Below the pieces are notes generated by a model. The model did not search any database and was not told the origin of the DNA. It saw nothing but the letters and a program-made list of their open reading frames with translations. From Paenibacillus bouchesdurhonensis (GTDB lineage: Bacteria; Bacillota; Bacilli; Paenibacillales; Paenibacillaceae): DNA of 64,000 bases. Shown piece by piece: positions 1 through 64,000 of this stretch (position 1 is the first letter of the stretch; each line of letters starts with the position of its first letter). A program made the position numbers and the translations under genes. The DNA lies in NCBI RefSeq assembly GCF_900155685.1, contig NZ_LT732548.1, positions 133,898-197,897 of the forward strand, given 5' to 3'.

Positions 1-166
1 CCGCTCGCTCGGCAACATGAATGTGCAGATTGTAATGGAGCGGCTTGGCGGCGGCGGGCATTTAACGAATGCCGCAGTGCAATTGGAGGGTACCCAGGCT
101 GAGGCGGAAAGAAGACTGCTCGAAGTACTGGAGGAAATAGAAAAGGAAGAGGGGTTATTCGAATGA
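1..166 (+). CDS. gdpP: GdpP (YybT) cyclic-di-AMP phosphodiesterase, C-terminal end
   Basis: Only the last 54 codons are present; the reading frame enters from the left edge at base 2. It contains the glycine-rich [10 protein letters not shown] signature of the DHHA1 domain, where DHH-family phosphoesterases bind substrate, followed by a charged helix ending in EEGLFE. In Bacillales the gene directly before rplI is gdpP, the membrane-bound c-di-AMP phosphodiesterase, so the identity rests on motif plus position. Its stop overlaps the rplI start by 4 bp (ATGA), which suggests translational coupling. Confidence 0.85.
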
Positions 167-606
167 AGGTTATTTTCTTGAAAGACGTGAAGGGTCAAGG
201 TAAAAAAGGGGAAATCAAGAACGTATCCGAAGGTTATGCACAGAACTTCCTGCTGCCGCGGGGGCTGGTACGCATTGCTACCGAAGGCAACGTCAAGACG
301 CTGGAAGTTCAAAATGCGGCAGAAGAGAAGCGCAAGGCTCAGGAGAAGGAAGAAGCGATCGAGCTGGGCAAGAAGCTGGAGGAAATGACGATAACAGTAC
401 AGGCCAAAGCAGGGGAAGGCGGGCGCCTGTTCGGTGCGATCACGAATAAACAAATCGCTGAAGCTCTCGCTAAAGCTGGCGTGAAGATCGATCGACGCAA
501 AATCGAGCTTGCCGAACCGATTCGGACGCTTGGCGTAACTCAGGTGCCCGTGAAGCTTCATCCTGATGTGAAATCAACGTTCAAGGTTCAGGTAACGGAG
601 GAATAA
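163..606 (+). CDS. rplI: 50S ribosomal protein L9
   Basis: 147 aa, the usual L9 length. The N-terminal rRNA-binding domain (about residues 1-50, opening [17 protein letters not shown] and containing NFLLPRG) is followed by a long charged connecting helix (about 52-75) and a C-terminal domain with the GRLFGAIT motif. L9 binds 23S rRNA near the L1 stalk and restrains mRNA slippage. The ATG overlaps the gdpP stop, with an AGAGG ribosome site inside gdpP, and dnaB starts 2 bp after the stop, so the three genes look like one operon. Confidence 0.97.
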
Positions 607-607
607 A

Positions 608-1969
608 ATGGCTGGAGATCAATTCTTCGACCGAATCCCTCCGCAGAATCTCGAGGCGGAGCAGGCGGTGCTCGGAGCCATATTGCTGCAATCTGAAGCG
701 CTGATCACGGCCATGGAACGGGTACGGACGGAGGATTTTTACGATCCTCCCCACCAGTTGATTTATGATGCCATGGTTCAGCTAGGGGAGGAGAGCCAGC
801 CGATCGACCTAGTTACGCTAACCTCGAAGCTTCAGGATCGAGGACAGCTGGAGGATATCGGCGGCGTCAGTTACTTAGCGAAGCTGGCCAATGCGGTGCC
901 TACGGCGGCGAACGTTGATTATTACGCCCGGATCATCGAAGAGAAGTCCATGCTTCGCCGTTTAATTCGAACGGCTACGCAAATCGTTAGCGAGGGCTAT
1001 TCCGGCGGCGAGGATGTATCCGGCATGCTGAGCGATGCGGAGCGGAAGATCCTCGAAATATCCAATAGCCGTTCCGGCAGCGGATTTATTGCCATCCGCG
1101 ATGTGCTGATGGAAGTGTTCGAAAAGGTGGAGGAACTGCATCAGAATCGGGGAAATACGACGGGAATCCCTTCAGGCTTTGTCGATTTGGACAAGATGAC
1201 ATCCGGATTTCAGCGTAATGACTTGATCATCGTGGCGGCTCGTCCGTCTGTCGGTAAGACGGCGTTTGCCCTGAACATTGCCCAGAACGTGGCCGTTCGG
1301 GCCAAAGAGACCGTCGCTATCTTCAGTCTGGAGATGTCGGCGGCTCAGCTCGTTCAGCGGATGATCTGCGCGGAGGCCAATCTGGACGCGGGGGTCATGC
1401 GGACGGGCGACTTCAAGAATGATGATGATTGGTCCAAGCTGACGATGGGGATCGCCGCTTTGTCGGAATCCGAAATATATATCGATGATACGCCTGGGAT
1501 AACGGTAGCTGATATTCGTGCCAAATGCCGCCGACTCAAGAAGGAGAGAGGCCTTGGCATGATCGTGATCGACTACTTGCAGCTTATCCATGGGCGCGGC
1601 AAGCCGGGGGAGAACCGGCAGCAGGAGGTATCGGAAATTTCCCGTACTCTGAAGCAGATCGCCCGTGAACTCGAAGTTCCGGTCATCGCCTTGTCCCAGC
1701 TTAGCCGGGGCGTAGAGCAGCGGCAGGATAAGCGCCCAATGATGTCCGACCTTAGGGAGTCGGGTTCGATTGAGCAGGATGCCGATATCGTGGCGTTCTT
1801 ATACCGTGATGATTACTACAATCAGGAGACGGAGAAGAAGAACATTATTGAAATTATTATCGCCAAGCAGCGTAATGGCCCGGTAGGCACAGTTGAACTG
1901 GTGTTCCTGAAGAACTTTAATAAGTTTGCGAACTACGAGCGTGCGCATGGCGATGCGTTTGCAGGGTAA
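608..1969 (+). CDS. dnaB: Replicative DNA helicase (DnaB family; DnaC in B. subtilis)
   Basis: 453 aa. The N-terminal DnaB domain (about 8-110) includes PPQNLEAEQAVLGAIL. The RecA-like motor has a Walker A ARPSVGKT at about residues 211-218, a Walker B-like IVIDYLQL, and SQLSRGVEQR and DLRESGSIEQD further on. It unwinds DNA at the replication fork as a hexameric ring. GGAGG overlapping the rplI end supports this ATG. It is the last gene of the gdpP-rplI-dnaB cluster; no clear terminator follows before the purA promoter region. Confidence 0.97.
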   Translation: MAGDQFFDRIPPQNLEAEQAVLGAILLQSEALITAMERVRTEDFYDPPHQLIYDAMVQLGEESQPIDLVTLTSKLQDRGQLEDIGGVSYLAKLANAVPTAANVDYYARIIEEKSMLRRLIRTATQIVSEGYSGGEDVSGMLSDAERKILEISNSRSGSGFIAIRDVLMEVFEKVEELHQNRGNTTGIPSGFVDLDKMTSGFQRNDLIIVAARPSVGKTAFALNIAQNVAVRAKETVAIFSLEMSAAQLVQRMICAEANLDAGVMRTGDFKNDDDWSKLTMGIAALSESEIYIDDTPGITVADIRAKCRRLKKERGLGMIVIDYLQLIHGRGKPGENRQQEVSEISRTLKQIARELEVPVIALSQLSRGVEQRQDKRPMMSDLRESGSIEQDADIVAFLYRDDYYNQETEKKNIIEIIIAKQRNGPVGTVELVFLKNFNKFANYERAHGDAFAG

Positions 1970-2020
1970 GTTATTAACATTCTATGTTTACGTCCTAATA
2001 ATCAATATACTTTCCATTCT

Positions 2021-2064
2021 AAATACGAACGATTGCGTTATTTTATGCGTGATTGTTCGTATTT
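2021..2064. promoter_or_regulatory. Paired PurBoxes (PurR operator) upstream of purA
   Basis: AAATACGAACGAT at 2021-2033 is repeated as its inverted counterpart at 2052-2064, read AAATACGAACAAT on the minus strand. Both closely match the Bacillus PurBox consensus AWWWCCGAACWWT with the conserved CGAAC core. Two inverted boxes about 18 bp apart just upstream of the -35 is the known arrangement for PurR. That PurR represses purA here is inferred from B. subtilis. Confidence 0.8.
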
Positions 2065-2068
2065 TAAT

Positions 2069-2097
2069 TTGACTTTGAAAAAATCACCTGTTAAAAT
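2069..2097 (+). promoter_or_regulatory. purA promoter (sigma-A type)
   Basis: TTGACT at 2069-2074, a 17-bp spacer, then TAAAAT at 2092-2097. It lies immediately downstream of the PurBox pair and gives a leader of about 90 nt before purA. Confidence 0.75.
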
Positions 2098-2166
2098 GAT
2101 ATTGCTTTTTTTTTGGGAGTATAGAACAACCGAATATCGCGTACGAAATCCATGTATGGCCAATAA

Positions 2167-3483
<1,317 letters not shown>

Positions 3484-3526
3484 GAAAGCTTGCGATATAA
3501 TTGATCCCGAAAGCGTCATAAAATTT

Positions 3527-3562
3527 AGCTGTCAGAAGCAGTCTGCTTCTGGCGGCTTTTTT
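3527..3562 (+). terminator. Intrinsic terminator after purA
   Basis: A 14-bp stem (with a few G-T pairs) pairs AGCTGTCAGAAGCA with TGCTTCTGGCGGCT across a 3-nt loop, followed by six T residues. Confidence 0.9.
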
Positions 3563-3643
3563 GTGTTCTTTTCCCTTGCGAAGAGGTTGAATTATCCTTC
3601 CATCGTCCATACTGGTAGATAGGAAGATGAAGGAGGGAAAGAG

Positions 3644-4420
3644 ATGAGGTGGGTCGTTTGGGCTGTGAAGCTATCGATTACTGTCGTTATAGTTAGTATG
3701 TTAACTGTCGCAACGACAGGCTATGTAGTGAACTGGTATGTGCAATCGCTGCTGAGCAGTTATAACATTCCTCTCGAAATTCAATCGTTGAGTGTTGGAG
3801 GTATGGTGAAGGGCATGCTGGGATTTGGAGGCAAAGGCGCAGGCAGTAAGAGTGCCAATAGCAAGGATCCTAACAATAAGAGCGTGAATAGCGGGGGAAT
3901 AGACAGCAATAATTCTGACAAGGGGAATGAGAGCGCGCGGGCGAACGCGAATGTGAATGAAAGTGCCGACGCGAATGACAATATGAATAATGGTGCGCAA
4001 AATGGTGGAGCTACAAATGGAAAAGAGAACCCGAATGATCAGGGCAACGGATCCACGAATAATGACATGAATACAGGAGAGGGCATTCCGGAGGATGCGT
4101 TTCCGGTGATGGGCGGGATATACGGCCAATCCCAACAGTCGCAACAATCCCAACAATCGCAACAGCAAGGGACGGCTCAGGATCAGGTGGTTGTCATTTC
4201 GCCCGATGATTTGCTGGCGAAGAAGGATGAACTGCCCGATCAGCAAAAGGAAGAGGTATTTAATCTATTGATGTCCAAGCTTCCGGAGGAGGATATGCGA
4301 AAGATGACAGAAGCAATGGAGGATGGATTAACGGAATCCGAGATGATTGAGATTCAGCAGATTCTATCTAAGCATTTAGATAAAGATCAGTATGCGAAGG
4401 TTATGGAAATGTTGAAATAA
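3644..4420 (+). CDS. Membrane-anchored low-complexity protein of unknown function
   Basis: 258 aa, no family recognised. One N-terminal membrane segment (about residues 7-29) is followed by a long Asn/Ser/Gly-rich stretch (about 65-150), a short Gln-Ser tandem repeat (QSQQSQQSQQSQQQ, about 166-179), and a charged helical C-terminus (about 190-258) rich in Glu, Met and Leu. The layout suggests a membrane anchor, a flexible spacer and a small helical domain. GGAGGG about 7 nt upstream supports the start. The gene is alone between two terminators. Confidence 0.75.
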   Translation: MRWVVWAVKLSITVVIVSMLTVATTGYVVNWYVQSLLSSYNIPLEIQSLSVGGMVKGMLGFGGKGAGSKSANSKDPNNKSVNSGGIDSNNSDKGNESARANANVNESADANDNMNNGAQNGGATNGKENPNDQGNGSTNNDMNTGEGIPEDAFPVMGGIYGQSQQSQQSQQSQQQGTAQDQVVVISPDDLLAKKDELPDQQKEEVFNLLMSKLPEEDMRKMTEAMEDGLTESEMIEIQQILSKHLDKDQYAKVMEMLK

Positions 4421-4518
4421 TATGTCGGAATTGCACGAATATACTAGCATGACAGCGGTTCCATTCACAGAATTGTAAATAAAATACTTGCTGGTTAATT
4501 TAGCAAATAACCTTGAAA

Positions 4519-4540
4519 CCCGCTCCTAGAGCGGGCTTTT
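4519..4540 (+). terminator. Intrinsic terminator
   Basis: Stem CCCGCTC/GAGCGGG (7 bp) with a 3-nt loop, then CTTTT. It lies about 100 bp after the low-complexity gene and before the M23 peptidase gene. Confidence 0.75.
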
Positions 4541-4662
4541 GGCATTTGTGAACAAGGTTGAAATACTAGATAGTCGTATGCTAAAGTAGACGATAGTGAT
4601 AAAAGGTTAAAATTTTGAAACTATTTATTATCGAATAGTGTCAACTAGTAAAGGAGATTACC

Positions 4663-6222
4663 ATGAAAGGTTTCAGGGGAAAACTCGGGCTCGGTTGGCT
4701 CACCAAACGCTTCCAGGCTAAGGGGAGGAACACAGAACCGAACCATAATCTAGCGATAAATGAACAAGACCATATAGAAGATCATATAGGTATCACAAAT
4801 AATAAACTGCAAACGAGATCACGCAGAATCAGGATTGGGGCTATAACTGCTGTACTTTCAGCAGGAATGCTTCTAGCAGGGTATCAATATGTGCAAGCGA
4901 ACACGGTTACGTATTACCGCGTCATAATCCATGATGAAGAGATCGGGACGATTGAGAATGAGGAGCAGCTGCTAGCGCTTTATGAGCGCAAGGAGCAGGA
5001 ATATGCGGAGAAGTATCCGCAGGCCGATATGGTCGTAAACACGAAAGAGATTACTACGATTGAGGCAAAGAAATATAATGCCAAGATTGATACAGAGACA
5101 ACGCTAGCTGAGCTTGATAGCAGATTGACCGGCTATTCCCGGGGCGTGGAGCTAAAGGTCGATGGGAAGACTATTGCGATCGTGAAGGATCAAGCTACAG
5201 CGAATGCTATTCTGGAGCAAGTGAAGGGGAAATACATACCGAACACTTCAGCCAGCAGTAATGTACCCAAAATTAAATTGCTAAGCAGCAATCCGAATAA
5301 GAAGGTGAATTCGACAGGAAACGGCATAAAGATTGAATCCGCAGAAATTGTGGAGGATGTAACGCAGGTCGCCGTCAAAACCGACCCCAATAAGGTACTG
5401 GGTGCTGAGGAGGCGCTGCAGCGCATTGTTGAAGGGAGCGAAGCGGCGATTACCTATACGGTTCGCGAGGGAGATACGATCTCCTCTATAGCCAAACGCT
5501 ATGGGGTCACCCAAAAGGAATTGTTCGCGAAGAACCCCGGCATCCAAGAGAAGACGTTGCAAATCGGAACTGAACTGAACGTGAAGGCATTGAAGCCAGC
5601 GCTTACGGTGAAGACCGTTGAACTGATGTCCGAGGAGATTGTGACGGAGCCGGAGGTTATTATCCAGAAAAGCGCGGATATGCAGGCAGGCAAGTCCAAG
5701 GTGATAGCAGAAGGGCAGAGCGGCCTTAAAGTGATGGAATACCGGCTGACGAAGGAAAATGGCGAGGTAATCGCCGAAGAGTGGCTCGGCCAGGAAGTAA
5801 TCAAGGCTTCGTCTCCGCGAATCATCATAAAGGGAACGAAGATAATTGGGGAAGGAAGCGGACAATTCGCATGGCCGGTATCCGGGGCTCGCATGACGAG
5901 CAGCTACGGTGAACGTTGGGGCCGAACCCATAAAGGAATCGACCTGGTCTCTTCTAATCGGAATATCCTAGCGGCGGATGAAGGAGTCGTGAGCTTCGCA
6001 GGCACCAAATCAGGATACGGCAATGTTATCATTATTAATCATAATAACGGATTTGAGACGTTGTACGGGCACTTGAGCAAGATCAGTGTGGAGAAGGGCG
6101 ACGTCGTGGAGAAGGGCGCCAAGATTGGAGTTATGGGCAGCACGGGAAGATCTACTGGTACGCACTTGCATTTCGAGATTCATAAGAACGGCACGGTGCA
6201 GAATCCGATGAAATATTTATAA
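4663..6222 (+). CDS. Cell-wall M23 endopeptidase with LysM and G5 domains
   Basis: 519 aa. A cytosolic N-terminal stretch is followed by a membrane segment at about residues 60-78, a LysM domain at about 264-308 (YTVREGDTISSIAKRYGV), a G5-type domain at about 318-395, and a C-terminal peptidase M23 (LytM/DD-endopeptidase) domain at about 400-519. The zinc site is intact: H423 and D427 in HKGID, and H501/H503 in HLHFE. Such enzymes cut peptidoglycan cross-bridges. AAGGAG upstream supports the start. It sits just before walRK, whose regulon in relatives includes wall hydrolases; no WalR box was seen. Confidence 0.9.
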   Translation: MKGFRGKLGLGWLTKRFQAKGRNTEPNHNLAINEQDHIEDHIGITNNKLQTRSRRIRIGAITAVLSAGMLLAGYQYVQANTVTYYRVIIHDEEIGTIENEEQLLALYERKEQEYAEKYPQADMVVNTKEITTIEAKKYNAKIDTETTLAELDSRLTGYSRGVELKVDGKTIAIVKDQATANAILEQVKGKYIPNTSASSNVPKIKLLSSNPNKKVNSTGNGIKIESAEIVEDVTQVAVKTDPNKVLGAEEALQRIVEGSEAAITYTVREGDTISSIAKRYGVTQKELFAKNPGIQEKTLQIGTELNVKALKPALTVKTVELMSEEIVTEPEVIIQKSADMQAGKSKVIAEGQSGLKVMEYRLTKENGEVIAEEWLGQEVIKASSPRIIIKGTKIIGEGSGQFAWPVSGARMTSSYGERWGRTHKGIDLVSSNRNILAADEGVVSFAGTKSGYGNVIIINHNNGFETLYGHLSKISVEKGDVVEKGAKIGVMGSTGRSTGTHLHFEIHKNGTVQNPMKYL

Positions 6223-6243
6223 GGGGATTGTCATCCCAAGCTA

Positions 6244-6274
6244 AAGAACCTGGCCAAGTTTCGGTCAGGTTCTT
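6244..6274 (+). terminator. Probable terminator after the M23 peptidase gene
   Basis: A 12-bp stem pairs AAGAACCTGGCC with GGTCAGGTTCTT across a 7-nt loop. The following T tract is short, so termination may be partial. Confidence 0.6.
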
Positions 6275-6441
6275 ATTGTATGCATAAGCGGATTTGAGCG
6301 GAGCTTAGAGCCGTAGGTTTAAAGTCCTGAATAGGGCGAAACCCCGACTTTTTATACCGTATTTTTATGAAGGGCGGGGCGAGGTATGGTAAGATAGAAG
6401 AAGAGTGGCCAAGGCCTGAGAGTTTGGGGTGAATTGCAATA

Positions 6442-7155
6442 ATGCAGGGGAAAATTCTAGTCGTGGACGATGAGCGTCCAATTGCAGATATTTTGAAATT
6501 TAATTTGGAAAAAGAGGGCTATGAGGTCATCCTGGCTTTCGATGGAATCGAGGCTGTAGAGCTGGCGTTCGCCGAGCAGCCGGATCTTATCTTGCTGGAT
6601 TTGATGCTGCCGGGCAAGGATGGCATGGACGTATGCAGAGAGGTGCGAGCCAAGCTGCAGACGCCGATCATTATGCTGACCGCCAAGGATGGCGAGATCG
6701 ACAAGGTGCTTGGATTGGAGCTTGGAGCTGATGATTATGTCACCAAGCCGTTCAGCACCAGAGAGCTTCTGGCCAGAGTGAAAGCGCAAATGCGCCGGCA
6801 GCAGAAGCCGGCTCAACTGGAAAGCGCCGAGGGCAAGCAGGGCATTAGCTTATTTGAGCTGTTTATTGATACAGACATGTATACGGTATACAAGAATGGT
6901 GAACCGCTTGATTTGACTCATCGGGAGTTTGAACTGGTTCATTATTTGGTGAAGAATGCCGGAAAGGTGATGACTCGGGAGCACCTGCTGCAAGCGGTCT
7001 GGGGATATGACTACTTCGGAGATGTACGTACGGTGGATGTGACAATCCGCAGGTTGCGAGAGAAGATTGAGAGTGATCCAAGCAAGCCGGAATACATTCT
7101 GACCCGGCGCGGGCTAGGCTATATGATGCGCAGCTCCAAGGCGGGTGGATTCTAG
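6442..7155 (+). CDS. walR: WalR (YycF) response regulator
   Basis: 237 aa OmpR-family regulator. The receiver domain (1-120) has the acidic pair in VVDDERP, phosphoacceptor D53 in LLDLMLPG, T in MLTAKD, and K in TKPF. The winged-helix DNA-binding domain (about 138-232) has [12 protein letters not shown] and [15 protein letters not shown]. It controls cell-wall turnover and is usually essential in low-GC Gram-positives. A GGGGTG ribosome site precedes the ATG. The stop is one base before the walK start, so the two are co-translated. Confidence 0.97.
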
Positions 7156-7156
7156 G

Positions 7157-8980
7157 ATGAATCTGCCCTCCTTCTTCCGCACGATCCAGGCTAAGCTGAT
7201 CATCATTTACGTGCTGCTGATCCTGATCGCCATGCAATTGATCGGGGTCTATTTCGTGAGCGCGATGAAAACCTCGCTGACGAGCAACTTTACGAAGGAG
7301 CTGCAGGAGCGGGCAGCATTGCTATCGGTTCTGGCAGCGCAAAATTTGGGAGTTACAGGAGAATCGGCAGATGCATCGCTAGATAATTTAAGCGTTCTTG
7401 TTAATAATCTATTTAATATTAATGGCGCTGAGATCCAAGTACTGGATGCAAGCGGCCGGGTTCTGACGACCTCTAAGCCGTCTCATGCCGATTATGTCGG
7501 CACGAAGAATACGCAAACGGTAGTCAGCCGGGCGCTGCAGGGCATACGCGACAATGAAGAATATATGATTGATGAAGACAATGTACGCAAAAAAGTGGTG
7601 GCCAAGCCTGTCGTAAGAGACGGCAAAACGGTCGGAGCCATTTACATCGCGGCTTCTATGACAGAGCTCTATAACACAATGGAGCGGATCAATAGTATAT
7701 TTATTTCTGGTTTATTGCTGGCGCTTGCTTTGACTGCTGTGCTGGGCGTGATCCTTGCCCATACGATCACTTCGCCGATCAAGGAGTTGACCCGGCGGGC
7801 AACCGCCGTGGCGGAGGGACAGTTTCACCAGAAGATGCCGGTGCTTGGCAATGACGAGATCGGCCAATTAAGCAAGGCGTTCAACTACATGACGAGCCGT
7901 TTGCAGGATGCTCTGGCCCAGAACGAGGAAGAGAAGGAGAAGCTCGCTTCGATTCTGACTAATATGAGCGATGGTGTGATTGCGGCGGATGAGAAACGCC
8001 AGGTTATTCTGATGAACCGGCGAGCGAGCGAGATGCTGCGGGTTCAGGAGCAGGCGGTAAGCGGCATGGATATTATGACGCTGCTGCATTTGCCGCTGGA
8101 GGAACGCGCCGTGCTGGAGCGGGGTACGATGCATTCCGCTATTCTGGAGATCGATTCTCCTGAAGGGGATACATTCCTTATCCGCGTCACATTTACGCCG
8201 ATTCATCGGCGGGAATTTGGTGTAAGCGGTACGATTGCAGTGTTGCAGGATGTGACGGAGCAGGAGAAGCTGGAGGCTTCCCGCAGGGAGTTCGTTGCCA
8301 ACGTCTCGCATGAGCTGCGGACGCCGCTGACAACAATTAAGAGCTATACCGAGGCGCTGGAGGATGGTGCGCTGGAAGATCCTGAGCTTGGCCCGCGGTT
8401 TGCCTCCGTGATTCAGAATCAGACCGAGCGGATGATTCGGCTTGTCACGGATTTGCTCCATTTGTCTCGTCTTGATTCCAAGGAGGCCTTGCTGCGCAAG
8501 CAGTCTACCGGGGTGCTGGAAATGTTGGAGGAGGTCGTGGATCGCTTCTCTTTCCAGATGCAGGAGAAGGAAATTCGTCCGGAGATCTTTATCGAGGAAG
8601 GCGTGGATACGGCTTGGATGGATCGGGATCAGATCGATCAGGTGCTGGACAACCTGATTTCCAATGCGATGAAATATACCCCCGAAGGCGAGAAAATTAC
8701 GTTTGAAGCCCGCAGGGTGGATGACGGAATGATCGCTATTTCTGTTAAGGACAATGGAATAGGCATTCCGAAGCGTGATTTGGAACGGATTTTTGAACGA
8801 TTCTATCGGGTGGACAAGGCCAGAGCCCGCAATATGGGGGGAACCGGTCTAGGTCTATCCATTGCCCGGGAAATTGTGAAGGCCCATGGCGGGACGATCA
8901 TATTGGATTCGGAGCTGGGGGAAGGCACCACAGTAACCTTTACACTGCCGACACAGGAACAAGGAGGCGAAGGACAGTGA
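7157..8980 (+). CDS. walK: WalK (YycG) sensor histidine kinase
   Basis: About 607 aa. TM1 (about 12-34), an extracellular PAS-like domain (35-177), TM2 (about 178-204), HAMP, an internal PAS domain (about 262-370), HisKA with H384 in VSHELRTPL, and a HATPase_c domain with NLISNAMKYTPEG, DNGIGIP and GGTGLGLSIA. It phosphorylates WalR. An in-frame GTG lies 12 nt upstream, but GGTGG sits 8 nt before the ATG at 7157, so the ATG is preferred. It overlaps yycH by 4 bp. Confidence 0.95.
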   Translation: MNLPSFFRTIQAKLIIIYVLLILIAMQLIGVYFVSAMKTSLTSNFTKELQERAALLSVLAAQNLGVTGESADASLDNLSVLVNNLFNINGAEIQVLDASGRVLTTSKPSHADYVGTKNTQTVVSRALQGIRDNEEYMIDEDNVRKKVVAKPVVRDGKTVGAIYIAASMTELYNTMERINSIFISGLLLALALTAVLGVILAHTITSPIKELTRRATAVAEGQFHQKMPVLGNDEIGQLSKAFNYMTSRLQDALAQNEEEKEKLASILTNMSDGVIAADEKRQVILMNRRASEMLRVQEQAVSGMDIMTLLHLPLEERAVLERGTMHSAILEIDSPEGDTFLIRVTFTPIHRREFGVSGTIAVLQDVTEQEKLEASRREFVANVSHELRTPLTTIKSYTEALEDGALEDPELGPRFASVIQNQTERMIRLVTDLLHLSRLDSKEALLRKQSTGVLEMLEEVVDRFSFQMQEKEIRPEIFIEEGVDTAWMDRDQIDQVLDNLISNAMKYTPEGEKITFEARRVDDGMIAISVKDNGIGIPKRDLERIFERFYRVDKARARNMGGTGLGLSIAREIVKAHGGTIILDSELGEGTTVTFTLPTQEQGGEGQ

Positions 8981-10257
8981 AGGAAACGGTGAAATCTCTC
9001 TTACTCACTTTTCTTGTCGTTTGCAGCTTGGTGCAGAGTTATTTCCTGATCTATCGGCTGCCGGGGAGCAATCCCGTGGTCAAGACAGAGAGTGATTATA
9101 TTAAAACCGAGAATATGGGCACGGAAATGCGGGCCGAGGAGCTGATATTCCCTGCGCAAATCTCTATCCATATGGGTGACAACCGGCATACGCTCTTTTA
9201 CCCCGACTCGATGTTCTACGACCTGATTTATTCGCGTCTGAAGGGCCGGATGTTCGAAGGGTTTCAGCGTTATCCCGTAGACAATTTGAATTGGTCGGAA
9301 ATTCGCAGCCGATATGCTGGGATAGAGCTTGAATTCGGCAGCGGCATCCCCGTATCGCTTCTACAGAAGGTGATGCAGATTTCTGCCGACCCTATATTTG
9401 AGGAAGAGAGCATCCATCGGGTGTTCATTTACAACGGGGAGAACGAAGAGCGGGCCCGCGTGTTCTTTTTCAGTTCGCAAGGGGATGTCGTCTATGAAGC
9501 GACCAAGGCCGATTTGACAGTACAGGACGTTAGGCAGCAGGTTGACTTTGGGAAGGACTGGATTCCGTATACGCTGAAGGATGGCTATTACATCCCGGAG
9601 AAGCCGATCGATATGGTGGAGACGATACTGAAGGTGGGCGTTTTCTCGACGGAGCAAATTCAAGGCAGCCTGTTCTTTGATCCAAGCATTACAAGAATTA
9701 TTCGAGAGAAGGACGGTTCGGAGATTTACACGGATAGCAGGCGAAGTCTGCAGGTGAAGCAGGACGGCAATTGGATCAATTATACCGACCCGGCGGCACC
9801 GTCCGCAGGCGAGAACAGCCCGGCGAATAACGCCTTGTCCTCGATCGATTTCATAAACCAGCATGGCGGTTGGAATGGCAGCTATCGCCTGGAGCAGGTG
9901 GACGGCTTGGAGGAAGTGAACACGGTCGTTTTCCGCCAATATTTTGGCAACGGTCAGTTTGGGGCTTTTCCGATTATGGATTTCAGTACGTTCCGATATG
10001 GAACCATTTCGCTGGCCATGCGCCAAGGCACAATTACAGGGTATGAGCGATCTCTGTTGTACGTCAAAGCGGGAGATTGGGAGAAGCAGGTTGTTCAACT
10101 GTCTGGCGGTAAAGAGTTAAAGGATAAGATCGAACAACTGTCCGGCATTGTTAACTTGTATCCGGCGTATCTCCCTTCGCTAAGTCAGGAGGGGCTGCTG
10201 CTGAAGCCGACCTGGATTGTCGAGCTGAAGAGCGGTGCCATGCATGAGCTGAAATAA
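8977..10257 (+). CDS. walH: WalH (YycH), WalK regulatory protein
   Basis: 426 aa with one N-terminal membrane segment (about residues 6-26) and a large extracytoplasmic part. In B. subtilis, YycH and YycI contact WalK through their membrane helices and restrain it. Identity rests on size, topology and position directly after walK. The start is GTG, overlapping the walK TGA (GTGA), with AAGGAGG 9 nt upstream. Confidence 0.92.
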   Translation: MKETVKSLLLTFLVVCSLVQSYFLIYRLPGSNPVVKTESDYIKTENMGTEMRAEELIFPAQISIHMGDNRHTLFYPDSMFYDLIYSRLKGRMFEGFQRYPVDNLNWSEIRSRYAGIELEFGSGIPVSLLQKVMQISADPIFEEESIHRVFIYNGENEERARVFFFSSQGDVVYEATKADLTVQDVRQQVDFGKDWIPYTLKDGYYIPEKPIDMVETILKVGVFSTEQIQGSLFFDPSITRIIREKDGSEIYTDSRRSLQVKQDGNWINYTDPAAPSAGENSPANNALSSIDFINQHGGWNGSYRLEQVDGLEEVNTVVFRQYFGNGQFGAFPIMDFSTFRYGTISLAMRQGTITGYERSLLYVKAGDWEKQVVQLSGGKELKDKIEQLSGIVNLYPAYLPSLSQEGLLLKPTWIVELKSGAMHELK

Positions 10258-10288
10258 ACAACTCACAAATAAAAGGAGGTCATGGGGT

Positions 10289-11038
10289 ATGGATTGGGGC
10301 AGGGCTAAAAATGTGCTCATTTACGCTTTTTTGCTGCTGAATTTAGTGCTCGGCTATCAGCTCTGGAGTGATCTGAGGGAGCAGGCAGACTCCAATCCAG
10401 ACCTCACTTCCCTGGAAAGCAATATACAAAAGATCATGGAGAGCAAGCGCATTAAGGTGCTTGCGCAAATTCCGAGTGATTCGCCGCAGCTGCGCAAAAT
10501 TTCTTACCGCTTCGTGGACGGCCAGCAGAGCCATAAGAGGGTTGATTTGCCGACGTCTGTGGACAGCAGGCTGATCTTTACACCGAAGGAGCTGGTCAAT
10601 GCGCTGCGGCCAAGTTTGCCGGATATCGGAAATTACCGCTATGACGAGTGGGCGGGGAGCGAGAATGTATTTGTCCTGCATCCGCTGGTGGATGGAAAAT
10701 GGCCGCTTTTCAAAATCAACCTAGAGTTGTACTACAGCAACCAGAAGATTGTAGCATATCGCCAGGACATCATTGAGATTAATGAATTAGCAGATGAGAA
10801 AGAGCAGCAGGTGCTTTCCGCGTCTAAAGCCTTAGGCAACCTGATTGAGAATTTTCTGCCTGAAGGTGCTGTTGTAACGAGTATTGAACTCGGCTATTAC
10901 GGGCAGGTGTTCGACTCAGACGCCGACCTTCCGGCTTCTCCGGCATGGCGCTTCTTGCTGGAAAGCGGTGAAGAGTATTACGTACAGGGCATCAGCGGGG
11001 ACGTCATCAGTCCAAACACGAAGGAATCAAAGGAGTAA
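10289..11038 (+). CDS. walI: WalI (YycI), WalK regulatory protein
   Basis: 249 aa. A single N-terminal membrane helix (about residues 7-25, VLIYAFLLLNLVLGYQLW) and an external domain ending in DVISPNTKE. It forms the membrane control complex with WalH and WalK in Bacillus. AAAGGAGG 9 nt before the ATG supports the start. Its stop overlaps an upstream candidate walJ start (TAATG). Confidence 0.92.
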   Translation: MDWGRAKNVLIYAFLLLNLVLGYQLWSDLREQADSNPDLTSLESNIQKIMESKRIKVLAQIPSDSPQLRKISYRFVDGQQSHKRVDLPTSVDSRLIFTPKELVNALRPSLPDIGNYRYDEWAGSENVFVLHPLVDGKWPLFKINLELYYSNQKIVAYRQDIIEINELADEKEQQVLSASKALGNLIENFLPEGAVVTSIELGYYGQVFDSDADLPASPAWRFLLESGEEYYVQGISGDVISPNTKESKE

Positions 11039-11046
11039 TGGGGAAT

Positions 11047-11853
11047 ATGGGCTTACGATTTACGGTACTATCGAGCGGATCTACCGGGAATGCGACGGTG
11101 GTAACTGATGGAGAGGTAACACTGATGGTTGATGCGGGATTCAGTGCTCGCCGCATAGATGAGCTGCTGCTGGAGCGCGGGTTGAAGGGGGAGAATTTGA
11201 CGGGAATTCTCGTTACGCACGAGCACTCCGATCATATTAAGGGGCTTGGGCCTGTAGCAAGAAAATATAATCTGCCTATTTACGCCAATGAGAGAACTTG
11301 GCAGGCGATGGAGAAATCGATCGGCAGCATTGACGAAGAAAACCGTTGTCTTCTTGGAACGGGAGAATCACGGGATTTCGGTTCCTTGCGAGTAGAGTCG
11401 TTCGGCATTTCGCATGATGCGGCCGAGCCTGTCGGCTATACTTTCAGCGATGGACGGGAGAAGCTGAGCGTCTGTACGGATTTGGGCTATGCCAGCGATA
11501 AGGTGAAGCAAGCGATAGCCGATTCTGATGTACTCGTTCTCGAAGCGAATCACGATATCGAAATGCTGCGCATGGGGCGCTATCCCTGGAATATCAAGCG
11601 GCGAATCCTTGGCGATATGGGGCATTTATCGAATGAAGCTTCAGGCGAGGTGCTTAGCGAGCTGTTGAACGGCCGCATGAAGCGTACCTACCTGGCTCAT
11701 CTTAGCAAAGAGCATAACATGTTAGATCTGGCTAAAATGTCGGTTCGCAGCGCAATGGAGGATCGCGGCTGTTTCTACCGAGACAGCGAGTTCCGTCTCT
11801 GCGATACTTATGCAGATCGCCCTACGCCGTGGGATAGGGTGGGCGAGCCTTAA
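11047..11853 (+). CDS. walJ: WalJ (YycJ) metallo-beta-lactamase-fold nuclease-like protein
   Basis: About 268 aa. The zinc-binding THEHSDH motif is at about residues 57-63, with LEANHD, GHLSNEASGEVL and AHLSKEHN downstream. The family is a metallo-beta-lactamase-fold exonuclease-like group linked to WalRK operons and to coordination of replication with division. The ATG at 11038 overlaps the walI stop but is only 2 nt from GGAG; the ATG at 11047 gives MGLRFTVLSSGSTGN, which aligns with the usual start of YycJ proteins. Confidence 0.92.
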   Translation: MGLRFTVLSSGSTGNATVVTDGEVTLMVDAGFSARRIDELLLERGLKGENLTGILVTHEHSDHIKGLGPVARKYNLPIYANERTWQAMEKSIGSIDEENRCLLGTGESRDFGSLRVESFGISHDAAEPVGYTFSDGREKLSVCTDLGYASDKVKQAIADSDVLVLEANHDIEMLRMGRYPWNIKRRILGDMGHLSNEASGEVLSELLNGRMKRTYLAHLSKEHNMLDLAKMSVRSAMEDRGCFYRDSEFRLCDTYADRPTPWDRVGEP

Positions 11854-12028
11854 TATTATCCAGCTCAGAGACTTTCTGTGCGATCTCCTCGTGGCTGAGG
11901 ACGCCCTTCTCAATTAGCAGCTCCATCATAGCGCTGAGCGCCAGCAGCTGCTGGTAGTGGTCTTCCTTTAGATCGGCCAATTTGGCCAGAATATTGACCT
12001 CGTTCATCGGGGAAAAATAGGAATCCAT
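11822..12028 (-). CDS. Small conserved-looking acidic helical protein, unknown function
   Basis: 68 aa on the minus strand, starting MDSYFSPMNEVNILAKLADL and ending in a Pro-rich tail. GGGAGG is well placed upstream of this ATG, so the longer upstream extension of the frame is rejected. The composition is helical and acidic, with no known motif. Its 3' end overlaps the end of walJ by about 32 bp tail to tail, so the two transcripts are partly antisense. I do not recognise the family. Confidence 0.65.
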   Translation of the reverse strand: MDSYFSPMNEVNILAKLADLKEDHYQQLLALSAMMELLIEKGVLSHEEIAQKVSELDNIKARPPYPTA

Positions 12029-12403
12029 AATTATCCTCCCTAAGTTGATATTCCCGGTATTTCCCTCCATGGAAAAACCTTCAGGAACGCGCCATATATG
12101 GTAAAATGAATCTATGAAACTACCGCTATACGCAATCTGTCTTCTATGAAAGTAATTTTTCTTACTATTGTAGTCTTTTATGAGCGGAAACATTCCTAAT
12201 GCTTAAGAAATTTTATGAATTACGGGAAGCCAGCAACTTCATACTGAACCATCTCGTCAGAAGTTTAGGGTTTGTACGGACATATGGCTTTGCCTACCGG
12301 GAATAAGGTGAAGTAGAGCTTCATTTCTTCACTTCAAGTTGTGAGAATGAGACGTTCGGGAGCAAATAGCCTGGGAGCAGAGTCACGGAGGGAGAGAGTT
12401 CGG
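12029..12403. other. Non-coding interval between the small minus-strand gene and htrA
   Basis: About 375 bp with no convincing open frame. It should hold the promoters of the leftward small gene and of htrA, but I see no strong -35/-10 pair. The in-frame extension of htrA to 12341 lacks a ribosome site and is not used. Confidence 0.5.
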
Positions 12404-13696
12404 ATGGGATTGTTTGATGACGATTTTTATTCCACGAAGGTATCGCGGCGGCATGATCGTAGAACGGAGAGCAATCGCGGCTGGAAAAGAAGGAAGCGCG
12501 GCTCGGGGTGGTCCACATTGCAGATTTCAATCGTCTCTTCCGTACTCAGCGCGATTGTTGCTGTGCTGCTGTTCAGCTTCATTACGGGTCTTCCTTCCTC
12601 TAAGGCCAGATTCGGCTCAGGCGGAGGAGCTATTTTTGGCGGCGATCCTGATCCTTTTAGCCGAATTAGCACGGCTGCTGCTAAGGTCGGGCCTACTGTC
12701 GTTAGCATTCTGAACCATAACGAGCTGTCAGGCGGCGATCCGGAGCAGGCGGCGCTTGGTTCCGGGGTTATTTTTAAGAAGGAGAAGGGCAGGGCCTTCA
12801 TTATTACGAATGCGCATGTTATTTACGGCGCGAGCGATTTGGAAATCCTGACAAGCAGCGGGGATTCCAAGGAAGCCAAAGTTGTGGGTCAAGATCCAAT
12901 TAGCGACATTGCGGTTTTGGAAGTCGATGATAAGGGGATTACTTCAGTGATTTCACTGGGTGATTCCACCAGCCTGCGGCCAGGGGAGACGGTGCTTGCC
13001 GTAGGTAATCCGCTCGGTCTCGGGGGTACCCTAACTTCAGGCATTGTCAGCTATACGAGCCGGGTGATTCCTGTATCGATCAATCAGGATGGCAATTATG
13101 ACTGGGAGCAGGAAGTGATTCAGACGGATGCGGCGATCAATGACGGGAACAGCGGAGGAGCGCTAGTGAATCTGAACGGCGAACTGATCGGTATTAATAC
13201 GATGAAGATCGCTGATATGGGCGTGGAAGGCCTTGGATTTGCGATTCCGGTCAGTGAGGTCATGAAGTCGGTCAACGATTTGATGGAGCACGGGAGGGTG
13301 GCTCGTCCATATTTGGGCGTTTATACCCTGGATTTGAACAATCCGTTCTCCGAGCTTAGCGAAGAAGACCACCGGGATTTGATGCTGCCGGAAGATGTGA
13401 GGGAAGGTGTCATTGTGCTGGAGGCTCACGGCCCGGCGAAGTCGGCGGGGCTGAAGCTGAACGATGTCATCGTTCAGCTCGATAAGCAGCCGATCCATTC
13501 GACGCTTGATCTGCGCAAGTACTTGTACGGGCACAAGAAGATTGGCGATGAGTTGGAGGTTAGCTTGTATCGGGACGGCCAACTGCAGCGCGTAAAGGTT
13601 AAGCTGGCGGATAAGCCTGCCGATGCCGAGCTGGAGGAAGAAATATACGAGGGAGAGTATGATTATAATCATGATTTTGGCTCGGATGAAAGATAG
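12404..13696 (+). CDS. htrA: HtrA/DegP-type membrane serine protease (YycK/HtrC position)
   Basis: About 430 aa. A basic cytosolic N-terminus, one membrane segment (about 40-62), and a trypsin-like domain with the catalytic triad in TNAHV (H about 137), DPISDIAVLEV (D about 168) and DGNSGGALVN (S about 250). A PDZ domain (about 300-400) is followed by a very acidic tail. These proteases remove misfolded exported proteins. GGAGGGAG 8 nt before the ATG at 12404 sets the start (MGLFDDDFYS). It follows walJ, as htrC does in Bacillus. Confidence 0.93.
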   Translation: MGLFDDDFYSTKVSRRHDRRTESNRGWKRRKRGSGWSTLQISIVSSVLSAIVAVLLFSFITGLPSSKARFGSGGGAIFGGDPDPFSRISTAAAKVGPTVVSILNHNELSGGDPEQAALGSGVIFKKEKGRAFIITNAHVIYGASDLEILTSSGDSKEAKVVGQDPISDIAVLEVDDKGITSVISLGDSTSLRPGETVLAVGNPLGLGGTLTSGIVSYTSRVIPVSINQDGNYDWEQEVIQTDAAINDGNSGGALVNLNGELIGINTMKIADMGVEGLGFAIPVSEVMKSVNDLMEHGRVARPYLGVYTLDLNNPFSELSEEDHRDLMLPEDVREGVIVLEAHGPAKSAGLKLNDVIVQLDKQPIHSTLDLRKYLYGHKKIGDELEVSLYRDGQLQRVKVKLADKPADAELEEEIYEGEYDYNHDFGSDER

Positions 13697-13756
13697 AGTC
13701 TAATCCTCGGCACCATTAATAAACAGCCTGCATTGAAGCAAATGAAGTTAATATCA

Positions 13757-13812
13757 GGGATCACATTACAAGATAGCCGCATGAAGCACGGTGAAGAAGT
13801 AATTGTGATCCC
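13757..13812 (+). promoter_or_regulatory. Leader stem-loop before glpD, possible GlpP antitermination site
   Basis: GGGATCACATTAC (13757-13769) pairs with GTAATTGTGATCCC (13799-13812) apart from one bulged T, with a 29-nt loop, followed by TTTCTT and then the glpD ribosome site. In B. subtilis, glpD is controlled by a leader terminator that the activator GlpP overcomes when glycerol-3-phosphate is present. The hairpin is seen; the role is inferred. The T tract is weak. Confidence 0.5.
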
Positions 13813-13835
13813 TTTCTTGCGATAAGAGGAGGTAG

Positions 13836-15677
13836 ATGAGTGTGATAGCCCCGTTTGCAAGCAAGAGGAGACTGCATTTACTTCAAGATATGGAAGGTAC
13901 GCCGCTTGACCTGTTCATTATCGGCGGCGGAATTACTGGCGCTGGAATTGCTCTCGACGCCGCTGCGAGGGGCATGAAGGTTGGTCTGATTGATATGCAG
14001 GACTTTGCGGCGGGAACATCGAGTCGATCGACAAAGCTTGTTCATGGCGGGCTGCGTTATTTGAAGCAGCTTGATATCGGCGTAGTGGCCGAGGTTGGCA
14101 AAGAACGGGCGATCGTGTATGAGAATGGCCCCCATGTGACGACGCCGGAGCGGATGCTGCTGCCGATTTATAAGGAAGGAACCTTCGGCAGGTTCAGCAC
14201 TTCGCTTGGGCTGAAAATCTATGACTTTCTTGCTGGTGTGAAGCGGGTGGAGCGCCGCCGGATGCTGAACGCGGAGGAGACGCTGGCGCAGGAGCCGCTT
14301 CTGCGCCGGGAAGGCTTGCAGGGGGGCGGGTATTATGTGGAGTATCGCACAGATGATGCCAGGCTAACGTTAGAGGTGCTAAAGGAAGCGGCGGCGCATG
14401 GAGCGCTTGCCGTGAATTATGCGTGTCTGGAGCGGTTTAGTTATGAAGAAGGCCGGGTTGTGGGCGCAGAAATTGCGGATGTTCTAAGCGGCCGGGTTGT
14501 TAGGGTGAGGGCTAGGCGAGTCGTGAATGCAGCTGGCCCATGGGTGGATACGCTGCGGCAGCTCGACGGCTCGAAGCAGGGCAAACGGCTGCTGCTGACC
14601 AAGGGAGTTCATCTTGTGGTGGATCAGCGTCGTTTTCCGCTTAGCCAGGCCGTGTACTTCGATACGCAGGATGGCAGAATGATGTTCGCCATTCCTCGCG
14701 ACGGTAAGACGTATATAGGTACTACGGATACGGAATATGCAGGGGATATGACGCATCCCCGCATGACAGAGCCGGATCGGCAGTATTTGCTCGATGCGGT
14801 GAATGGCATGTTCCCGGAATTGAGGGTTACGGAGGAGGACATCGAATCCAGCTGGGCGGGCATCCGCCCGCTCATTTACGAGGAAGGGAAAGGTCCTTCG
14901 GAAATATCCCGCAAGGATGAGATCTGGCAGTCGGATTCCGGGCTGATCACCATAGCTGGCGGCAAGCTGACGGGCTACCGTAAGATGGCGGAGACTGTGG
15001 TGGATCGGGTTGCGGCTCAATTGGAGGAGGAAGCTGGCCGGAGGTTTCTCCCATGCCGAACGAAAGAACTGCCGATTTCAGGCGGTCATGCGGGGGGAGC
15101 CGCTTCTTTTCAAAGTTATGTGGAGAAAAAAACTTCGGAGGGGGTCAGTCTTGGCTTGCCTCGCGAGCTGGCAGCACAGTGGGCAGCTTGTTATGGCTCC
15201 AATGTGGACCGGCTGTATGAGCTGGTGAAGAACCAGGCAGCGGAAGGGATTGCATCGTCTGGAGTGGTTGAAGCTGTAAAGGCTGTACAGGATTCAGAAG
15301 CACTGGAGGCAAAAGGAGCAAACGCAGCTGTGGCGGAGGAGGCAGAGATCATCCCACCGACCGCCAAGACTGAAACAGCGGAAGAGCCTGCTGCTGCACC
15401 CCGTGTGTCTGATGCGGCAGGCCTTCCTTTGGAAGTGAGCGTGCCATTGTTATATGCGATGGAGTATGAAATGGCGGTGACGCTGGAGGATTTTTTTGTC
15501 CGCCGGACAGGAGCGGTGCTGTTTAATATCGATTGGGTAAGGAAATGGAAGGAGCCTGCTGCCGTGTATATGGCATTGTATTTGGACTGGAGCTCCGAGG
15601 AGCAGGCTCGTTATTTGGAGCAACTAGAGAAGCAATTGCATGATGCAGTCGTGCCAGAGGATGCCGTGGAAGGATAG
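13836..15677 (+). CDS. glpD: Aerobic glycerol-3-phosphate dehydrogenase
   Basis: 613 aa. The FAD-binding Rossmann motif DLFIIGGGITGAGIALDAA lies at about 25-43, followed by AGTSSRSTKLVHGGLRYL. Further family motifs are RRVVNAAGPWVD, IPRDGKTYIGTTDT and ITIAGGKLTGYRKMAE. It oxidises glycerol-3-phosphate to dihydroxyacetone phosphate at the membrane. The protein is longer than the usual 550-560 aa because of an Ala/Glu/Pro-rich insertion (about residues 470-530) in the C-terminal domain. AGAGGAGG precedes the ATG closely; a GTG 6 nt downstream is an alternative start. Confidence 0.95.
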   Translation: MSVIAPFASKRRLHLLQDMEGTPLDLFIIGGGITGAGIALDAAARGMKVGLIDMQDFAAGTSSRSTKLVHGGLRYLKQLDIGVVAEVGKERAIVYENGPHVTTPERMLLPIYKEGTFGRFSTSLGLKIYDFLAGVKRVERRRMLNAEETLAQEPLLRREGLQGGGYYVEYRTDDARLTLEVLKEAAAHGALAVNYACLERFSYEEGRVVGAEIADVLSGRVVRVRARRVVNAAGPWVDTLRQLDGSKQGKRLLLTKGVHLVVDQRRFPLSQAVYFDTQDGRMMFAIPRDGKTYIGTTDTEYAGDMTHPRMTEPDRQYLLDAVNGMFPELRVTEEDIESSWAGIRPLIYEEGKGPSEISRKDEIWQSDSGLITIAGGKLTGYRKMAETVVDRVAAQLEEEAGRRFLPCRTKELPISGGHAGGAASFQSYVEKKTSEGVSLGLPRELAAQWAACYGSNVDRLYELVKNQAAEGIASSGVVEAVKAVQDSEALEAKGANAAVAEEAEIIPPTAKTETAEEPAAAPRVSDAAGLPLEVSVPLLYAMEYEMAVTLEDFFVRRTGAVLFNIDWVRKWKEPAAVYMALYLDWSSEEQARYLEQLEKQLHDAVVPEDAVEG

Positions 15678-15841
15678 CACGCAGGAAGATGCGAGAACGG
15701 GGTATATTTACAGTACAATTTGTGAGGAAAGATAGTTCCTTTTTGCCCCGGAGTGTGGTAGAACTGAAAAGGGTATACTGTGTTTACGTGGAATCGAGAG
15801 TCGGATCGTGAGACGTGCTAGAGAAAGGATGCTTTCACTTT

Positions 15842-16009
15842 ATGTATGTAGTTTGCAAAGATCATGTAGAATTAGCGATCGATATGTTCGTGGACGAATT
15901 CGAGGAGGCTCCGGACATTGTCGATCTGGATCAAACGAAGTTTATCGAATGGGATCCCCCTGTGACTTGTGAGGAATGCGAGCAGCGGGCGAAGTTTTTG
16001 ATTATTTGA
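15842..16009 (+). CDS. yyzF: YyzF-like small CxxH/CxxC protein
   Basis: 55 aa. It contains VVCKDHVELAIDMFVDEFE near the start and TCEECEQRAKF near the end: a CxxH and a CxxC pair that could bind a metal. This matches the Bacillales CxxH/CxxC family, whose gene lies between htrC and rlmH in B. subtilis. An in-frame GTG at 15815 would add nine residues, but the family starts right at the first metal motif, so ATG 15842 is used, despite an AAAGGA about 12 nt upstream. Confidence 0.8.
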   Translation: MYVVCKDHVELAIDMFVDEFEEAPDIVDLDQTKFIEWDPPVTCEECEQRAKFLII

Positions 16010-16069
16010 GACACGGTCAGTCCTCTGAAAATGCAAAATGTACATCTATAGACGTTATTTGTTATGCAA

Positions 16070-16110
16070 GGGCAGCCTACTTCTTTTTATAGGAGGAGAG
16101 CTGCCTTTTT
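16070..16110 (+). terminator. Probable terminator after yyzF
   Basis: GGCAGC (16071-16076) pairs with GCTGCC (16100-16105) around a long loop, followed by TTTTT. Confidence 0.6.
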
Positions 16111-16187
16111 GTGTCTGGCCTAGGTAACGGCACTATTTGGGGGGAAGCTAGCCCGCTATATTTAACAATTTATGTTGAGTTGAACTG

Positions 16188-16217
16188 TTGGGCGTTGTGC
16201 TACCGCCCAATTTTTTT
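16188..16217 (+). terminator. Second terminator in the yyzF-garK gap
   Basis: Perfect 7-bp stem TTGGGCG/CGCCCAA with a 9-nt loop and seven T residues. No gene ends just before it, so it may be the remnant end of a lost gene. Confidence 0.7.
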
Positions 16218-16343
16218 ATAAAAAAAGATCGCAACATTGTGGATGGATAACAATGTCGGATATTAAACAGAAGTGTATAGTTAAACCATAGATGTTATTT
16301 AAAAAATCTTTTGGTTGCGTATCCATGCACTGAATTGGACTCG

Positions 16344-16369
16344 GATTCGGTGCCGAATCTTGAATTCAA
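16344..16369. promoter_or_regulatory. Candidate operator dyads upstream of garK
   Basis: GATTCGG-TG-CCGAATC (16344-16359) is a perfect 7-bp dyad, directly followed by the palindrome TTGAATTCAA (16360-16369). A near match to the CcpA cre consensus, TTGAAAGCGTATGAT, lies at 16396-16410 and overlaps a TATGAT that could be a -10. No T tract follows the dyad, so it is not a terminator. Which regulator would bind is unknown. Confidence 0.45.
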
Positions 16370-16480
16370 CGAGGTCAAGCATAGGCCTTATTTTTTTGAA
16401 AGCGTATGATTGCAACGAATTTTTGGCACGGTGTTATACCGGTTGAATTCCAGATAAAGAGGATCATTAGGAGTGATGGA

Positions 16481-17653
16481 ATGAAGATTTTGATAGTGCC
16501 TGACTCATATAAAGGGAGTCTTAGCTCCAAAGAAGTAGCCGATTGTATGGAGCAAGGCATTTTGGACGTACTGCCTGAAGCGATAGTACACAAAATTCCT
16601 ATTGCCGACGGTGGCGAGGGTACGGTTGAGGCTATTCTTAGCGTTACCTGCGGGGAATCTCGAAAATTAGAAGTGATAGGGCCGCATGGGGGCCCGGTAA
16701 CCGCCACTTACGGTGTTTATGATAATGGGCGATCCGCCGTCATTGAAATGGCTTCGGCATCGGGGATTATGCTGATGTCACAAGATAGTTTAAATCCATG
16801 GGGCGCGACAACTTATGGTACGGGACAGGTTATTAAGGCCGCACTTGAGGAAGGTGCCCGTAGGTTGGTGATCGGCATTGGAGGAAGCGCCACGAACGAC
16901 GGCGGCGTTGGTATGGCACAAGCGTTGGGTGTTCGTTTTCTAGACGCTGCAGGGGAAGAGATCGGATTTGGCGGCGGCGAACTGCAGCGTATTTGCTCAA
17001 TCGATATGAGCGGCATCCATCCGACAATCGCCCAATGCGAAATAACGATAGCCAGCGATGTGACAAATCCGCTATGCGGACATAAGGGGGCAGCTCATGT
17101 GTTTGGCCCACAGAAGGGTGCGACCCCTGAGATGGTTGTCAAGTTGGATGAAGGCCTTAAACATCTTGCGATGATTATCCGGGAGCAGGTCGGCATTGAT
17201 ATTGAGAATGTGGCGGGAGCAGGAGCAGCAGGTGGACTTGGCGCTGGCCTCATGGCTTTTTTAAACGCAAAGATGGCTCGGGGGATCGACATTGTGCTTG
17301 AAGCTGCCCGGTTTGATGAGGTAGTTCGTGATGCGGATTTGGTCTTTACAGGAGAAGGGCGAACCGATGCGCAGACTGTATTCGGAAAAACGCCAGCTGG
17401 GGTCGCGAAGCTATCCAAAAAATACAATAAACCAGTCATTTGTATTTCTGGCGGAGTCACGACGGAGGCTTTTGAAATTTACAATATCGGCATTGATGTA
17501 ATTATTGGAGCGACACAGATTCCTATGACATTGGAAGAAGCTATAGGAAAAACGCCAGCCAATATCCGCCATGCTGTATCCTCCGTGTTGCGAGCGATTC
17601 TAATTCCAGAGAAATACGGCATTGGCCGTCTCGGGAAGTTACCAGTGGTCTAG
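16481..17653 (+). CDS. garK: Glycerate 2-kinase (GarK/GlxK family)
   Basis: About 390 aa, the usual size. It opens [20 protein letters not shown] and carries [55 protein letters not shown] and a C-terminal [13 protein letters not shown]. This is the type-1 glycerate kinase fold that forms 2-phosphoglycerate from glycerate and ATP. AGGAG 7 nt before ATG 16481 sets the start. It heads a four-gene cluster with gudD, garR and a DapA-family lyase and would be the last enzyme of that route, feeding glycolysis. Confidence 0.93.
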
Positions 17654-17697
17654 CTAACAATAAATTTATTTACTTATCAAATTCGGAGGTTCTTACC

Positions 17698-19065
17698 ATG
17701 ATGAACGAGACAACTAAGCAGGAGCCGGCAGCATTTGCGGGAACGCCGATCATTACAGAAATGACTGTCATTCCGGTTGCCGGTCATGACAGCATGCTTC
17801 TGAATCTAAGTGGCGCACACGGCCCGTACTTTACGCGCAATATTGTGATTTTGAAGGACAACTCTGGCAGAACCGGTGTGGGTGAGGTACCCGGCGGGGA
17901 GAACATACGCAAAACGCTTGAGGATTCACGTGATCTGGTAGTTGGTCAATCTATTGGCACTTATAACAATATTCTAAACCAAATGCGCATTGCCTTCGCA
18001 GACCGTGATGCCGGCGGACGTGGGCTGCAAACGTTCGATCTGCGCGTTGCTATTCATGCTGTCACGGCGATGGAAGCCGCGCTGCTTGATTTGGTCGGTC
18101 AATATCTCGGCGTTCCCGTAGCCGCTTTGCTTGGGGAAGGCCAGCAGCGCAAGAAGGTAGAGATGCTCGGATACTTGTTCTATATCGGCGACAGAAATAA
18201 GACGGATCTCCCTTATTCCACACCTTACGAAGCCAACGATGAATGGTATGCTGTTCGCCGCGAAGAAGCCATGACGTCGGAAGCGATTGTACGTCTGGCC
18301 GAAGCCGCCTATAAGAAATACGGATTCAATGACTTCAAGCTTAAGGGGGGGGTGTTGCGTGGTGAAGAGGAAATCGAAGCAGTTACAGCTTTGGCTGAGC
18401 GTTTTCCCAATGCTCGCATTACACTGGATCCCAATGGCGGTTGGCTTTTGAAGGACGCTGTGCGCCTTTGTCGTGATAAACACCAAGTATTGGCTTATGC
18501 CGAGGATCCTTGCGGGGCAGAGGAAGGATATTCAGGACGCGAAATAATGGCTGAGTTTAAAAAACAGACGGGACTGCCAACAGCTACGAATATGATTGCA
18601 ACGGACTGGCGCCAATTGGGGCATACCCTAAGCCTGCAATCTGTTGATATTCCGCTGGCTGACCCGCATTTTTGGACGATGCAGGGCTCTGTTCGCGTCG
18701 CGCAGCTTTGCCATGAGTGGGGGCTGACCTGGGGGTCACACTCCAACAACCATTTCGATATATCATTAGCAATGTTTACGCATGTAGCCGCGGCGGCTCC
18801 CGGTACTATTACAGCGATCGATACCCATTGGATTTGGCAGGAAGGAGAAGATCGGCTTACGAAAGAACCGTTTCAAATTGTTGATGGTATGGTCGAGGTT
18901 CCTGAAAAACCAGGATTAGGTGTAGAAATCGATATGGAGCAAGTTATGAAGGCGCACAAGTTGTATCAGAGCATGGGACTCGGCTCTCGGGATGATGCCG
19001 TGGCAATGCAGTATTTGATCCCGGGCTGGAAGTTTGATAACAAACGTCCTTGCATGATGCGTTAA
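17698..19065 (+). CDS. gudD: Glucarate dehydratase (enolase superfamily)
   Basis: 455 aa. The N-terminal cap opens [20 protein letters not shown]. The barrel carries the KxK base in FKLKGGV, a metal ligand in TLDPNGGW, later acids in [15 protein letters not shown], and the general-base His in [10 protein letters not shown]. This set fits D-glucarate dehydratase, which makes 5-keto-4-deoxy-D-glucarate; a related aldarate substrate cannot be excluded. CGGAGG 8 nt before the ATG supports the start; a second ATG follows directly. Confidence 0.93.
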
Positions 19066-19103
19066 ATAGACCCGATTTAGTAATCTAAAGGAGGAATTAT
19101 AAA

Positions 19104-19991
19104 ATGAAGAAGGTTGGATTTATTGGGCTTGGGATCATGGGAAAACCAATGAGCTTGAATTTGATCAAAGCTGGCTATAATTTGGTTGTTCTTGACAGAA
19201 ACTCCGAGGTAGTAGAGGAATTGAAAGCAGCAGGTGCGACCGTTGCTGTTAATCCTGCAGATGTGGCTAGACAGGTGGAAGTTGTCATTACGATGCTGCC
19301 CAACTCTCCACAGGTGATGGAGGTAGTTCTCGGCGAGAACGGTATTATCGAAGGAGCTAAACCAGGTACTGTTGTCATCGATATGAGTTCCATTGCTCCG
19401 CTCGTCAGTCAAGACATCGCTACTACACTTGAGCAGCGGAGCGTTGCCTTCCTGGATGCCCCGGTTAGTGGCGGAGAGCCGAAGGCGATCGACGGTACTC
19501 TGTCAGTTATGGTCGGCGGAGACAAGAAGCTGTTCGATGAGTACTATGATCTTCTGAAGGCGATGGCGGGCTCTGTAGTACACACTGGCAAGGTTGGTGC
19601 AGGGAACATTACCAAATTGGCGAATCAAGTGGTTGTTGCTCTAAATATTGCCGCCTTGTCTGAAGCATTTGTCTTGGCCAATAAGGCAGGGGTTGAGCCA
19701 GAGTTGGTATTTGAAGCGATTCGCGGCGGATTGGCAGGAAGTACGGTCATGGAAGCGAAAGCCCCATTGATGCTGGATCGGAAGTTCGATCCTGGCTTCC
19801 GAATCGATTTGCATATTAAGGATTTAACGAATGCACTGGAAACTTCGCATGGCATCGGTGTACCGCTTCCGCTTACCGCTTCGGTGCTGGAAATGATGCA
19901 TGCGCTCAGAGTGGACGGTTTGGGAACTGCCGATCATAGCGCGCTGCTGCAATATTATGAAAAGTTGGCCCATACAGAAGTTATACGATAA
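19104..19991 (+). CDS. garR: 2-hydroxy-3-oxopropionate (tartronate semialdehyde) reductase
   Basis: 295 aa beta-hydroxyacid dehydrogenase. NAD-binding GFIGLGIMGKPMSLNL is at the N-terminus, DAPVSGGEPKAIDGTL is the substrate-binding signature, and the catalytic Lys is in GNITKLANQ (about 172). It reduces tartronate semialdehyde to D-glycerate. Its place between gudD and the DapA-family lyase, with garK upstream, makes GarR the best name among close relatives such as 3-hydroxyisobutyrate dehydrogenase. AAAGGAGG precedes the ATG. Confidence 0.9.
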   Translation: MKKVGFIGLGIMGKPMSLNLIKAGYNLVVLDRNSEVVEELKAAGATVAVNPADVARQVEVVITMLPNSPQVMEVVLGENGIIEGAKPGTVVIDMSSIAPLVSQDIATTLEQRSVAFLDAPVSGGEPKAIDGTLSVMVGGDKKLFDEYYDLLKAMAGSVVHTGKVGAGNITKLANQVVVALNIAALSEAFVLANKAGVEPELVFEAIRGGLAGSTVMEAKAPLMLDRKFDPGFRIDLHIKDLTNALETSHGIGVPLPLTASVLEMMHALRVDGLGTADHSALLQYYEKLAHTEVIR

Positions 19992-20010
19992 TCTGCGAGG
20001 AGATGTCGCT

Positions 20011-20901
20011 ATGGATACCGATTTTATTCGCGGGGTAATTCCCCCGATCGTTACGCCTGTGGACGACAATGAGCGTCTGGATGAGCAGAGCTTTCGGTGC
20101 ATTGTGGATCATGTAATTGAAGGCGGAGTCCATGGAATTCTGGCGCTGGGCAGCAATGGGGAGTTTTTTGGACTTGATCCGGAGGATCTTGGACGTGTGG
20201 TGGCTGTTACGGTTGAGCAGAGTGCGGGAAGGGTGCCGGTTTATGCCGGCATTGCGGCTATTTCAACAAGGGAAGGGATTAGGCAAGCGCGCTTGTACGA
20301 GGAGTTGGGCGCGCGAGCTATTTCCATTTTGCCGCCGATGTTCGTAACACCGACTGAAAACGAACTATTTCATCATTTTAAGAAAATTGCGGAAGCTACG
20401 TCCCTGCCTATTTTGCTATACAACAACCCGGACAAGGTCGGCAACAACATCTCGCCGGGCTTGCTCGAACGCTTGGTAGAAGTGCCTAATATCGTTGGAA
20501 TGAAGGACAGCAGCGGAGATCAGACGCTGACGGCTGAATTTATCCGCCGTACAAGGGATAAAGGGTTCAAGGTACTGGCGGGTAGGGACATTATGATTTT
20601 GAGTACGCTCGTTTACGGTGGTGTCGGCTGCGTAGCATCCACAGCTAATGTTGTTCCCCGGTTGGTTGTAGAAATTTACGACAAATATATGGATGGGGAT
20701 ATCCAAGGTGCTCTGGAGGCTCAATATAGGCTAGCGCCGCTGCGTATGGCCTGGAATCTTGGAAGTTTCCCCGTGGCTACTAAAGATGCCGTCAATTTGA
20801 TTGGCCTTAAGGCGGGGAAACCGATTCTTCCCAACACAAGCTGCTCGGAAGAAAACTTATCGAAAATAAGAACTATTCTGAAGGATATGCAATATCTCTA
20901 G
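20011..20901 (+). CDS. DapA-family lyase, probable 5-keto-4-deoxyglucarate aldolase or dehydratase
   Basis: About 296 aa class I (Schiff-base) lyase. It shows GVIPPIVTPVDDNERLD, GSNGEFFGL (the GSxGE-type loop), the catalytic Tyr in LLYNNPDK and the Schiff-base Lys in VGMKDSSGD. The fold covers both KDG dehydratase/decarboxylase and pyruvate-releasing aldolases. No semialdehyde dehydrogenase is present, while garR and garK are, so aldol cleavage to pyruvate and tartronate semialdehyde is inferred. GAGGAG 8 nt upstream fixes the ATG; a longer frame upstream overlaps garR and is rejected. Confidence 0.85.
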   Translation: MDTDFIRGVIPPIVTPVDDNERLDEQSFRCIVDHVIEGGVHGILALGSNGEFFGLDPEDLGRVVAVTVEQSAGRVPVYAGIAAISTREGIRQARLYEELGARAISILPPMFVTPTENELFHHFKKIAEATSLPILLYNNPDKVGNNISPGLLERLVEVPNIVGMKDSSGDQTLTAEFIRRTRDKGFKVLAGRDIMILSTLVYGGVGCVASTANVVPRLVVEIYDKYMDGDIQGALEAQYRLAPLRMAWNLGSFPVATKDAVNLIGLKAGKPILPNTSCSEENLSKIRTILKDMQYL

Positions 20902-20963
20902 AATAGTCTATCAGAGTTTTAACATCTTCAAACATCGGTCTGCGCTATGATAAGCAAAGAGGG

Positions 20964-20991
20964 CCGGCTACGCGATCCGTAGCCGGTTTTT
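20964..20991 (+). terminator. Intrinsic terminator ending the glucarate operon
   Basis: Perfect 9-bp stem CCGGCTACG/CGTAGCCGG with a 5-nt loop, followed by TTTTT. Confidence 0.92.
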
Positions 20992-21019
20992 CTTATATCG
21001 CTGTCTGGGGGGATTCTTG

Positions 21020-22168
21020 ATGAAAATTACAACTGAACTGGCATTGCCGATCGCAAGTCAACTGATGTCCGTTATGGATTTTAACATCAACATTATGGAT
21101 GATCAGGGAATAATCGTAGCTAGCGGCCAGTCTCAACGCATCGGTCAGCAGCATGAAGGGGCCTTGCAGGTGCTGGTGACCCGAACTCAACAATTAATCG
21201 GAGAAGAGGAGTGCCGAAATTTGCCGGGCTCCAAACCGGGTGTCAATCTGCCCATTGAATTTCAAGATAATGTTGTGGGTGTAGTAGGGATTACTGGCAA
21301 TCCTGAAGAGGTCTATAAATTCGGCACTATTATCAAGATGAATGTGGAGATTTTATTGGAACAAATCCATATGAATAAACAGCTGCATTTTCGAAAAATG
21401 GCGCTGGAGGGTTTCATTAATGAATTGATCGTTCCTCACAATCTACGTGAGAAAAAGCTAAAGATGACCGCTCGTTCGCTACAGATTGATCTTAATATGG
21501 AACGGAGTATCATGGTCGTGGAAATTGAGGAGATGAAGTGGTCCGAGGAGATGGAAAGCAGTGATTTGTTGCAAAAGATCAATGAGCGGAAGGAACAGTT
21601 TTTGAATGGTTTGAAGGTATTAGTCAGCTTCCACTCGTTTTATGCTTATATTGAGGACGGCGCATTTTTTATCGCTGTACCGGCAGAGGATCAGTTTCAG
21701 AAGCCGATCTATGCAAAAATAGAGCAATATATTCAAAGGTTTGACTATCGTTATTATATTGGTGTCGGGAAATTCCGCTCGGGTCTTGAAGGATATAGAG
21801 CTTCATATAATGAAGCTCGCAGCTGTATACGCCTAAGCAAGAGATTTCAGCAAGCGTCTCAGGCAACCTGCATTGATGATTGGGGAATTATCCCTTACTT
21901 AGATTTGATCCCGCAGTCTGTACAGAAAGAATTTATGCAGCAGCACAAATGGTCTGGTCAGCTGAACGAAGACCACAAGCAGACTTTAAGAACATTCCTG
22001 GATTGCAATCTGGATGTCAGGGAAACGGCTGCGTTGTTGCATGTGCACCGAAATACGCTGTTTTACCGGCTGGACAGGATTTCTCAGCTTTTGCAATTGG
22101 ATTATCGCAAGTTCAATGATCTGTTCAAAATTAAGCTGCTGCTTACCTTTGAACAATTGCAAAATTAG
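21020..22168 (+). CDS. cdaR: CdaR-type sugar-diacid transcriptional regulator
   Basis: About 382 aa. The N-terminal sugar-diacid-recognition domain (about 5-135) has FNINIMDDQGIIVASG and GVVGITGNPEEVYKFG. The C-terminal PucR-type helix-turn-helix (about 320-380) has LDVRETAALLHVHRNTLFYRL. E. coli CdaR activates glucarate, galactarate and glycerate genes. Here it sits between the glucarate cluster and the importer/mannosidase operon. The frame opens with TTG, but the next codon is ATG with GGGGGG upstream, so ATG 21020 is used. Confidence 0.9.
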   Translation: MKITTELALPIASQLMSVMDFNINIMDDQGIIVASGQSQRIGQQHEGALQVLVTRTQQLIGEEECRNLPGSKPGVNLPIEFQDNVVGVVGITGNPEEVYKFGTIIKMNVEILLEQIHMNKQLHFRKMALEGFINELIVPHNLREKKLKMTARSLQIDLNMERSIMVVEIEEMKWSEEMESSDLLQKINERKEQFLNGLKVLVSFHSFYAYIEDGAFFIAVPAEDQFQKPIYAKIEQYIQRFDYRYYIGVGKFRSGLEGYRASYNEARSCIRLSKRFQQASQATCIDDWGIIPYLDLIPQSVQKEFMQQHKWSGQLNEDHKQTLRTFLDCNLDVRETAALLHVHRNTLFYRLDRISQLLQLDYRKFNDLFKIKLLLTFEQLQN

Positions 22169-22341
22169 GATAGGCATCGAGGGCTTGTGCTATTGTACAA
22201 TTTTCTCGCGAAAAATGTCGAAGTTTTTGGATTAGCAAACGATGTGGGGACAAAGGCACAGTGATATATTTTATGTATCGGGGGACAAGCTAATCGTCCG
22301 AGGGCACCGGAAGGCACTTTTATATGACGGGAAAAGCAACT

Positions 22342-22356
22342 TTGAAATCGTTAACA
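22342..22356 (+). promoter_or_regulatory. CcpA cre site upstream of the ABC importer operon
   Basis: TTGAAATCGTTAACA matches the B. subtilis cre consensus WTGNAANCGNWNNCW at every position. It is about 110 bp upstream of the solute-binding protein gene. It implies carbon catabolite control; binding is inferred. The rest of the 298-bp gap (22169-22466) shows no gene and no clear promoter. Confidence 0.65.
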
Positions 22357-22466
22357 AAAGGGCGAAGAAAGTCCCGCGCGTCAATAAACAATCATGAAGG
22401 TGCTTTCATACCAACGGGAGTTATGCAGTGTCTCAATAATACTTAAAGTAATGGGAGGGAATATTT

Positions 22467-23894
22467 TTGAAAAAGACATTTTTATACGTATTAGCAGCAG
22501 TTATGGTGTTTACGTTGCTGCTCAGTGGATGTGGTTCCAAGGACAACAGCAGCAACGCTGGTCAAGCCAATGAGTCTAACGCTCCGGCAGCAGAGAATTC
22601 TACGGGGACTGAAGATATTACTAAGAAGGTTCCAGAGGGGCAAATGATGATCACTCCGATGCTGATCGGCTATCAAAATGCCGAAATTGAGATTACATGG
22701 CAGCCGAACCCGAGCCAGTCGTTGGAAGCGACTTCGCCAGCTCGAGTAGATTACCTGACTAAGAAAATGAAAGCTTGGATTGAAGAGCATCCCAACGTAA
22801 AGATTAAGCCAATCAGTACCTCAAGCAACTCTGGCGATAACATGGCTAAGCTGCAGCTCAAGCTTAATGAAGGAAGCGCACCGGATGTGGCTGCAGTAGA
22901 CTCCTTCATGATGCCGACTTTCGCTGAGTATGCACAGCCTTTGAATGATGCTTTCGCCGCAAAAGGCATTTCAATGGATGACTACTTCCCGTTCATGCAC
23001 AGTACCATGCAGCCGGATGGGCCAGGTGGAGATATTTTAAGTGATTGGTACACAACAGACGTTCGTGCTTTGTACTACAGAAAAGATTTAATTGATACAC
23101 CGCCGAAAACGGTTGACGAGTTGATTAGCACAGCTAAACAGCTGCAAGAGAACAATAAGGGAATGACAGGACTCATCTATGTCGCAGGTCGTAACGAAGG
23201 TGCAGTTAATAATCATCTGGGCATATATTGGAGCCAGGGCTTCCCATTGTTGAACGAAGACAATAGTCTCGCATTTGCAGATGGAGATGCGAATAAGGCC
23301 ATGCTGAACTTCCTCTCATTCTTCGAGAATACAGTGGGAGAGGGTATTTCACCACAAAGAATTGTAGAATTTGACAAGGAATCAAGCATGTTTGGAGATT
23401 TGACCACGGATAAATTTGGTATGTTTATCGCTTCAAGCTCGGCCGTACCCCAGTTAAGAGAAATAATAGGTGCTGATGCTTTTGATGCGAAGTGGGGAAT
23501 TGCCGAGCTGCCGGTCGTCAATGCAGGCGATACAAGCAGCTCATCTGCAGGCGGATGGACAAACGTGGTGTTTGCCAAGGATAAATTTAAAGCAGATCTG
23601 GCTGCTGATTTTGTACTAAGTCTCTATTCAGACGACTCGGCTGCCGGTGAATGGTGTGAGATCGGCGGGTTCCTTCCGACAAGAAAGTCGGTCTTTGATA
23701 CGACACCAGCCTTCGCCGAGGACGAGTACTATAAGAGCTTTGCAGCCTATCTAGATCAAGCGCAAAGCCGGCCACCGGTGCCTGAGTACACGACACTATC
23801 GAGCGAGTTGCAGATTGCCATTGGTAATATTGTTACTGGTTCCAAGACGGCCGAGCAAGCTTTGCAGGAAGTTATCAAAAAAGCAGGCAAGTAA
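22467..23894 (+). CDS. ABC sugar transporter solute-binding lipoprotein (family 1)
   Basis: 475 aa. A signal peptide ends in the lipobox LLSGC (Cys at about 22), then a low-complexity linker, then a MalE-like family 1 solute-binding domain with AWIEEHPNVKIKP, GSAPDVAAVDSF and YYRKDLIDTPPKTVDEL. It would capture an oligosaccharide or glycoside outside the cell. The start is TTG, with GGGAGGGA 6 nt upstream. Two permease genes follow. The cytosolic alpha-mannosidase in the operon points to a mannose-containing ligand. Confidence 0.9.
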   Translation: MKKTFLYVLAAVMVFTLLLSGCGSKDNSSNAGQANESNAPAAENSTGTEDITKKVPEGQMMITPMLIGYQNAEIEITWQPNPSQSLEATSPARVDYLTKKMKAWIEEHPNVKIKPISTSSNSGDNMAKLQLKLNEGSAPDVAAVDSFMMPTFAEYAQPLNDAFAAKGISMDDYFPFMHSTMQPDGPGGDILSDWYTTDVRALYYRKDLIDTPPKTVDELISTAKQLQENNKGMTGLIYVAGRNEGAVNNHLGIYWSQGFPLLNEDNSLAFADGDANKAMLNFLSFFENTVGEGISPQRIVEFDKESSMFGDLTTDKFGMFIASSSAVPQLREIIGADAFDAKWGIAELPVVNAGDTSSSSAGGWTNVVFAKDKFKADLAADFVLSLYSDDSAAGEWCEIGGFLPTRKSVFDTTPAFAEDEYYKSFAAYLDQAQSRPPVPEYTTLSSELQIAIGNIVTGSKTAEQALQEVIKKAGK

Positions 23895-23911
23895 TTTAGG
23901 GAGTGAAACGC

Positions 23912-24832
23912 ATGCTTCAAGCCGCAACTGAATCATCTAAAAAGGGGATAATACGCAAGCTGTCTCGGGGGCCCTTCTTCTGGATTGCTCCATTAATTCT
24001 AGTATTATTGGTCACCTTCGTATACCCGGCTTTTGAAGTGATTCGCTATAGTTTTACCGATGCATCGCTGACGGGAAAAGATTATTCCTACACACTCAGC
24101 TCATATATTCAAATATTTAGTGATAAACAAATTTATACAACGTTGTGGACAACCTTTGTCTTCGTCTTCTTCAGCGTCGTTGGTCAGACGGTTTTGGGGC
24201 TTGCGATTGCGCTTGCCATTGTAAAAGGAGAGGAGCTTAGGCTTCGCGGTACGGTATTTGTTCGTGTGGTCACCTTGCTGGCATGGGCCATTCCAGGTGT
24301 TATCATCGGGGTCATTTGGAAGATATTCCTGAATGAATCCGAGTCCGGAATTCTAACTTCTATGCTTAATGCTGTAGGTATTAACAACGTGACATTCCTA
24401 ACGGCTGCTGGATCGGCGCTGGTCTGTACGATCGTCGCCAATATTTGGAGGGGAACGGCCCAAAGTATGATTCTTTCTTACTCCGGGTTAAAGACGATAT
24501 CCAAGGATATTCTGGAAGCGGCTGATATTGATGGCGCTTCTGCCTGGCAAAGATTGATTCACGTAACCATTCCTTCCATCCTATCGGTGATATCGATTAA
24601 TGTCATATTAAATATTATCGCGACCTTCAATACCTTCGACATGGTCATGGCGCTGACTTCCGGTGGTCCTGGTAATTCAACAGAGATTCTTGCCTTATCC
24701 GCCTATAATCAAATCTTCGTGCATATGAATTTAGGCTCGGGTTCGGCTTACGCCACGGTTCTTCTCTTAATTAACGGATTGATGGCGGCCTTCTACTTCT
24801 GGTTCCTTAGACGCAGCAGCGACAACACTTGA
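23912..24832 (+). CDS. ABC sugar transporter permease (MalF-like)
   Basis: About 306 aa with six predicted membrane segments and the inner-membrane EAA loop EAADIDGASAWQRLIHVTIP, which contacts the ATPase. Typical of carbohydrate (CUT1) importers. AGGGAG 8 nt before ATG 23912 is better than the in-frame GTG at 23903. No ATP-binding subunit is encoded nearby, so a shared MsmX-type ATPase elsewhere is likely. Confidence 0.9.
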   Translation: MLQAATESSKKGIIRKLSRGPFFWIAPLILVLLVTFVYPAFEVIRYSFTDASLTGKDYSYTLSSYIQIFSDKQIYTTLWTTFVFVFFSVVGQTVLGLAIALAIVKGEELRLRGTVFVRVVTLLAWAIPGVIIGVIWKIFLNESESGILTSMLNAVGINNVTFLTAAGSALVCTIVANIWRGTAQSMILSYSGLKTISKDILEAADIDGASAWQRLIHVTIPSILSVISINVILNIIATFNTFDMVMALTSGGPGNSTEILALSAYNQIFVHMNLGSGSAYATVLLLINGLMAAFYFWFLRRSSDNT

Positions 24833-24847
24833 TTACTTTATCCGTGA

Positions 24848-24882
24848 CGTGTGAATCCAAATCTTTATTTTGGATTCACACG
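24848..24882 (+). repeat. Long intercistronic hairpin between the two permease genes
   Basis: A perfect 14-bp inverted repeat, arms CGTGTGAATCCAAA and TTTGGATTCACACG, with a 7-nt loop. No T tract follows, so it is not an intrinsic terminator. It may tune mRNA stability or the ratio of the two permeases. Confidence 0.8.
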
Positions 24883-24904
24883 CTCTAGGTTAGGAGACTG
24901 TATT

Positions 24905-25744
24905 ATGAACAAGAGCGCTAAAATTAAAGCTTCAATCGGCTTATATTTTGTTTATATCCTAATTTCTCTTTTTTTCTTGTTACCTTTTCTATGGCTCGTA
25001 TCGCTATCTTTCAAGACGGTACCGGAACTATTCGCTGTTCCGCCAAAATTTTTACCAAATCAGTTTAATTTCGATAATTACAAATACGTGCTTTGGAAGA
25101 CAGATATATTCGGTTACTTGAAGAACTCGCTGGTGATTATTTTTGCTACGGTCATCGGTACTTTGATCCTAACTCTACCTGCGGCTTATGCCTTCTCTAG
25201 ATTTGATTATCGGGGTAAGAAAGCGACTATGCTGGCCGTATTATTCTTCCAGATGATTTCACCATTAATTATTGTTATTCCGCTATACAAGTACTTAAGC
25301 AGCTTGGGGATGCTGAACAATTATGGAAGTTTAATTTTCGTTTATATCGCCGTCGCTCTCCCCTTTGCGGTATGGTCCGTCAAGGGTTATGTTGATACAG
25401 TCCCTAGGGAGTTGGATGAAGCGGCTGCCATCGACGGCTGTAATAAATTCCAAACGATGTATATGGCCATTTTGCCGTTGGTTGTTCCGGGAATCGTCTC
25501 TGTTGTCATTTTAGTCGTGGTCAAGAGCTGGGCGCAATTTATCGTACCGTTTATTCTGTTGAACGATTCCAGCATGTACCCGATTTCGGTAGGGCTAGTT
25601 AATTTGCAGTCTACCGCTGACTCTATTACCACACATTACTTGGCGGCAGCGGCAGTTATCGCTATTTTCCCAACCTTGATTATTTTCATCATTCTGCAAA
25701 GATTTATCGTTTCTGCTATGACGGCAGGCGCGGTGAAGGGATAG
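24905..25744 (+). CDS. ABC sugar transporter permease (MalG-like)
   Basis: About 279 aa with six predicted membrane segments and the EAA loop DEAAAIDGCNKFQTMYMAIL. It pairs with the upstream MalF-like permease. AGGAG 8 nt upstream selects ATG 24905; the longer frame starting at 24851 would translate through the intercistronic hairpin and is rejected. Confidence 0.9.
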   Translation: MNKSAKIKASIGLYFVYILISLFFLLPFLWLVSLSFKTVPELFAVPPKFLPNQFNFDNYKYVLWKTDIFGYLKNSLVIIFATVIGTLILTLPAAYAFSRFDYRGKKATMLAVLFFQMISPLIIVIPLYKYLSSLGMLNNYGSLIFVYIAVALPFAVWSVKGYVDTVPRELDEAAAIDGCNKFQTMYMAILPLVVPGIVSVVILVVVKSWAQFIVPFILLNDSSMYPISVGLVNLQSTADSITTHYLAAAAVIAIFPTLIIFIILQRFIVSAMTAGAVKG

Positions 25745-25778
25745 GGAATCGCCTTGAACATCAGAAGGAGGGTTGGAA

Positions 25779-26030
25779 ATGGAACTTGTAAAACAGATTG
25801 AAGACATTATTATGAATGAAATTCGTCCTATGACCCGTGTCGACGGTGGGGATGTGGTATTTGAAGGTTTTGAAGACAACACGATCATTCTGGGTGCATA
25901 TGGGGACTGTGCTTCTTGTCCATGCGTCGATCCGGAACTGAACGAATGGATCAGAGAGCGGGTATCTAAACGATTTGGCATGGAATTTCGGGTGAAAATT
26001 AACAAACACATTCCTTACTACGCAAGATAG
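25779..26030 (+). CDS. NifU C-terminal-domain-like small protein
   Basis: 83 aa. It has the NifU/NfuA core pattern: RVDGGDVVFEG, then a CxxC in GDCASCPC (here with a third Cys), then a helix and the tail INKHIPYYAR. NifU-like domains carry Fe-S clusters through this CxxC. AAGGAGG 7 nt upstream selects ATG 25779 over an in-frame TTG. Its place between a sugar permease and an alpha-mannosidase is odd. It may be a metal or thiol accessory factor for the pathway, but no function can be assigned. Confidence 0.75.
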   Translation: MELVKQIEDIIMNEIRPMTRVDGGDVVFEGFEDNTIILGAYGDCASCPCVDPELNEWIRERVSKRFGMEFRVKINKHIPYYAR

Positions 26031-26045
26031 AACGGAGGAAATATA

Positions 26046-29000
26046 GTGGCACACATTGCGGTAGAACGCAGAAGTATTAGTATGCAGAAATGGTCTAAGC
26101 TTGTGTTCGAGCAGGTGGATCAAAGAATTTTCAAAGAGGTATACCCGCTGGATAACTGGCTAGTACGCAATGGCCGATATGAGCCGGATGCTTACATTTG
26201 GGAGGATGATTTCCACCCAATCTTTGAAGGGGACAAATGGGGAGGGCCAGACATCACTTCCATGTTCAAGTGTGACTTTACCATTCCGGAGGAGCTGGAC
26301 GGAAAGAAAGTCTATCTGTACATGTACACGGCAACCGAAGTGATTATTTCAGACAATGGCCGCTATGTGGACGGGCTCGATCCGAACCGCAGCTGGTGTG
26401 CATTTCTGGATAAAGCCAAGGCTGGCGAGCAGCATCAAATGATTTTGGAATGCTATACCCGCTCCAAGCCGGACGATGACCGGGGGGTAGCAAGAAACTT
26501 GAAGGGCTGTATTCAGACCTTTAAGCGGCCGAGCCTGGTCGTTATTGATGAGGAAATGTTAGGGTTGAAATATGACCTGGATATGCTGTATCAAAGTGCT
26601 TATGCCGAGAATATGGAAGAGGGCGCCAGAGAATTTTATGCTAGTCATGTGGAGAAGATTCTCAAATTGTTCCCTTTCTTTGAAAGCGATGATGATGAGG
26701 AATTCAGACAGGCTGCTCCGCGCATTCGTGAATATATTAAACACAATGTGTACGAGAAGAGCGGACGCTTTGGTAAAAACGGCAAGCTGGCATGCGTAGC
26801 CCATTCTCACCTTGACCTGGCCTATCACTGGACGATGGGACAGACGATCCAAAAGAACGCCCGAACTGTGCTCATACAGCTGCGCTTGATGGATCGTTAC
26901 CCAGAATTTAAGTATTCTCATACCCAGGCTTGGGCTTATGAGTCGCTGCAAAAGTATTATCCACCGCTCTTTGAAGAGGTTAAGCGGCGCGTGGCGGAAG
27001 GACGCTGGGAAATCGTTGGCGCGATGTACGTAGAGCCTGACTGCAATCTGGTGAATGCGGAAAGCTTAGCACGGCAAATTATGTACGGCAAACAGTATTT
27101 CTTGAAGGAATTCGGTGTGGATGTCGACATTGCTTGGCTGCCTGACGTATTTGGCAATAGTGCGATTATGCCGCAGATTCTGCAGCAGGGCGGCGTAAAT
27201 TATTTTGTATCGAACAAAATGTCCACATGGAATGATACGAATCTGTTCCCGCACAACAATTTCCTATGGCGTGGATTAGACGGAACGACTGTTAAAGCAT
27301 GTGTGCCGCCGGTACACTTCAATAGCTGGATGGATCCGAACCAGGTAATCGGAAGCTGGGAAGCCTTCCAGGATAAATCCTATTGCGATGAGTCTTTACA
27401 AATGTTCGGATACGGCGATGGGGGCAGCGGTATCACTAATGAAATGATGGAGTATTATTACCGCGAACAGAACATGGGCGGTATTCCGCAGATGCGTCTG
27501 ACGACGGGCAAGGAGTATCTGGATACTGTATTTGCGGATACCTCGGAGTTCCCGACTTGGGACGGCGATTTGTATTTGGAGATGCACCGCGGCACCTTTA
27601 CGACGAAGGGTGAGCTGAAGCGGTTCAACCGCAAAGGCGAGTTCCTTGCGCAGCAAACGGAGGCTACCGCAGCTATCGCATCTTTGTTAGCGGGCCGTAT
27701 TGTTGTTACCCAGGAAGAAGTGTCGATCCCATGGAAGAAGCTGCTGTTCAACCAGTTCCACGATATTCTGCCGGGCAGCCATACCGCTCCGGTAGGGACA
27801 GATGCGATCCAAATGTATCAGGAAATGAATGAAGAATTCTATGAGCTGAATTCCAGAGCGCTGGAGGTTCTGACTCAGCCTGAGAACGGAAGCTTTGTAG
27901 CGGTTAATGCTTTTTCCGATAAGCAGACGATTTCCTATTTTGAACAGCCTGTAACGGTGCCGTCGATGATAGACAAATCTGGCCGGATTTACCCGGTGCA
28001 AAAGCAAATATCGGCTGAAGGCGGAGAAAGATACTGCACTGAGATTGAGCTTGATGGCTTCAGCTTGGGTGAGTTCAAAGCTTCGGAGACGGTTGTCGAG
28101 AAGGCGGAAGATCTTCGGGTGTCCACAACTTGCCTAGAGAACGCACTTGTGTCTGTTCATTTGGATGCGGAAGGTAATATCATTCAGATGGTGGACAAAG
28201 TTCGTCAGCAGCAGGTTAATGCGCCAGGCGCTCTGCTGAACCAATGGCAATTGTTTGAGGACTGCCCAGGAACGTATAATGCTTGGGATATTGTAAAATC
28301 GTACACGGATCATCAAATTAACTTCGATGGCTGGAACAACATCACTGTAGTAGAAGATGGCCCCATCTCCGTAGCGATTCGCATGGAGAAGTCCTTCAGC
28401 AAGAGCCGGGCAGTGCAAATTGTCCGTCTGTATGCGGAAAGCCCTCGCGTTGACTTTGAAACCTGGATCGACTGGCGCGAGAAGGAAAAGCTGTTGAAAG
28501 TAGCATTCCCTGTGAATGTAAAAGCAAGAACCTACACAACAGATACTTCGGCGGGCGTGCTGGAGCGAATGAACAATAAGAACACGACCTGGGAGCAGGC
28601 GCGTTTCGAGGTGCCGTGCCACAAATGGGTTGATCTGTCTGAAGGTACGTTTGGAGTTTCGATTCTGAACGATTGCAAATATGGCTGCGATGTAGAGGAT
28701 AATGTGATTCGCCTCAGTCTGTTGAAGGCTCCGATTCGTCCGGATCGGGAAAGCGATCTGGGTACACATTACTTTACTTATTCGATCTATCCACACGGTT
28801 CAAGCGCGATTACCGAAGGCATGGTCGAAAGCGCCTATCAGCTTAATCAGCCTGCGCCTATTTATTCGGATCGAAAGTTGTCTGTTGATGAGGGAAGCCT
28901 TCTGGAGAATACGGCATCCGCATTGAAGGTACAAGCGTTCAAGCTTGCGGAGGATGGCAGCAATGATCTTATTCTACGCTTGACTGAAGTTTACGGCTCA

Positions 29001-29159
29001 CGCGGCACAGCTCGGATTACTCTGCCGTTTGCAATCGGGTCTGCGATGGAATGTGATTTGATGGAGAATGTGGAGAAGCCAGTAGCCTTTGAGCAAAATA
29101 CGATTGAGGTTCCGTATACTCCTAATCAGATCATTAGCGTGAGGTTAACACAGAAGTAA
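26046..29159 (+). CDS. GH38 alpha-mannosidase
   Basis: 1037 aa with no signal peptide, so cytosolic. The GH38 catalytic domain (about 245-560) has the zinc motif AHSHLDLAYHW, YVEPDCN, the nucleophile Asp in WLPDVFGNSA, and HDILPGSH. A long beta-rich C-terminal region follows. These enzymes remove alpha-linked mannose by a retaining mechanism. The start is GTG with CGGAGG 8 nt upstream. It is the last gene of the importer operon, so it should hydrolyse the imported compound; E. coli MngB (mannosylglycerate) belongs to the same family. Confidence 0.92.
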   Translation: MAHIAVERRSISMQKWSKLVFEQVDQRIFKEVYPLDNWLVRNGRYEPDAYIWEDDFHPIFEGDKWGGPDITSMFKCDFTIPEELDGKKVYLYMYTATEVIISDNGRYVDGLDPNRSWCAFLDKAKAGEQHQMILECYTRSKPDDDRGVARNLKGCIQTFKRPSLVVIDEEMLGLKYDLDMLYQSAYAENMEEGAREFYASHVEKILKLFPFFESDDDEEFRQAAPRIREYIKHNVYEKSGRFGKNGKLACVAHSHLDLAYHWTMGQTIQKNARTVLIQLRLMDRYPEFKYSHTQAWAYESLQKYYPPLFEEVKRRVAEGRWEIVGAMYVEPDCNLVNAESLARQIMYGKQYFLKEFGVDVDIAWLPDVFGNSAIMPQILQQGGVNYFVSNKMSTWNDTNLFPHNNFLWRGLDGTTVKACVPPVHFNSWMDPNQVIGSWEAFQDKSYCDESLQMFGYGDGGSGITNEMMEYYYREQNMGGIPQMRLTTGKEYLDTVFADTSEFPTWDGDLYLEMHRGTFTTKGELKRFNRKGEFLAQQTEATAAIASLLAGRIVVTQEEVSIPWKKLLFNQFHDILPGSHTAPVGTDAIQMYQEMNEEFYELNSRALEVLTQPENGSFVAVNAFSDKQTISYFEQPVTVPSMIDKSGRIYPVQKQISAEGGERYCTEIELDGFSLGEFKASETVVEKAEDLRVSTTCLENALVSVHLDAEGNIIQMVDKVRQQQVNAPGALLNQWQLFEDCPGTYNAWDIVKSYTDHQINFDGWNNITVVEDGPISVAIRMEKSFSKSRAVQIVRLYAESPRVDFETWIDWREKEKLLKVAFPVNVKARTYTTDTSAGVLERMNNKNTTWEQARFEVPCHKWVDLSEGTFGVSILNDCKYGCDVEDNVIRLSLLKAPIRPDRESDLGTHYFTYSIYPHGSSAITEGMVESAYQLNQPAPIYSDRKLSVDEGSLLENTASALKVQAFKLAEDGSNDLILRLTEVYGSRGTARITLPFAIGSAMECDLMENVEKPVAFEQNTIEVPYTPNQIISVRLTQK

Positions 29160-29201
29160 GGCATCTATGTCAGTCTAGTTGAGAAATAAATTAGCACAGA
29201 G

Positions 29202-29240
29202 AAGGCAGTCCGCCCTCGAGAGAGGATGGGCTGCCTTTAT
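29202..29240 (+). terminator. Intrinsic terminator after the mannosidase gene
   Basis: AAGGCAGTCC pairs with GGGCTGCCTT (one G-T pair), with an inner CCTC/GAGG extension, then TTTATT. Confidence 0.8.
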
Positions 29241-29561
29241 TCGTGTTTCGGATGCGATGGTTTGAAGATGCACGTTGAGCCTGTGTTGACAGCCTTGGGA
29301 TGGCAAACCTAAACTTGAGGAAGCTTTAATGTAGCGGTGAAGGTAGTTTTTATGAAAATGTTGTACAAAGCTATAATTCATTTGGTAAAGTGATGCCGTG
29401 CTGGTAATACGGATTAGAGCTATTTCGCAACTGGAAGCTGGGATGAATTGATTAATGCTATTGAGCAATAGGGTAACTGAACAGCTAAAAGAATGTCATG
29501 AGGAAGGCTAAAGGTTTGGTATGATCCAAAATATTTATATAAGTTAAAGTGGGGTATAAAA
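29241..29561. other. Non-coding interval before rlmH
   Basis: About 320 bp without a supported gene. It contains isolated promoter-like hexamers (TTGACA at 29286-29291 and TATAAT at 29372-29377) but no pair with good spacing. It probably carries the rlmH promoter and may be the right edge of the inserted metabolic block. Confidence 0.4.
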
Positions 29562-30041
29562 ATGTTCATTCAAATTGTAGCCGTTGGCAAATTGAAGGAG
29601 AAGTATTTGGTACAGGGGATCGCGGAGTATGCAAAGCGGCTTGCCCCGTATGTGAAGTTTCAAGTCGTGGAGGTGCCCGACGAGAAGGCGCCGGAGACGA
29701 TGAGTGAGGCGGAGGTGCAGGCGGTGAAGGCACGCGAGGGCGAGCGCGTGCTGGCCCAGGTGAAGAGCGATGCGCATGTCATCGCTCTGGATGTGGGCGG
29801 CGAGCTATGGAGCTCGGAGGAGCTCGCCGCTTGCGTGGACAGGCTCGGCACATATGGGACGAGCCATGTCGTGTTTGTCATCGGCGGGAGCCATGGGCTC
29901 GCCGATGGGGTGCTCAGCCGCGCACAGCAGCGGCTGTCGTTTGGGCGCATGACGCTGCCTCATCAGCTCATGCGCCTGGTGTTGACTGAACAAATATACC
30001 GCGCTATTACTATAAATAAAGGGATTCGATACCATAAATAA
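29562..30041 (+). CDS. rlmH: 23S rRNA (pseudouridine1915-N3)-methyltransferase RlmH
   Basis: 159 aa SPOUT-class methyltransferase. It has [27 protein letters not shown], the SAM-binding knot [14 protein letters not shown] and the C-terminus [14 protein letters not shown] ending in YHK. It methylates pseudouridine 1915 in 23S rRNA helix 69. It is the orfX homologue, whose 3' end is the SCCmec insertion site in staphylococci. The reading frame is complete although a prophage integrase gene begins only 2 bp past its stop. Confidence 0.97.
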
Positions 30042-30046
30042 AGCTA
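30019..30046. other. Probable prophage attachment site (attL) at the rlmH 3' end
   Basis: The last codons of rlmH and the end of a leftward integrase gene meet here with 2 bp between the stop codons. The integrase-repressor order and everything downstream is phage, while everything upstream is host. The crossover core should therefore be in the rlmH 3' end (near GGGATTCGATACCATAAAT). The matching attR is beyond the window, so the core length cannot be defined. Confidence 0.7.
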
Positions 30047-31210
30047 GTTGGGGACGAATTGGGGACGAAACTTTTCGAGCTTGTCTACAGCATCGTCGGA
30101 AAGTTTCTTAGTTACGTGGGAATAGATATTAGCGGTTGTTTGAAAGTCAGCGTGCCCATGGCGTTCCTGAATCACCTTTAGGCTTACGCCTTCTTCAAGC
30201 AAAAGAGTCGCGGCAGTGTGTCGGAGATCGTGGAGGCGGATATGAGGGAGTTCATGTTTGGTAGTAAACTCCTTCCAACGGTGGGACGGTACTACCCGGT
30301 AGTAGGGTTTTCCCACTCCGTTGTGGAACACATATTCGTGATCTTCGCCCTGCCACAGACTTCCTTGTTCTTCTTTGTCGATTTCCCACTCCTTCCTAAA
30401 TGCAGATAGGTCATCCATGAACCATTTAGGCATTTTTACAACACGTTCAGAGTTTTCGGACTTCGGTTTTTTTATTACCTGTCCGGCAGCAAGGGTTTTG
30501 TTTATGTGAAAGGTTTGGGAGGTAAAGTTAATATCACTCCACTCTAAAGCGAGCATCTCACCGCGCCTAAAACCCCCAATCATACAGGCTGTAAAAAATA
30601 ACCTCCAGTTGTTAGGTTCTTTTTGCAGGGCCTCCAAGACTTCAGCGGCTTGTTCTGAGTCGTAATATTGCTTAGATCGAGTGTCGCCTTTGGGGCGATC
30701 CACCCCATCCATCGGATTTACTTTTATCATCCTCCACTGTTTCGCTTTTGCAAACACGCTTTTTAAAATCGTGTAAATACAGAGCTGCATGCTAATGGAG
30801 TAGTGGGAGAGTGTGCCTATAAAATCTACGCAGTGCAGCGTTTTGATATTCTGGATCCGCTTGTTACCTAGGGCAGGAATGATATGTTTTTTTAGATGCC
30901 CATTATACGTTTCTATTGTGTTGGGTGACAACTTATTCAGATGTCTATCTGTATACTTTGTTTCAATAAACTCTTTCAAAGTGAAGTTGCCAGGCTGAAT
31001 GTACTCTCCCGATTCAATCTCCATTTTAAAAGCGGCCAATTGATCATCGAGGTAGTCGCGGAGTCTCTTCGTTGTCTTAAGAAGCGCTTTATCTTCTACG
31101 ACAACGGTCTTTCGGCGGCGATCCCGTGTGCCGTCTGGAAACTCGCCAACGTCGATGGTCAGGCGCCAAGATCGTTCTCCTCTCTTTTCGATACTTCCTT
31201 TCACTTTCAA
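30044..31210 (-). CDS. int: Prophage tyrosine recombinase (integrase)
   Basis: 388 aa. An N-terminal arm-binding domain (SIEKRGERSWRLTIDVGEF) is followed by a SAM-like core-binding domain (about 75-165) and a catalytic domain with Arg in GGFRRGEMLAL, HDLRHTAATLL and the Tyr in TANIYSHV. All expected catalytic residues are present. It integrates and excises the prophage at rlmH. The frame opens with TTG; a GTG two codons later (31204) is better spaced from GGAG and could be the true start. Confidence 0.93.
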   Translation of the reverse strand: MKVKGSIEKRGERSWRLTIDVGEFPDGTRDRRRKTVVVEDKALLKTTKRLRDYLDDQLAAFKMEIESGEYIQPGNFTLKEFIETKYTDRHLNKLSPNTIETYNGHLKKHIIPALGNKRIQNIKTLHCVDFIGTLSHYSISMQLCIYTILKSVFAKAKQWRMIKVNPMDGVDRPKGDTRSKQYYDSEQAAEVLEALQKEPNNWRLFFTACMIGGFRRGEMLALEWSDINFTSQTFHINKTLAAGQVIKKPKSENSERVVKMPKWFMDDLSAFRKEWEIDKEEQGSLWQGEDHEYVFHNGVGKPYYRVVPSHRWKEFTTKHELPHIRLHDLRHTAATLLLEEGVSLKVIQERHGHADFQTTANIYSHVTKKLSDDAVDKLEKFRPQFVPN

Positions 31211-31275
31211 TCACTCCAAACATATGTTCTATTTTTATGTATAATGAACAGCCCTGCGGCTGGTAAGCGCGAAGG

Positions 31276-31692
31276 TTAGTATAAATATCTCTCCATTTCT
31301 TTCGGTACGCCGCACCGATTTAAGTACCATTCCAGTGGCTCGTCTGCATTTAGCTCTTCGCCAGCCGTTAACAAATGGGTAGCAAACTCATCTGCTTGAT
31401 TCTCGTAGCGTCCTAACGGAAATCCAGTATGTCGGGTAATGAAATAGTGGCTATGGCCTTTATGAAGCCTGAAATGAGCGAGTTCATGTGCGCATATAAA
31501 CCGCTTCTCCTCATCCGGCAAATTATCATTAATGACGATGATCTTTCTGCGAAGTATTCTGTCCTGATAGCCTTTTACGTTATCCGGCAAATCGAGAAAC
31601 ATAATCGTAATGCCTAACATTCTCGCAATCGTAAAAGGGCAACTAGTCCTGTATTTTCGGTATAGATTCCTAGCCCGGCGCTTTATGTTCAA
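31276..31692 (-). CDS. ImmA/IrrE-family metallopeptidase
   Basis: 138 aa. The zinc-protease motif HELAHFRLH is followed by ENQADEFATHLL, the family signature. In ICEBs1-type elements the ImmA protease cleaves the ImmR repressor after DNA damage. Here the gene lies directly downstream of the repressor gene in the same direction, which suggests the same induction switch. The start is TTG with AGGAGGGG upstream. Confidence 0.9.
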   Translation of the reverse strand: MNIKRRARNLYRKYRTSCPFTIARMLGITIMFLDLPDNVKGYQDRILRRKIIVINDNLPDEEKRFICAHELAHFRLHKGHSHYFITRHTGFPLGRYENQADEFATHLLTAGEELNADEPLEWYLNRCGVPKEMERYLY

Positions 31693-31723
31693 TTCATCCC
31701 CTCCTGATGCGGGCAGACCGATG

Positions 31724-32143
31724 TTATTCCTCGTTGTTCTTCTGTCTGGATTTTCTGTAAGCTTCCTTATTTTGTCGTTTTGCTTCCCAGAACATGGCTT
31801 CGAGCATCCCTAACATCTTAGCTCGATCTTCCTCTGAGAATTCTATCCCTTTATAGAACAGCCCTTGGGGATCAGCTAGGTATTTCTCCAAATCGCGCTT
31901 ATCTTTTGCTGTCGCCCATTCAGGAGCGTTGCTTGTCGCGATATCTGGATCATCTGTGCGACCTAGTAGGTAGTCCGTGGAAACGTTGAAGTAGTCAGCT
32001 ATTAATTGTAGTTTGTCTGCTCCAGGGTTCTGGGTTTTCAACCTATATAAAGTGTTTTTGGAGTAACCCAGCGATCTTTCTAGATCATTAATGGATATCT
32101 TTCGTACGTCACATAGTTTCTTTACCCTCTCAAATACTTCCAT
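31724..32143 (-). CDS. Phage repressor (HTH_XRE, CI/ImmR-like)
   Basis: About 139 aa. An N-terminal XRE helix-turn-helix (about 5-60: ISINDLERSLGYSKNTLYRL, then YFNVSTDYLLG) and a helical C-terminal region with YLADPQGLFYKG. It should hold the lysogenic state by binding operators in the divergent control region to its right. AAAGGA 8 nt before ATG 32143 selects this start; longer in-frame starts lack ribosome sites. The adjacent ImmA-type peptidase is the likely partner that inactivates it. Confidence 0.88.
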   Translation of the reverse strand: MEVFERVKKLCDVRKISINDLERSLGYSKNTLYRLKTQNPGADKLQLIADYFNVSTDYLLGRTDDPDIATSNAPEWATAKDKRDLEKYLADPQGLFYKGIEFSEEDRAKMLGMLEAMFWEAKRQNKEAYRKSRQKNNEE

Positions 32144-32198
32144 ATCGACCATCCTTTGTGGCCAGTAATACTGAATTAAATAATTAGCATAAAAAGTG

Positions 32199-32227
32199 TT
32201 GACTATTTTATACTTATAGTTTAATAT
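32199..32227 (+). promoter_or_regulatory. Rightward early promoter of the prophage
   Basis: TTGACT at 32199-32204, 17-bp spacer, TAATAT at 32222-32227, just right of the repressor gene. The spacer contains ACTAT...ATAGT arms that could be a further operator. Transcription would start near 32234. Confidence 0.7.
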
Positions 32228-32238
32228 TACTGACATAA

Positions 32239-32411
32239 GCTATTTGATTAGCGAAAAAGACAAGAAAAAATACGACCTAATAAATACAATTTTCGAAGCT
32301 GGGGAGCGGACAAAATGTATTGTGTCAGGCTTTTTTAAAAGTCTTATTTAGCTATGGGTATAGGTTAAACTATTCGCGTAAAAATGTCAACATTTTAGCT
32401 AATCAAATAGC
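32239..32411. promoter_or_regulatory. Inverted 14-bp operator pair in the lysogeny control region
   Basis: GCTATTTGATTAGC at 32239-32252 recurs as its exact reverse complement GCTAATCAAATAGC at 32398-32411. The first copy lies just downstream of the predicted start of the early promoter, the second just before the Cro-like gene. Identical spaced copies in this position are what repressor or Cro operators look like. Confidence 0.75.
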
Positions 32412-32438
32412 ATTTTTATCTTAAGGGAGGGGTGAAGG

Positions 32439-32630
32439 TTGGAGAAGTATTCAGAGTTCGGGGCGGAAGCAAGAAAGATCATGCTCCAAAAAGGAATCAC
32501 GTTGAAGGACGTTGCAGAAAAACTAAATGTTTCTACGCCTTACGTTTCCGATATTTTGAGGGGAAATCGGAAAGGTGAAAAACAAAAGCCTATCATTGCT
32601 GAAATGTTGGGCTTGGATAGCGAATCGTGA
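32439..32630 (+). CDS. Cro-like small HTH protein
   Basis: 63 aa, nearly all one XRE helix-turn-helix (LKDVAEKLNVSTPYVSDILRG). It is the first rightward gene, divergent from the repressor, which is the place of Cro. The start is TTG with AAGGGAGGGG 6 nt upstream. Confidence 0.85.
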   Translation: MEKYSEFGAEARKIMLQKGITLKDVAEKLNVSTPYVSDILRGNRKGEKQKPIIAEMLGLDSES

Positions 32631-32892
32631 ATTTCAAGGTTCGTTAACAGAAGTCTACTGAGAATGAGAGCTTTGTAGCTATCGTTCAAAAAAAAGACCG
32701 ACAGTCTCAGGGTGATGAACTGTCCTTCTTTAAGAAGGAGAGTCAGATTTCTAGTCGAGCTGCAAGTTTTACCATAATACCTCGCCGCGCAATATTTGTT
32801 AAACGGAGATTTCCGTTCATCTGACTTATTCGTTAGTAATCTGTATTCTCAAGGATTCTGGTATTTATACCTCGTAGAAAGGAAGTGTCCCC
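32631..32892. other. Non-coding leader with hairpins before the antirepressor gene
   Basis: No open frame with a ribosome site. Small inverted repeats are visible: GACAGT...ACTGTC, TCCTTCTT-T-AAGAAGGA (32723-32739) and AACGGA-GATT-TCCGTT (32802-32817). None has a T tract. Possibly an RNA leader. Confidence 0.4.
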
Positions 32893-33738
32893 GTGGACAA
32901 GGTTTTATTAGCCAACGATCTGCTGCCCATCTATCGGACAACAGATACTGGCGAGAAAGTAGTAGACGCTAGGGAGCTTTGCGGCTTTCTGAATGTAGGA
33001 TCTCGATTCAACGACTGGATCGCGAGACAGATCAAAAAATACGGTTTCGTTGAAGGAGAAGACTTTCACTCATTTTTGAGTAATACCTCTGAGAACGGCG
33101 GTAGGCCACGCACCGACTACATTCTCAAGCTCGATATGGCAAAGGAACTAGCCATGGTAGAGAACAATGATCAAGGTCGTAAAGCACGTCGCTATTTTAT
33201 CGAAGTCGAGAAACGTTACAGGGAGGCAGCCCCTTTGGTTCCATTAGCTGATTCCGAAGTAACCCAGAAGATCGCAGAAATCGATAAGACGATCAAGCTT
33301 ATGCAGCTGCTTCGGGTTAGCGTGAGAGACGGTTTTTTAGACGGAGACAACGAAGCGCTGTACCGAAAACAAATAGCTGACAGGGTGTTAAGGACGGTAG
33401 AGCAACCGAAAAGTGCTCGCGCCCCTTATGAACGCGCTCCTTATAAATTGGAGCATGAACCCCAAACCGATGAATACGGGGGTCGCTGGTACAAATCTAG
33501 TGAAATTGCAGTCATTGCCGGCGTAACTACGAACTTGATCGGAAAGCTAGCAAGTCGCCACAATCTGAGAACGTCTGAATATTGTCGTTTTGTCTCTCTT
33601 AACGGAAACAGAGTGTCAGGCATTACGCAGCCGGAATACAACGAAATGGGCAAGGATGAACTGGTTCGACTGGCTGCTGTGGAGATCGCTAACGGGTACG
33701 TCCCTAGGCCAAAAAGAAAGAAGGCGAGAAGCCGATGA
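32893..33738 (+). CDS. Phage antirepressor (AntA/AntB family)
   Basis: 281 aa. The N-terminal AntA/AntB domain (about 20-115) has VDARELCGFLNVGSRFNDWI, YGFVEGEDFHSF, GRPRTDYIL and MAKELAMVENNDQGRKARRY. The C-terminal part resembles a phage DNA-binding or KilA-C type domain (GGRWYKSSEIAVIAGVTTNL). Such proteins counter repressors during induction. The start is GTG with AAAGGAAG upstream. It overlaps the next gene by ATGA. Confidence 0.88.
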   Translation: MDKVLLANDLLPIYRTTDTGEKVVDARELCGFLNVGSRFNDWIARQIKKYGFVEGEDFHSFLSNTSENGGRPRTDYILKLDMAKELAMVENNDQGRKARRYFIEVEKRYREAAPLVPLADSEVTQKIAEIDKTIKLMQLLRVSVRDGFLDGDNEALYRKQIADRVLRTVEQPKSARAPYERAPYKLEHEPQTDEYGGRWYKSSEIAVIAGVTTNLIGKLASRHNLRTSEYCRFVSLNGNRVSGITQPEYNEMGKDELVRLAAVEIANGYVPRPKRKKARSR

Positions 33739-34040
33739 CAGCTTTGGAGAAAGCTATTGCTGATATCGTCGCCCTGCACGTCGTGGAGGCTGAAAAGCGA
33801 ATTTTAGAACGCCTGTCTGTCGCATCCGACAAGACGCTTACCTTTTCAGAAGCCTGTGAGTATTTGCAGATGTCCGATTACACGCTCCGTAAGCTTTGTA
33901 AAGGTAAACGCATACCGCACCGAACTGTGGGCGCAGAAGGAAGTCGAAGTCCTCGGTACTTATTTAGCTCCGTCAGCCTCGACCGCTGGAAACGAGACGA
34001 AGAAGCGAAAAACTACCAGACAGGCGGTGACAGCCTATGA
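33735..34040 (+). CDS. Excisionase-like helix-turn-helix protein
   Basis: 101 aa. The MerR/excisionase-type motif LTFSEACEYLQMSDYTLRKL (about 38-57) is followed by KGKRIPHRTVG and a DRWK near the end. These small proteins often guide recombination or regulate early genes. It overlaps the genes on both sides by ATGA, so it is translationally coupled in the early operon. Confidence 0.8.
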   Translation: MTALEKAIADIVALHVVEAEKRILERLSVASDKTLTFSEACEYLQMSDYTLRKLCKGKRIPHRTVGAEGSRSPRYLFSSVSLDRWKRDEEAKNYQTGGDSL

Positions 34041-34231
34041 GTAGGGTTTTAGATCTGGATTCAAATGAAGTGATCGACATTTGCGCGGATCCTGAATGCA
34101 ACGCTGAAATATTCTTCGGACAGCCAGTCTGGAAGAAGGGGCACGATCTGATTTGCTCCACAGATTGCTTGCTTCGGGTGATGGGAGCCAAAACGATGAT
34201 TGCGGGAAGGGAGGATTCACATGGAAGCTAG
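34037..34231 (+). CDS. Small Cys-containing phage protein
   Basis: 64 aa with two spaced cysteine pairs (CADPEC and CSTDC), which could bind zinc. The start overlaps the previous stop (ATGA). No family recognised. Confidence 0.65.
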   Translation: MSRVLDLDSNEVIDICADPECNAEIFFGQPVWKKGHDLICSTDCLLRVMGAKTMIAGREDSHGS

Positions 34232-34478
34232 ATACTGGTTTGTTGCAGAAACATACGTAAACGCCTTAGGGGCATCAGTTGGTTTTTATGCCTACAGTGA
34301 TGGTGCTTACGGGATGCACATCACGGAGGATATCAACGACAAAAATATTCTCTACTATACCAACGAGGAGGCCGCCAAGGATTTTGCTTATAAAAATGTA
34401 GCTAACACAAACCGTACTGTGCATTGTCGTTATCTTGAATCGACTCCTATTAATTTGAAAGGAGAATATGGAATATGA
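34221..34478 (+). CDS. Small phage protein, unknown function
   Basis: 85 aa (MEARYWFVAETYVNALGASV), rich in aromatic residues and without motifs. GGGAGG 6 nt before ATG 34221 sets the start, slightly overlapping the gene before. Confidence 0.65.
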   Translation: MEARYWFVAETYVNALGASVGFYAYSDGAYGMHITEDINDKNILYYTNEEAAKDFAYKNVANTNRTVHCRYLESTPINLKGEYGI

Positions 34479-34666
34479 CCAACGAGGAGAAGATGCACGC
34501 AGAAACGGCAGCGGCACAACTTAATATAGCTCTTAATTATCTACAGCGTGCCAGGCAGACCTTGAGGGCTAGTAAGCACCCTGCTTTACGGGATGCTTTA
34601 CGGGAGGTACGTGCTGCTAGTTTGGAGATCGAAGAGATTCGGGATGATCTTTTGAAAGGAGACTGA
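34475..34666 (+). CDS. Small helical phage protein
   Basis: 63 aa, predicted all-helical (TAAAQLNIALNYLQRARQTL), acidic at the end. ATGA overlap with the previous gene and AAAGGAG upstream. Unknown function. Confidence 0.65.
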   Translation: MTNEEKMHAETAAAQLNIALNYLQRARQTLRASKHPALRDALREVRAASLEIEEIRDDLLKGD

Positions 34667-34669
34667 GCC

Positions 34670-35230
34670 GTGAATCACTTAAGCCTATTTAGCGGATACG
34701 GCGGTATCGATATAGCAACTCATCTTGTAGGTATGAAGACTGTTGCCTTTTGTGAGCGGGAACCAGCATGCCAAAATGTGCTGCGCAAACGATGGCCGGG
34801 AGTGCCTATCATAGACGATATCCGAAATTTGACGAGAGAGGAGCTGACTAAACTTGGCATTGGGGCAATTGACATTATTTCCGGAGGATTTCCTTGCCAA
34901 CCCTTTAGCCACGCAGGCAAGAGAGAAGGAACGGCTGATGACCGATATCTCTGGCCAGAAATGCGGAGAGTCATCGAAGAGTGCCGACCGACTTGGGTTA
35001 TTGCTGAAAATGTTAGAGGGCTCGTCAGTATGGCGCAGTCAGATTGGGAGCCTGTGCTGGAAGACGAAGGATTTACCGAAGAAGAAGCGCAGACGGTACT
35101 CGAAAGCATCCGGCAAGACTTTGAAGACATGGGGTATCGGTCGATCCCAATCCTTATTCCAGCTTGCGCGGTCGGAGCATCGCACGAAAGATTCCGCGTC
35201 TTCATCGCCGGGGCTTTGGGCAACGCCTAA
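34670..35230 (+). CDS. DNA C5-cytosine methyltransferase, N-terminal part (frame broken)
   Basis: 186 aa. Motif I LFSGYGGIDIA, motif IV with the catalytic Cys in GGFPCQPFSHAG, motif VI AENVRGL and motif VIII HERFRVF are all present. The frame then stops after GALGNA. A whole enzyme would continue with the target-recognition region and motifs IX-X, and these are found in the +1 frame just downstream. As read, this half should not be a working methylase. Confidence 0.85.
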   Translation: MNHLSLFSGYGGIDIATHLVGMKTVAFCEREPACQNVLRKRWPGVPIIDDIRNLTREELTKLGIGAIDIISGGFPCQPFSHAGKREGTADDRYLWPEMRRVIEECRPTWVIAENVRGLVSMAQSDWEPVLEDEGFTEEEAQTVLESIRQDFEDMGYRSIPILIPACAVGASHERFRVFIAGALGNA

Positions 35231-35984
35231 TGCTGCTGATGCGGTCGGTACAACGGGCGAAGGTCAGTCCAGATCTTTGAGGGGTGATGTGCGCATGTGG
35301 CCCACGCCGCGGGCGAACGATGCTGAGAAGCGCGGAAATATAGCAGATGATCCTAGAAATGGCTTACCCGGTGCGGTGTTATGGCCGACCCCACAAGCAC
35401 GAGACTACCGCAGTGGTGATGACCCGGAAGGTTCAAGAGCAACCAGGAAACGGGAGCAAGGTTGGACACCCGGGCTAAATGATGCCGTGAAGCTCTGGCC
35501 TACACCGAAAGGGTCAATGCGCGGTGACTGCCCAAGTGAGCGTAATCGCCGATCTCCTGACCTTCAAGCTGCGGTGAAAATGTGGCCTACTCCTGCAGCC
35601 CAAGATGCAAAAAATGCTACCTTACCGCCAAGTCAGGCGGAGCGGGTCACAATCCCGGGGGCAATTATGCGCGAAGGACAGACTGGGCAGCTAAATCCAG
35701 ATTGGGTTGAAGCCTTGATGTGCGTACCAAAAGGCTGGACGGATGCGGAACGAGAAGTTGAGTTGCCTGCTGTGCTAGATGATCTGGGAGATTACGTTGA
35801 TTATATCCGGGCATATCTGCAACCAGCATTAATGGGACAACCGCAGCATGACTGGGAGCCTGCACGAGTTGCTAGTGGAGTTAAAGGCAGAGTTCCTCGG
35901 CTAAAGATGCTGGGCAATGGTGTGGTGCCGCTGCAAATCCTGCCTATTGTAGCAATCATAGCAATGATAGAGTCAGAAGTTTAA
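35204..35984 (+). pseudogene. C5-cytosine methyltransferase, C-terminal part in another frame
   Basis: The frame that takes over near 35,205 reads LWATPNAADAVG, a Trp-Pro-Thr-Pro-rich recognition region with four WPTP copies, then LNPDWVEALMCVPKGW and RLKMLGNGVVPLQILP (motifs IX-X). This is the missing half of the methylase. A one-base deletion or two-base insertion equivalent near 35,205-35,230 separates the halves. It could be a real mutation, a sequencing error or programmed slippage. Confidence 0.8.
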
Positions 35985-36032
35985 TGCATAGCTCGAAAGT
36001 TCAGCGTATTTGAAAGGGGGTGAACAAGACAA

Positions 36033-36164
36033 ATGAATGTGACACGTGATGTCCGGCTGGAACTGACAAAGGACGAGCGCATGGTGTGCCTACGCTTTGC
36101 CGCTAGCGAAAACGCGAAACGCTGGAAAAAAGAAAAACAGCTTACCACGGCTCCTACCCCGTAA
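36033..36164 (+). CDS. Very small phage protein
   Basis: 43 aa, opening MNVTRDVRLELTKDERMVCL and ending in a Lys-rich then Pro/Thr tail. AAAGGGGG lies about 12 nt upstream. Resembles small proteins often found in phage early operons; function unknown. Confidence 0.5.
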   Translation: MNVTRDVRLELTKDERMVCLRFAASENAKRWKKEKQLTTAPTP

Positions 36165-36223
36165 TAAGCTGCACAACAATACCATTCTAAGGCCAGTTTA
36201 CCACTGGCAGAAAGGAAATTGCA

Positions 36224-36478
36224 ATGAAAAGTACTGGAATCGTTCGGAAGGTTGACAATCTCGGCCGTATAGTTTTGCCGAAAGAGCTGCGCGACACCCT
36301 GGGGATCGCTGAACAGGATCCGCTAGAGGTCTTCGTCGATGGTGACAAAATCATCCTTCGCAAGTATCAGCCTGGCTGCTTCTTTTGCGAAGATACGACA
36401 GAGCTGATATTCCTTTTTAGCAAGCCTGTTTGTTCCAAATGCGCCAAGGATATTACCCGGATTCGTAACATTCATTAA
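36224..36478 (+). CDS. AbrB/SpoVT-like regulator with a C-terminal zinc-type motif
   Basis: 84 aa. The swapped-hairpin DNA-binding domain is at the N-terminus (STGIVRKVDNLGRIVLPKEL). The C-terminus adds CFFC and CSKC, a likely zinc knuckle. AAAGGAA precedes the ATG. AbrB-like phage proteins act as transition-type regulators and may interfere with host AbrB control. Confidence 0.85.
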   Translation: MKSTGIVRKVDNLGRIVLPKELRDTLGIAEQDPLEVFVDGDKIILRKYQPGCFFCEDTTELIFLFSKPVCSKCAKDITRIRNIH

Positions 36479-36501
36479 TCATATTTTAGGAGGACTTATA
36501 C

Positions 36502-36927
36502 ATGCCAGTTCAAATTACGATCAACGGTGAGAGTGCCACACAAGCTATTGAGGAATTTGCTATTTTGTCAGCTGCTTTTGTTGGACAAGCCGTGTTAGAG
36601 GCTACTTCTACAGCATCAACAGCATCTACAGAAGAGCCAAAAAAGCAGACCAGAAAACCGACCCCTAAGAAAAAGGAAGATTCAGAAGAGAAGAAGGTCG
36701 AAGTTGAATCTGAAGATGAAGAATCGGCTGGTGGTGAAACTCAGGAGGGCGCTGACCCTAAACATACTCTTGTTGATCTTCGGGCTCTTGCCAAGGAGAA
36801 ATCAACGGCGGACGCATCTACAAAGCCGAAGATCAAGGAGATTCTCTCTGAGTTCGGCTACGCCAACATGAGCGCCGTCGAAGATAAGGACGTCGATGCG
36901 ATCTATGCCAAGCTGGAGGCGCTATGA
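36502..36927 (+). CDS. Phage protein with charged linker and helical C-terminus
   Basis: 141 aa. A short N-terminal domain (VQITINGESATQAIEEFAIL), a Thr/Ala and Lys/Glu-rich disordered linker (about 40-85), and a helical C-terminal segment (about 90-141: IKEILSEFGYANMSAVED). Such proteins often precede the DUF2800 gene in Gram-positive phages. AGGAGG upstream; ATGA overlap with the next gene. Confidence 0.75.
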   Translation: MPVQITINGESATQAIEEFAILSAAFVGQAVLEATSTASTASTEEPKKQTRKPTPKKKEDSEEKKVEVESEDEESAGGETQEGADPKHTLVDLRALAKEKSTADASTKPKIKEILSEFGYANMSAVEDKDVDAIYAKLEAL

Positions 36928-38120
36928 GTGCCCCAGCACACGCAGAGCGGGCACATGCACTTCTAGGTGCTTCGGGGGCCAGCCGTTGGATTGCTTGCCC
37001 CCCAAGTGCTCGGCTTACCGAACATATCTCGGAGAAGCGGAGTGAATACGCCGACGAGGGTACAGCAGCTCATGAGTTGTCGGAAGTAAAGCTGCAGCAG
37101 ATGCTTATGCCTAATAATTCGGCTCGGCGTAAGGAGCTGGAAAAGGCATTAACGGAGGCTATGGCAAGTACGTACTACGGCCCTGAGATGGAGAACGCCG
37201 TTAACGATTACGTGGACATTGTGGCGGAACGCTTTCTCGCGGCTAAGGCACGTTCTCAGGATGCGGTGATCATGTTCGAGCAACGGCTGGACTTTAGTGA
37301 ATGGGTACCTGAAGGGTATGGCACGGGGGACGTCATCATCATCTCTGATGGGATTATGGATGTGATTGACCTGAAATACGGCAAAGGCGTGCCAGTATCA
37401 GCTTTCGGCAATCCGCAGATGCGGCTCTACGCCTTGGGAGCTTGGCAGGAATACGATTTTTTGTATGGCATTGAAGAAATTCATATGACGATCATACAGC
37501 CACGGCTCGACAGTGTGAGCACTGACATTGTGCCGGTATCGGAGCTGTTAGAGTGGGCTGAAACCGTCGTTAAGCCTGCCGCTGCTCTCGCATTTGCTGG
37601 TGAAGGTGAGTTTAAGGCTGGGGAGCATTGCCGCTGGTGCAAGGTGAAAGGGAATTGCCGGGCGCGGGCTGATGAGAATATGAAAGCCCTGGAGTATGAG
37701 TTTCGTGATCCGGCTCTGCTGTCGCTGGAGGAAATCGGTTCAGTGCTTTTTGTAGCAGAGCAGTTGAAAGCCTGGGCGAAGGATGTTGAAGGCTACGCCT
37801 TCGATCAAGCCAAGAACGGTGCTAAGATTCCGGCGTGGAAGTTGGTCGAGGGTCGTAGCAACCGAGTGATTACGGACAAAGATGTAGCATGGAAGTCCTT
37901 AGAAGATGCCAAAATCGATGATGATAAGTTCCTGAAACCTCGTGAGCTTCTTGGCATCGGGGAATTGGAAAAGCGGATCGATAAAAAGGAGCTTGCCGCA
38001 CTGATAGGCGACTTGATCGTTAAGCCCCCAGGGAAGCCGGTTCTTGTTCCTGAGACCGATCACAGGGCGGAGCTGAATAGCGTTGATCAGGACTTTGCAG
38101 GAGAGGAGTTTGAGTCCTAA
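36924..38120 (+). CDS. DUF2800 protein, PD-(D/E)XK nuclease superfamily (Cas4/RecB-like)
   Basis: 398 aa. GASGASRWIACPPSARL and DEGTAAHELSEVKL are DUF2800 marks. The nuclease core has GTGDVIIISDGIMDVIDLKYG (D...DxK pattern around residues 140-160) and a C-terminal Cys cluster (CRWCKVKGNC) like the Fe-S cluster of Cas4/AddB nucleases. A role in recombination or end processing during replication is inferred from its position beside the ssDNA-binding protein gene. Confidence 0.87.
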   Translation: MSAPAHAERAHALLGASGASRWIACPPSARLTEHISEKRSEYADEGTAAHELSEVKLQQMLMPNNSARRKELEKALTEAMASTYYGPEMENAVNDYVDIVAERFLAAKARSQDAVIMFEQRLDFSEWVPEGYGTGDVIIISDGIMDVIDLKYGKGVPVSAFGNPQMRLYALGAWQEYDFLYGIEEIHMTIIQPRLDSVSTDIVPVSELLEWAETVVKPAAALAFAGEGEFKAGEHCRWCKVKGNCRARADENMKALEYEFRDPALLSLEEIGSVLFVAEQLKAWAKDVEGYAFDQAKNGAKIPAWKLVEGRSNRVITDKDVAWKSLEDAKIDDDKFLKPRELLGIGELEKRIDKKELAALIGDLIVKPPGKPVLVPETDHRAELNSVDQDFAGEEFES

Positions 38121-38365
38121 TGAGCCGTCTTTATATTATTGTTCAAACGAATAAAAGCAGTTATAACGACCAAACAAAAGTCACACAAAATTCTGAACGT
38201 GAAGTTCTCCGGTATGTAGGGCAAGTGTCTTCCCATGATGCTCTAGAGGATGATATCCATATCAACCGAATTTTTTCGGTTGATGATTACGGTAATGTTT
38301 TGCACCACGAAATAGAGTTCAAGAACGGCAAGCTGTTTTTAGTCACTATTCCAATTGAAAACTAA
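38120..38365 (+). CDS. Small phage protein, unknown function
   Basis: 81 aa, beta-rich (SRLYIIVQTNKSSYNDQTKV). TAATG overlap with the DUF2800 gene. No motif recognised. Confidence 0.6.
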   Translation: MSRLYIIVQTNKSSYNDQTKVTQNSEREVLRYVGQVSSHDALEDDIHINRIFSVDDYGNVLHHEIEFKNGKLFLVTIPIEN

Positions 38366-38386
38366 CTAATAAGGAGAAATGTTCAA

Positions 38387-38986
38387 ATGGCAAACGAAAT
38401 CAGCACAAAGGTAATTACGGGTAAAGTACGGCTTTCTTATGCGAATGTGTGGGAGCCTCAATCTATTGATGGTGGCGAACCTAAATACAGCACTTCTATC
38501 CTTATTCCAAAGGACGATAAGGAGACCTTACGTAAAATCAAAACTGTCATTGATGCCCTGAAAGAGCAAGCAAAGGCTAAATTCGGCGGGAAGCTCCCGG
38601 CTAAGTTCCATACCCCGTTACGGGATGGTGACGAGGAACGTCCAGATGATGAGGCATATGCCGATCACTATTTTTTCAATGCTTCTTCCAAAAACAAGCC
38701 TGGCATTGCTAAGCCTGTCGGTAAAAATCCCGACGGATCGACTAAATTCCAGGAGATCACTGACACGACGGAAGTCTATTCCGGTTGCTACGTCAAGGCC
38801 TCTATTAACTTTTATATCTTTGATACCAAGGGCAATAAGGGGATTGCAGCAGGGCTGAACAATATTGTGAAGTTGCAAGACGGTGAGTTCTTGGGCGGTC
38901 GTAGCAGCGTGAAGGATGACTTCGCAGATGAGGATTTTGACGACATTATGGATTTCAGTGATGACGATGAGGACTTTTTGAACTAA
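38387..38986 (+). CDS. DUF2815 single-stranded DNA-binding protein
   Basis: 199 aa. It opens ANEISTKVITGKVRLSYANV and has YSTSILIPKDDKET, a beta-barrel pattern like phage T7 gp2.5/Enc34 SSB, and a strongly acidic tail (DDIMDFSDDDEDFLN) as SSBs use to recruit partners. It should coat ssDNA during phage replication. Confidence 0.87.
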   Translation: MANEISTKVITGKVRLSYANVWEPQSIDGGEPKYSTSILIPKDDKETLRKIKTVIDALKEQAKAKFGGKLPAKFHTPLRDGDEERPDDEAYADHYFFNASSKNKPGIAKPVGKNPDGSTKFQEITDTTEVYSGCYVKASINFYIFDTKGNKGIAAGLNNIVKLQDGEFLGGRSSVKDDFADEDFDDIMDFSDDDEDFLN

Positions 38987-38995
38987 CTGGTAATG

Positions 38996-39021
38996 AGGGG
39001 ATGCCGCAAGGGTCCCCTTTT
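38996..39021 (+). terminator. Possible weak terminator after the SSB gene
   Basis: AGGGGA pairs with TCCCCT across an 11-nt loop, followed by TTTTCT. Probably partial, since the replication operon continues. Confidence 0.5.
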
Positions 39022-39048
39022 CTATCAAAACATGGGGAGGATCAATAG

Positions 39049-39411
39049 ATGGGGATTAATGACTTGGTGCAAGAAGCACATAGCAATGCAGTGAGTAAGG
39101 GTTGGTGGGACGAGGAACGGAGTTTCGGGGAAATCATTGCCTTGATCCACTCTGAAGCTTCGGAGGCTCTGGAAGATTATCGGAACGGAGAACCGCCAAC
39201 GAATGTCTGGTATGAACATGATGGTCAGGATCATGCCGTACAAGTCGATGACGACTATAAGCCTTGCGGCATCCCATCTGAGCTGGCTGACATCGTAATT
39301 CGGGTATTCGATGCCTGCGGGCGATATGGCATCGATCTGGAGAAGGCGATTACTGAGAAGATGGCCTATAACGCAACGCGGCCACAGCGGCACGGTGGGA
39401 AAGTGATATGA
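39049..39411 (+). CDS. MazG-like nucleotide pyrophosphohydrolase
   Basis: 120 aa all-helical protein. IIALIHSEASEALEDYRNG matches the metal-binding ExxE(x)nExxD helix, and GIPSELADIVIRVFDACGRYG the second metal helix. Likely hydrolyses NTPs or dNTPs to adjust the pool during replication. It overlaps the polymerase gene by ATGA. Confidence 0.85.
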   Translation: MGINDLVQEAHSNAVSKGWWDEERSFGEIIALIHSEASEALEDYRNGEPPTNVWYEHDGQDHAVQVDDDYKPCGIPSELADIVIRVFDACGRYGIDLEKAITEKMAYNATRPQRHGGKVI

Positions 39412-41363
39412 CGGTACTCCAGATTGACGTTGAGACCTACAGCAGCGTGGATCTAATAAAATGCGGAGTTCACCGCTACGTTGAATCACCGGACTTTGAA
39501 ATTCTTCTATTTGCCTACGCTTATGATGACGATCCGGTGCAGGTGGTTGACCTAACTGATTTTGAAGAGCTGCCGGAGCAAGTGCTGCACGATCTGACTG
39601 ATCCGGCGGTTATCAAGACAGCCTGGAATGCTGCTTTTGAGCGGACGGTGATTGCCAAGCAGTTTAATATCGAGTGTGATCCACGGTATTGGCGCTGCTC
39701 GATGGCGCATGCCTACACACTCGGTTTACCAGGGTCGCTCGAAAAGGCGGCGATCGCCCTTGGGCTGGAGGAACAAAAGGATACGAAAGGTAAGAACCTG
39801 ATCAAGTATTTTTCCGTCCCGTGTAAACCGACCAAAGTCAACGGCGGACGTACTCGTAATTATCCACACCATGTGCCAGATAAGTGGCAGGAGTATATCG
39901 AATACAACCGGCAGGACGTGGTCGTCGAACGCGTGGTTCGTAAACGCTTGGAACGCTTCCCTGTACCAGACCGAGAATGGCGAGTATGGACGCTTGATCA
40001 GAAGATCAATGACCTCGGCGTGAGAGTCGACAAGGGGCTTATCGATCAAGCAATTGCCTGCTCGTCTCAATATACGGATCAGCTCCTGCAAGAGGCGCGA
40101 GATCTAACCGGGCTCGAGAACCCGAACAGCATCGCACAACTTAAAGGATGGTTTGAAAGTCATGGGTTGAAGGTTGTCAGCTTGAACAAGGACAATATGC
40201 CGGTTTTGCTAGACGCTGCTCCTGATGAGGATACCAAACGGATGCTAGAGATCCGACAAGAAATGGGTAAGACGTCAGTCAGCAAGTATGACGCCATGAA
40301 ACTATCAGCCTGTGATGATGGCCGTGTGCGCGGGATTCTGCAATATTGCGGAGCCAGCCGGACATGGCGCTGGGCAGGCAGACGGGTTCAGATGCACAAT
40401 CTGCCGCAGAATCATTTGGTAGATTTGGCACTGGCTCGAGAGATCCTGCTCTCTGGAGATTTTGAATGGCTAGAGATGCTGTTCGGCCCTGTGCAGTTTG
40501 TGCTTTCGGAGCTCATCCGTACAGCGCTGATTCCGGCAGACGGTCATCGATTTATCGTCTCTGACTTTTCCGCGATCGAGGCCCGCGTCATAGCTTGGCT
40601 TGCCGATGAGAACTGGGTGCTCGAAGTATTCAAAGGTCACGGTAAGATTTACGAGGCGACTGCTTCACGAATGTTTGGGATCCCATTCGAAACGATCATC
40701 CGCGGGCACGAGAACTACAAGTATCGCGCACCAGGTAAAGTCGCTACGCTCGCCTGCGGTTTCGGCGGCGGCCCGAATGCCCTCGCAAGCATGGACAAGA
40801 AGAAAGAGATTCCAGAAGAAGAGTATCCAGCTCTGGTCAAACAGTGGCGAGAAGCAAATCCCAAGATCAGACGGTTATGGTACAAAACCGAAGAGGCTGC
40901 GATGGAGGCTGTTAGGACGAAGTCGACTGTCAAGCTGGCTCATGGTGTTCAGTACCGCTATAAGAACGGCTACTTATTCGCTGATCTACCTAGCGGCCAT
41001 AGCTTAAGTTACCCCTCACCGCAGATCAAGCCGGATCCGAAGTTTGACGGCAAGGAAGGCCTCACGTTCTTGGCTCCCGATCAATTAGGACGAATGGTTC
41101 GGCAGCGCACCTGGGGCGGGACTCTGGTCGAGAACCTTGTGCAGGCGATCGCACGGGACTGCTTAGCCGAGAGTCTGCTGAGATTAGACGCAGAAGGCTA
41201 TCCGATTCCTCTGCATGTGCATGACGAAGCGGTGCTGGAGGTGCCAATCGGGATCGGCTCCGTCGAAGAGGTTACCGAGATCATGAGCCAGCCGATCGAT
41301 TGGGCGCCGGGGCTGCCGTTGTCGGCAGATGGATTTGAATGTGATTTCTATCAAAAGGATTGA
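39408..41363 (+). CDS. Phage family A DNA polymerase
   Basis: 651 aa. The N-terminal 3'-5' exonuclease domain has LQIDVETYSSVDL and AWNAAFERTV. The polymerase domain has motif A FSAIEARVIAWLA, motif B VATLACGFGGGPNAL and motif C HVHDEAVLEV. Both activities look intact. It follows the SSB and MazG genes, as the core of a phage replication operon. Confidence 0.93.
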   Translation: MTVLQIDVETYSSVDLIKCGVHRYVESPDFEILLFAYAYDDDPVQVVDLTDFEELPEQVLHDLTDPAVIKTAWNAAFERTVIAKQFNIECDPRYWRCSMAHAYTLGLPGSLEKAAIALGLEEQKDTKGKNLIKYFSVPCKPTKVNGGRTRNYPHHVPDKWQEYIEYNRQDVVVERVVRKRLERFPVPDREWRVWTLDQKINDLGVRVDKGLIDQAIACSSQYTDQLLQEARDLTGLENPNSIAQLKGWFESHGLKVVSLNKDNMPVLLDAAPDEDTKRMLEIRQEMGKTSVSKYDAMKLSACDDGRVRGILQYCGASRTWRWAGRRVQMHNLPQNHLVDLALAREILLSGDFEWLEMLFGPVQFVLSELIRTALIPADGHRFIVSDFSAIEARVIAWLADENWVLEVFKGHGKIYEATASRMFGIPFETIIRGHENYKYRAPGKVATLACGFGGGPNALASMDKKKEIPEEEYPALVKQWREANPKIRRLWYKTEEAAMEAVRTKSTVKLAHGVQYRYKNGYLFADLPSGHSLSYPSPQIKPDPKFDGKEGLTFLAPDQLGRMVRQRTWGGTLVENLVQAIARDCLAESLLRLDAEGYPIPLHVHDEAVLEVPIGIGSVEEVTEIMSQPIDWAPGLPLSADGFECDFYQKD

Positions 41364-41364
41364 T

Positions 41365-41628
41365 ATGATGCTGCCAAAATTACCAGATAGTGTTGATCTT
41401 TATATTTCAGATGTTCCTTGGGACTTAGTCTTAAATGATAGCGGTAAGGTGATCGGGGAAGTTTATACACTTCTTCCCGATCCTCCGCCAAGGAGGCGAC
41501 AAAACAAATGGGGCACTGGTTCTATATCGCGCCGGAAGAATATGCAGAAGCCGAAAAGTACGGGGTCAGGCCGGAGATGCTGGATCGGAGAGTCCGGCAA
41601 CAAGGCTGGATCAAAGAGCGGGCTATGA
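41365..41628 (+). CDS. Small phage ORF with doubtful C-terminus
   Basis: The first 45 residues (MMLPKLPDSVDLYISDVPWD) look like protein and follow AAAAGGA, just after the polymerase gene. The rest overlaps the next gene by about 120 bp and reads as Arg/Ser/Gly-rich shadow sequence. Either a short gene that lost its stop or one with a real long overlap. Confidence 0.4.
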   Translation: MMLPKLPDSVDLYISDVPWDLVLNDSGKVIGEVYTLLPDPPPRRRQNKWGTGSISRRKNMQKPKSTGSGRRCWIGESGNKAGSKSGL

Positions 41629-42035
41629 CTACGCCGCCTAGGCCTCAGAAGCCAAGAGGTTACTATGAAAAATGGGCAGCTATCGCTGAGAAAAACGGCA
41701 TAAAATATGATTCTTTCATGAGCCGTATACGAAGCGGTATGTGCCCCGAAAGGGCGGCAACGCAGCCGCTTCAAACTCCAGAGGAGATCCGGCAGCAGGC
41801 TCTTCATGCGACTGAGCATGTGCGAGTCTACCCCAAAAAGTATGTTCTTTTAGCAGAGAAAAACGGTATACCTTATGCGACATTTCAATATCGTGTTAAA
41901 TACTGCGGATGGGATTATGAACGAGCTGCGACTGAGCCGATCTGGTCCCGACAACAAATAGGGCGGCTAGGCGCTCAGCGGCTACGCGAACGCGAGGGCG
42001 ATTGGGCGGCTCAGATTTTTGGAAAGAGAGGATGA
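41508..42035 (+). CDS. Protein with three tandem HTH-like repeats
   Basis: 175 aa. About the same 32-residue unit occurs three times, at residues 12-43, 57-87 and 113-144. Each has AEK(Y/N)G at its start (15, 60, 116), a (L/F)xxRhR segment in the middle, and a closing ERA(M/A)TxP (37, 81, 138); two copies have GW before it. The pattern suggests three small helical, perhaps DNA-binding, modules. AAGGAGG lies about 12 nt before the ATG. It lies in the replication operon between the polymerase and primase/helicase genes. No function known to me. Confidence 0.75.
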   Translation: MGHWFYIAPEEYAEAEKYGVRPEMLDRRVRQQGWIKERAMTTPPRPQKPRGYYEKWAAIAEKNGIKYDSFMSRIRSGMCPERAATQPLQTPEEIRQQALHATEHVRVYPKKYVLLAEKNGIPYATFQYRVKYCGWDYERAATEPIWSRQQIGRLGAQRLREREGDWAAQIFGKRG

Positions 42036-42040
42036 TATAA

Positions 42041-42649
42041 ATGGATTTGAAGAGAATTACTAAGCAAAATTTATATGATTTTGTTACCAAGAAGGTAAAT
42101 GCCCAGCGAGTAGACATTAAAAATCAAATTACTAAGATGATAGATTCAGAAGCTGACCCTGTTTTAAATTCTTGGATCCGCTTGGGTTCTGTGGAACGGG
42201 ATGCGGAAAGATTAGCGGTCTCTCTAGAGGAAGCTATGAAGGCCTTCAAAATATTGGACTGCTGGAAATATCAAAGTGTATTGGCTGATATAAATTCTAA
42301 GCTACTTTCTATTGAACGTAAGGCGAAGGAAGACATAAAACAGGGAATTGAAAGCTTCGTTCAGGATCCCGAACACGAGGCTATTAATTTAGGTCATGAA
42401 GAAGTGAATGCTTTGACTAAGCGGTTACAGAAGGTTTGCCGACCTCACTACAAAAAGTTAGCCGATCTACACAAGCTTCGCCGTGAGTTAGAAAACGTAA
42501 TTGCCTCAGAAGCTAATGGGCAGCGCGGATATAAGGCATTGGTAGCTTTGGGGGTTGATATGTCGGAGTTTGAAGCTGGGACGTCTAATTTACCAGCTGT
42601 CGTGAAGTTATCCGTTGACCCTTGTCTATTGACTGGAAATTGCCAATGA
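42041..42649 (+). CDS. Helical phage protein, unknown function
   Basis: 202 aa, predicted mostly alpha-helical with coiled-coil stretches (about 85-165), opening MDLKRITKQNLYDFVTKKV and ending DPCLLTGNCQ. AGAGAGG upstream. ATGA overlap with the next gene. No family recognised. Confidence 0.7.
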   Translation: MDLKRITKQNLYDFVTKKVNAQRVDIKNQITKMIDSEADPVLNSWIRLGSVERDAERLAVSLEEAMKAFKILDCWKYQSVLADINSKLLSIERKAKEDIKQGIESFVQDPEHEAINLGHEEVNALTKRLQKVCRPHYKKLADLHKLRRELENVIASEANGQRGYKALVALGVDMSEFEAGTSNLPAVVKLSVDPCLLTGNCQ

Positions 42650-43068
42650 GACCGCTAACATCTGAGGAGAAAGCCCGCTGCACGAACGCGCGGAAGCGGG
42701 CTAATAAGGCATTGAGGGAGCAGAGGCGGGCAATTGGAGTTAAACTGAGAGACCTTCCGGAATCAAGCCGAATAGGGGAAGTTCTGTTATTTGAATTCGA
42801 ATCGATTCGGGACATTAAAGGTTACCCGGTCACTGTCTCTTTGAACGGTAATGAAATGGTTCTTAATTATGAATTGCTCCGATGTTTCGATAGATCATTA
42901 AAGAATCGGATTAAAAGTATCAAAATTGTGTGGCGGGATAACTGTCCGGTTCTACTCATAGATCACCACACTAGGTATTGGAGTAAGGATGTTGGATCGA
43001 TTGAACTATACGAGCTTCCAGCGTATCAGCGAGAGTTGCTGACGGATTTACCTATAGTTGAGATTTAA
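42646..43068 (+). CDS. Phage protein, unknown function
   Basis: About 140 aa. A basic helical N-terminus (EEKARCTNARKRANKALREQ) is followed by a beta-rich domain (VSLNGNEMVLNYELLRCFDR). The ATG at 42646 overlaps the previous stop and is preferred over an upstream in-frame TTG. Confidence 0.65.
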   Translation: MRPLTSEEKARCTNARKRANKALREQRRAIGVKLRDLPESSRIGEVLLFEFESIRDIKGYPVTVSLNGNEMVLNYELLRCFDRSLKNRIKSIKIVWRDNCPVLLIDHHTRYWSKDVGSIELYELPAYQRELLTDLPIVEI

Positions 43069-43088
43069 ACATAGATTGAGGTGGCACC

Positions 43089-45437
43089 ATGCAGGAATTA
43101 GATATTTCATTCGGCAAGCACCGTGCCGATACGAACTGGAAAACTGAATATTTGACCTGGGAAGAGTTCGTCGATCGGCTGCGGAAGGTTCGCCGGACGA
43201 ACGAGACCATGGCTCAGTATAACGCCATGAGTACGCCTGCGCGGGGGAAAGTAAAAGACGGGCCGGCTTTCGTCGGGGGGCTTATCCGGACAGGCCGGAG
43301 GAAGAAAGAGAATATCGATAGCCGCAGCCTAATTACTCTCGACGTTGATCGTGGGGACGATGACTTTCTCTTTGCTGCGGATCTGGTGCTTGGAGGGACG
43401 GCTTACGTCGTCTACTCCACGCACAGCCACCGCCCGGAGAAGCCAAAGTATCGCCTTATTATTCCAGCTGACAGGAACATGAGCCCGGACGAGTACGCCG
43501 CAGTCAGCCGCAAGCTGGCGGAGCAGATCGGCATGAACTGTTTTGACAAGACGACCTTTGATGTGCATCGGCTCATGTACCTGCCCAGCTGCAGCAAGGA
43601 CGCTGAGCCTGTGCTGGAAGTTTACGAGGGGGAGCCGCTGAGCGTTGACCAGGTGCTGGATGAATACGACGACTGGACTGACGTTTTAGCCTGGCCTCGG
43701 CATCCGGAAGCCAAGTCACCGGCGCAGCTTGCTGAGAAGAAAGCACAGGATCCTAGGGAGAAATTTGGCACGATCGGACTTTTATGCCGGTCATTCACCA
43801 TTGAGGAGGGCATCGATACTTTCCTATCTGACGTGTATGTCCCTGGTACAATGCCTAACCGCTATACCTATACCAAGGGGACGAGTGGAAACGGGCTGGA
43901 GATTTACCCGGATCAAGACCTTGCCTTCTCGCACCAGGACAGTGATCCGGTAGCGGATGGCCGCACTTATAACTTATTTGACCTTGTTCGTGTTCATAAA
44001 TTCGGTCACCTAGACGAGCAGGTGAAAGACCATACACCGGACGCCAAAAAGCCAAGTCACCTGGCTATGGAGCAGTGGGCGGCGCAGCGGCCAGAGGTAA
44101 AGAAGCTTGCTCTAGCTGAGCGGCAGGCGGACTTTGCTGAAATGGCCGCCGAGTTTGATGACGATGAAGAGGATCCGGAGGATGACGATTGGGAGGAAAA
44201 GCTGGAGCTTCACCATAAAACGGCGCTGCCGCTACCGACAGCCGGCAATGTAGAGCTGTTCTTAACCTTCGGTATATGGAAAAACGTTCTGGCTTACGAT
44301 GCCTTTGGTAATTCTGAGGTCATCCGGCGTCCGCTGCCTTGGCGAGAATTGGAACGCGGGGGGCGCACATATGAGCCATGGCTGGCTGCCGACGACAAGC
44401 GGCTGCAGCACTGGTTCTCCAAAGTACATGGTATTAACGCTGCGAAGACGATCCAGAACGCTTTTACGGAGGTTGTTCACCGCAACACGTTTCATCCGAT
44501 CAAGGCGTATGTCGAGGGCGGAAGCTGGGACGGTGTCCCCCGAGCGGAACGGATATTCGTTGAATACTTAGGGGCAGCTGACACGCATTATACGCGACAG
44601 GTGACGAGGAAGATGCTGCTGGCAGCCGTCACACGGCTGTATCGCCCGGGCTGTAAATTCGACCAGATGCTTGTTCTTGTTGGCCCCCAGGGGGCTGGGA
44701 AGAGTAGCCTGTTGGCGAAGCTTGGCCGGGATTGGTTCTCTGACAGCCTGCGGACGTTTGAAAATAAGGAAGCCGGTGAGCATCTACAGAATGGCTGGAT
44801 ATTTGAAATCGGTGAGCTGTCGGCTATGAAGAAAACCGAGGTTGAAGAGGTCAAGGCGTTTTTATCTAAGACAGAAGACCGCTATCGGGTGGCGTATGAT
44901 CGCCAGGTATCGGAGTTTCCCCGGAAGTGCGTTTTCTTCGGAACGACGAATACACGGGATTTTCTACGGGACACGACCGGGAACCGCCGCTTTTGGCCGG
45001 TTGAAGTAGTGCCTGAAAGAGCTGAGAAGAGTCATTGGGATCATCTAGGCGATGAGGAGGTACAGCAAATCTGGGCTGAGGTATTGAGCTGGTTCGAGGC
45101 GGGGGAAACCTTGGAGCTGGACAGCGAGGCACGCATGGAGGCTGAGCGGCAGCAGGCGGCGCATATGGAGAGTGACCCGCGTGAGGGCATGATTCAGGAG
45201 TGGCTTGAATCGGAAGAGCTTGACGAGATGGACAGGCCTACAGGACAACTACGGCAACGGGTCTGTGCAGCCCAGATGTGGGTGGAATGCTTAGGTAAGC
45301 GTAGGGGCGATATGAAGCCTTGGGATGCTAAAGAAATCTGCGATGTTATGCGGCGCGTTCCTGGGTGGAAAGAGAGAAAAGGGCGAGCGCGGGTGTCTGG
45401 GTACGGGCTTCAAACCGTGTTTGAACGGGCTGATTGA
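43089..45437 (+). CDS. Primase/VirE-type replicative helicase
   Basis: 782 aa. The N-terminal half (about 1-230) looks like an archaeo-eukaryotic primase-type domain (ITLDVDRGDDDF, YVVYSTHSHRPEKPKYRLII). A linker with an acidic run (about 355-372) leads to the VirE/DUF ATPase (about 460-700) with Walker A LVGPQGAGKSSLL, IGELSAMKKTEVEEVKAF and VFFGTTNTRDFLRD, and NRRFWPVEV. Such proteins start replication of temperate phages at an iteron origin, which here may be the repeat cluster directly downstream. Confidence 0.9.
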   Translation: MQELDISFGKHRADTNWKTEYLTWEEFVDRLRKVRRTNETMAQYNAMSTPARGKVKDGPAFVGGLIRTGRRKKENIDSRSLITLDVDRGDDDFLFAADLVLGGTAYVVYSTHSHRPEKPKYRLIIPADRNMSPDEYAAVSRKLAEQIGMNCFDKTTFDVHRLMYLPSCSKDAEPVLEVYEGEPLSVDQVLDEYDDWTDVLAWPRHPEAKSPAQLAEKKAQDPREKFGTIGLLCRSFTIEEGIDTFLSDVYVPGTMPNRYTYTKGTSGNGLEIYPDQDLAFSHQDSDPVADGRTYNLFDLVRVHKFGHLDEQVKDHTPDAKKPSHLAMEQWAAQRPEVKKLALAERQADFAEMAAEFDDDEEDPEDDDWEEKLELHHKTALPLPTAGNVELFLTFGIWKNVLAYDAFGNSEVIRRPLPWRELERGGRTYEPWLAADDKRLQHWFSKVHGINAAKTIQNAFTEVVHRNTFHPIKAYVEGGSWDGVPRAERIFVEYLGAADTHYTRQVTRKMLLAAVTRLYRPGCKFDQMLVLVGPQGAGKSSLLAKLGRDWFSDSLRTFENKEAGEHLQNGWIFEIGELSAMKKTEVEEVKAFLSKTEDRYRVAYDRQVSEFPRKCVFFGTTNTRDFLRDTTGNRRFWPVEVVPERAEKSHWDHLGDEEVQQIWAEVLSWFEAGETLELDSEARMEAERQQAAHMESDPREGMIQEWLESEELDEMDRPTGQLRQRVCAAQMWVECLGKRRGDMKPWDAKEICDVMRRVPGWKERKGRARVSGYGLQTVFERAD

Positions 45438-45438
45438 C

Positions 45439-45600
45439 GTATCAGTAAGATGATTCGGCGCTGTTATCCTTACTGATACACTGATACATCTAAAATAACA
45501 GTTGTATCAGAAGCGTAACAGTAAAAATGGGTTTACTGATACAGCTTGAAACCCTTTAAGTCAAAGGATTTGGCGGGCTTTGTATCAGTTGTATCAGTAA
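45439..45600. repeat. GTATCAG iteron cluster, candidate phage replication origin
   Basis: Seven copies of GTATCAG, most extended to GTATCAGTAA, in both orientations: 45439-45448, 45470-45479 (reverse), 45480-45487 (reverse), 45504-45510, 45533-45542 (reverse), 45582-45590 and 45591-45600. They fill a non-coding gap directly after the primase/helicase gene. An AT-rich stretch follows at 45600-45665, as expected for an unwinding element. Confidence 0.75.
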
Positions 45601-45668
45601 ATTCTATATAAATAGTAAGTAAGTAATTTAACTAGTAATAGAAATACGGATATATAGGTTAAACGTGA

Positions 45669-45689
45669 ATATACGCAGTACGCGTATAT
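45669..45689. repeat. Hairpin before the VRR-NUC gene
   Basis: ATATACGC/GCGTATAT perfect 8-bp arms with a 5-nt loop, about 20 bp upstream of the VRR-NUC ribosome site, no T tract. Possibly part of the origin or a regulator site. Confidence 0.5.
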
Positions 45690-45725
45690 AGAGTGATATT
45701 CTGTAACACTCGGAAAGGAGCGAGC

Positions 45726-46007
45726 ATGGGAGAGTCTACACTGGAACGCCGCCTGGTTCGAGAGATCAAGAAGATCGGCGGGGAAGCCCCTAAGTGGGTA
45801 AGCCCAGGAAATCGGGGAGTACCTGACCGGATTGTATTACTCCCCAACGGGCAAACGGTATATGTCGAGATGAAGGCACCGGGCGAGCCCTTGACCCCTT
45901 TACAGGAGCGCTGGAGGCGAAAGCTGCAGAACATGGGTCACCGACATTTCAAACTTGATTCGGTGGAGGATATCGATCTGTTTATCCAGGAGGTGATGCC
46001 GAAATGA
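45726..46007 (+). CDS. VRR-NUC domain nuclease
   Basis: 93 aa stand-alone VRR-NUC. LVREIKKIGGEAPKWVSPGN, GVPDRIVLLPNG and VYVEMKAPGEPLTP give the PD...ExK nuclease core. Such enzymes resolve or nick DNA structures in phage replication and recombination. AAAGGAG 7 nt before ATG 45726 sets the start. Confidence 0.9.
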   Translation: MGESTLERRLVREIKKIGGEAPKWVSPGNRGVPDRIVLLPNGQTVYVEMKAPGEPLTPLQERWRRKLQNMGHRHFKLDSVEDIDLFIQEVMPK

Positions 46008-46099
46008 AGTTCATCCCACACGTCTACCAGGACTACGCGAGACAGCGGATCCTGGACACGAATTTTATAGCCTTGCTGCTGGAGATGGGCTTGGGTTAG
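46004..46099 (+). pseudogene. SNF2 helicase, N-terminal fragment ending at the Walker A motif
   Basis: 31 codons opening MKFIPHVYQDYARQRIL and reading LLLEMGLG, then TAG. In intact relatives the next residues are KT of the Walker A motif. Those two codons follow four bases later in another frame, so the extra bases TAGC at 46097-46100 break the gene exactly at its ATP-binding site. Confidence 0.85.
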
Positions 46100-46115
46100 C
46101 AAAACGGTAACTACC

Positions 46116-47384
46116 TTGACGGCGATCGATGAGCTACTGAACGACTATTTCGACGCCTACAAAGTACTGGTTATCGCACCGCTGCGAGTGGCCGAGGATA
46201 CTTGGGCTAGGGAGATCGAGAAATGGGATCACCTGCAGAATCTTCGGATCAGTAAGGTGCTGGGTAGTGCAGTAACCCGCCGGAAAGCCTTGAAGGCTGA
46301 AGCCGATATTTACGTCATCAACCGGGAGAATGTGGAATGGCTGGTGAACGAATACGGCAGTAAATGGCCGTTCGACACTGTGGTGATCGACGAGCTTTCC
46401 AGCTTTAAAAATAGCAGATCTAAACGCTTCCGGGCTCTTCGCCGAGTCCGCCCAATGATGAAACGGGTGATCGGATTAACAGGTACACCGGCACCGAACA
46501 GTCTTATGGACTTGTGGCCGCAGATGTACTTGATCGACCAGGGCGAACGACTGGGCAAGACAATCACCGGGTTCCGGGATAAATACTTTATCCCTGGTGC
46601 CCGTAGCGGCCATGTGGTTTACGAATGGAAGGAGAAGCAGGAAGCAGAGAACCGGATTTATGAGGCGATCAGCGATATCGCCGTTAGCATGAAAGCTGAG
46701 GACTGGCTAGAGCTTCCGGAACGGATTGACCGTACTATTCCGGTTCCGCTGAACCCAAAAGCAAGGGAGCAGTACAAGCAATTGGAGAAGGAGCTGCTAT
46801 TACCATTCCTTGATGCTGACGTAGTTGCAAGTACAGCAGCTGTCCTGAGTAACAAACTTCTGCAGATGGCTTCCGGCGCTGTGTACGACGAAGACAAGGG
46901 CGTCAAAATGATCCATGAGGCGAAGCTGGACGCACTAGAGGACATTATCGAAGCGGCCAACGGTAAGCCGGTTATGGTGTTTTATAACTTCAAGCATTCC
47001 TTAGCCCGGATCCAGCAACGATTCCCCCAAGCGCGGATCCTGCGAAAAGGCAAAGATGGGAATGAGGACATTAGGGCTTGGAACAATGACGAAATTCCGT
47101 TGCTGCTTGTACATCCAAAATCAGCCGGTCATGGCCTTAACCTTCAGGAGTCAAGCTGCCGGACGGTTGTCTGGTTCGATCAGATCTGGAGCTTGGAAGA
47201 GGATCAGCAGGCAAATGCCAGGGTGTATCGGCAGGGTGTACGTCATAACATCGTCGTTATCCGACTGGTTGCGGAAGGGACAATGGACGAGGAGGCCGTG
47301 GCGGCATTAGAGCGTAAGGCCACCGGACAAGACGCGTTAATGGACGCAGTTAAAGCGAGAATAGAGAGGGTGAAAGCGGCATGA
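46116..47384 (+). CDS. SNF2/DEAD-like helicase, main part (frame broken upstream)
   Basis: 422 aa. Helicase motifs after motif I are present: VIDELSSFKN (DExx-box), LTGTPAPNSLMDLW, MVFYNFKHSL, HPKSAGHGLNLQES and QANARVYRQGV (motif VI). Only motif I is lost in the break at 46097-46100. The frame's own first start (TTG) has no ribosome site. Phage SNF2 helicases of this type usually follow a VRR-NUC gene, as here. If not rescued by frameshifting, the enzyme would lack ATP binding. Confidence 0.8.
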   Translation: MTAIDELLNDYFDAYKVLVIAPLRVAEDTWAREIEKWDHLQNLRISKVLGSAVTRRKALKAEADIYVINRENVEWLVNEYGSKWPFDTVVIDELSSFKNSRSKRFRALRRVRPMMKRVIGLTGTPAPNSLMDLWPQMYLIDQGERLGKTITGFRDKYFIPGARSGHVVYEWKEKQEAENRIYEAISDIAVSMKAEDWLELPERIDRTIPVPLNPKAREQYKQLEKELLLPFLDADVVASTAAVLSNKLLQMASGAVYDEDKGVKMIHEAKLDALEDIIEAANGKPVMVFYNFKHSLARIQQRFPQARILRKGKDGNEDIRAWNNDEIPLLLVHPKSAGHGLNLQESSCRTVVWFDQIWSLEEDQQANARVYRQGVRHNIVVIRLVAEGTMDEEAVAALERKATGQDALMDAVKARIERVKAA

Positions 47385-47650
47385 GTGATTCAGTAAACAG
47401 CCCAGCCCACTACACGGCTGGCGGAATTGAAACTATAGATTTTATTCAAGCGAAGCTAACCCCTGCAGAGTTCAGTGGGTATTGTCGGGGAAATATCTTA
47501 AAATACCTCAGTCGCCACGGGCTAAAAGCTGCTGGCGTAGAGGATTTGAAAAAGGCAGCTTGGTATTTGGATCGACTGATCCGCCATCTGGAGAAGGAGT
47601 CAGGAGCCCGAGCAATTTTCCACGAACAAGACTTTTATCCGAAGGAGTGA
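47381..47650 (+). CDS. DUF3310 phage protein
   Basis: 89 aa. SPAHYTAGGIETIDFIQAKL, FSGYCRGNILKYLSRHG and DLKKAAWYLDRLI are the DUF3310 signature, found in many phages next to replication genes and described as nucleotide-kinase-like. ATGA overlap with the helicase gene. Confidence 0.88.
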   Translation: MSDSVNSPAHYTAGGIETIDFIQAKLTPAEFSGYCRGNILKYLSRHGLKAAGVEDLKKAAWYLDRLIRHLEKESGARAIFHEQDFYPKE

Positions 47651-47655
47651 GCCGA

Positions 47656-47808
47656 ATGATTAAAAACCGACTACCATACCGGATGCGTTTCAAGGTTTGT
47701 AGAGAATGCTGGAAGCGATATACGCTTAGTTACTTTCCGAGACATAAATGCGAGGTGAAGAAAGATGGATTTCGTGAAAACATACAACGACATCACCAAA
47801 GAGATTGA
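47656..47808 (+). CDS. Small basic Cys/His phage protein
   Basis: 50 aa with CRECW and HKCE, a possible zinc site. AAGGAG 9 nt upstream. Its tail overlaps the next gene by 44 bp. Confidence 0.5.
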   Translation: MIKNRLPYRMRFKVCRECWKRYTLSYFPRHKCEVKKDGFRENIQRHHQRD

Positions 47809-48187
47809 AATCCTAGAGTTACGACTAATTGATCTAGAGGACGAGCTTAAAGAGGCGAGGAAGCTTTGCTTCTCTGGACGCTTACCTTCCGATCCGCTTC
47901 CCGTTCACGTTCCGTTGGATAAAGCCCTGGAGTATTATGACGCCGTTGTTCAGCGGATCGGGGAGACGTCGAATAGATTAGCAGCCAAGAAGTTGATTCG
48001 GCAGAAAATTGAGGACAGCATCCGGGATTTTCAGGGGATTGAATATCAGGTAGCGTATATGCGGGATGTTGAGGGTTTGCCCTTATACAAGATAGCTGAC
48101 AAGCTAGGATATTCATACGACTGGATCCGAAAGGTTAGCAGTCGAATCAAGGCACAAAGAAGGCACAAAAAGATTGATTTTTCCTGA
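47765..48187 (+). CDS. ArpU-like phage late-gene regulator (sigma-like HTH)
   Basis: 140 aa. An N-terminal coiled coil (about 8-40) is followed by a region-4-like helix-turn-helix at the C-terminus (LPLYKIADKLGYSYDWIRKV, then RRHKK). The family switches on packaging and virion genes in Gram-positive phages. It is the last gene before the tRNAs and the late region, which fits that role. AGGTGAAGAAAG precedes the ATG. Confidence 0.8.
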   Translation: MDFVKTYNDITKEIEILELRLIDLEDELKEARKLCFSGRLPSDPLPVHVPLDKALEYYDAVVQRIGETSNRLAAKKLIRQKIEDSIRDFQGIEYQVAYMRDVEGLPLYKIADKLGYSYDWIRKVSSRIKAQRRHKKIDFS

Positions 48188-48210
48188 TATAGTAATAGCA
48201 TAGCAAATTG

Positions 48211-48250
48211 TATAGACGGGATTTCTACTAGGTCGGAGATTCCGTCTATA
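48211..48250. repeat. Long hairpin between the late regulator and the tRNA genes
   Basis: TATAGACGGGATTTCT pairs with GGAGATTCCGTCTATA over 16 positions (three G-T pairs) with an 8-nt loop. No T tract follows. A second weaker pair, CGCAGC/GCTGCG, lies at 48262-48299. It may be a late-promoter control site or an RNA-processing signal. Confidence 0.6.
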
Positions 48251-48308
48251 CGCATTAAAGGCGCAGCTGGCAATGGTTTCTGACTGTTCGGCGGCTGCGT
48301 CTTACATC

Positions 48309-48392
48309 ATACCTGTAGCTTAGTGGGAAAGCGTGAAGGCGGCCGCAATAACAGACTTCATGTCCGGGGTTCGATTCCCCGCAGGTGTGCCA
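48309..48392 (+). tRNA. tRNA-like gene with a 17-nt anticodon loop, CCA encoded
   Basis: 84 nt. Acceptor ATACCTG/CAGGTGT (7 bp), D arm GCTT/AAGC, T arm CGGGG-TTCGATT-CCCCG and a 4-nt variable region are all canonical, and G73 plus CCA is encoded. The anticodon stem TGAAG/CTTCA is perfect, but its loop is 17 nt (48339-48355) rather than 7 and contains the palindrome GCGGCCGC. No anticodon can be assigned. Either an unusual tRNA, one carrying a small insertion, or a decayed gene. Confidence 0.7.
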
Positions 48393-48395
48393 TAA

Positions 48396-48469
48396 CCGGA
48401 TGTAGTGTAGCCAGGTAGCACGCTTGCCTTGGGAGCAAGTAGTCGCAGGTTCGAATCCTGCCGTTCGGA
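48396..48469 (+). tRNA. tRNA-Pro (TGG)
   Basis: 74 nt. Acceptor CCGGATG/CGTTCGG (7 bp, two G-T), D arm GTGT/GCAC, anticodon arm CTTGC-CTTGGGA-GCAAG with anticodon TGG, variable region TAGTC, T arm GCAGG-TTCGAAT-CCTGC. No CCA is encoded. It starts 3 bp after the preceding tRNA-like gene, so both are likely co-transcribed. Confidence 0.9.
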
Positions 48470-48501
48470 TTAATTCATCATTTTTAGATCCCCCTTGATT
48501 A

Positions 48502-48528
48502 GCCGCTTCCTTGTGAGGCGGCATTTTT
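48502..48528 (+). terminator. Intrinsic terminator after the tRNA genes
   Basis: 7-bp stem GCCGCTT/AGGCGGC with a 7-nt loop, then ATTTTT. Confidence 0.75.
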
Positions 48529-48548
48529 ATTTCGAAAGGATGATACAT

Positions 48549-48761
48549 ATGAACTTCGGCCAAGCATTTGAAGAAGTGAAAGCAGGCAAGGGGATGAGAC
48601 TCCCCCAATGGCAGCCTGATGTTGTAATTCGCGCGCAGTATCCCGACGCACACAGTAAAATGACTGCGCCATACCTCTATGTGGAGAGCCGTTTTGGTCG
48701 AGTCCCTTGGAAAGAAACGATGATTGAGTTATTTGCAGAGAATTGGGAGGTTATCGGATGA
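48549..48761 (+). CDS. Tad2-like (DUF2829) anti-Thoeris protein
   Basis: 70 aa. MNFGQAFEEVKAGKGMRLPQ and VPWKETMIELFAENWEV match the start and end of the DUF2829 family. A phage member, Tad2, blocks the Thoeris defence by sequestering its cyclic ADP-ribose-type signal. The fold match is by sequence pattern; the activity here is inferred. AAAGGA 8 nt before ATG 48549 selects the start over an in-frame ATG 9 nt upstream. Its stop overlaps the next gene (ATGA). Confidence 0.85.
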   Translation: MNFGQAFEEVKAGKGMRLPQWQPDVVIRAQYPDAHSKMTAPYLYVESRFGRVPWKETMIELFAENWEVIG

Positions 48762-48961
48762 ACATGCAAATCGAGAATAACTTTAGCTATCACGCACCGA
48801 AGCCGGGACAACCTGAAATTTATACGGCGATCCGCGAGAAGGCGAAGGAACTGGCCTACTTGATCGACGAGAAGGCACCGAATAGCCGCGAGAAGTCATT
48901 AGCTATGACGAAGCTAGAGGAAGCCGTCATGTGGGCTAATGCGGCAGTAGCGAGAAACTGA
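48758..48961 (+). CDS. Acb2/Tad1-hairpin-domain-like protein (cyclic nucleotide sponge)
   Basis: 67 aa. FSYHAPKPGQPEIYTAIREK, AYLIDEKAPNSREKSLA and EEAVMWANAAVARN follow the pattern of small phage proteins grouped with Acb2. Acb2 proteins form helical hexamers that bind cyclic di- and trinucleotides and block CBASS; a Tad1 relative blocks Thoeris. The start overlaps the Tad2-like gene stop, with GGGAGG upstream, so the pair is co-translated. Activity is inferred from family resemblance. Confidence 0.75.
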   Translation: MNMQIENNFSYHAPKPGQPEIYTAIREKAKELAYLIDEKAPNSREKSLAMTKLEEAVMWANAAVARN

Positions 48962-48982
48962 GCACCTTAACGGGTGCTTTTT
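48961..48982 (+). terminator. Terminator after the anti-defence pair
   Basis: AGCACC/GGTGCT 6-bp stem with a 6-nt loop, then TTTT. It starts at the Acb2-like stop codon. Confidence 0.7.
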
Positions 48983-48991
48983 AATTTGCAC

Positions 48992-49023
48992 AAAAAAAAA
49001 GACTCTCAGCTACGAGAGTCTTT
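48992..49023 (-). terminator. Terminator of the reverse HTH gene
   Basis: Perfect 10-bp stem AAAGACTCTC/GAGAGTCTTT with a 6-nt loop. On the minus strand it is followed by a run of nine U residues. The gene's stop codon lies inside the stem. Confidence 0.88.
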
Positions 49024-49440
49024 GTAATCTTCAATTTGTTTATAAGTCCATATTGGGCCCGAGGCGAGACGTTGTAAAGGATCGGGGAACTTGCCGCGTT
49101 TCATGTATTCGGAGACTTGCTGCTTCTGCCAACCGAGCATTTCAGCGGCTTCGGAGAGCCCGACAAGTGGAGGGATAACTAAACCAATCTTGTCTTTGTA
49201 TACTTTACCTTCACTATCGTAAAAGTTTTGCAAGTATCCGATAAGTTCCAGTGCGAATTTTTCGCTTGCGATATGTCTGGCGCCGTCGATAGTCTCAGCT
49301 ATTTTTACGCCATCGGCAGAGTGATCATCGTCTTTGAAATACATATTATCTCCAAGCTTTACGACAAAAAACTGGTAGGGAGTCTTGCCGTCTGGCAGTA
49401 GCCCTTTTTCTTCTATCACAGTGTATTCGGTTATTTTCAT
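49006..49440 (-). CDS. Reverse-oriented AlpA/MerR-like HTH protein
   Basis: About 144 aa. The C-terminal third is an excisionase/AlpA-type helix-turn-helix (VGLSEAAEMLGWQKQQVSEY, then GKFPDPLQRL and GPIWTYKQIEDY). The N-terminal part has a beta-rich domain (YTVIEEKGLLPDGKTPYQFF). GGAGG 8 nt before the ATG at 49440 selects this start. It is the only leftward gene right of the early control region and has its own promoter, terminator and direct-repeat operators, so it is probably expressed in the lysogen. Confidence 0.8.
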   Translation of the reverse strand: MKITEYTVIEEKGLLPDGKTPYQFFVVKLGDNMYFKDDDHSADGVKIAETIDGARHIASEKFALELIGYLQNFYDSEGKVYKDKIGLVIPPLVGLSEAAEMLGWQKQQVSEYMKRGKFPDPLQRLASGPIWTYKQIEDYKDSRS

Positions 49441-49461
49441 TTTCATTACCTCCGTCATCGT

Positions 49462-49510
49462 TTGTTTTACTTTGTAAATCAAATATAGCATCGTTGTTTT
49501 ACTTTGTCAA
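49462..49510 (-). promoter_or_regulatory. Promoter and direct-repeat operators of the reverse HTH gene
   Basis: On the minus strand, TTGACA (49505-49510), 17-bp spacer, TATATT (49482-49487): near-perfect sigma-A elements. The 14-bp sequence ACAAAGTAAAACAA (minus strand) occurs at 49494-49507, overlapping the -35, and again at 49462-49475, just downstream of the start point. The copies are 32 bp apart, three helical turns, which suggests cooperative repressor binding. Confidence 0.8.
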
Positions 49511-49541
49511 ACATTTGTTTTTAGTAAGGAGCTGAGGACGT

Positions 49542-49745
49542 GTGAAGATTGTTCGTGCTAGAGACGTTCAAGGATGGAACATGTCCGTGAGCATGCTTTT
49601 CGGAACAAGTCCAAAGTTTGATATTAAATGCGGGAAATGCGGGCGCTGGTTTTCTCGACGGTTCGATCTGGACGACTTTCCGAACCCGGTCACAAGGTGC
49701 CCGCGATGCAAAACACACAATGAGATCCCGCTTAAATATTCCTGA
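49542..49745 (+). CDS. Small zinc-ribbon phage protein
   Basis: 67 aa with KCGKCGRWFSRRFDLDD and TRCPRCKTHNEI, two CxxC knuckles resembling Com-type zinc proteins. The start is GTG with AAGGAG upstream. It begins the rightward late region before the terminase genes. Confidence 0.75.
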   Translation: MKIVRARDVQGWNMSVSMLFGTSPKFDIKCGKCGRWFSRRFDLDDFPNPVTRCPRCKTHNEIPLKYS

Positions 49746-49760
49746 AAGGAGCTGAGTGCG

Positions 49761-50453
49761 ATGGCATTGACGGCCAAGCAGAAATTATTCGTTAAAGAGT
49801 ACCTGGTTGATCTCAATGCCACGCAGGCAGCGATCAGGGCAAAATATAGCGCAAAAACGGCCGAGCAGCAAGCAAGTCGACTGTTAAGTAATGTTAAGGT
49901 ACAGGAAGCGATCCAGAAAGCGATGAACAAACGGGCTGAAAAAGTGGAGATCAGTGCCGAGCAAGTGCTCCAGCGCTGGATCGATATCGCCTTTGCGGAT
50001 CCGAACGAGATCATTCATTTCCGCCGAGTCTGTTGCCGCTATTGCTTCGGCATCGAACATCAGTATCAATGGATCGATGAGACCGAATACGAAGCAGCTG
50101 TTAAGATCGCAAAGGACGAAGCGGAAGCAGGAAAGGGTAAGAAGAAAAAGGCAGTTCAGCTTCCATCTGATCGGGGCGGATATGGATTCGATCCGCTGAT
50201 AAGGCCGCATCCGAAGTGTCCGAATTGCCACGGAGAGGGTCATGGGCAGCTGCACATTAACGATACCCGGGAACTGAGTCCGAAGGCTAAGGCGCTTTAT
50301 GCTGGAGCCAAGTCAACCGCAGCAGGGCTGGAGATCAAAATGCATGACCAGGACAAAGCACTGGATAACATCGCTCGTCACTTAGGCATGTTCAAGGATG
50401 AATCCAAGATCGATCTCACTATCCGCAATAAGTTAGAGGACTTTTTCAAATGA
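49761..50453 (+). CDS. Terminase small subunit
   Basis: 230 aa. The N-terminal Terminase_2 helix-turn-helix (TAKQKLFVKEYLVDLNATQA, then KTAEQQASRLL) recognises phage DNA. A Cys-rich central insertion has CCRYC and CPNC (possible zinc site). The C-terminus is helical. It overlaps the large subunit gene by ATGA. Confidence 0.9.
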   Translation: MALTAKQKLFVKEYLVDLNATQAAIRAKYSAKTAEQQASRLLSNVKVQEAIQKAMNKRAEKVEISAEQVLQRWIDIAFADPNEIIHFRRVCCRYCFGIEHQYQWIDETEYEAAVKIAKDEAEAGKGKKKKAVQLPSDRGGYGFDPLIRPHPKCPNCHGEGHGQLHINDTRELSPKAKALYAGAKSTAAGLEIKMHDQDKALDNIARHLGMFKDESKIDLTIRNKLEDFFK

Positions 50454-52288
50454 GGAAATGTCAGGAGATCATTGCCCGCCGTCGTGAGTTGTGGGAGTCC
50501 CATCAAGATATTGGACTTGACAGTCAGTATATTCAATCTGCAGCGGAACATTTCATCGAGCCGGAGAATACCACGATCCGAGAGGAAATAAAGAAATATC
50601 CGGAATACTTGATTGAAATGTTCTTTGTCATTGTTGACAAGGATATGAATACAGTTCCATTCTTCCTCAATGAAGTACAACGTAGTTTCCTGAAGGATAT
50701 TAATAAAGCAAAAGAAGAGTATCAAAAAGGGGAGCGACTGCATTTGAAATTCCTGGTGTTGAAGGGAAGGCAGCAGGGCTTTACCTCGTTTATCACTGCG
50801 TATCAGTTAGCTAACGCGCTCATATACAAGAACTTTTCTGGATACACCCTAGCTGACAGCGGAGACAACACGAATACAATATTTGAGGATAAAGCGAAGT
50901 ACATTTACAACCTGCTTCCTGAAGAGCTGCAGCCGTCTATAAAATATAACAACCGAAGAGAGTTTCATTTCGATGTTCTGAATAGCCGCTGGCGCGTTAA
51001 TACAGCCGGTAATAAAGATGTCGGACGGTCTAAGACGATTAACTTCTTTCATGGATCAGAGGCGGCCTTTTGGGCTGAAATGCAGTCGATCATTGCAGGG
51101 CTGGGGCAAGCACTTACCAAAGACAGCATTCAGATCCTGGAGACCACCGCAGACGGCTTTAACGAATACAAGGATCTATGGGATGGGGAGAACAACTGGG
51201 AAAATAAATTCTATGCCTGGTGGAGAACTGCAGAGTATAGACTGCCTTTCACGGTCAAGGGGAAAGAAGAGTTTATCCAAGCGGTAAATAACTTTAAATC
51301 GCACCCATCGAGCGAATTGAGGAAGATTTTTGAGAAAATCAACCGCTTAAGGAAAGAAGAAGGCCTAGACTGGGAGCAGCTTCACTGGTATTACAACAAG
51401 TGGAAAGACTTGAAAGATGAAATTGATCAGGAATATCCGTGCTACCCAGAAGAGGCCTTCTTAGCCACTGGTAAACATATATTCGACAAGGAAAAGGTTA
51501 TCGCTCGAATAGAAGAACTGCGGAAAAGATACAAGACAAACGAGCCGCTTAGAGGGGATTTCGTTTGGGATGTACACGGGGAACAGATTTGGGATAACTC
51601 AATTAAGTTCGTGCCCGACGAGTCGGGATTCGTCACCATATACAAACAACCTTCAAAGGGCAGACCGTATGTTATCGGCGGCGATATAGCCGAAGGTGGG
51701 GCTGACTATTCGTCCGGTCAGGTCTTGGATAATATAACCGGCGAGCAGGTTGCTGTTTGGCACGGCCATATAGATACCGATTTATTCGCGAAATACATGT
51801 ACTGCTTAGGCAAGTACTACAACGAGGCTCTGATAGCAATTGAGATGAACTTTGATCTTCATCCTGTAAAAGAGTTGACGCGGCTAAATTACTATAAACA
51901 GTATCGGCGTGAGAACATTGACAGTAACGACGGTGATAAACAGGATGACAAGTTCGGATTCCGAACAACTAGCATCACTCGACCTGTAATCATATCCCAC
52001 CTCGTTACAGTTGTTCGGGAAAGTATAGAGACCATAAACGATATACTTACTCTTCAAGAAATGCTCACGTTTGTCCGCAACGACAGGGGTAAGCCTGAGG
52101 CGATTACCGGGAAGCACGATGACACGATCTTGGCACTAGCGATCGCACATAAGGCGAGAGACCAGCAAAGTATGAGCCTTGAGATTGAAGAAGCCTGGTC
52201 GGCAATTCCTGAGGCGTTGCCTGGACGTCGATCAGATTTTGATGAAGACGATGACGACGACATGCCCGGGGCTCAGGGATTCTGGTGA
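50450..52288 (+). CDS. Terminase large subunit
   Basis: 612 aa DNA-packaging motor. The ATPase has the adenine/Walker A-like region FLVLKGRQQGFTSFITAYQL and FHGSEAAFWAEM. The RNase H-like nuclease has YVIGGDIAEGGADYSSG and KHDDTILALAIAHKA. It cuts and pumps DNA into the prohead through the portal. The C-terminus ends in an acidic run. Confidence 0.9.
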   Translation: MRKCQEIIARRRELWESHQDIGLDSQYIQSAAEHFIEPENTTIREEIKKYPEYLIEMFFVIVDKDMNTVPFFLNEVQRSFLKDINKAKEEYQKGERLHLKFLVLKGRQQGFTSFITAYQLANALIYKNFSGYTLADSGDNTNTIFEDKAKYIYNLLPEELQPSIKYNNRREFHFDVLNSRWRVNTAGNKDVGRSKTINFFHGSEAAFWAEMQSIIAGLGQALTKDSIQILETTADGFNEYKDLWDGENNWENKFYAWWRTAEYRLPFTVKGKEEFIQAVNNFKSHPSSELRKIFEKINRLRKEEGLDWEQLHWYYNKWKDLKDEIDQEYPCYPEEAFLATGKHIFDKEKVIARIEELRKRYKTNEPLRGDFVWDVHGEQIWDNSIKFVPDESGFVTIYKQPSKGRPYVIGGDIAEGGADYSSGQVLDNITGEQVAVWHGHIDTDLFAKYMYCLGKYYNEALIAIEMNFDLHPVKELTRLNYYKQYRRENIDSNDGDKQDDKFGFRTTSITRPVIISHLVTVVRESIETINDILTLQEMLTFVRNDRGKPEAITGKHDDTILALAIAHKARDQQSMSLEIEEAWSAIPEALPGRRSDFDEDDDDDMPGAQGFW

Positions 52289-52302
52289 TGCATACGGCAT
52301 GC

Positions 52303-52343
52303 AAGACATGTGTTCAAAACACAAGATTTTGTGAACATGTCTT
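52303..52343. repeat. Bulged hairpin between the terminase and the next gene
   Basis: AAGACATG(TG)TTCA pairs with TGAACATGTCTT apart from a 2-nt bulge, with an inner CACAA/TTGTG pair. No T tract follows directly; a separate terminator lies 9 bp downstream. Confidence 0.6.
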
Positions 52344-52351
52344 AACGCTGT

Positions 52352-52375
52352 AACCCTTGATACATAAGGGTTTTT
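52352..52375 (+). terminator. Intrinsic terminator after the terminase genes
   Basis: AACCCTT/AAGGGTT 7-bp stem with a 7-nt loop, then TTTTTGG. Confidence 0.75.
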
Positions 52376-52507
52376 GGTTTTCTATCAGCAAGACGATTAT
52401 GCATAGAATATACAACTGCTCATAAACCGCATGGATATGGGCTTTTTGATTTTGAGCAAAGGGCGGAAAAACGAATAAATATGCAATTTGAGGGAGGATG
52501 AAGCAGC

Positions 52508-52789
52508 ATGATTTATGCCTTGATGGTACTGATGATGGCGATGGTGACCATCACCTTTTTGTGTTTGATGATCCGCGATAAGGATAAGACGATCCGAGAG
52601 CTGACCGATAAATTGATGGCTCGCAATTACACGGAGTACGTATCAATGACCAAGGCAAGGGAAGACCCGCCTCCTGAGATCCCCAGCCGTAAGCCTTTGA
52701 GCTGGTACGATGACCCGAATATACCAGACGTGGACGATGAGAAATTGCAAGACATGAAAAAGGGCATTCTTCCCGGATTTAGGCGGTGA
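52508..52789 (+). CDS. Small single-TM phage protein
   Basis: 93 aa. One membrane helix (about residues 2-22, ALMVLMMAMVTITFLCL), then a charged helix and a Pro-rich tail (PPPEIPSRKPLSWYDD). GGGAGG upstream. It lies between terminase and portal genes; role unknown. Confidence 0.7.
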   Translation: MIYALMVLMMAMVTITFLCLMIRDKDKTIRELTDKLMARNYTEYVSMTKAREDPPPEIPSRKPLSWYDDPNIPDVDDEKLQDMKKGILPGFRR

Positions 52790-52795
52790 TGGAAT

Positions 52796-54883
52796 ATGAG
52801 TGTAATGGAGAAGATCAAAGGTATCTTTACCGATAGTTCCACTGATCGGCATGATAGCACCAACCCGAACAAGCCGGAGCAACAGCGAATATGGGATACG
52901 GTATATCAGGACTATCAAGTGTTCAAAGCAGCAAGGCAGCCGATGGAAGCGATCTGGCAGCAGGAGCAACGCTTTTACATGGGTGATCACTGGCGCGGCC
53001 TTCGAGCGGACGCCGTTTCAAAGTTCCGGCCAGATGCCGTGGAGAACGTTGTATTTAGCCAAGTGGAATCTATCGTCGGCAAGCTGACCGGCTGGATGCC
53101 GACTCCAGATTACAGCGCTATGGAGCCTGGAGACGAGCAAAAGGCACGTGACCTGAACGACTTCATGCCGTACGAGCTGCGGCAGATTAAATTCCGGCAC
53201 AAGCATACAAGAGCTGTCCGGCGCTGCGTGATTCATGGGCCGCTGATCTATAAGACGATCTATGACCCAACGGTCGAAGGCGGCCGGGGTTTGAACCGAT
53301 ATCAGGGACGAAACGACATTCTGCCGGTCGATCTGGGTACCTTCTTCCCCGATCCGCGAATTAACGATTTTATCTATCTGCAGGACATGTCGGCCATTAT
53401 CATCCATGCCCGGAAACCGCTCGAGTACTACAGGAAGCGCTGGCCAGAACAAGGTAAGAAGGTTATGCCTGATAACGTGTCGTCCGAAGTCGAGATATTC
53501 AGCACGGACGTATACGATAGCCGAGGCGGGGAATCTTCGTTTAACACAACGGTTAGCGAGAAGACTTCCGGCTTAATCGAGTACTGGTATCGAGGGCTGC
53601 CGAAATTGGTCAGCAAAGAGGATAAAGAACTTTTCACAGAGCAGGCCGACGAGAAGCTAATGCAGGGGATTGACCCGTCAGAGCTTTTGGCCAAGGCTGC
53701 TGGAAGCATGGAGGGCGTCCACTGTATTTACGTATCGACTTCCGGCGTGTTCCTGGAGCATAAGGCGTACGTATACGACCACGGGCAATACCCATTCACT
53801 GCTCGAACGTTGTATCCAGAAGAGGGTAACCCCTGGGGTAAGGGATTCATGCGTGACATGATTAAGCCGCAGATCTTCAAGAACAAATATGCTGAGATCG
53901 CGATCGAGACGATGGCCAAGCAAGGCGGATCCGGGATCATGTACGAGGAAGGGGCGATCACGAAGCCGAGGACTTGGCAAGAGCAGCGGGGCCTGCCTGG
54001 CGCAATGCTTCCGATTGCCGCTGGACGTATGAATCACGTCAAGGAGCTTCAAGGTGTGAACGTGCCGAATACCGTATTTAACAGTTTGGCGTATTATGAC
54101 GAAATGCTCCAGAAGATACCAGGCGTGTTCGATTCCGCGAATGGCCAAGCCAACAGCAAGGTAACAAGCGGAGAGCAGGCAAAGACGCTCATTGCAGCTT
54201 CGGGGACGCGTCTTAATACCGTTTCTGACTTGATCAGCGAAGCACTAATCGAGGTATTTACCCAATATGTTGAGTTGATTGCACAGTTTTACACGACTCA
54301 GCGGATAGCACGGGTAACTGGTCGCCAGAATGTCAGCATTAGCCGCGATGCTATCATATCCCGAGTCGATGCGGAATTTGATGGATCAGCGTTAACGGAC
54401 GAGGCAGGGGAACTGATTCCAGGCGAGCCACAGCCGGTGCAAGAGGAGTTTGTGCCGGAGTTTGATCTTAATGTCCATATCGGCGTAGACAAGCCCCAGG
54501 ATCGCGAATACTGGCTGCAACTGGCTTTCAATTTGCTCAATGTCCAGGATCCAATTACGGGGCTGCCTATGATCGATGCTGAGGCTGTACGCTACGTTAT
54601 TCAGACAGGACGTATGGAACCGATGGACGTTATCAAACAGCGGATTGAAGAGGAGTCAGGGCAGCAACAACAGTTCGCGCAGGCTCAGCAGCAAGCCCAG
54701 CAACTGCAGCAGGAGAACCAACAAATGCAGATGGCTATACAACAGCTCACGGATCAGCGAGTTCAGCAGGAGCAGCAGAGTCAGCAATTTGAACAGTCTC
54801 TTAAACAACAGCGACTAGAGCTCGATGCTGCCAAGACGGCTAATGAGATTATGAAATCGAATAGGGGAGGGCCAATGTTTTGA
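52796..54883 (+). CDS. Portal protein, P22-like
   Basis: 695 aa. The N-terminal half has RQPMEAIWQQEQRFYMGDHW, RAVRRCVIHGPLIYKTIYD and LPVDLGTFFPDP, as in P22-type portals. The C-terminal 90 residues are a Gln-rich coiled coil (about 610-690) that could form the long helical barrel known in P22 gp1. Size, position after the terminase and the following scaffold gene support the call. The next gene starts within its stop codon (TTGA). Confidence 0.85.
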   Translation: MSVMEKIKGIFTDSSTDRHDSTNPNKPEQQRIWDTVYQDYQVFKAARQPMEAIWQQEQRFYMGDHWRGLRADAVSKFRPDAVENVVFSQVESIVGKLTGWMPTPDYSAMEPGDEQKARDLNDFMPYELRQIKFRHKHTRAVRRCVIHGPLIYKTIYDPTVEGGRGLNRYQGRNDILPVDLGTFFPDPRINDFIYLQDMSAIIIHARKPLEYYRKRWPEQGKKVMPDNVSSEVEIFSTDVYDSRGGESSFNTTVSEKTSGLIEYWYRGLPKLVSKEDKELFTEQADEKLMQGIDPSELLAKAAGSMEGVHCIYVSTSGVFLEHKAYVYDHGQYPFTARTLYPEEGNPWGKGFMRDMIKPQIFKNKYAEIAIETMAKQGGSGIMYEEGAITKPRTWQEQRGLPGAMLPIAAGRMNHVKELQGVNVPNTVFNSLAYYDEMLQKIPGVFDSANGQANSKVTSGEQAKTLIAASGTRLNTVSDLISEALIEVFTQYVELIAQFYTTQRIARVTGRQNVSISRDAIISRVDAEFDGSALTDEAGELIPGEPQPVQEEFVPEFDLNVHIGVDKPQDREYWLQLAFNLLNVQDPITGLPMIDAEAVRYVIQTGRMEPMDVIKQRIEEESGQQQQFAQAQQQAQQLQQENQQMQMAIQQLTDQRVQQEQQSQQFEQSLKQQRLELDAAKTANEIMKSNRGGPMF

Positions 54884-55215
54884 AAAATGAACAAATTGCA
54901 AGAATATGCCATGAGGTGAATCGAGCTTACTGCAGCAGTATCGGTGATGCTTCGCAGCCCAACTGGGAAGATGCCCTTGAATGGCAGAAAGATAGTGCGG
55001 TGAATGGTGTAGAATTTCACCTGAACAACGACACGACTCCCGAGCAATCTCACGAAAATTGGATGAGAGAGAAGATTGCTTCGGGTTGGGTTTACGGCCC
55101 CGTTAAGGATCCTGAGAAGAAGGAGCACCCTTGCATGATTCCGTATGATCAACTCCCGAAAGAGCAACGGACAAAGGATTACCTATTCAAAGCAATTGTG
55201 GACTGCTTCAAGTAA
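54880..55215 (+). CDS. RyR-domain protein
   Basis: 111 aa, essentially a single RyR domain: HEVNRAYCSSIGDASQPNWE, then SAVNGVEFHLNN, SHENWMREKIASGWVYGPVK and DQLPKEQRTKDYLFKAIV. This domain is named from animal ryanodine receptors and occurs singly in some bacteria and phages, with unclear function. The start is TTG, overlapping the portal stop, with GGGGAGGG 9 nt upstream. It sits between portal and scaffold genes and is followed by its own terminator. Confidence 0.82.
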   Translation: MKNEQIARICHEVNRAYCSSIGDASQPNWEDALEWQKDSAVNGVEFHLNNDTTPEQSHENWMREKIASGWVYGPVKDPEKKEHPCMIPYDQLPKEQRTKDYLFKAIVDCFK

Positions 55216-55219
55216 ACCG

Positions 55220-55249
55220 GGCTTGCGCTGAGACTGCGTGAGCCTTTTT
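55220..55249 (+). terminator. Intrinsic terminator after the RyR gene
   Basis: 9-bp stem GGCTTGCGC/GCGTGAGCC (two G-T pairs) with a 7-nt loop, then TTTTT. Confidence 0.82.
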
Positions 55250-55257
55250 ATATTACT

Positions 55258-55358
55258 GCCGCCAGCCATAGCGGATTAGGAGGATACCAATGGAAAACGA
55301 TGTGATTCAAGCCGCCAGCCATAGCGTGGAGAATACGCAGGATGCTGCCAGCCATAGC
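55258..55358 (+). repeat. Direct repeat GCCGCCAGCCATAGC at the scaffold gene start
   Basis: Three copies: 55258-55273 in the leader, and 55311-55326 and 55344-55358 in the coding region (the last with one change), encoding the repeated AASHS in the first 25 residues of the scaffold protein. Confidence 0.8.
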
Positions 55359-56255
55359 AGCGAGAAGGAAGAAATCAGGAGACATTACGAGGCTTTTAAT
55401 CTCCCATATCCCGAGGACGAAGATCCAGGCGAAACTGAGTCCATTGAGGATGAAGCTGATCCAGCCATAGACAGCGAAGCCGAACAGGAGCAGGAGCCGA
55501 AAGGGATTACGGTCAAACACAACGGCCAGGAGGTAACGGTCGAGGATGAACAAGTCCCTGAGTACTTACAGATGGGACTCAACTACAAGAAGGTAAAAGG
55601 GCAAGCTCAACAATATGAGGCCGCCCTTGACCGGATAGCCAAGCAACAGGGGTATAAAGATTACTCCGACTTAATCGCTAACTTGGACACAATCGAACAG
55701 CAGCGGGTTCAACAGCAGCAAGATCAATTTGCCCAGCTTCGCCAGCAGCTCCGGGACGAAGCCGAGAATGCAGGCATCGATCCAACGGTAATGGATCAGT
55801 ACTTAGATAGCCATCCGCTATTGAAACAAGCCCAGGAGGTTGTTCAGCGGAGTGAGCAGGAGCAGCAGCTGCGTACACAAGAACAGGAGAAGCAGCAAAT
55901 TGTACAGAGATGGGAGGATCTATTTCGCAAATACCCACAACTGGCCGAACAGGTTGATTCGGAGACGGGAGCGGCGCCGTGGATGACATCTGAAATGCAA
56001 GCACGTATTGATCGGGGGTATGATCCGGTCGATGCCTACGAGCTGGTTCATCGCGATACGTTGCTTGCAGATGAGCGGAAGCGCGCTGAGCAGTCGACCC
56101 TTAAACAACAGCGACTCAACAAGCGGGCGTACGTGGAGAAGTCTGGCGGTGCGGAACTGGAACCTTCGGCACCGGAAGAACTTACAAGCGCCTTCGCTAT
56201 GTTTGGGCTGGACCCGAAGAACGCTAACAAATACGCAAAGAACTTTGAAAAATAG
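55290..56255 (+). CDS. Scaffolding protein
   Basis: 321 aa, acidic and helical. The AASHS repeat is at residues 8-24, an acidic disordered part at 40-75, a small domain (ITVKHNGQEVTVEDEQVPEY) at about 77-105, then Gln-rich coiled coils (about 108-205) and a basic C-terminus. Composition and position between portal and capsid genes fit an internal scaffold. AGGAGG precedes the ATG. Confidence 0.82.
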   Translation: MENDVIQAASHSVENTQDAASHSSEKEEIRRHYEAFNLPYPEDEDPGETESIEDEADPAIDSEAEQEQEPKGITVKHNGQEVTVEDEQVPEYLQMGLNYKKVKGQAQQYEAALDRIAKQQGYKDYSDLIANLDTIEQQRVQQQQDQFAQLRQQLRDEAENAGIDPTVMDQYLDSHPLLKQAQEVVQRSEQEQQLRTQEQEKQQIVQRWEDLFRKYPQLAEQVDSETGAAPWMTSEMQARIDRGYDPVDAYELVHRDTLLADERKRAEQSTLKQQRLNKRAYVEKSGGAELEPSAPEELTSAFAMFGLDPKNANKYAKNFEK

Positions 56256-56268
56256 GAGGTAACATAAC

Positions 56269-56688
56269 ATGGCACAAGGATTTAAATATGTGTTTAACGA
56301 TTACGGCAAAGACCCTACTCGAATTACATCAAACCTCATGAAAGATGCGGAGGCAGGCTTTGCCGGGGAAGCCATTAAGATCGAAAACGGACGAATCACC
56401 AAAGCGGGTGCCACGGATCCAATCGCGGGCTTTCTGACTGCAAATATTGAAGCAGGAACAGATAAGCCGGCGGAGTATATCCTGGCTCGTGAAGGTGACT
56501 GGTATGACGCGGCGTATACAGGAACGCCTGATGCAGGATTTTTACCCGGAGCTTCTGAGGTTGCTATCGCTGCCGACGGACTTTCTGTCGATGCTGAAAC
56601 AGTGACGGGCGGGCAACTATCAGTTTTTGAAATTAACGAGAACAAGAAAACGGTGCGGGTCAAAGTCAAGAACCGGCAGTTTTCTTAA
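56269..56688 (+). CDS. Probable head decoration or stabilising protein
   Basis: 139 aa, small, beta-rich and Ala/Gly-rich (GFKYVFNDYGKDPTRITSNL, then GRITKAGATDPIAGFL). The place just before the coat gene is typical of decoration proteins. TAGGAGG upstream. Assigned mainly by position. Confidence 0.65.
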   Translation: MAQGFKYVFNDYGKDPTRITSNLMKDAEAGFAGEAIKIENGRITKAGATDPIAGFLTANIEAGTDKPAEYILAREGDWYDAAYTGTPDAGFLPGASEVAIAADGLSVDAETVTGGQLSVFEINENKKTVRVKVKNRQFS

Positions 56689-56713
56689 TTCATCCATAAG
56701 GAGGAACTAAACT

Positions 56714-57673
56714 ATGCAAACAGCACTTCGTTGGGATCCACGAGTACTGGAGCCGGTATTTAAGGAACTGTACTCGCTTGCGATGAAAGATAAAAAGGAT
56801 TTTATTCCGCTGCTTTATAACGTGACAACATCCGGTAAATCAATGGAATCCTATGATGGGGTCGGCGGCGAGGGCTTGATGGAAGAATGGAGCCGTTCGA
56901 ACAACCAAGTCTATTACGAGGATGTTGACGAGCTCTGGCAGAAAGTCATCAAGAACCGTAAGTTCTCTGATGGCCGAATCATCGAGCGCGATTTTATCGA
57001 CGACCTGAAATTGACCGAGATTAAACGGCGTATTGCTTCCTTGGCCGACTCTGTCTATAAGACGCAGCAGCTGCAAGCCGTTGAGTTTTTGGTGAATGCC
57101 TTTTCTGATACGGGCCCGAACTGGCGCGGCCGGGTCGAGAAATACGCGGGGCCTGATGGCAAGCCGCTTTGTGCGGCTGATCATCCATACAGTCCTACGA
57201 ACAGCACAGACGTTCAGTCTAACCTGGGAGACAAGCCGCTGACCATTGATTCCTGGGATGAGACGGCAGTGGCCATGCAGGAGTGGGTTGACGACAAGGG
57301 TAATACAATGGCCGTCATTCCGGATACGTTAATCGTGGCTCCGTACAATGCTCGCGCAGCGTTTAAGATTGCCGGATTGCCTGACTCCGAACTTCCGAAG
57401 TATGAGCCTGGTAGCGGAAACTTTGATGCGAACATGTACATGGGAAATATCAAGGTTATCGTTAATCCGTTCATCAGCCCAAAGAGTCGCAAAAACTGGT
57501 TTGCTGTCGACTCCGCCCGTAAGGATCAATTAAACATTTGGCAGTGGAGACGGAAGGTAGAGAACGGAACAATGACTGATTTCGATACGGAAGCAACCAA
57601 GCATAAGGCAATCGGACGCTGGGGCTATGGCTTCACCAACTATTCGTTCATTTATGGCCATAACGTTCAATAG
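56714..57673 (+). CDS. Major capsid (coat) protein
   Basis: 319 aa. MQTALRWDPRVLEPVFKELY, EWVDDKGNTMAVIPDTLIVA and KRWGYG-like RWGYGFTNYSFIYGHN at the end resemble HK97-fold coat proteins of the Mu gpT/phage head-subunit kind. Position after scaffold and decoration genes and before connectors supports it. AAGGAGG upstream. Confidence 0.83.
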   Translation: MQTALRWDPRVLEPVFKELYSLAMKDKKDFIPLLYNVTTSGKSMESYDGVGGEGLMEEWSRSNNQVYYEDVDELWQKVIKNRKFSDGRIIERDFIDDLKLTEIKRRIASLADSVYKTQQLQAVEFLVNAFSDTGPNWRGRVEKYAGPDGKPLCAADHPYSPTNSTDVQSNLGDKPLTIDSWDETAVAMQEWVDDKGNTMAVIPDTLIVAPYNARAAFKIAGLPDSELPKYEPGSGNFDANMYMGNIKVIVNPFISPKSRKNWFAVDSARKDQLNIWQWRRKVENGTMTDFDTEATKHKAIGRWGYGFTNYSFIYGHNVQ

Positions 57674-57678
57674 GGGGT

Positions 57679-57708
57679 AGGGGGCTGCGGCTCCCTTTCC
57701 TTGTTTTA
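57679..57708 (+). terminator. Possible weak terminator after the coat gene
   Basis: AGGGGGC/GCTCCCT 7-bp stem (one G-T) with a 4-nt loop, then TTCCTTGTTTT. Likely attenuates read-through into connector genes. Confidence 0.45.
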
Positions 57709-57750
57709 AGCATTCAAGATTTGAATTTTTAAAAGAAGGAAGGTGGAGTG

Positions 57751-57963
57751 ATGTACCGTGATGAACTTGACGCATTGAATGCAATATACCGAGAACAATG
57801 CCGGACAAATGATCTACTTGAAAAGCTTATAGCAAAAACAGGGGAGGAGGGGCAAAATGCTGTTAAAGGACGTGGTCGAAGAAATACAGGAAAAGGCGCC
57901 GAATTACCTGTCGCCACAGTCGATAGTAAGAAAGATAACTCAGGTAAGGGATCGGCTACTTAG
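57751..57963 (+). CDS. Small phage protein overlapping the connector gene
   Basis: 70 aa: a helical N-terminus (DELDALNAIYREQCRTNDLL) and a basic Gly/Lys-rich tail. AAGGAAGG upstream. Its last 107 bp overlap the next gene in another frame. The helical part looks real; the tail is less certain. Confidence 0.55.
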   Translation: MYRDELDALNAIYREQCRTNDLLEKLIAKTGEEGQNAVKGRGRRNTGKGAELPVATVDSKKDNSGKGSAT

Positions 57964-58423
57964 GCAGTCCGGATCCGGCCAGCAACAGACTGATACAGTT
58001 TGTACGGGAATCGACTTGAAGGATGGGCAGGCTCTCTACATCCTTCCATGTCCAGTCGGCAATATCACGGACGTTGATATTATCTGGCATGGGAACTGGC
58101 GGCGCCTGCCGTACAGGCAATTTCACAATGATTCGATCAAGCCCTATTATTACGTTCAGGGGAGCATGATTGGCCTTGTACCTACACCGACTGAAGACGT
58201 CGCAGTAGGGCTTAAGATATTTCACATTCCGGTGTTGCCGCCGCTGTCCGTTACTGACATGGACGGCATGACAGGCTTTGATCCAGACTATGGCATGCTG
58301 TTGGTTTACGGTGTGTTGAGAGAGATTACAAGCGGCTACGATGATATGTATCAGTTGCTGCTAAATGATTACCGAACGGCAAATAACGGATATGAAAAAT
58401 ACAGCGTGAATGAGAGGTGGTAA
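57857..58423 (+). CDS. Head-tail connector/adaptor protein
   Basis: 188 aa. DVVEEIQEKAPNYLSPQSIV, ALYILPCPVGNITDVDIIWH and LLVYGVLREITSGYDDMY fit phage adaptor (gp4/gp6-type) proteins that bind under the portal. GGGGAGGAGG 8 nt upstream supports the ATG. The next gene starts 2 bp after the stop. Confidence 0.7.
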   Translation: MLLKDVVEEIQEKAPNYLSPQSIVRKITQVRDRLLRQSGSGQQQTDTVCTGIDLKDGQALYILPCPVGNITDVDIIWHGNWRRLPYRQFHNDSIKPYYYVQGSMIGLVPTPTEDVAVGLKIFHIPVLPPLSVTDMDGMTGFDPDYGMLLVYGVLREITSGYDDMYQLLLNDYRTANNGYEKYSVNERW

Positions 58424-58424
58424 A

Positions 58425-59465
58425 ATGAGTCGTTATCCATGGCGAGATACGAGCTCGGATATAGCGGATCAAACACCTTCACAATGGGAGACCCCCGGCG
58501 GGGCCCAAGAGAAGGCTGACAAAGCCGAGCAGAACGCAAAGCAGTATTCAGACGCAAAATTAAACGCCCACATCGGTACTGGCGGAGATGCGCATGCTTT
58601 GGCTGTACCTAACGGAGTAGCTGGATTCATTTCCGGACAAGATCAAGCGAAGCTTGATGGAATATCTAACGGCGCAGAACCAAACCAGAATGCATTTTCG
58701 CGCATTAATAACATCCCAGCAGGCCAGAAGGAGGATCAGGTGACCTTTACCGCAGGGGTCGGCATTACGGTTACTCCGGATCCAGTGAATAAAGAAATTA
58801 GAATCACTAGCACCGGTACGGCTACCCCCGGTCTGCACGGAGCGGAACATGTAGGGGACGGAGCAGATCCGATCCCGGAGGCAACAGAGACGGTCAGCGG
58901 CCTGATGGGCGCTGCCGATAAAGTGGCTCTTGCTGCTGTTGTCGAGGACGTAGAAGATCTGGCCGGAGCCGGCAGAACAACGGAAACGGTGAAAGGGAAT
59001 GCCGATGCGATCACTGATGTTACTGCGCAGTTGGCGGATTATGCGAAGAAAAAGTACATCAGAGTAGCCACCAGCGTTTTTACAGTCGTACCGGGGGATG
59101 GCACAGAAACGAAAATTAACTTTAACACGGCACCAATCGTCACAGACCCAATATACGTACTATCAAACGGGGATCTCACTGTAGAAGAGGCGGGAGTTTA
59201 CGTAATAACTGCAACAATTACTTTTGAGCCAAGCGCTGTCGGTTTACGAAAAATAGCTATCAGAATCAATGATGCCACGCATCAACAAATTGCCGCCGTG
59301 CAAGTCGGAGCCTCTAGCGAATATAACACCGTAGTATCAGTAACAGGGAACGTCCTGCTTAATGCAGGCGACTTTATAAGCATTTATGCTGCTCAAACTT
59401 CTACATCCAGTTTAAATGTGGCCGACGGCAGCTTTGGGTTACATGTCCATAAAGCGAGGGGGTAA
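58425..59465 (+). CDS. Fibre-like protein with a C1q/TNF-type C-terminal domain
   Basis: About 346 aa. An N-terminal helix (KADKAEQNAKQYSDAKLNAH) leads to repeated fibre-type linkers with GLHGAEHVGDGADPIPEA and, from about residue 215, a jelly-roll-like domain (FTVVPGDGTETKINFNTAPI, then VEEAGVYVITATITFEPSA and GDFISIYAAQTS) typical of trimeric C1q/TNF-like tips. It lies between connector genes, so it may be a head or neck fibre that helps adsorption. AGAGGTGG upstream. Confidence 0.75.
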   Translation: MSRYPWRDTSSDIADQTPSQWETPGGAQEKADKAEQNAKQYSDAKLNAHIGTGGDAHALAVPNGVAGFISGQDQAKLDGISNGAEPNQNAFSRINNIPAGQKEDQVTFTAGVGITVTPDPVNKEIRITSTGTATPGLHGAEHVGDGADPIPEATETVSGLMGAADKVALAAVVEDVEDLAGAGRTTETVKGNADAITDVTAQLADYAKKKYIRVATSVFTVVPGDGTETKINFNTAPIVTDPIYVLSNGDLTVEEAGVYVITATITFEPSAVGLRKIAIRINDATHQQIAAVQVGASSEYNTVVSVTGNVLLNAGDFISIYAAQTSTSSLNVADGSFGLHVHKARG

Positions 59466-59469
59466 AAGG

Positions 59470-59697
59470 GTGGAGTTCAGGTTATTAAATGTAAATCCTA
59501 ATCAGTTAATGGATGAGTTTGTGCAAGTCGGCATCAGACCCCGTAGAGTTATCTTTGACAAACTTACTGATGGAATGGCGAGCCTTACTGTGGTTAATGT
59601 TGACGAGAGTGAGTATGACATAGCCGAGAAAGTAGTAAGTAGCCACGTACCGCAAAAAGAGGTAGGTAGAAATCTTAAATTAATGAGTGCGGACTAG
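59470..59697 (+). CDS. Small phage protein, unknown function
   Basis: 75 aa (VEFRLLNVNPNQLMDEFVQV), alpha/beta-looking. The start is GTG with GAGGGGG 7 nt upstream, soon after the fibre gene. A longer frame upstream is rejected. Confidence 0.6.
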   Translation: MEFRLLNVNPNQLMDEFVQVGIRPRRVIFDKLTDGMASLTVVNVDESEYDIAEKVVSSHVPQKEVGRNLKLMSAD

Positions 59698-59770
59698 GAC
59701 GAAACTATGCAAATAAGTACATTCTTGACAGGGTGCGCTTATTATTCTCCGTGAAAGGAGTTGTTGAAAT

Positions 59771-60325
59771 GTGAACATCGGTGAGATCATCGGCGAAGCG
59801 GATCTGCTCGTACCAAATGAAGTGTCGGCTGCTGATAAGCTTATCTCTCTAAATGCGATCAATCAGGATTTTTTCAACGTGGTTAAGATTCCGAAGATTG
59901 CAAAGTTTTCATGCGTGGCTGCAAAGCAGGATTACATTCTACCCGCAGATGTGCGAGCTAAGAACATTGATCTTCTCATGATCGGTATGTTCCGTTACCA
60001 AAGCTTAGATCGTGATGGTGTAACGCCTGCACAGAATGCCTATAGCTTTGAAGATTCAACCCGCAACTTATCGGTCTACCCGGCTCCTTACTCCGATCTG
60101 CAGGGCGTTCTGCGTTATAGGAGAATAGCGACAACTACATTCACTTCTTCTAGCCTTCTGCTGTCACCTGACGCACCGGAAGAATATCACTGGACTTATA
60201 TTCCTGCCCTTGCGGCTTATTTGGCCAAGACGCAGGATGACGGTGTAAAGGCGGCAAACTATGAGAACGAGTATAAGGCCGCCTGGAATGTGGCAGCGCA
60301 GAACTACCAGGGCGGTGGTAGCTAA
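59771..60325 (+). CDS. Second connector/adaptor-like protein
   Basis: 184 aa. IGEIIGEADLLVPNEVSAAD, AAKQDYILPADVRAKNIDLL, DSTRNLSVYPAPYSDLQGVL and YIPALAAYLAKTQDDGVKAA follow the pattern of gp6-type head-completion proteins of short-tailed phages. The start is GTG with AAAGGAG 10 nt upstream. The next gene starts on the last base of its stop. Confidence 0.7.
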   Translation: MNIGEIIGEADLLVPNEVSAADKLISLNAINQDFFNVVKIPKIAKFSCVAAKQDYILPADVRAKNIDLLMIGMFRYQSLDRDGVTPAQNAYSFEDSTRNLSVYPAPYSDLQGVLRYRRIATTTFTSSSLLLSPDAPEEYHWTYIPALAAYLAKTQDDGVKAANYENEYKAAWNVAAQNYQGGGS

Positions 60326-61722
60326 TGAAGCCAATACAGTATGGGGCGGTTAACTATCAACCTTTACCAGGGCTGATGCAGCCCATTCCGATTAGAGAGT
60401 TTAAGGGGCTGAACACGTTCGACCCATTGACGATCGGGGACAGTTTTTTCACCGACATGAATAATATGACCACAGACGATTACCCGGCTATCTCGACGAG
60501 GCCGGGTTATTCTGTTCTCGGGACTTACGGATCTAAGGTACTCGGGATGGGGGTATGGAAAGATCGTGAGCTGCATGCCGTCTTTAACGATGGGACTTGG
60601 CGCAGATGGAACGGATCGTCATGGAGTACTTTGGCAAGTGGGCTCAGCACGTCGGCAGACTGGTCATTTACAAACTTCCAGGGAAACCTATCAGACGTCA
60701 ACCTGATAGCTTGTAACGGGGTGGATCCGGTAAAGCGGTATGACGGTTCTTCCGTTTCAAATTTGAGTGGTGCGCCACAGAATGGAAAGTATATGACCAC
60801 GTACCAGAATAGGCTATGGTGCGCGGTGGGGAAAGAACTGTGGGCTTGTACATTGGATAACCCCACATCCTGGGATAAGTTTACCGGAAACCTGGACGAT
60901 AGCTATCGTAAAAAAATAGAGTCTCAACGTGGTGAGGACATAAATATGCTATCGGGCAGCCTATCCAAGTTGACGATAGGAATGCCCGGGAGCCTGCATG
61001 AGTTATACGGATCACTGCCATCAGACTTCAACACGAAGCAAATAACCGAGGATACAGGTCTGGCTAACCATAAGGCGGCCATCACGCAGGAAGGCTTTAT
61101 GCGCTTCATGCACTCCAGTGGAATATACGAATACGGCGGCGGTATGCCACCGGAGAAAAGTTTTTCCGATATCGTTGGTAAATTCCTAGATGGAATCAAC
61201 AATCAATCAGCAGCCGGCTCAGACGGCAGGAAACTCTACTTCAATATCCCTTCTGACAAGATGCTTGTTTACGATCCGCGTCCTGGGGTACAAGCGTGGA
61301 GCAAGTGGAGCGGCATTCAGGCTACCTGTTTCGTAACTATAGGCGACAAGTTTTATATCGGCGACGCCAAGGGGCGCGTGTTTCGGCTGGAGGGCACAAC
61401 AGATGCCGGGAATGCTATTCCTTGGTCAGCTGAATCCAAACCGTTTAATGGCGGTTCTGCCGCTCAGAAGATGCGCTGGTATAAGCTATGGGTCGTCGTT
61501 GAGCTGACAGGCACAATGCAGATTCACCTGTCACCGTCGATCACTGGCGAGGATTGGAAGCTGGTTCAGTCTCTAACTGGCGGGGGAACTCAGGTTCGAA
61601 GAGTCATTATTCCCGTGGCCAGCTTCGCCCGTGAGAATTGGATACGGGTGAAGTTCAGCGGAAGCGGACGAGTACGAATACATGAATTTACGCGGCAAAC
61701 AAGACAGCTGCCGCTTTACTAG
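60325..61722 (+). CDS. Beta-propeller tail accessory protein (P22 gp10-like)
   Basis: 465 aa. FKGLNTFDPLTIGDSFFTDM, MNNMTTDDYPAISTRPGYSV and later YYQNRLWCA-like TTYQNRLWCAVGKELWACTL and GDKFYIGDAKGRVFRL are Trp/Gly-rich blades of a propeller. P22 gp10 and relatives plug the portal/adaptor ring and anchor the tail needle. Identity by pattern and position. Confidence 0.7.
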   Translation: MKPIQYGAVNYQPLPGLMQPIPIREFKGLNTFDPLTIGDSFFTDMNNMTTDDYPAISTRPGYSVLGTYGSKVLGMGVWKDRELHAVFNDGTWRRWNGSSWSTLASGLSTSADWSFTNFQGNLSDVNLIACNGVDPVKRYDGSSVSNLSGAPQNGKYMTTYQNRLWCAVGKELWACTLDNPTSWDKFTGNLDDSYRKKIESQRGEDINMLSGSLSKLTIGMPGSLHELYGSLPSDFNTKQITEDTGLANHKAAITQEGFMRFMHSSGIYEYGGGMPPEKSFSDIVGKFLDGINNQSAAGSDGRKLYFNIPSDKMLVYDPRPGVQAWSKWSGIQATCFVTIGDKFYIGDAKGRVFRLEGTTDAGNAIPWSAESKPFNGGSAAQKMRWYKLWVVVELTGTMQIHLSPSITGEDWKLVQSLTGGGTQVRRVIIPVASFARENWIRVKFSGSGRVRIHEFTRQTRQLPLY

Positions 61723-61734
61723 GAGGTAGATGTA

Positions 61735-62460
61735 ATGTCTCTATGGAACGACTCCCCACGGATGTCGGGGCCGCCACAGACAGAAGATGTTGCGGTAATT
61801 TTAGACTACGTGAAGCAACTCGCTAATACCGTAGCTAAGATGGCGAAAGATCTGGAATTTATCCTTAACGGGAACGTGGCCTTTGACAACATCCGTGCGG
61901 AAGGGATCGAAGCGAAGAATATTAAAGCAGAGGCTATTACGACAGACAAGCTTCACGCAAATTCAGTTACGACGAACAAAATTCAGGCAGGCGCTGTAAC
62001 TGCGGAGAAGATTACAGTGAATAAGTTGTCTGCGATTAGCGCAAATCTAGGAATCATAACAGCTGGACTTATGCAAGCGGTAGAGATATTTGGGTCTTAT
62101 ATTGCTACTAGGCGGGATGGTTACCCACGATGTGAAATGAGTGCGACAGGTAATGTTTTTGCGGCACGTACCAATGTAAGTAACTATATAGCAATTGATC
62201 CTAACTATGCCGGAGTTCCGTCCTTGGATTTTTATATAAATGGTTCTAGGCGACTTCAATTAAATCTTATGTCTGGAGGCCCAGAAATATCAAGTATCGG
62301 GAGCTTAAATATTAATACCTCAGGCGGCAATATATACTTAGTTCCAACAGGAAGAGTCTGGGTTGAAAGCTGGGATAAATTATACAGCGATGAATGGGGG
62401 CGAACACTTAAAGAAGATTTAGTAGAAATATTTGATAGGCTAGAAGCCTTAGGAGGTTAA
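61735..62460 (+). CDS. Tail or appendage protein with heptad-rich stalk
   Basis: 241 aa. A helical stalk with repeated AxxIxAxxVxxxKI units (about 45-105: ITTDKLHANSVTTNKIQAGA) leads to a beta-rich C-terminal part (FYINGSRRLQLNLMSGGPEI) and a closing coiled coil. This resembles trimeric phage tail appendages. AGGAGG upstream. A promoter of the following cargo cassette begins at its stop codon. Confidence 0.7.
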   Translation: MSLWNDSPRMSGPPQTEDVAVILDYVKQLANTVAKMAKDLEFILNGNVAFDNIRAEGIEAKNIKAEAITTDKLHANSVTTNKIQAGAVTAEKITVNKLSAISANLGIITAGLMQAVEIFGSYIATRRDGYPRCEMSATGNVFAARTNVSNYIAIDPNYAGVPSLDFYINGSRRLQLNLMSGGPEISSIGSLNINTSGGNIYLVPTGRVWVESWDKLYSDEWGRTLKEDLVEIFDRLEALGG

Positions 62461-62485
62461 CATTACTCCCTAGCTGTGGTATATT
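62457..62485 (+). promoter_or_regulatory. Promoter of the cargo (moron) cassette
   Basis: TTAACA (62457-62462), 17-bp spacer, TATATT (62480-62485). It overlaps the stop codon of the tail gene and reads into the two exported-protein genes. Confidence 0.75.
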
Positions 62486-62516
62486 GGTGAAAAATGGAGA
62501 ACGAGGGGATATAGTG

Positions 62517-63041
62517 ATGAAAAAGTATTTTGCTGCATTCCTTGCTGGCGCTTTGTTCACCTTATCAGCCACAGCTTTTGCGGACGGTGTTATAAATTTA
62601 GTAGGACAAAAGGTGCAAGCTGTTAATGAGGTTTCAATTAAAAATGGTGAAACAGTTGGGGCTGGAATAATTGTTGACGGTAAAACCTACGCACCAGTTC
62701 GTTCAATCGGAGAAGCCGCAGGCTTTACAGTTGAACTCGAAGGTAAGGATGTTATTCTGGTAAAACCTGAACAAGTTTCGCCGGAGTATGAGGTGAAGTC
62801 CGAGGTGAAAAGAACCTATACAATAGAACAATTGGACGGAGCTATTGAATCGACAAAAGAAGCTATCAAGAGGGAAGAACAAAGAATTAAGGTTTACGGG
62901 GAGATGTTGAATGACCCTCAATACGAAAAAGACAAAGAATCTAATCAAATAATTGTAGAAACTTCCAAAGAGCAGGTAGGTAAACTGAAAGGTCATTTAA
63001 ATAACTTCGAGAAGTACAAGGCGGAGTTGGAGAATAAGTAA
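62517..63041 (+). CDS. Secreted protein with copper-amine-oxidase-N-like domain and coiled coil
   Basis: About 174 aa. Signal peptide (KKYFAAFLAGALFTLSATAF, cleavage after AFA), a short domain with GKTYAPVRSIGEAAGFTVEL (the 'stalk' or copper amine oxidase N-terminal-like motif common in Paenibacillus surface proteins), and a charged coiled-coil tail (about 105-174). GAGGGG upstream of the ATG. It is base-composition AT-richer than the virion genes around it. Probably expressed by the lysogen at the cell surface. Confidence 0.75.
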   Translation: MKKYFAAFLAGALFTLSATAFADGVINLVGQKVQAVNEVSIKNGETVGAGIIVDGKTYAPVRSIGEAAGFTVELEGKDVILVKPEQVSPEYEVKSEVKRTYTIEQLDGAIESTKEAIKREEQRIKVYGEMLNDPQYEKDKESNQIIVETSKEQVGKLKGHLNNFEKYKAELENK

Positions 63042-63054
63042 AGGGGCGTTTGGC

Positions 63055-63639
63055 TTGAAGTATCTTAGCAGGATACCAAACACACTAATTTTACTTGCTT
63101 GCATTGTAGCTTTTGGGCTATTTGTTTATCCTGGTTTGTACAAATATGATAAATTGAATCAGAAATTTCCTGTGAAAATAAATCGTATTACTGGACAAAC
63201 GCAAGTGTTGTACCCAAATGGCTGGAGTAATATGGATGGTTATGATTCAGCCGCTATTAAAATGGAAGAGTATAAAAAAGAAATAACGGATCAAATTGCT
63301 ACACAAAACGAAATGATTAAGAATGACGTTCTCTTATCAATCAGAGAGGAAATCGATTTGATGAAAGATTCGATTTCTCTTGAAAATGATTATATTAATT
63401 TTGATGCTATAAGGAATAGAAACAAAATTAATCAGAACGCTGCGAACCCTGCAGGCAGCGATCAACTTTTCGGTAAAGGAGATAGTTTTGAGACTGTCGA
63501 GAAAATAATGGGTACTCCTGATAGCATCATAGGCGGAAGTTCTTTTGAAATATGGAGTTATGGTTCATCTAATGTATACTTCAGAGATGGAGAAGTAAGT
63601 GGATGGAGCAATGATGGTAAAAATCTGAAAATAAAATGA
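63055..63639 (+). CDS. Membrane-anchored protein with BamE-like C-terminal segment
   Basis: 194 aa. One N-terminal membrane helix (about 8-26: NTLILLACIVAFGLFVYPGL), a helical middle part and a C-terminal segment GKGDSFETVEKIMGTPDSII, IWSYGSSNVYFRDGEVSGW that resembles the SmpA/BamE-type fold. The start is TTG with AAAGGGG upstream. AT-rich, co-transcribed with the secreted protein before it and ended by its own terminator. Confidence 0.7.
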   Translation: MKYLSRIPNTLILLACIVAFGLFVYPGLYKYDKLNQKFPVKINRITGQTQVLYPNGWSNMDGYDSAAIKMEEYKKEITDQIATQNEMIKNDVLLSIREEIDLMKDSISLENDYINFDAIRNRNKINQNAANPAGSDQLFGKGDSFETVEKIMGTPDSIIGGSSFEIWSYGSSNVYFRDGEVSGWSNDGKNLKIK

Positions 63640-63648
63640 GCTGGTAAT

Positions 63649-63675
63649 GAGTCCTCACATCGAGGGCTCTTTTTT
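63649..63675 (+). terminator. Terminator of the cargo cassette
   Basis: GAGTCCTC/GAGGGCTC 8-bp stem (one G-T) with a 5-nt loop, then TTTTTT. Confidence 0.85.
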
Positions 63676-63696
63676 ATGCCCAAGAGGAGGTGTCAC

Positions 63697-64000
63697 ATGG
63701 CTAACTTAGGATACGGCGGTATTAACTACGGAACCGCAGACAAGGCAGGGAAGCAAGGTATTATTCAGAATCAGCAGAATGTTGCTAACAGCCCAGCGTA
63801 CAAACAAAGCGAAATTGACCGTACCTTGGCGGTGATTGAAAGTAGGAAGGCGCAAGGGCTGGATACATCGGCTCAGCAGAAATACTTGAATGTAAACCTG
63901 GGGTATCAAGCCCCTATGGTGCAAGCTGCTTCGAATGTCACCAGCTCACCACAGGCCACCTATACGCCGCCTTCGAGCCCAACACAGGATACGCTCAATA
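63697..64000 (+). CDS. Phage structural protein, 5' part (runs off the window)
   Basis: 101 codons present, opening MANLGYGGINYGTADKAGKQ, Gln/Ala/Ser/Pro-rich. AGAGGAGG 7 nt before the ATG. By order after connectors and propeller it could be an internal virion or ejection protein, but no motif supports this. Confidence 0.65.
   Translation, partial: MANLGYGGINYGTADKAGKQGIIQNQQNVANSPAYKQSEIDRTLAVIESRKAQGLDTSAQQKYLNVNLGYQAPMVQAASNVTSSPQATYTPPSSPTQDTLN

Follow-up and report, generated by a model that had tools for sequence, protein, structure and literature searches.

A start-stop-coupled pair of short Tad2-fold and Acb2-type genes, a probable counter-defence cassette in a Paenibacillus prophage

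Two overlapping genes of sponge families

Proteins of the Tad2 and Acb2 families are known sponges for the alarm signals of bacteria. In a prophage of Paenibacillus bouchesdurhonensis, two very small genes predicted to belong to these families lie side by side, which raises the question of whether they form a single counter-defence unit and, if so, which signals it would take up. Both lie in the window, by which we mean the whole stretch of 64,000 nucleotides that was analysed (C7:133898-197897 of the 5.8-Mb genome). The reading frames in the sequence place gene A at 48549-48761 (+; 70 aa) and gene B at 48758-48961 (+; 67 aa), with ATGA at 48758-48761 (+) common to both as a start-stop overlap. 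A Shine-Dalgarno-like GGGAGG lies within A, 5' of the start of B. The original prediction of two tiny, co-translated genes agrees with this layout, in which A and B appear to be coupled through the overlap.

The family assignments of the prediction also held. Gene B matches PF24729 at 88.8 bits (E 2.6e-25; Pfam cut-off 27), which places it in the Acb2/Tad1-hairpin family, and it has a profile match to PDB 9ptq, "Acb2 homolog 43" (E 1.1e-7). Its helices span residues 3-8, 19-39 and 44-66. Y11 and T51 of B align with Y8 and T68 of T4 Acb2, residues that are needed for binding according to the mutants described in PMC12657230; the ligand-pocket residues, whose loss was to count against the prediction, are thus kept in B. 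For Acb2 relatives, the best 80 of 207 were used. Acb2-type proteins in phages of Paenibacillus larvae (records such as KT361655 and MG727702) carry the label "phosphomannomutase", most likely a misannotation. One Acb2 copy behind an ordinary Tad2 (G126:C1:4389239-4389409) has an in-frame TGA.

Gene A matches PF11195 at 48.5 bits (E 1.3e-12; Pfam cut-off 25), with residues 1-69 covering profile positions 1-73, and carries the Tad2 fold. Neither A nor B had a match in NCBIfam or PADLOC. The 295 genomes of the host's family yielded 21 Tad2 places, and 20 of them were aligned with A (L087 was left out of the seed set). In this alignment A and a copy from G159, a genome of the same genus, stand apart: both have 70 residues and are without GWNGKG and WLASQTDM, the two loop motifs of ordinary Tad2. 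Because motifs of this type are absent, A appears to belong to a separate subfamily outside the ordinary Tad2 clade, which we call the short Tad2. At a threshold of E 1e-15, a short-Tad2 profile found nothing beyond the window's own copy in 398 genomes of the class, and viral contigs supplied the relatives used below (the best 80 of 113). In 38 aligned rows from these 80, mean identity per column is 85% and 23 columns are invariant; each of the 38 has WKET or a near variant of it, and none has GWNGKG or WLASQTDM. In a tree of 47 rows, the 18 short Tad2 copies group as a single clade (100/100), set off by a long branch. This clade groups with the ordinary "HSKMT...TTGLQTDN" Tad2s (98/94), although with few columns the inner forks are unsure; the Tad2 of the host's sister prophage is of that type. 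Purifying selection seems to act on both genes, with a median pN/pS of 0.17 in the A family (666 pairs; median pS 0.83, median pN 0.15) and 0.16 in the B family (190 pairs). Synonymous sites are near saturation in both families, and protein changes in the A family are few.

Which ligand A would bind is a separate matter, as belonging to the Tad2 family does not reveal a protein's ligand. According to PMC12043709, the pocket with which Tad2 holds dinucleotides lies in an insertion between beta2 and beta5. The middle segment of A has 24, 31 and 14 residues fewer than those of SptTad2, HgmTad2 and Myroides Tad2, respectively, in alignments whose second halves score weakly, and A seems to be without the pocket insertion of the cyclic dinucleotide (CDN)-binding Tad2s of the HgmTad2/SptTad2 type. 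Because the CDN-binding segment is short and the two conserved loop motifs are missing, the predicted span of the pair over both Thoeris and CBASS cannot be read from A, and that part of the prediction needs revision.

A variable cargo slot beside a two-hairpin RNA

The pair sits at the border of the packaging module. Upstream of it, in order, lie a late transcription regulator-like gene (47765..48187, +; phrog_10157, phrog_36), a 104-nt tandem two-hairpin RNA (48205..48308, +), two tRNA-type genes (48309..48469, +) and a terminator-like hairpin (48502..48522, +). Downstream of B, a hairpin that overlaps its stop codon (48960..48979, +) and another on the opposite strand (49023-48998, -) are followed by an oppositely oriented gene that weakly matches excisionase families (49006-49440, -), a zinc-ribbon-like small gene, and the terminase small subunit gene that starts the packaging module (49761..50453, +; PF03592, 137.5 bits). 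The terminase large subunit gene comes next and was identified by its position and by comparison with the sister prophage. When 8.5 kb of sequence were compared with named phages by megablast, no match emerged.

Terminators on both sides of the pair had been predicted. Hairpins do flank it on both sides, but their number, five in 2.7 kb where shuffles give 2.8 +/- 1.6, is by itself not clearly beyond chance. The stem-loop at 48502-48522 has an exact copy in a related prophage, that of G167, and sister prophage 2 has a different hairpin, by eye, at that position. The + strand of 47500-50200 shows no sigma-70-like promoter. Since the gap between the upstream hairpin and A is also just 26 bases long, A and B are most likely transcribed from further upstream.

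The two-hairpin RNA is a candidate for control of such transcription. Its minimum free energy is -51.7 kcal/mol (z -8.86), a value that none of 200 shuffles reached, and Rfam found only the two tRNAs in 47500-50200, leaving 48205-48308 without a family. Helix 1 of the sister copy carries four substitutions, all of which preserve the pairing; because they fall on one side only, they are consistent with the structure rather than proof of it. Matches to the element occur in five of the 295 family genomes, the host with its two copies included, and all belong to one genus; they are strong in G136 (E 1.9e-22) and G167 (5.6e-13) and weak in G104 (2.6e-5) and G258 (7.1e-4). We regard it as a candidate antitermination or regulatory RNA, potentially a read-through regulator, which may resemble two-hairpin antitermination RNAs such as HK022 put. 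A hairpin-2-like motif (CTGGCA/TA ... GCGG) is also seen directly 5' of Acb2 in L115 (E 0.0012) and L001 (E 0.048).

The tRNA-type genes occupy 48309-48392 (Ala ggc as called; its anticodon loop is enlarged) and 48396-48469 (Pro tgg), just upstream of A as predicted. The first has ordinary acceptor and T arms and a 17-nt anticodon loop, whose letters, GCGGCCGCAATAACAGA, recur in L433 (G136) and L434 (G167). The Ala(ggc) call may be wrong, and the gene is possibly a decoy or a processed tRNA. ARAGORN places a tRNA beside the RNA element in three of the four relatives; G258 has, by eye, only a tRNA-like sequence.

In all four relatives (G136, G167, G104 and G258) the RNA and the tRNA or tRNA-like sequence are followed by a hairpin, differing cargo and terminase genes, one or both of which score above the Pfam cut-off in each genome. 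The cargo is DUF3892 in G104 and G258; the longer cargo genes of G136 and G167 had no match in Pfam or PADLOC, and two-gene cargo lies at L433:3113-4599 (-) and L434:2414-3804 (+). Of six slot occupants, only the host's two are recognised counter-defence genes. The site therefore appears to be a cargo hotspot; since the relatives' cargo matched no anti-defence family, the predicted anti-defence hotspot was not supported. The terminase families behind the slot also differ, with PF03592 in the window and PF22530, PF04466 and PF10668/PF06056 in L433-L436. These differences between prophages suggest that the slot persists while the packaging module behind it changes.

Partners of the short Tad2 and their exchange

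The host chromosome holds a natural variant of the cassette. From the zinc-ribbon gene onward, a sister prophage (C7 around 3.60 Mb) aligns with the window in blocks whose DNA is 88.7-90.9% identical; in the Acb2-containing block identity rises to 94.1%. Window positions 48513-48732 have no counterpart in it at E 1e-5; the equivalent place is filled by an ordinary 80-aa Tad2 gene with an ATGA overlap with its Acb2. The sister has an extra ordinary Tad2 gene (90 aa; C7:3592226-3591954) just 3' of the major head protein gene, which is absent at the matching window site (57673-57748). Two sister prophages on one chromosome, with near-identical Acb2 and different Tad2 genes, offer a ready natural comparison.

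To describe loci elsewhere, local profiles labelled short Tad2 (S), ordinary Tad2 (C), Acb2, Acb4, X and DUF6275. The best 80 of 113 short-Tad2 matches gave 79 loci in 59 clusters (90% identity over 500 bases). Two loci were dropped, L146 for a stop codon in the stretch and L163 for a deletion that takes out the motif used for the short Tad2 label. L088 and L168 represent the window's own prophage (100%, 100%) and L169 the sister (99%; all IMG/VR 2791355223), so these three rows do not count as independent evidence. L017 and L216 likewise stand for a single prophage, being 100% identical over 6201 bases. The Acb4 label refers to PF13876 ("Phage_gp49_66" in Pfam), which is the Acb4 family according to PMC11722364. 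A PDB search with the PF13876 partner returned no Acb4 entry, so the label rests on PF13876 and that paper.

Within the 59 clusters, the immediate partner of the short Tad2 was ordinary Tad2 in nine, Acb2 in five (one being the window's own prophage), Acb4 in three, DUF6275 in three and X in one. With one locus per cluster from the same best 80 of 113, there were 24 Acb2, Acb4 or ordinary Tad2 genes, of which 18 lay within 110 bp of the short Tad2, against 1.19 expected (0 of 10,000 runs as high, the control being random placement rather than other cargo genes). Four of the remaining six are the terminal Acb4 of S>C>Acb4, and two are truly distant. The short Tad2 is thus linked to three known sponge families. 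Start-stop overlaps make up 45 of the 55 distinct junctions between adjacent labelled genes among the matches listed.

Many short Tad2 copies lie among head and packaging genes, and this would fit a protein that kept the fold but serves as a late structural or assembly accessory rather than as a sponge. We consider such a role unlikely. Near one short Tad2 gene, L132:1323-2867 encodes a MuF-type head protein with a C-terminal CdiA_C (PF18451) toxin-like domain.

The strict coupling to ordinary Tad2 (all nine distinct S>C junctions among the matches listed are start-stop coupled) would also be expected if A were a helper subunit that joins its cassette partner in mixed assemblies and changes what the partner captures. 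Tad2 is a tetramer with pockets between protomers, according to PMC12043709, which would suit such mixing. The other partners, Acb2 and Acb4, have unrelated folds, and 38 of the 59 clusters (best 80 of 113) have no labelled partner nearby, 35 of these with at least 500 bases on both sides. Together these points make a helper role very unlikely.

Acb4 enters coupled arrays in the orders S>Acb4, C>Acb4, S>C>Acb4 and C>C>C>Acb4. Seen from the Acb4 side (the best 80 of 119), 13 of 48 clusters have Tad2 in the locus, C>C>C>Acb4 and C>X>Acb4 among them; Acb4 stands alone in 33, and two are unlabelled. Three ordinary Tad2 paralogues and then Acb4, all overlapping, are found in L369, L371 and L374 (about 1215-2255). 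X is a small protein (phrog_3915) with no Pfam family. Its gene couples start-to-stop with the short Tad2 (L105:3213-3428 and seven further S>X loci among the matches listed) or sits between Tad2 and Acb4, and L363, L364 and L367 are further X loci. Its company makes X a candidate new counter-defence family. Homology of X to Acb4 reached a profile-comparison probability of 7.7% and is not claimed.

DUF6275 was considered as a cassette member, and the case for it weakened. It adjoins the short Tad2 in the three clusters noted above (of 59; best 80 of 113) and in one named phage (L250). From its own side, 38 of 44 DUF6275 clusters (the best 80 of 410) have no Tad2, Acb2, Acb4 or X in the locus, and four of its five distinct junctions with Tad2 genes among the matches listed are gaps.

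Members are exchanged in otherwise similar surroundings. At the place where L103 carries X, its relative L131 carries Acb4, with flanks 76-93% identical, and Acb4 behind S>C is present in one and absent from the other of L112 and L128 (80-94%) and of L107 and L118 (76-77%). Going by these alignments, phages combine and exchange such sponge genes as modules.

Most copies of the A and B families seen stand apart, which speaks against an obligate partnership. It would also be expected if two small cargo genes that work independently had merely come to lie together by accident. Against this, Tad2>Acb2 pairs with an overlap are found repeatedly and involve different Tad2 types (in the window, the sister prophage, the L089 group, L117, L216 and L236, the last partly related to L216), and adjacency far exceeds the random expectation (18 against 1.19; best 80 of 113). 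We give an accidental pairing the least credence of the readings weighed here.

Proposed function and comparison with known systems

The original prediction thus survives in its families, its co-translation and its variable tRNA-side slot; A is not an ordinary Tad2, and the anti-defence character of the hotspot did not emerge. We consider it likely that A and B form one translationally coupled counter-defence cassette in a prophage cargo slot, with B an Acb2-type sponge and A a compact Tad2-fold sponge. The cassette would be carried between the late regulator/tRNA block and the packaging genes. By analogy with known Tad2 and Acb2 sponges, A would form a tetramer that binds gcADPR, His-ADPR or another signal, and B a hexamer. 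Expression would run past the upstream hairpin, and the cassette would act during infection or induction. B would bind cyclic di- and trinucleotides, keeping them off CBASS effectors and possibly also off type III CRISPR nucleases that use cA3. Because A is shorter at the dinucleotide pocket of other Tad2s and has a different, near-invariant set of loops, it would most likely take a single conserved nucleotide-type signal outside the reach of Acb2, probably of the ADP-ribose type made by TIR enzymes. N7-cADPR is a Thoeris signal. Coupled translation would supply both sponges at once, with complementary reach. In the host genome, searches for the Thoeris TIR (PF08937, ThsB_TIR) and CBASS SMODS (PF18144) families gave no match, which says little because prophage counter-defence is aimed at the next host.

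A could instead be an inhibitor of type II CRISPR-Cas, as the name AcrIIA7 of one Tad2 might suggest, and not a signal sponge. The titles of PDB entries 8kbj and 8kbk show the AcrIIA7 protein with cADPR and cGG, however, and the recognised partners of the short Tad2 are nucleotide sponges, so we regard this as highly improbable.

More tentatively, with rather more doubt than confidence, we suggest that the short Tad2 may be a distinct sponge family with one fixed ligand unlike those of known Tad2s, and the recurrent first gene of mix-and-match phage sponge operons, in which X (in S>X and C>X>Acb4) may be a further sponge or signal-destroying family. If phages do keep coupled, swappable sponge arrays, small genes in the partner position would be a route to new sponges, and the arrays a record of the immune signals that phages meet together. 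The near-invariance of the short Tad2 points to a conserved signal, maybe beyond those of known Tad2s.

Tad2, Acb2 and Acb4 are already known, as are two such genes in one phage. For overlapping swappable arrays (Tad2-Acb2 and Tad2-Acb4 operons) and the short Tad2 branch, we found no description among titles and abstract openings, a scope that leaves most subscription papers and bioRxiv outside. B resembles Acb2 (T4 Vs.4, PDB 7uq2; Acb2, PDB 8h2j; PF24729) in its family match, its conserved Y8/T68 equivalents and its short N-terminal helix followed by two long ones, whereas T4 Vs.4 has 88 aa with a 20-residue insertion against the 67 aa of B. The B motif SRE(K)...T..EEA.MW is also present in the C-terminal part of Tad1. 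A differs from SPO1 Tad2, Myroides Tad2, HgmTad2/AcrIIA7 and SptTad2 (PF11195) in its 70-aa length and shorter middle segment, and its subfamily is far more uniform than ordinary Tad2 and forms the separate clade. Acb4, a small sponge family that is start-stop coupled 3' of Tad2 genes in relatives and absent from the window, is described in PMC11722364 as having no structural homology to Acb2, Tad1 or Tad2. SPO1 carries Tad2 and Acb4, and T4 carries Acb1 and Acb2, as given in PMC11722364 and PMC12657230. The prophage would resemble these phages in that one phage acts on several signals, with the difference that here the sponge genes overlap and the members of the cassette can be swapped.
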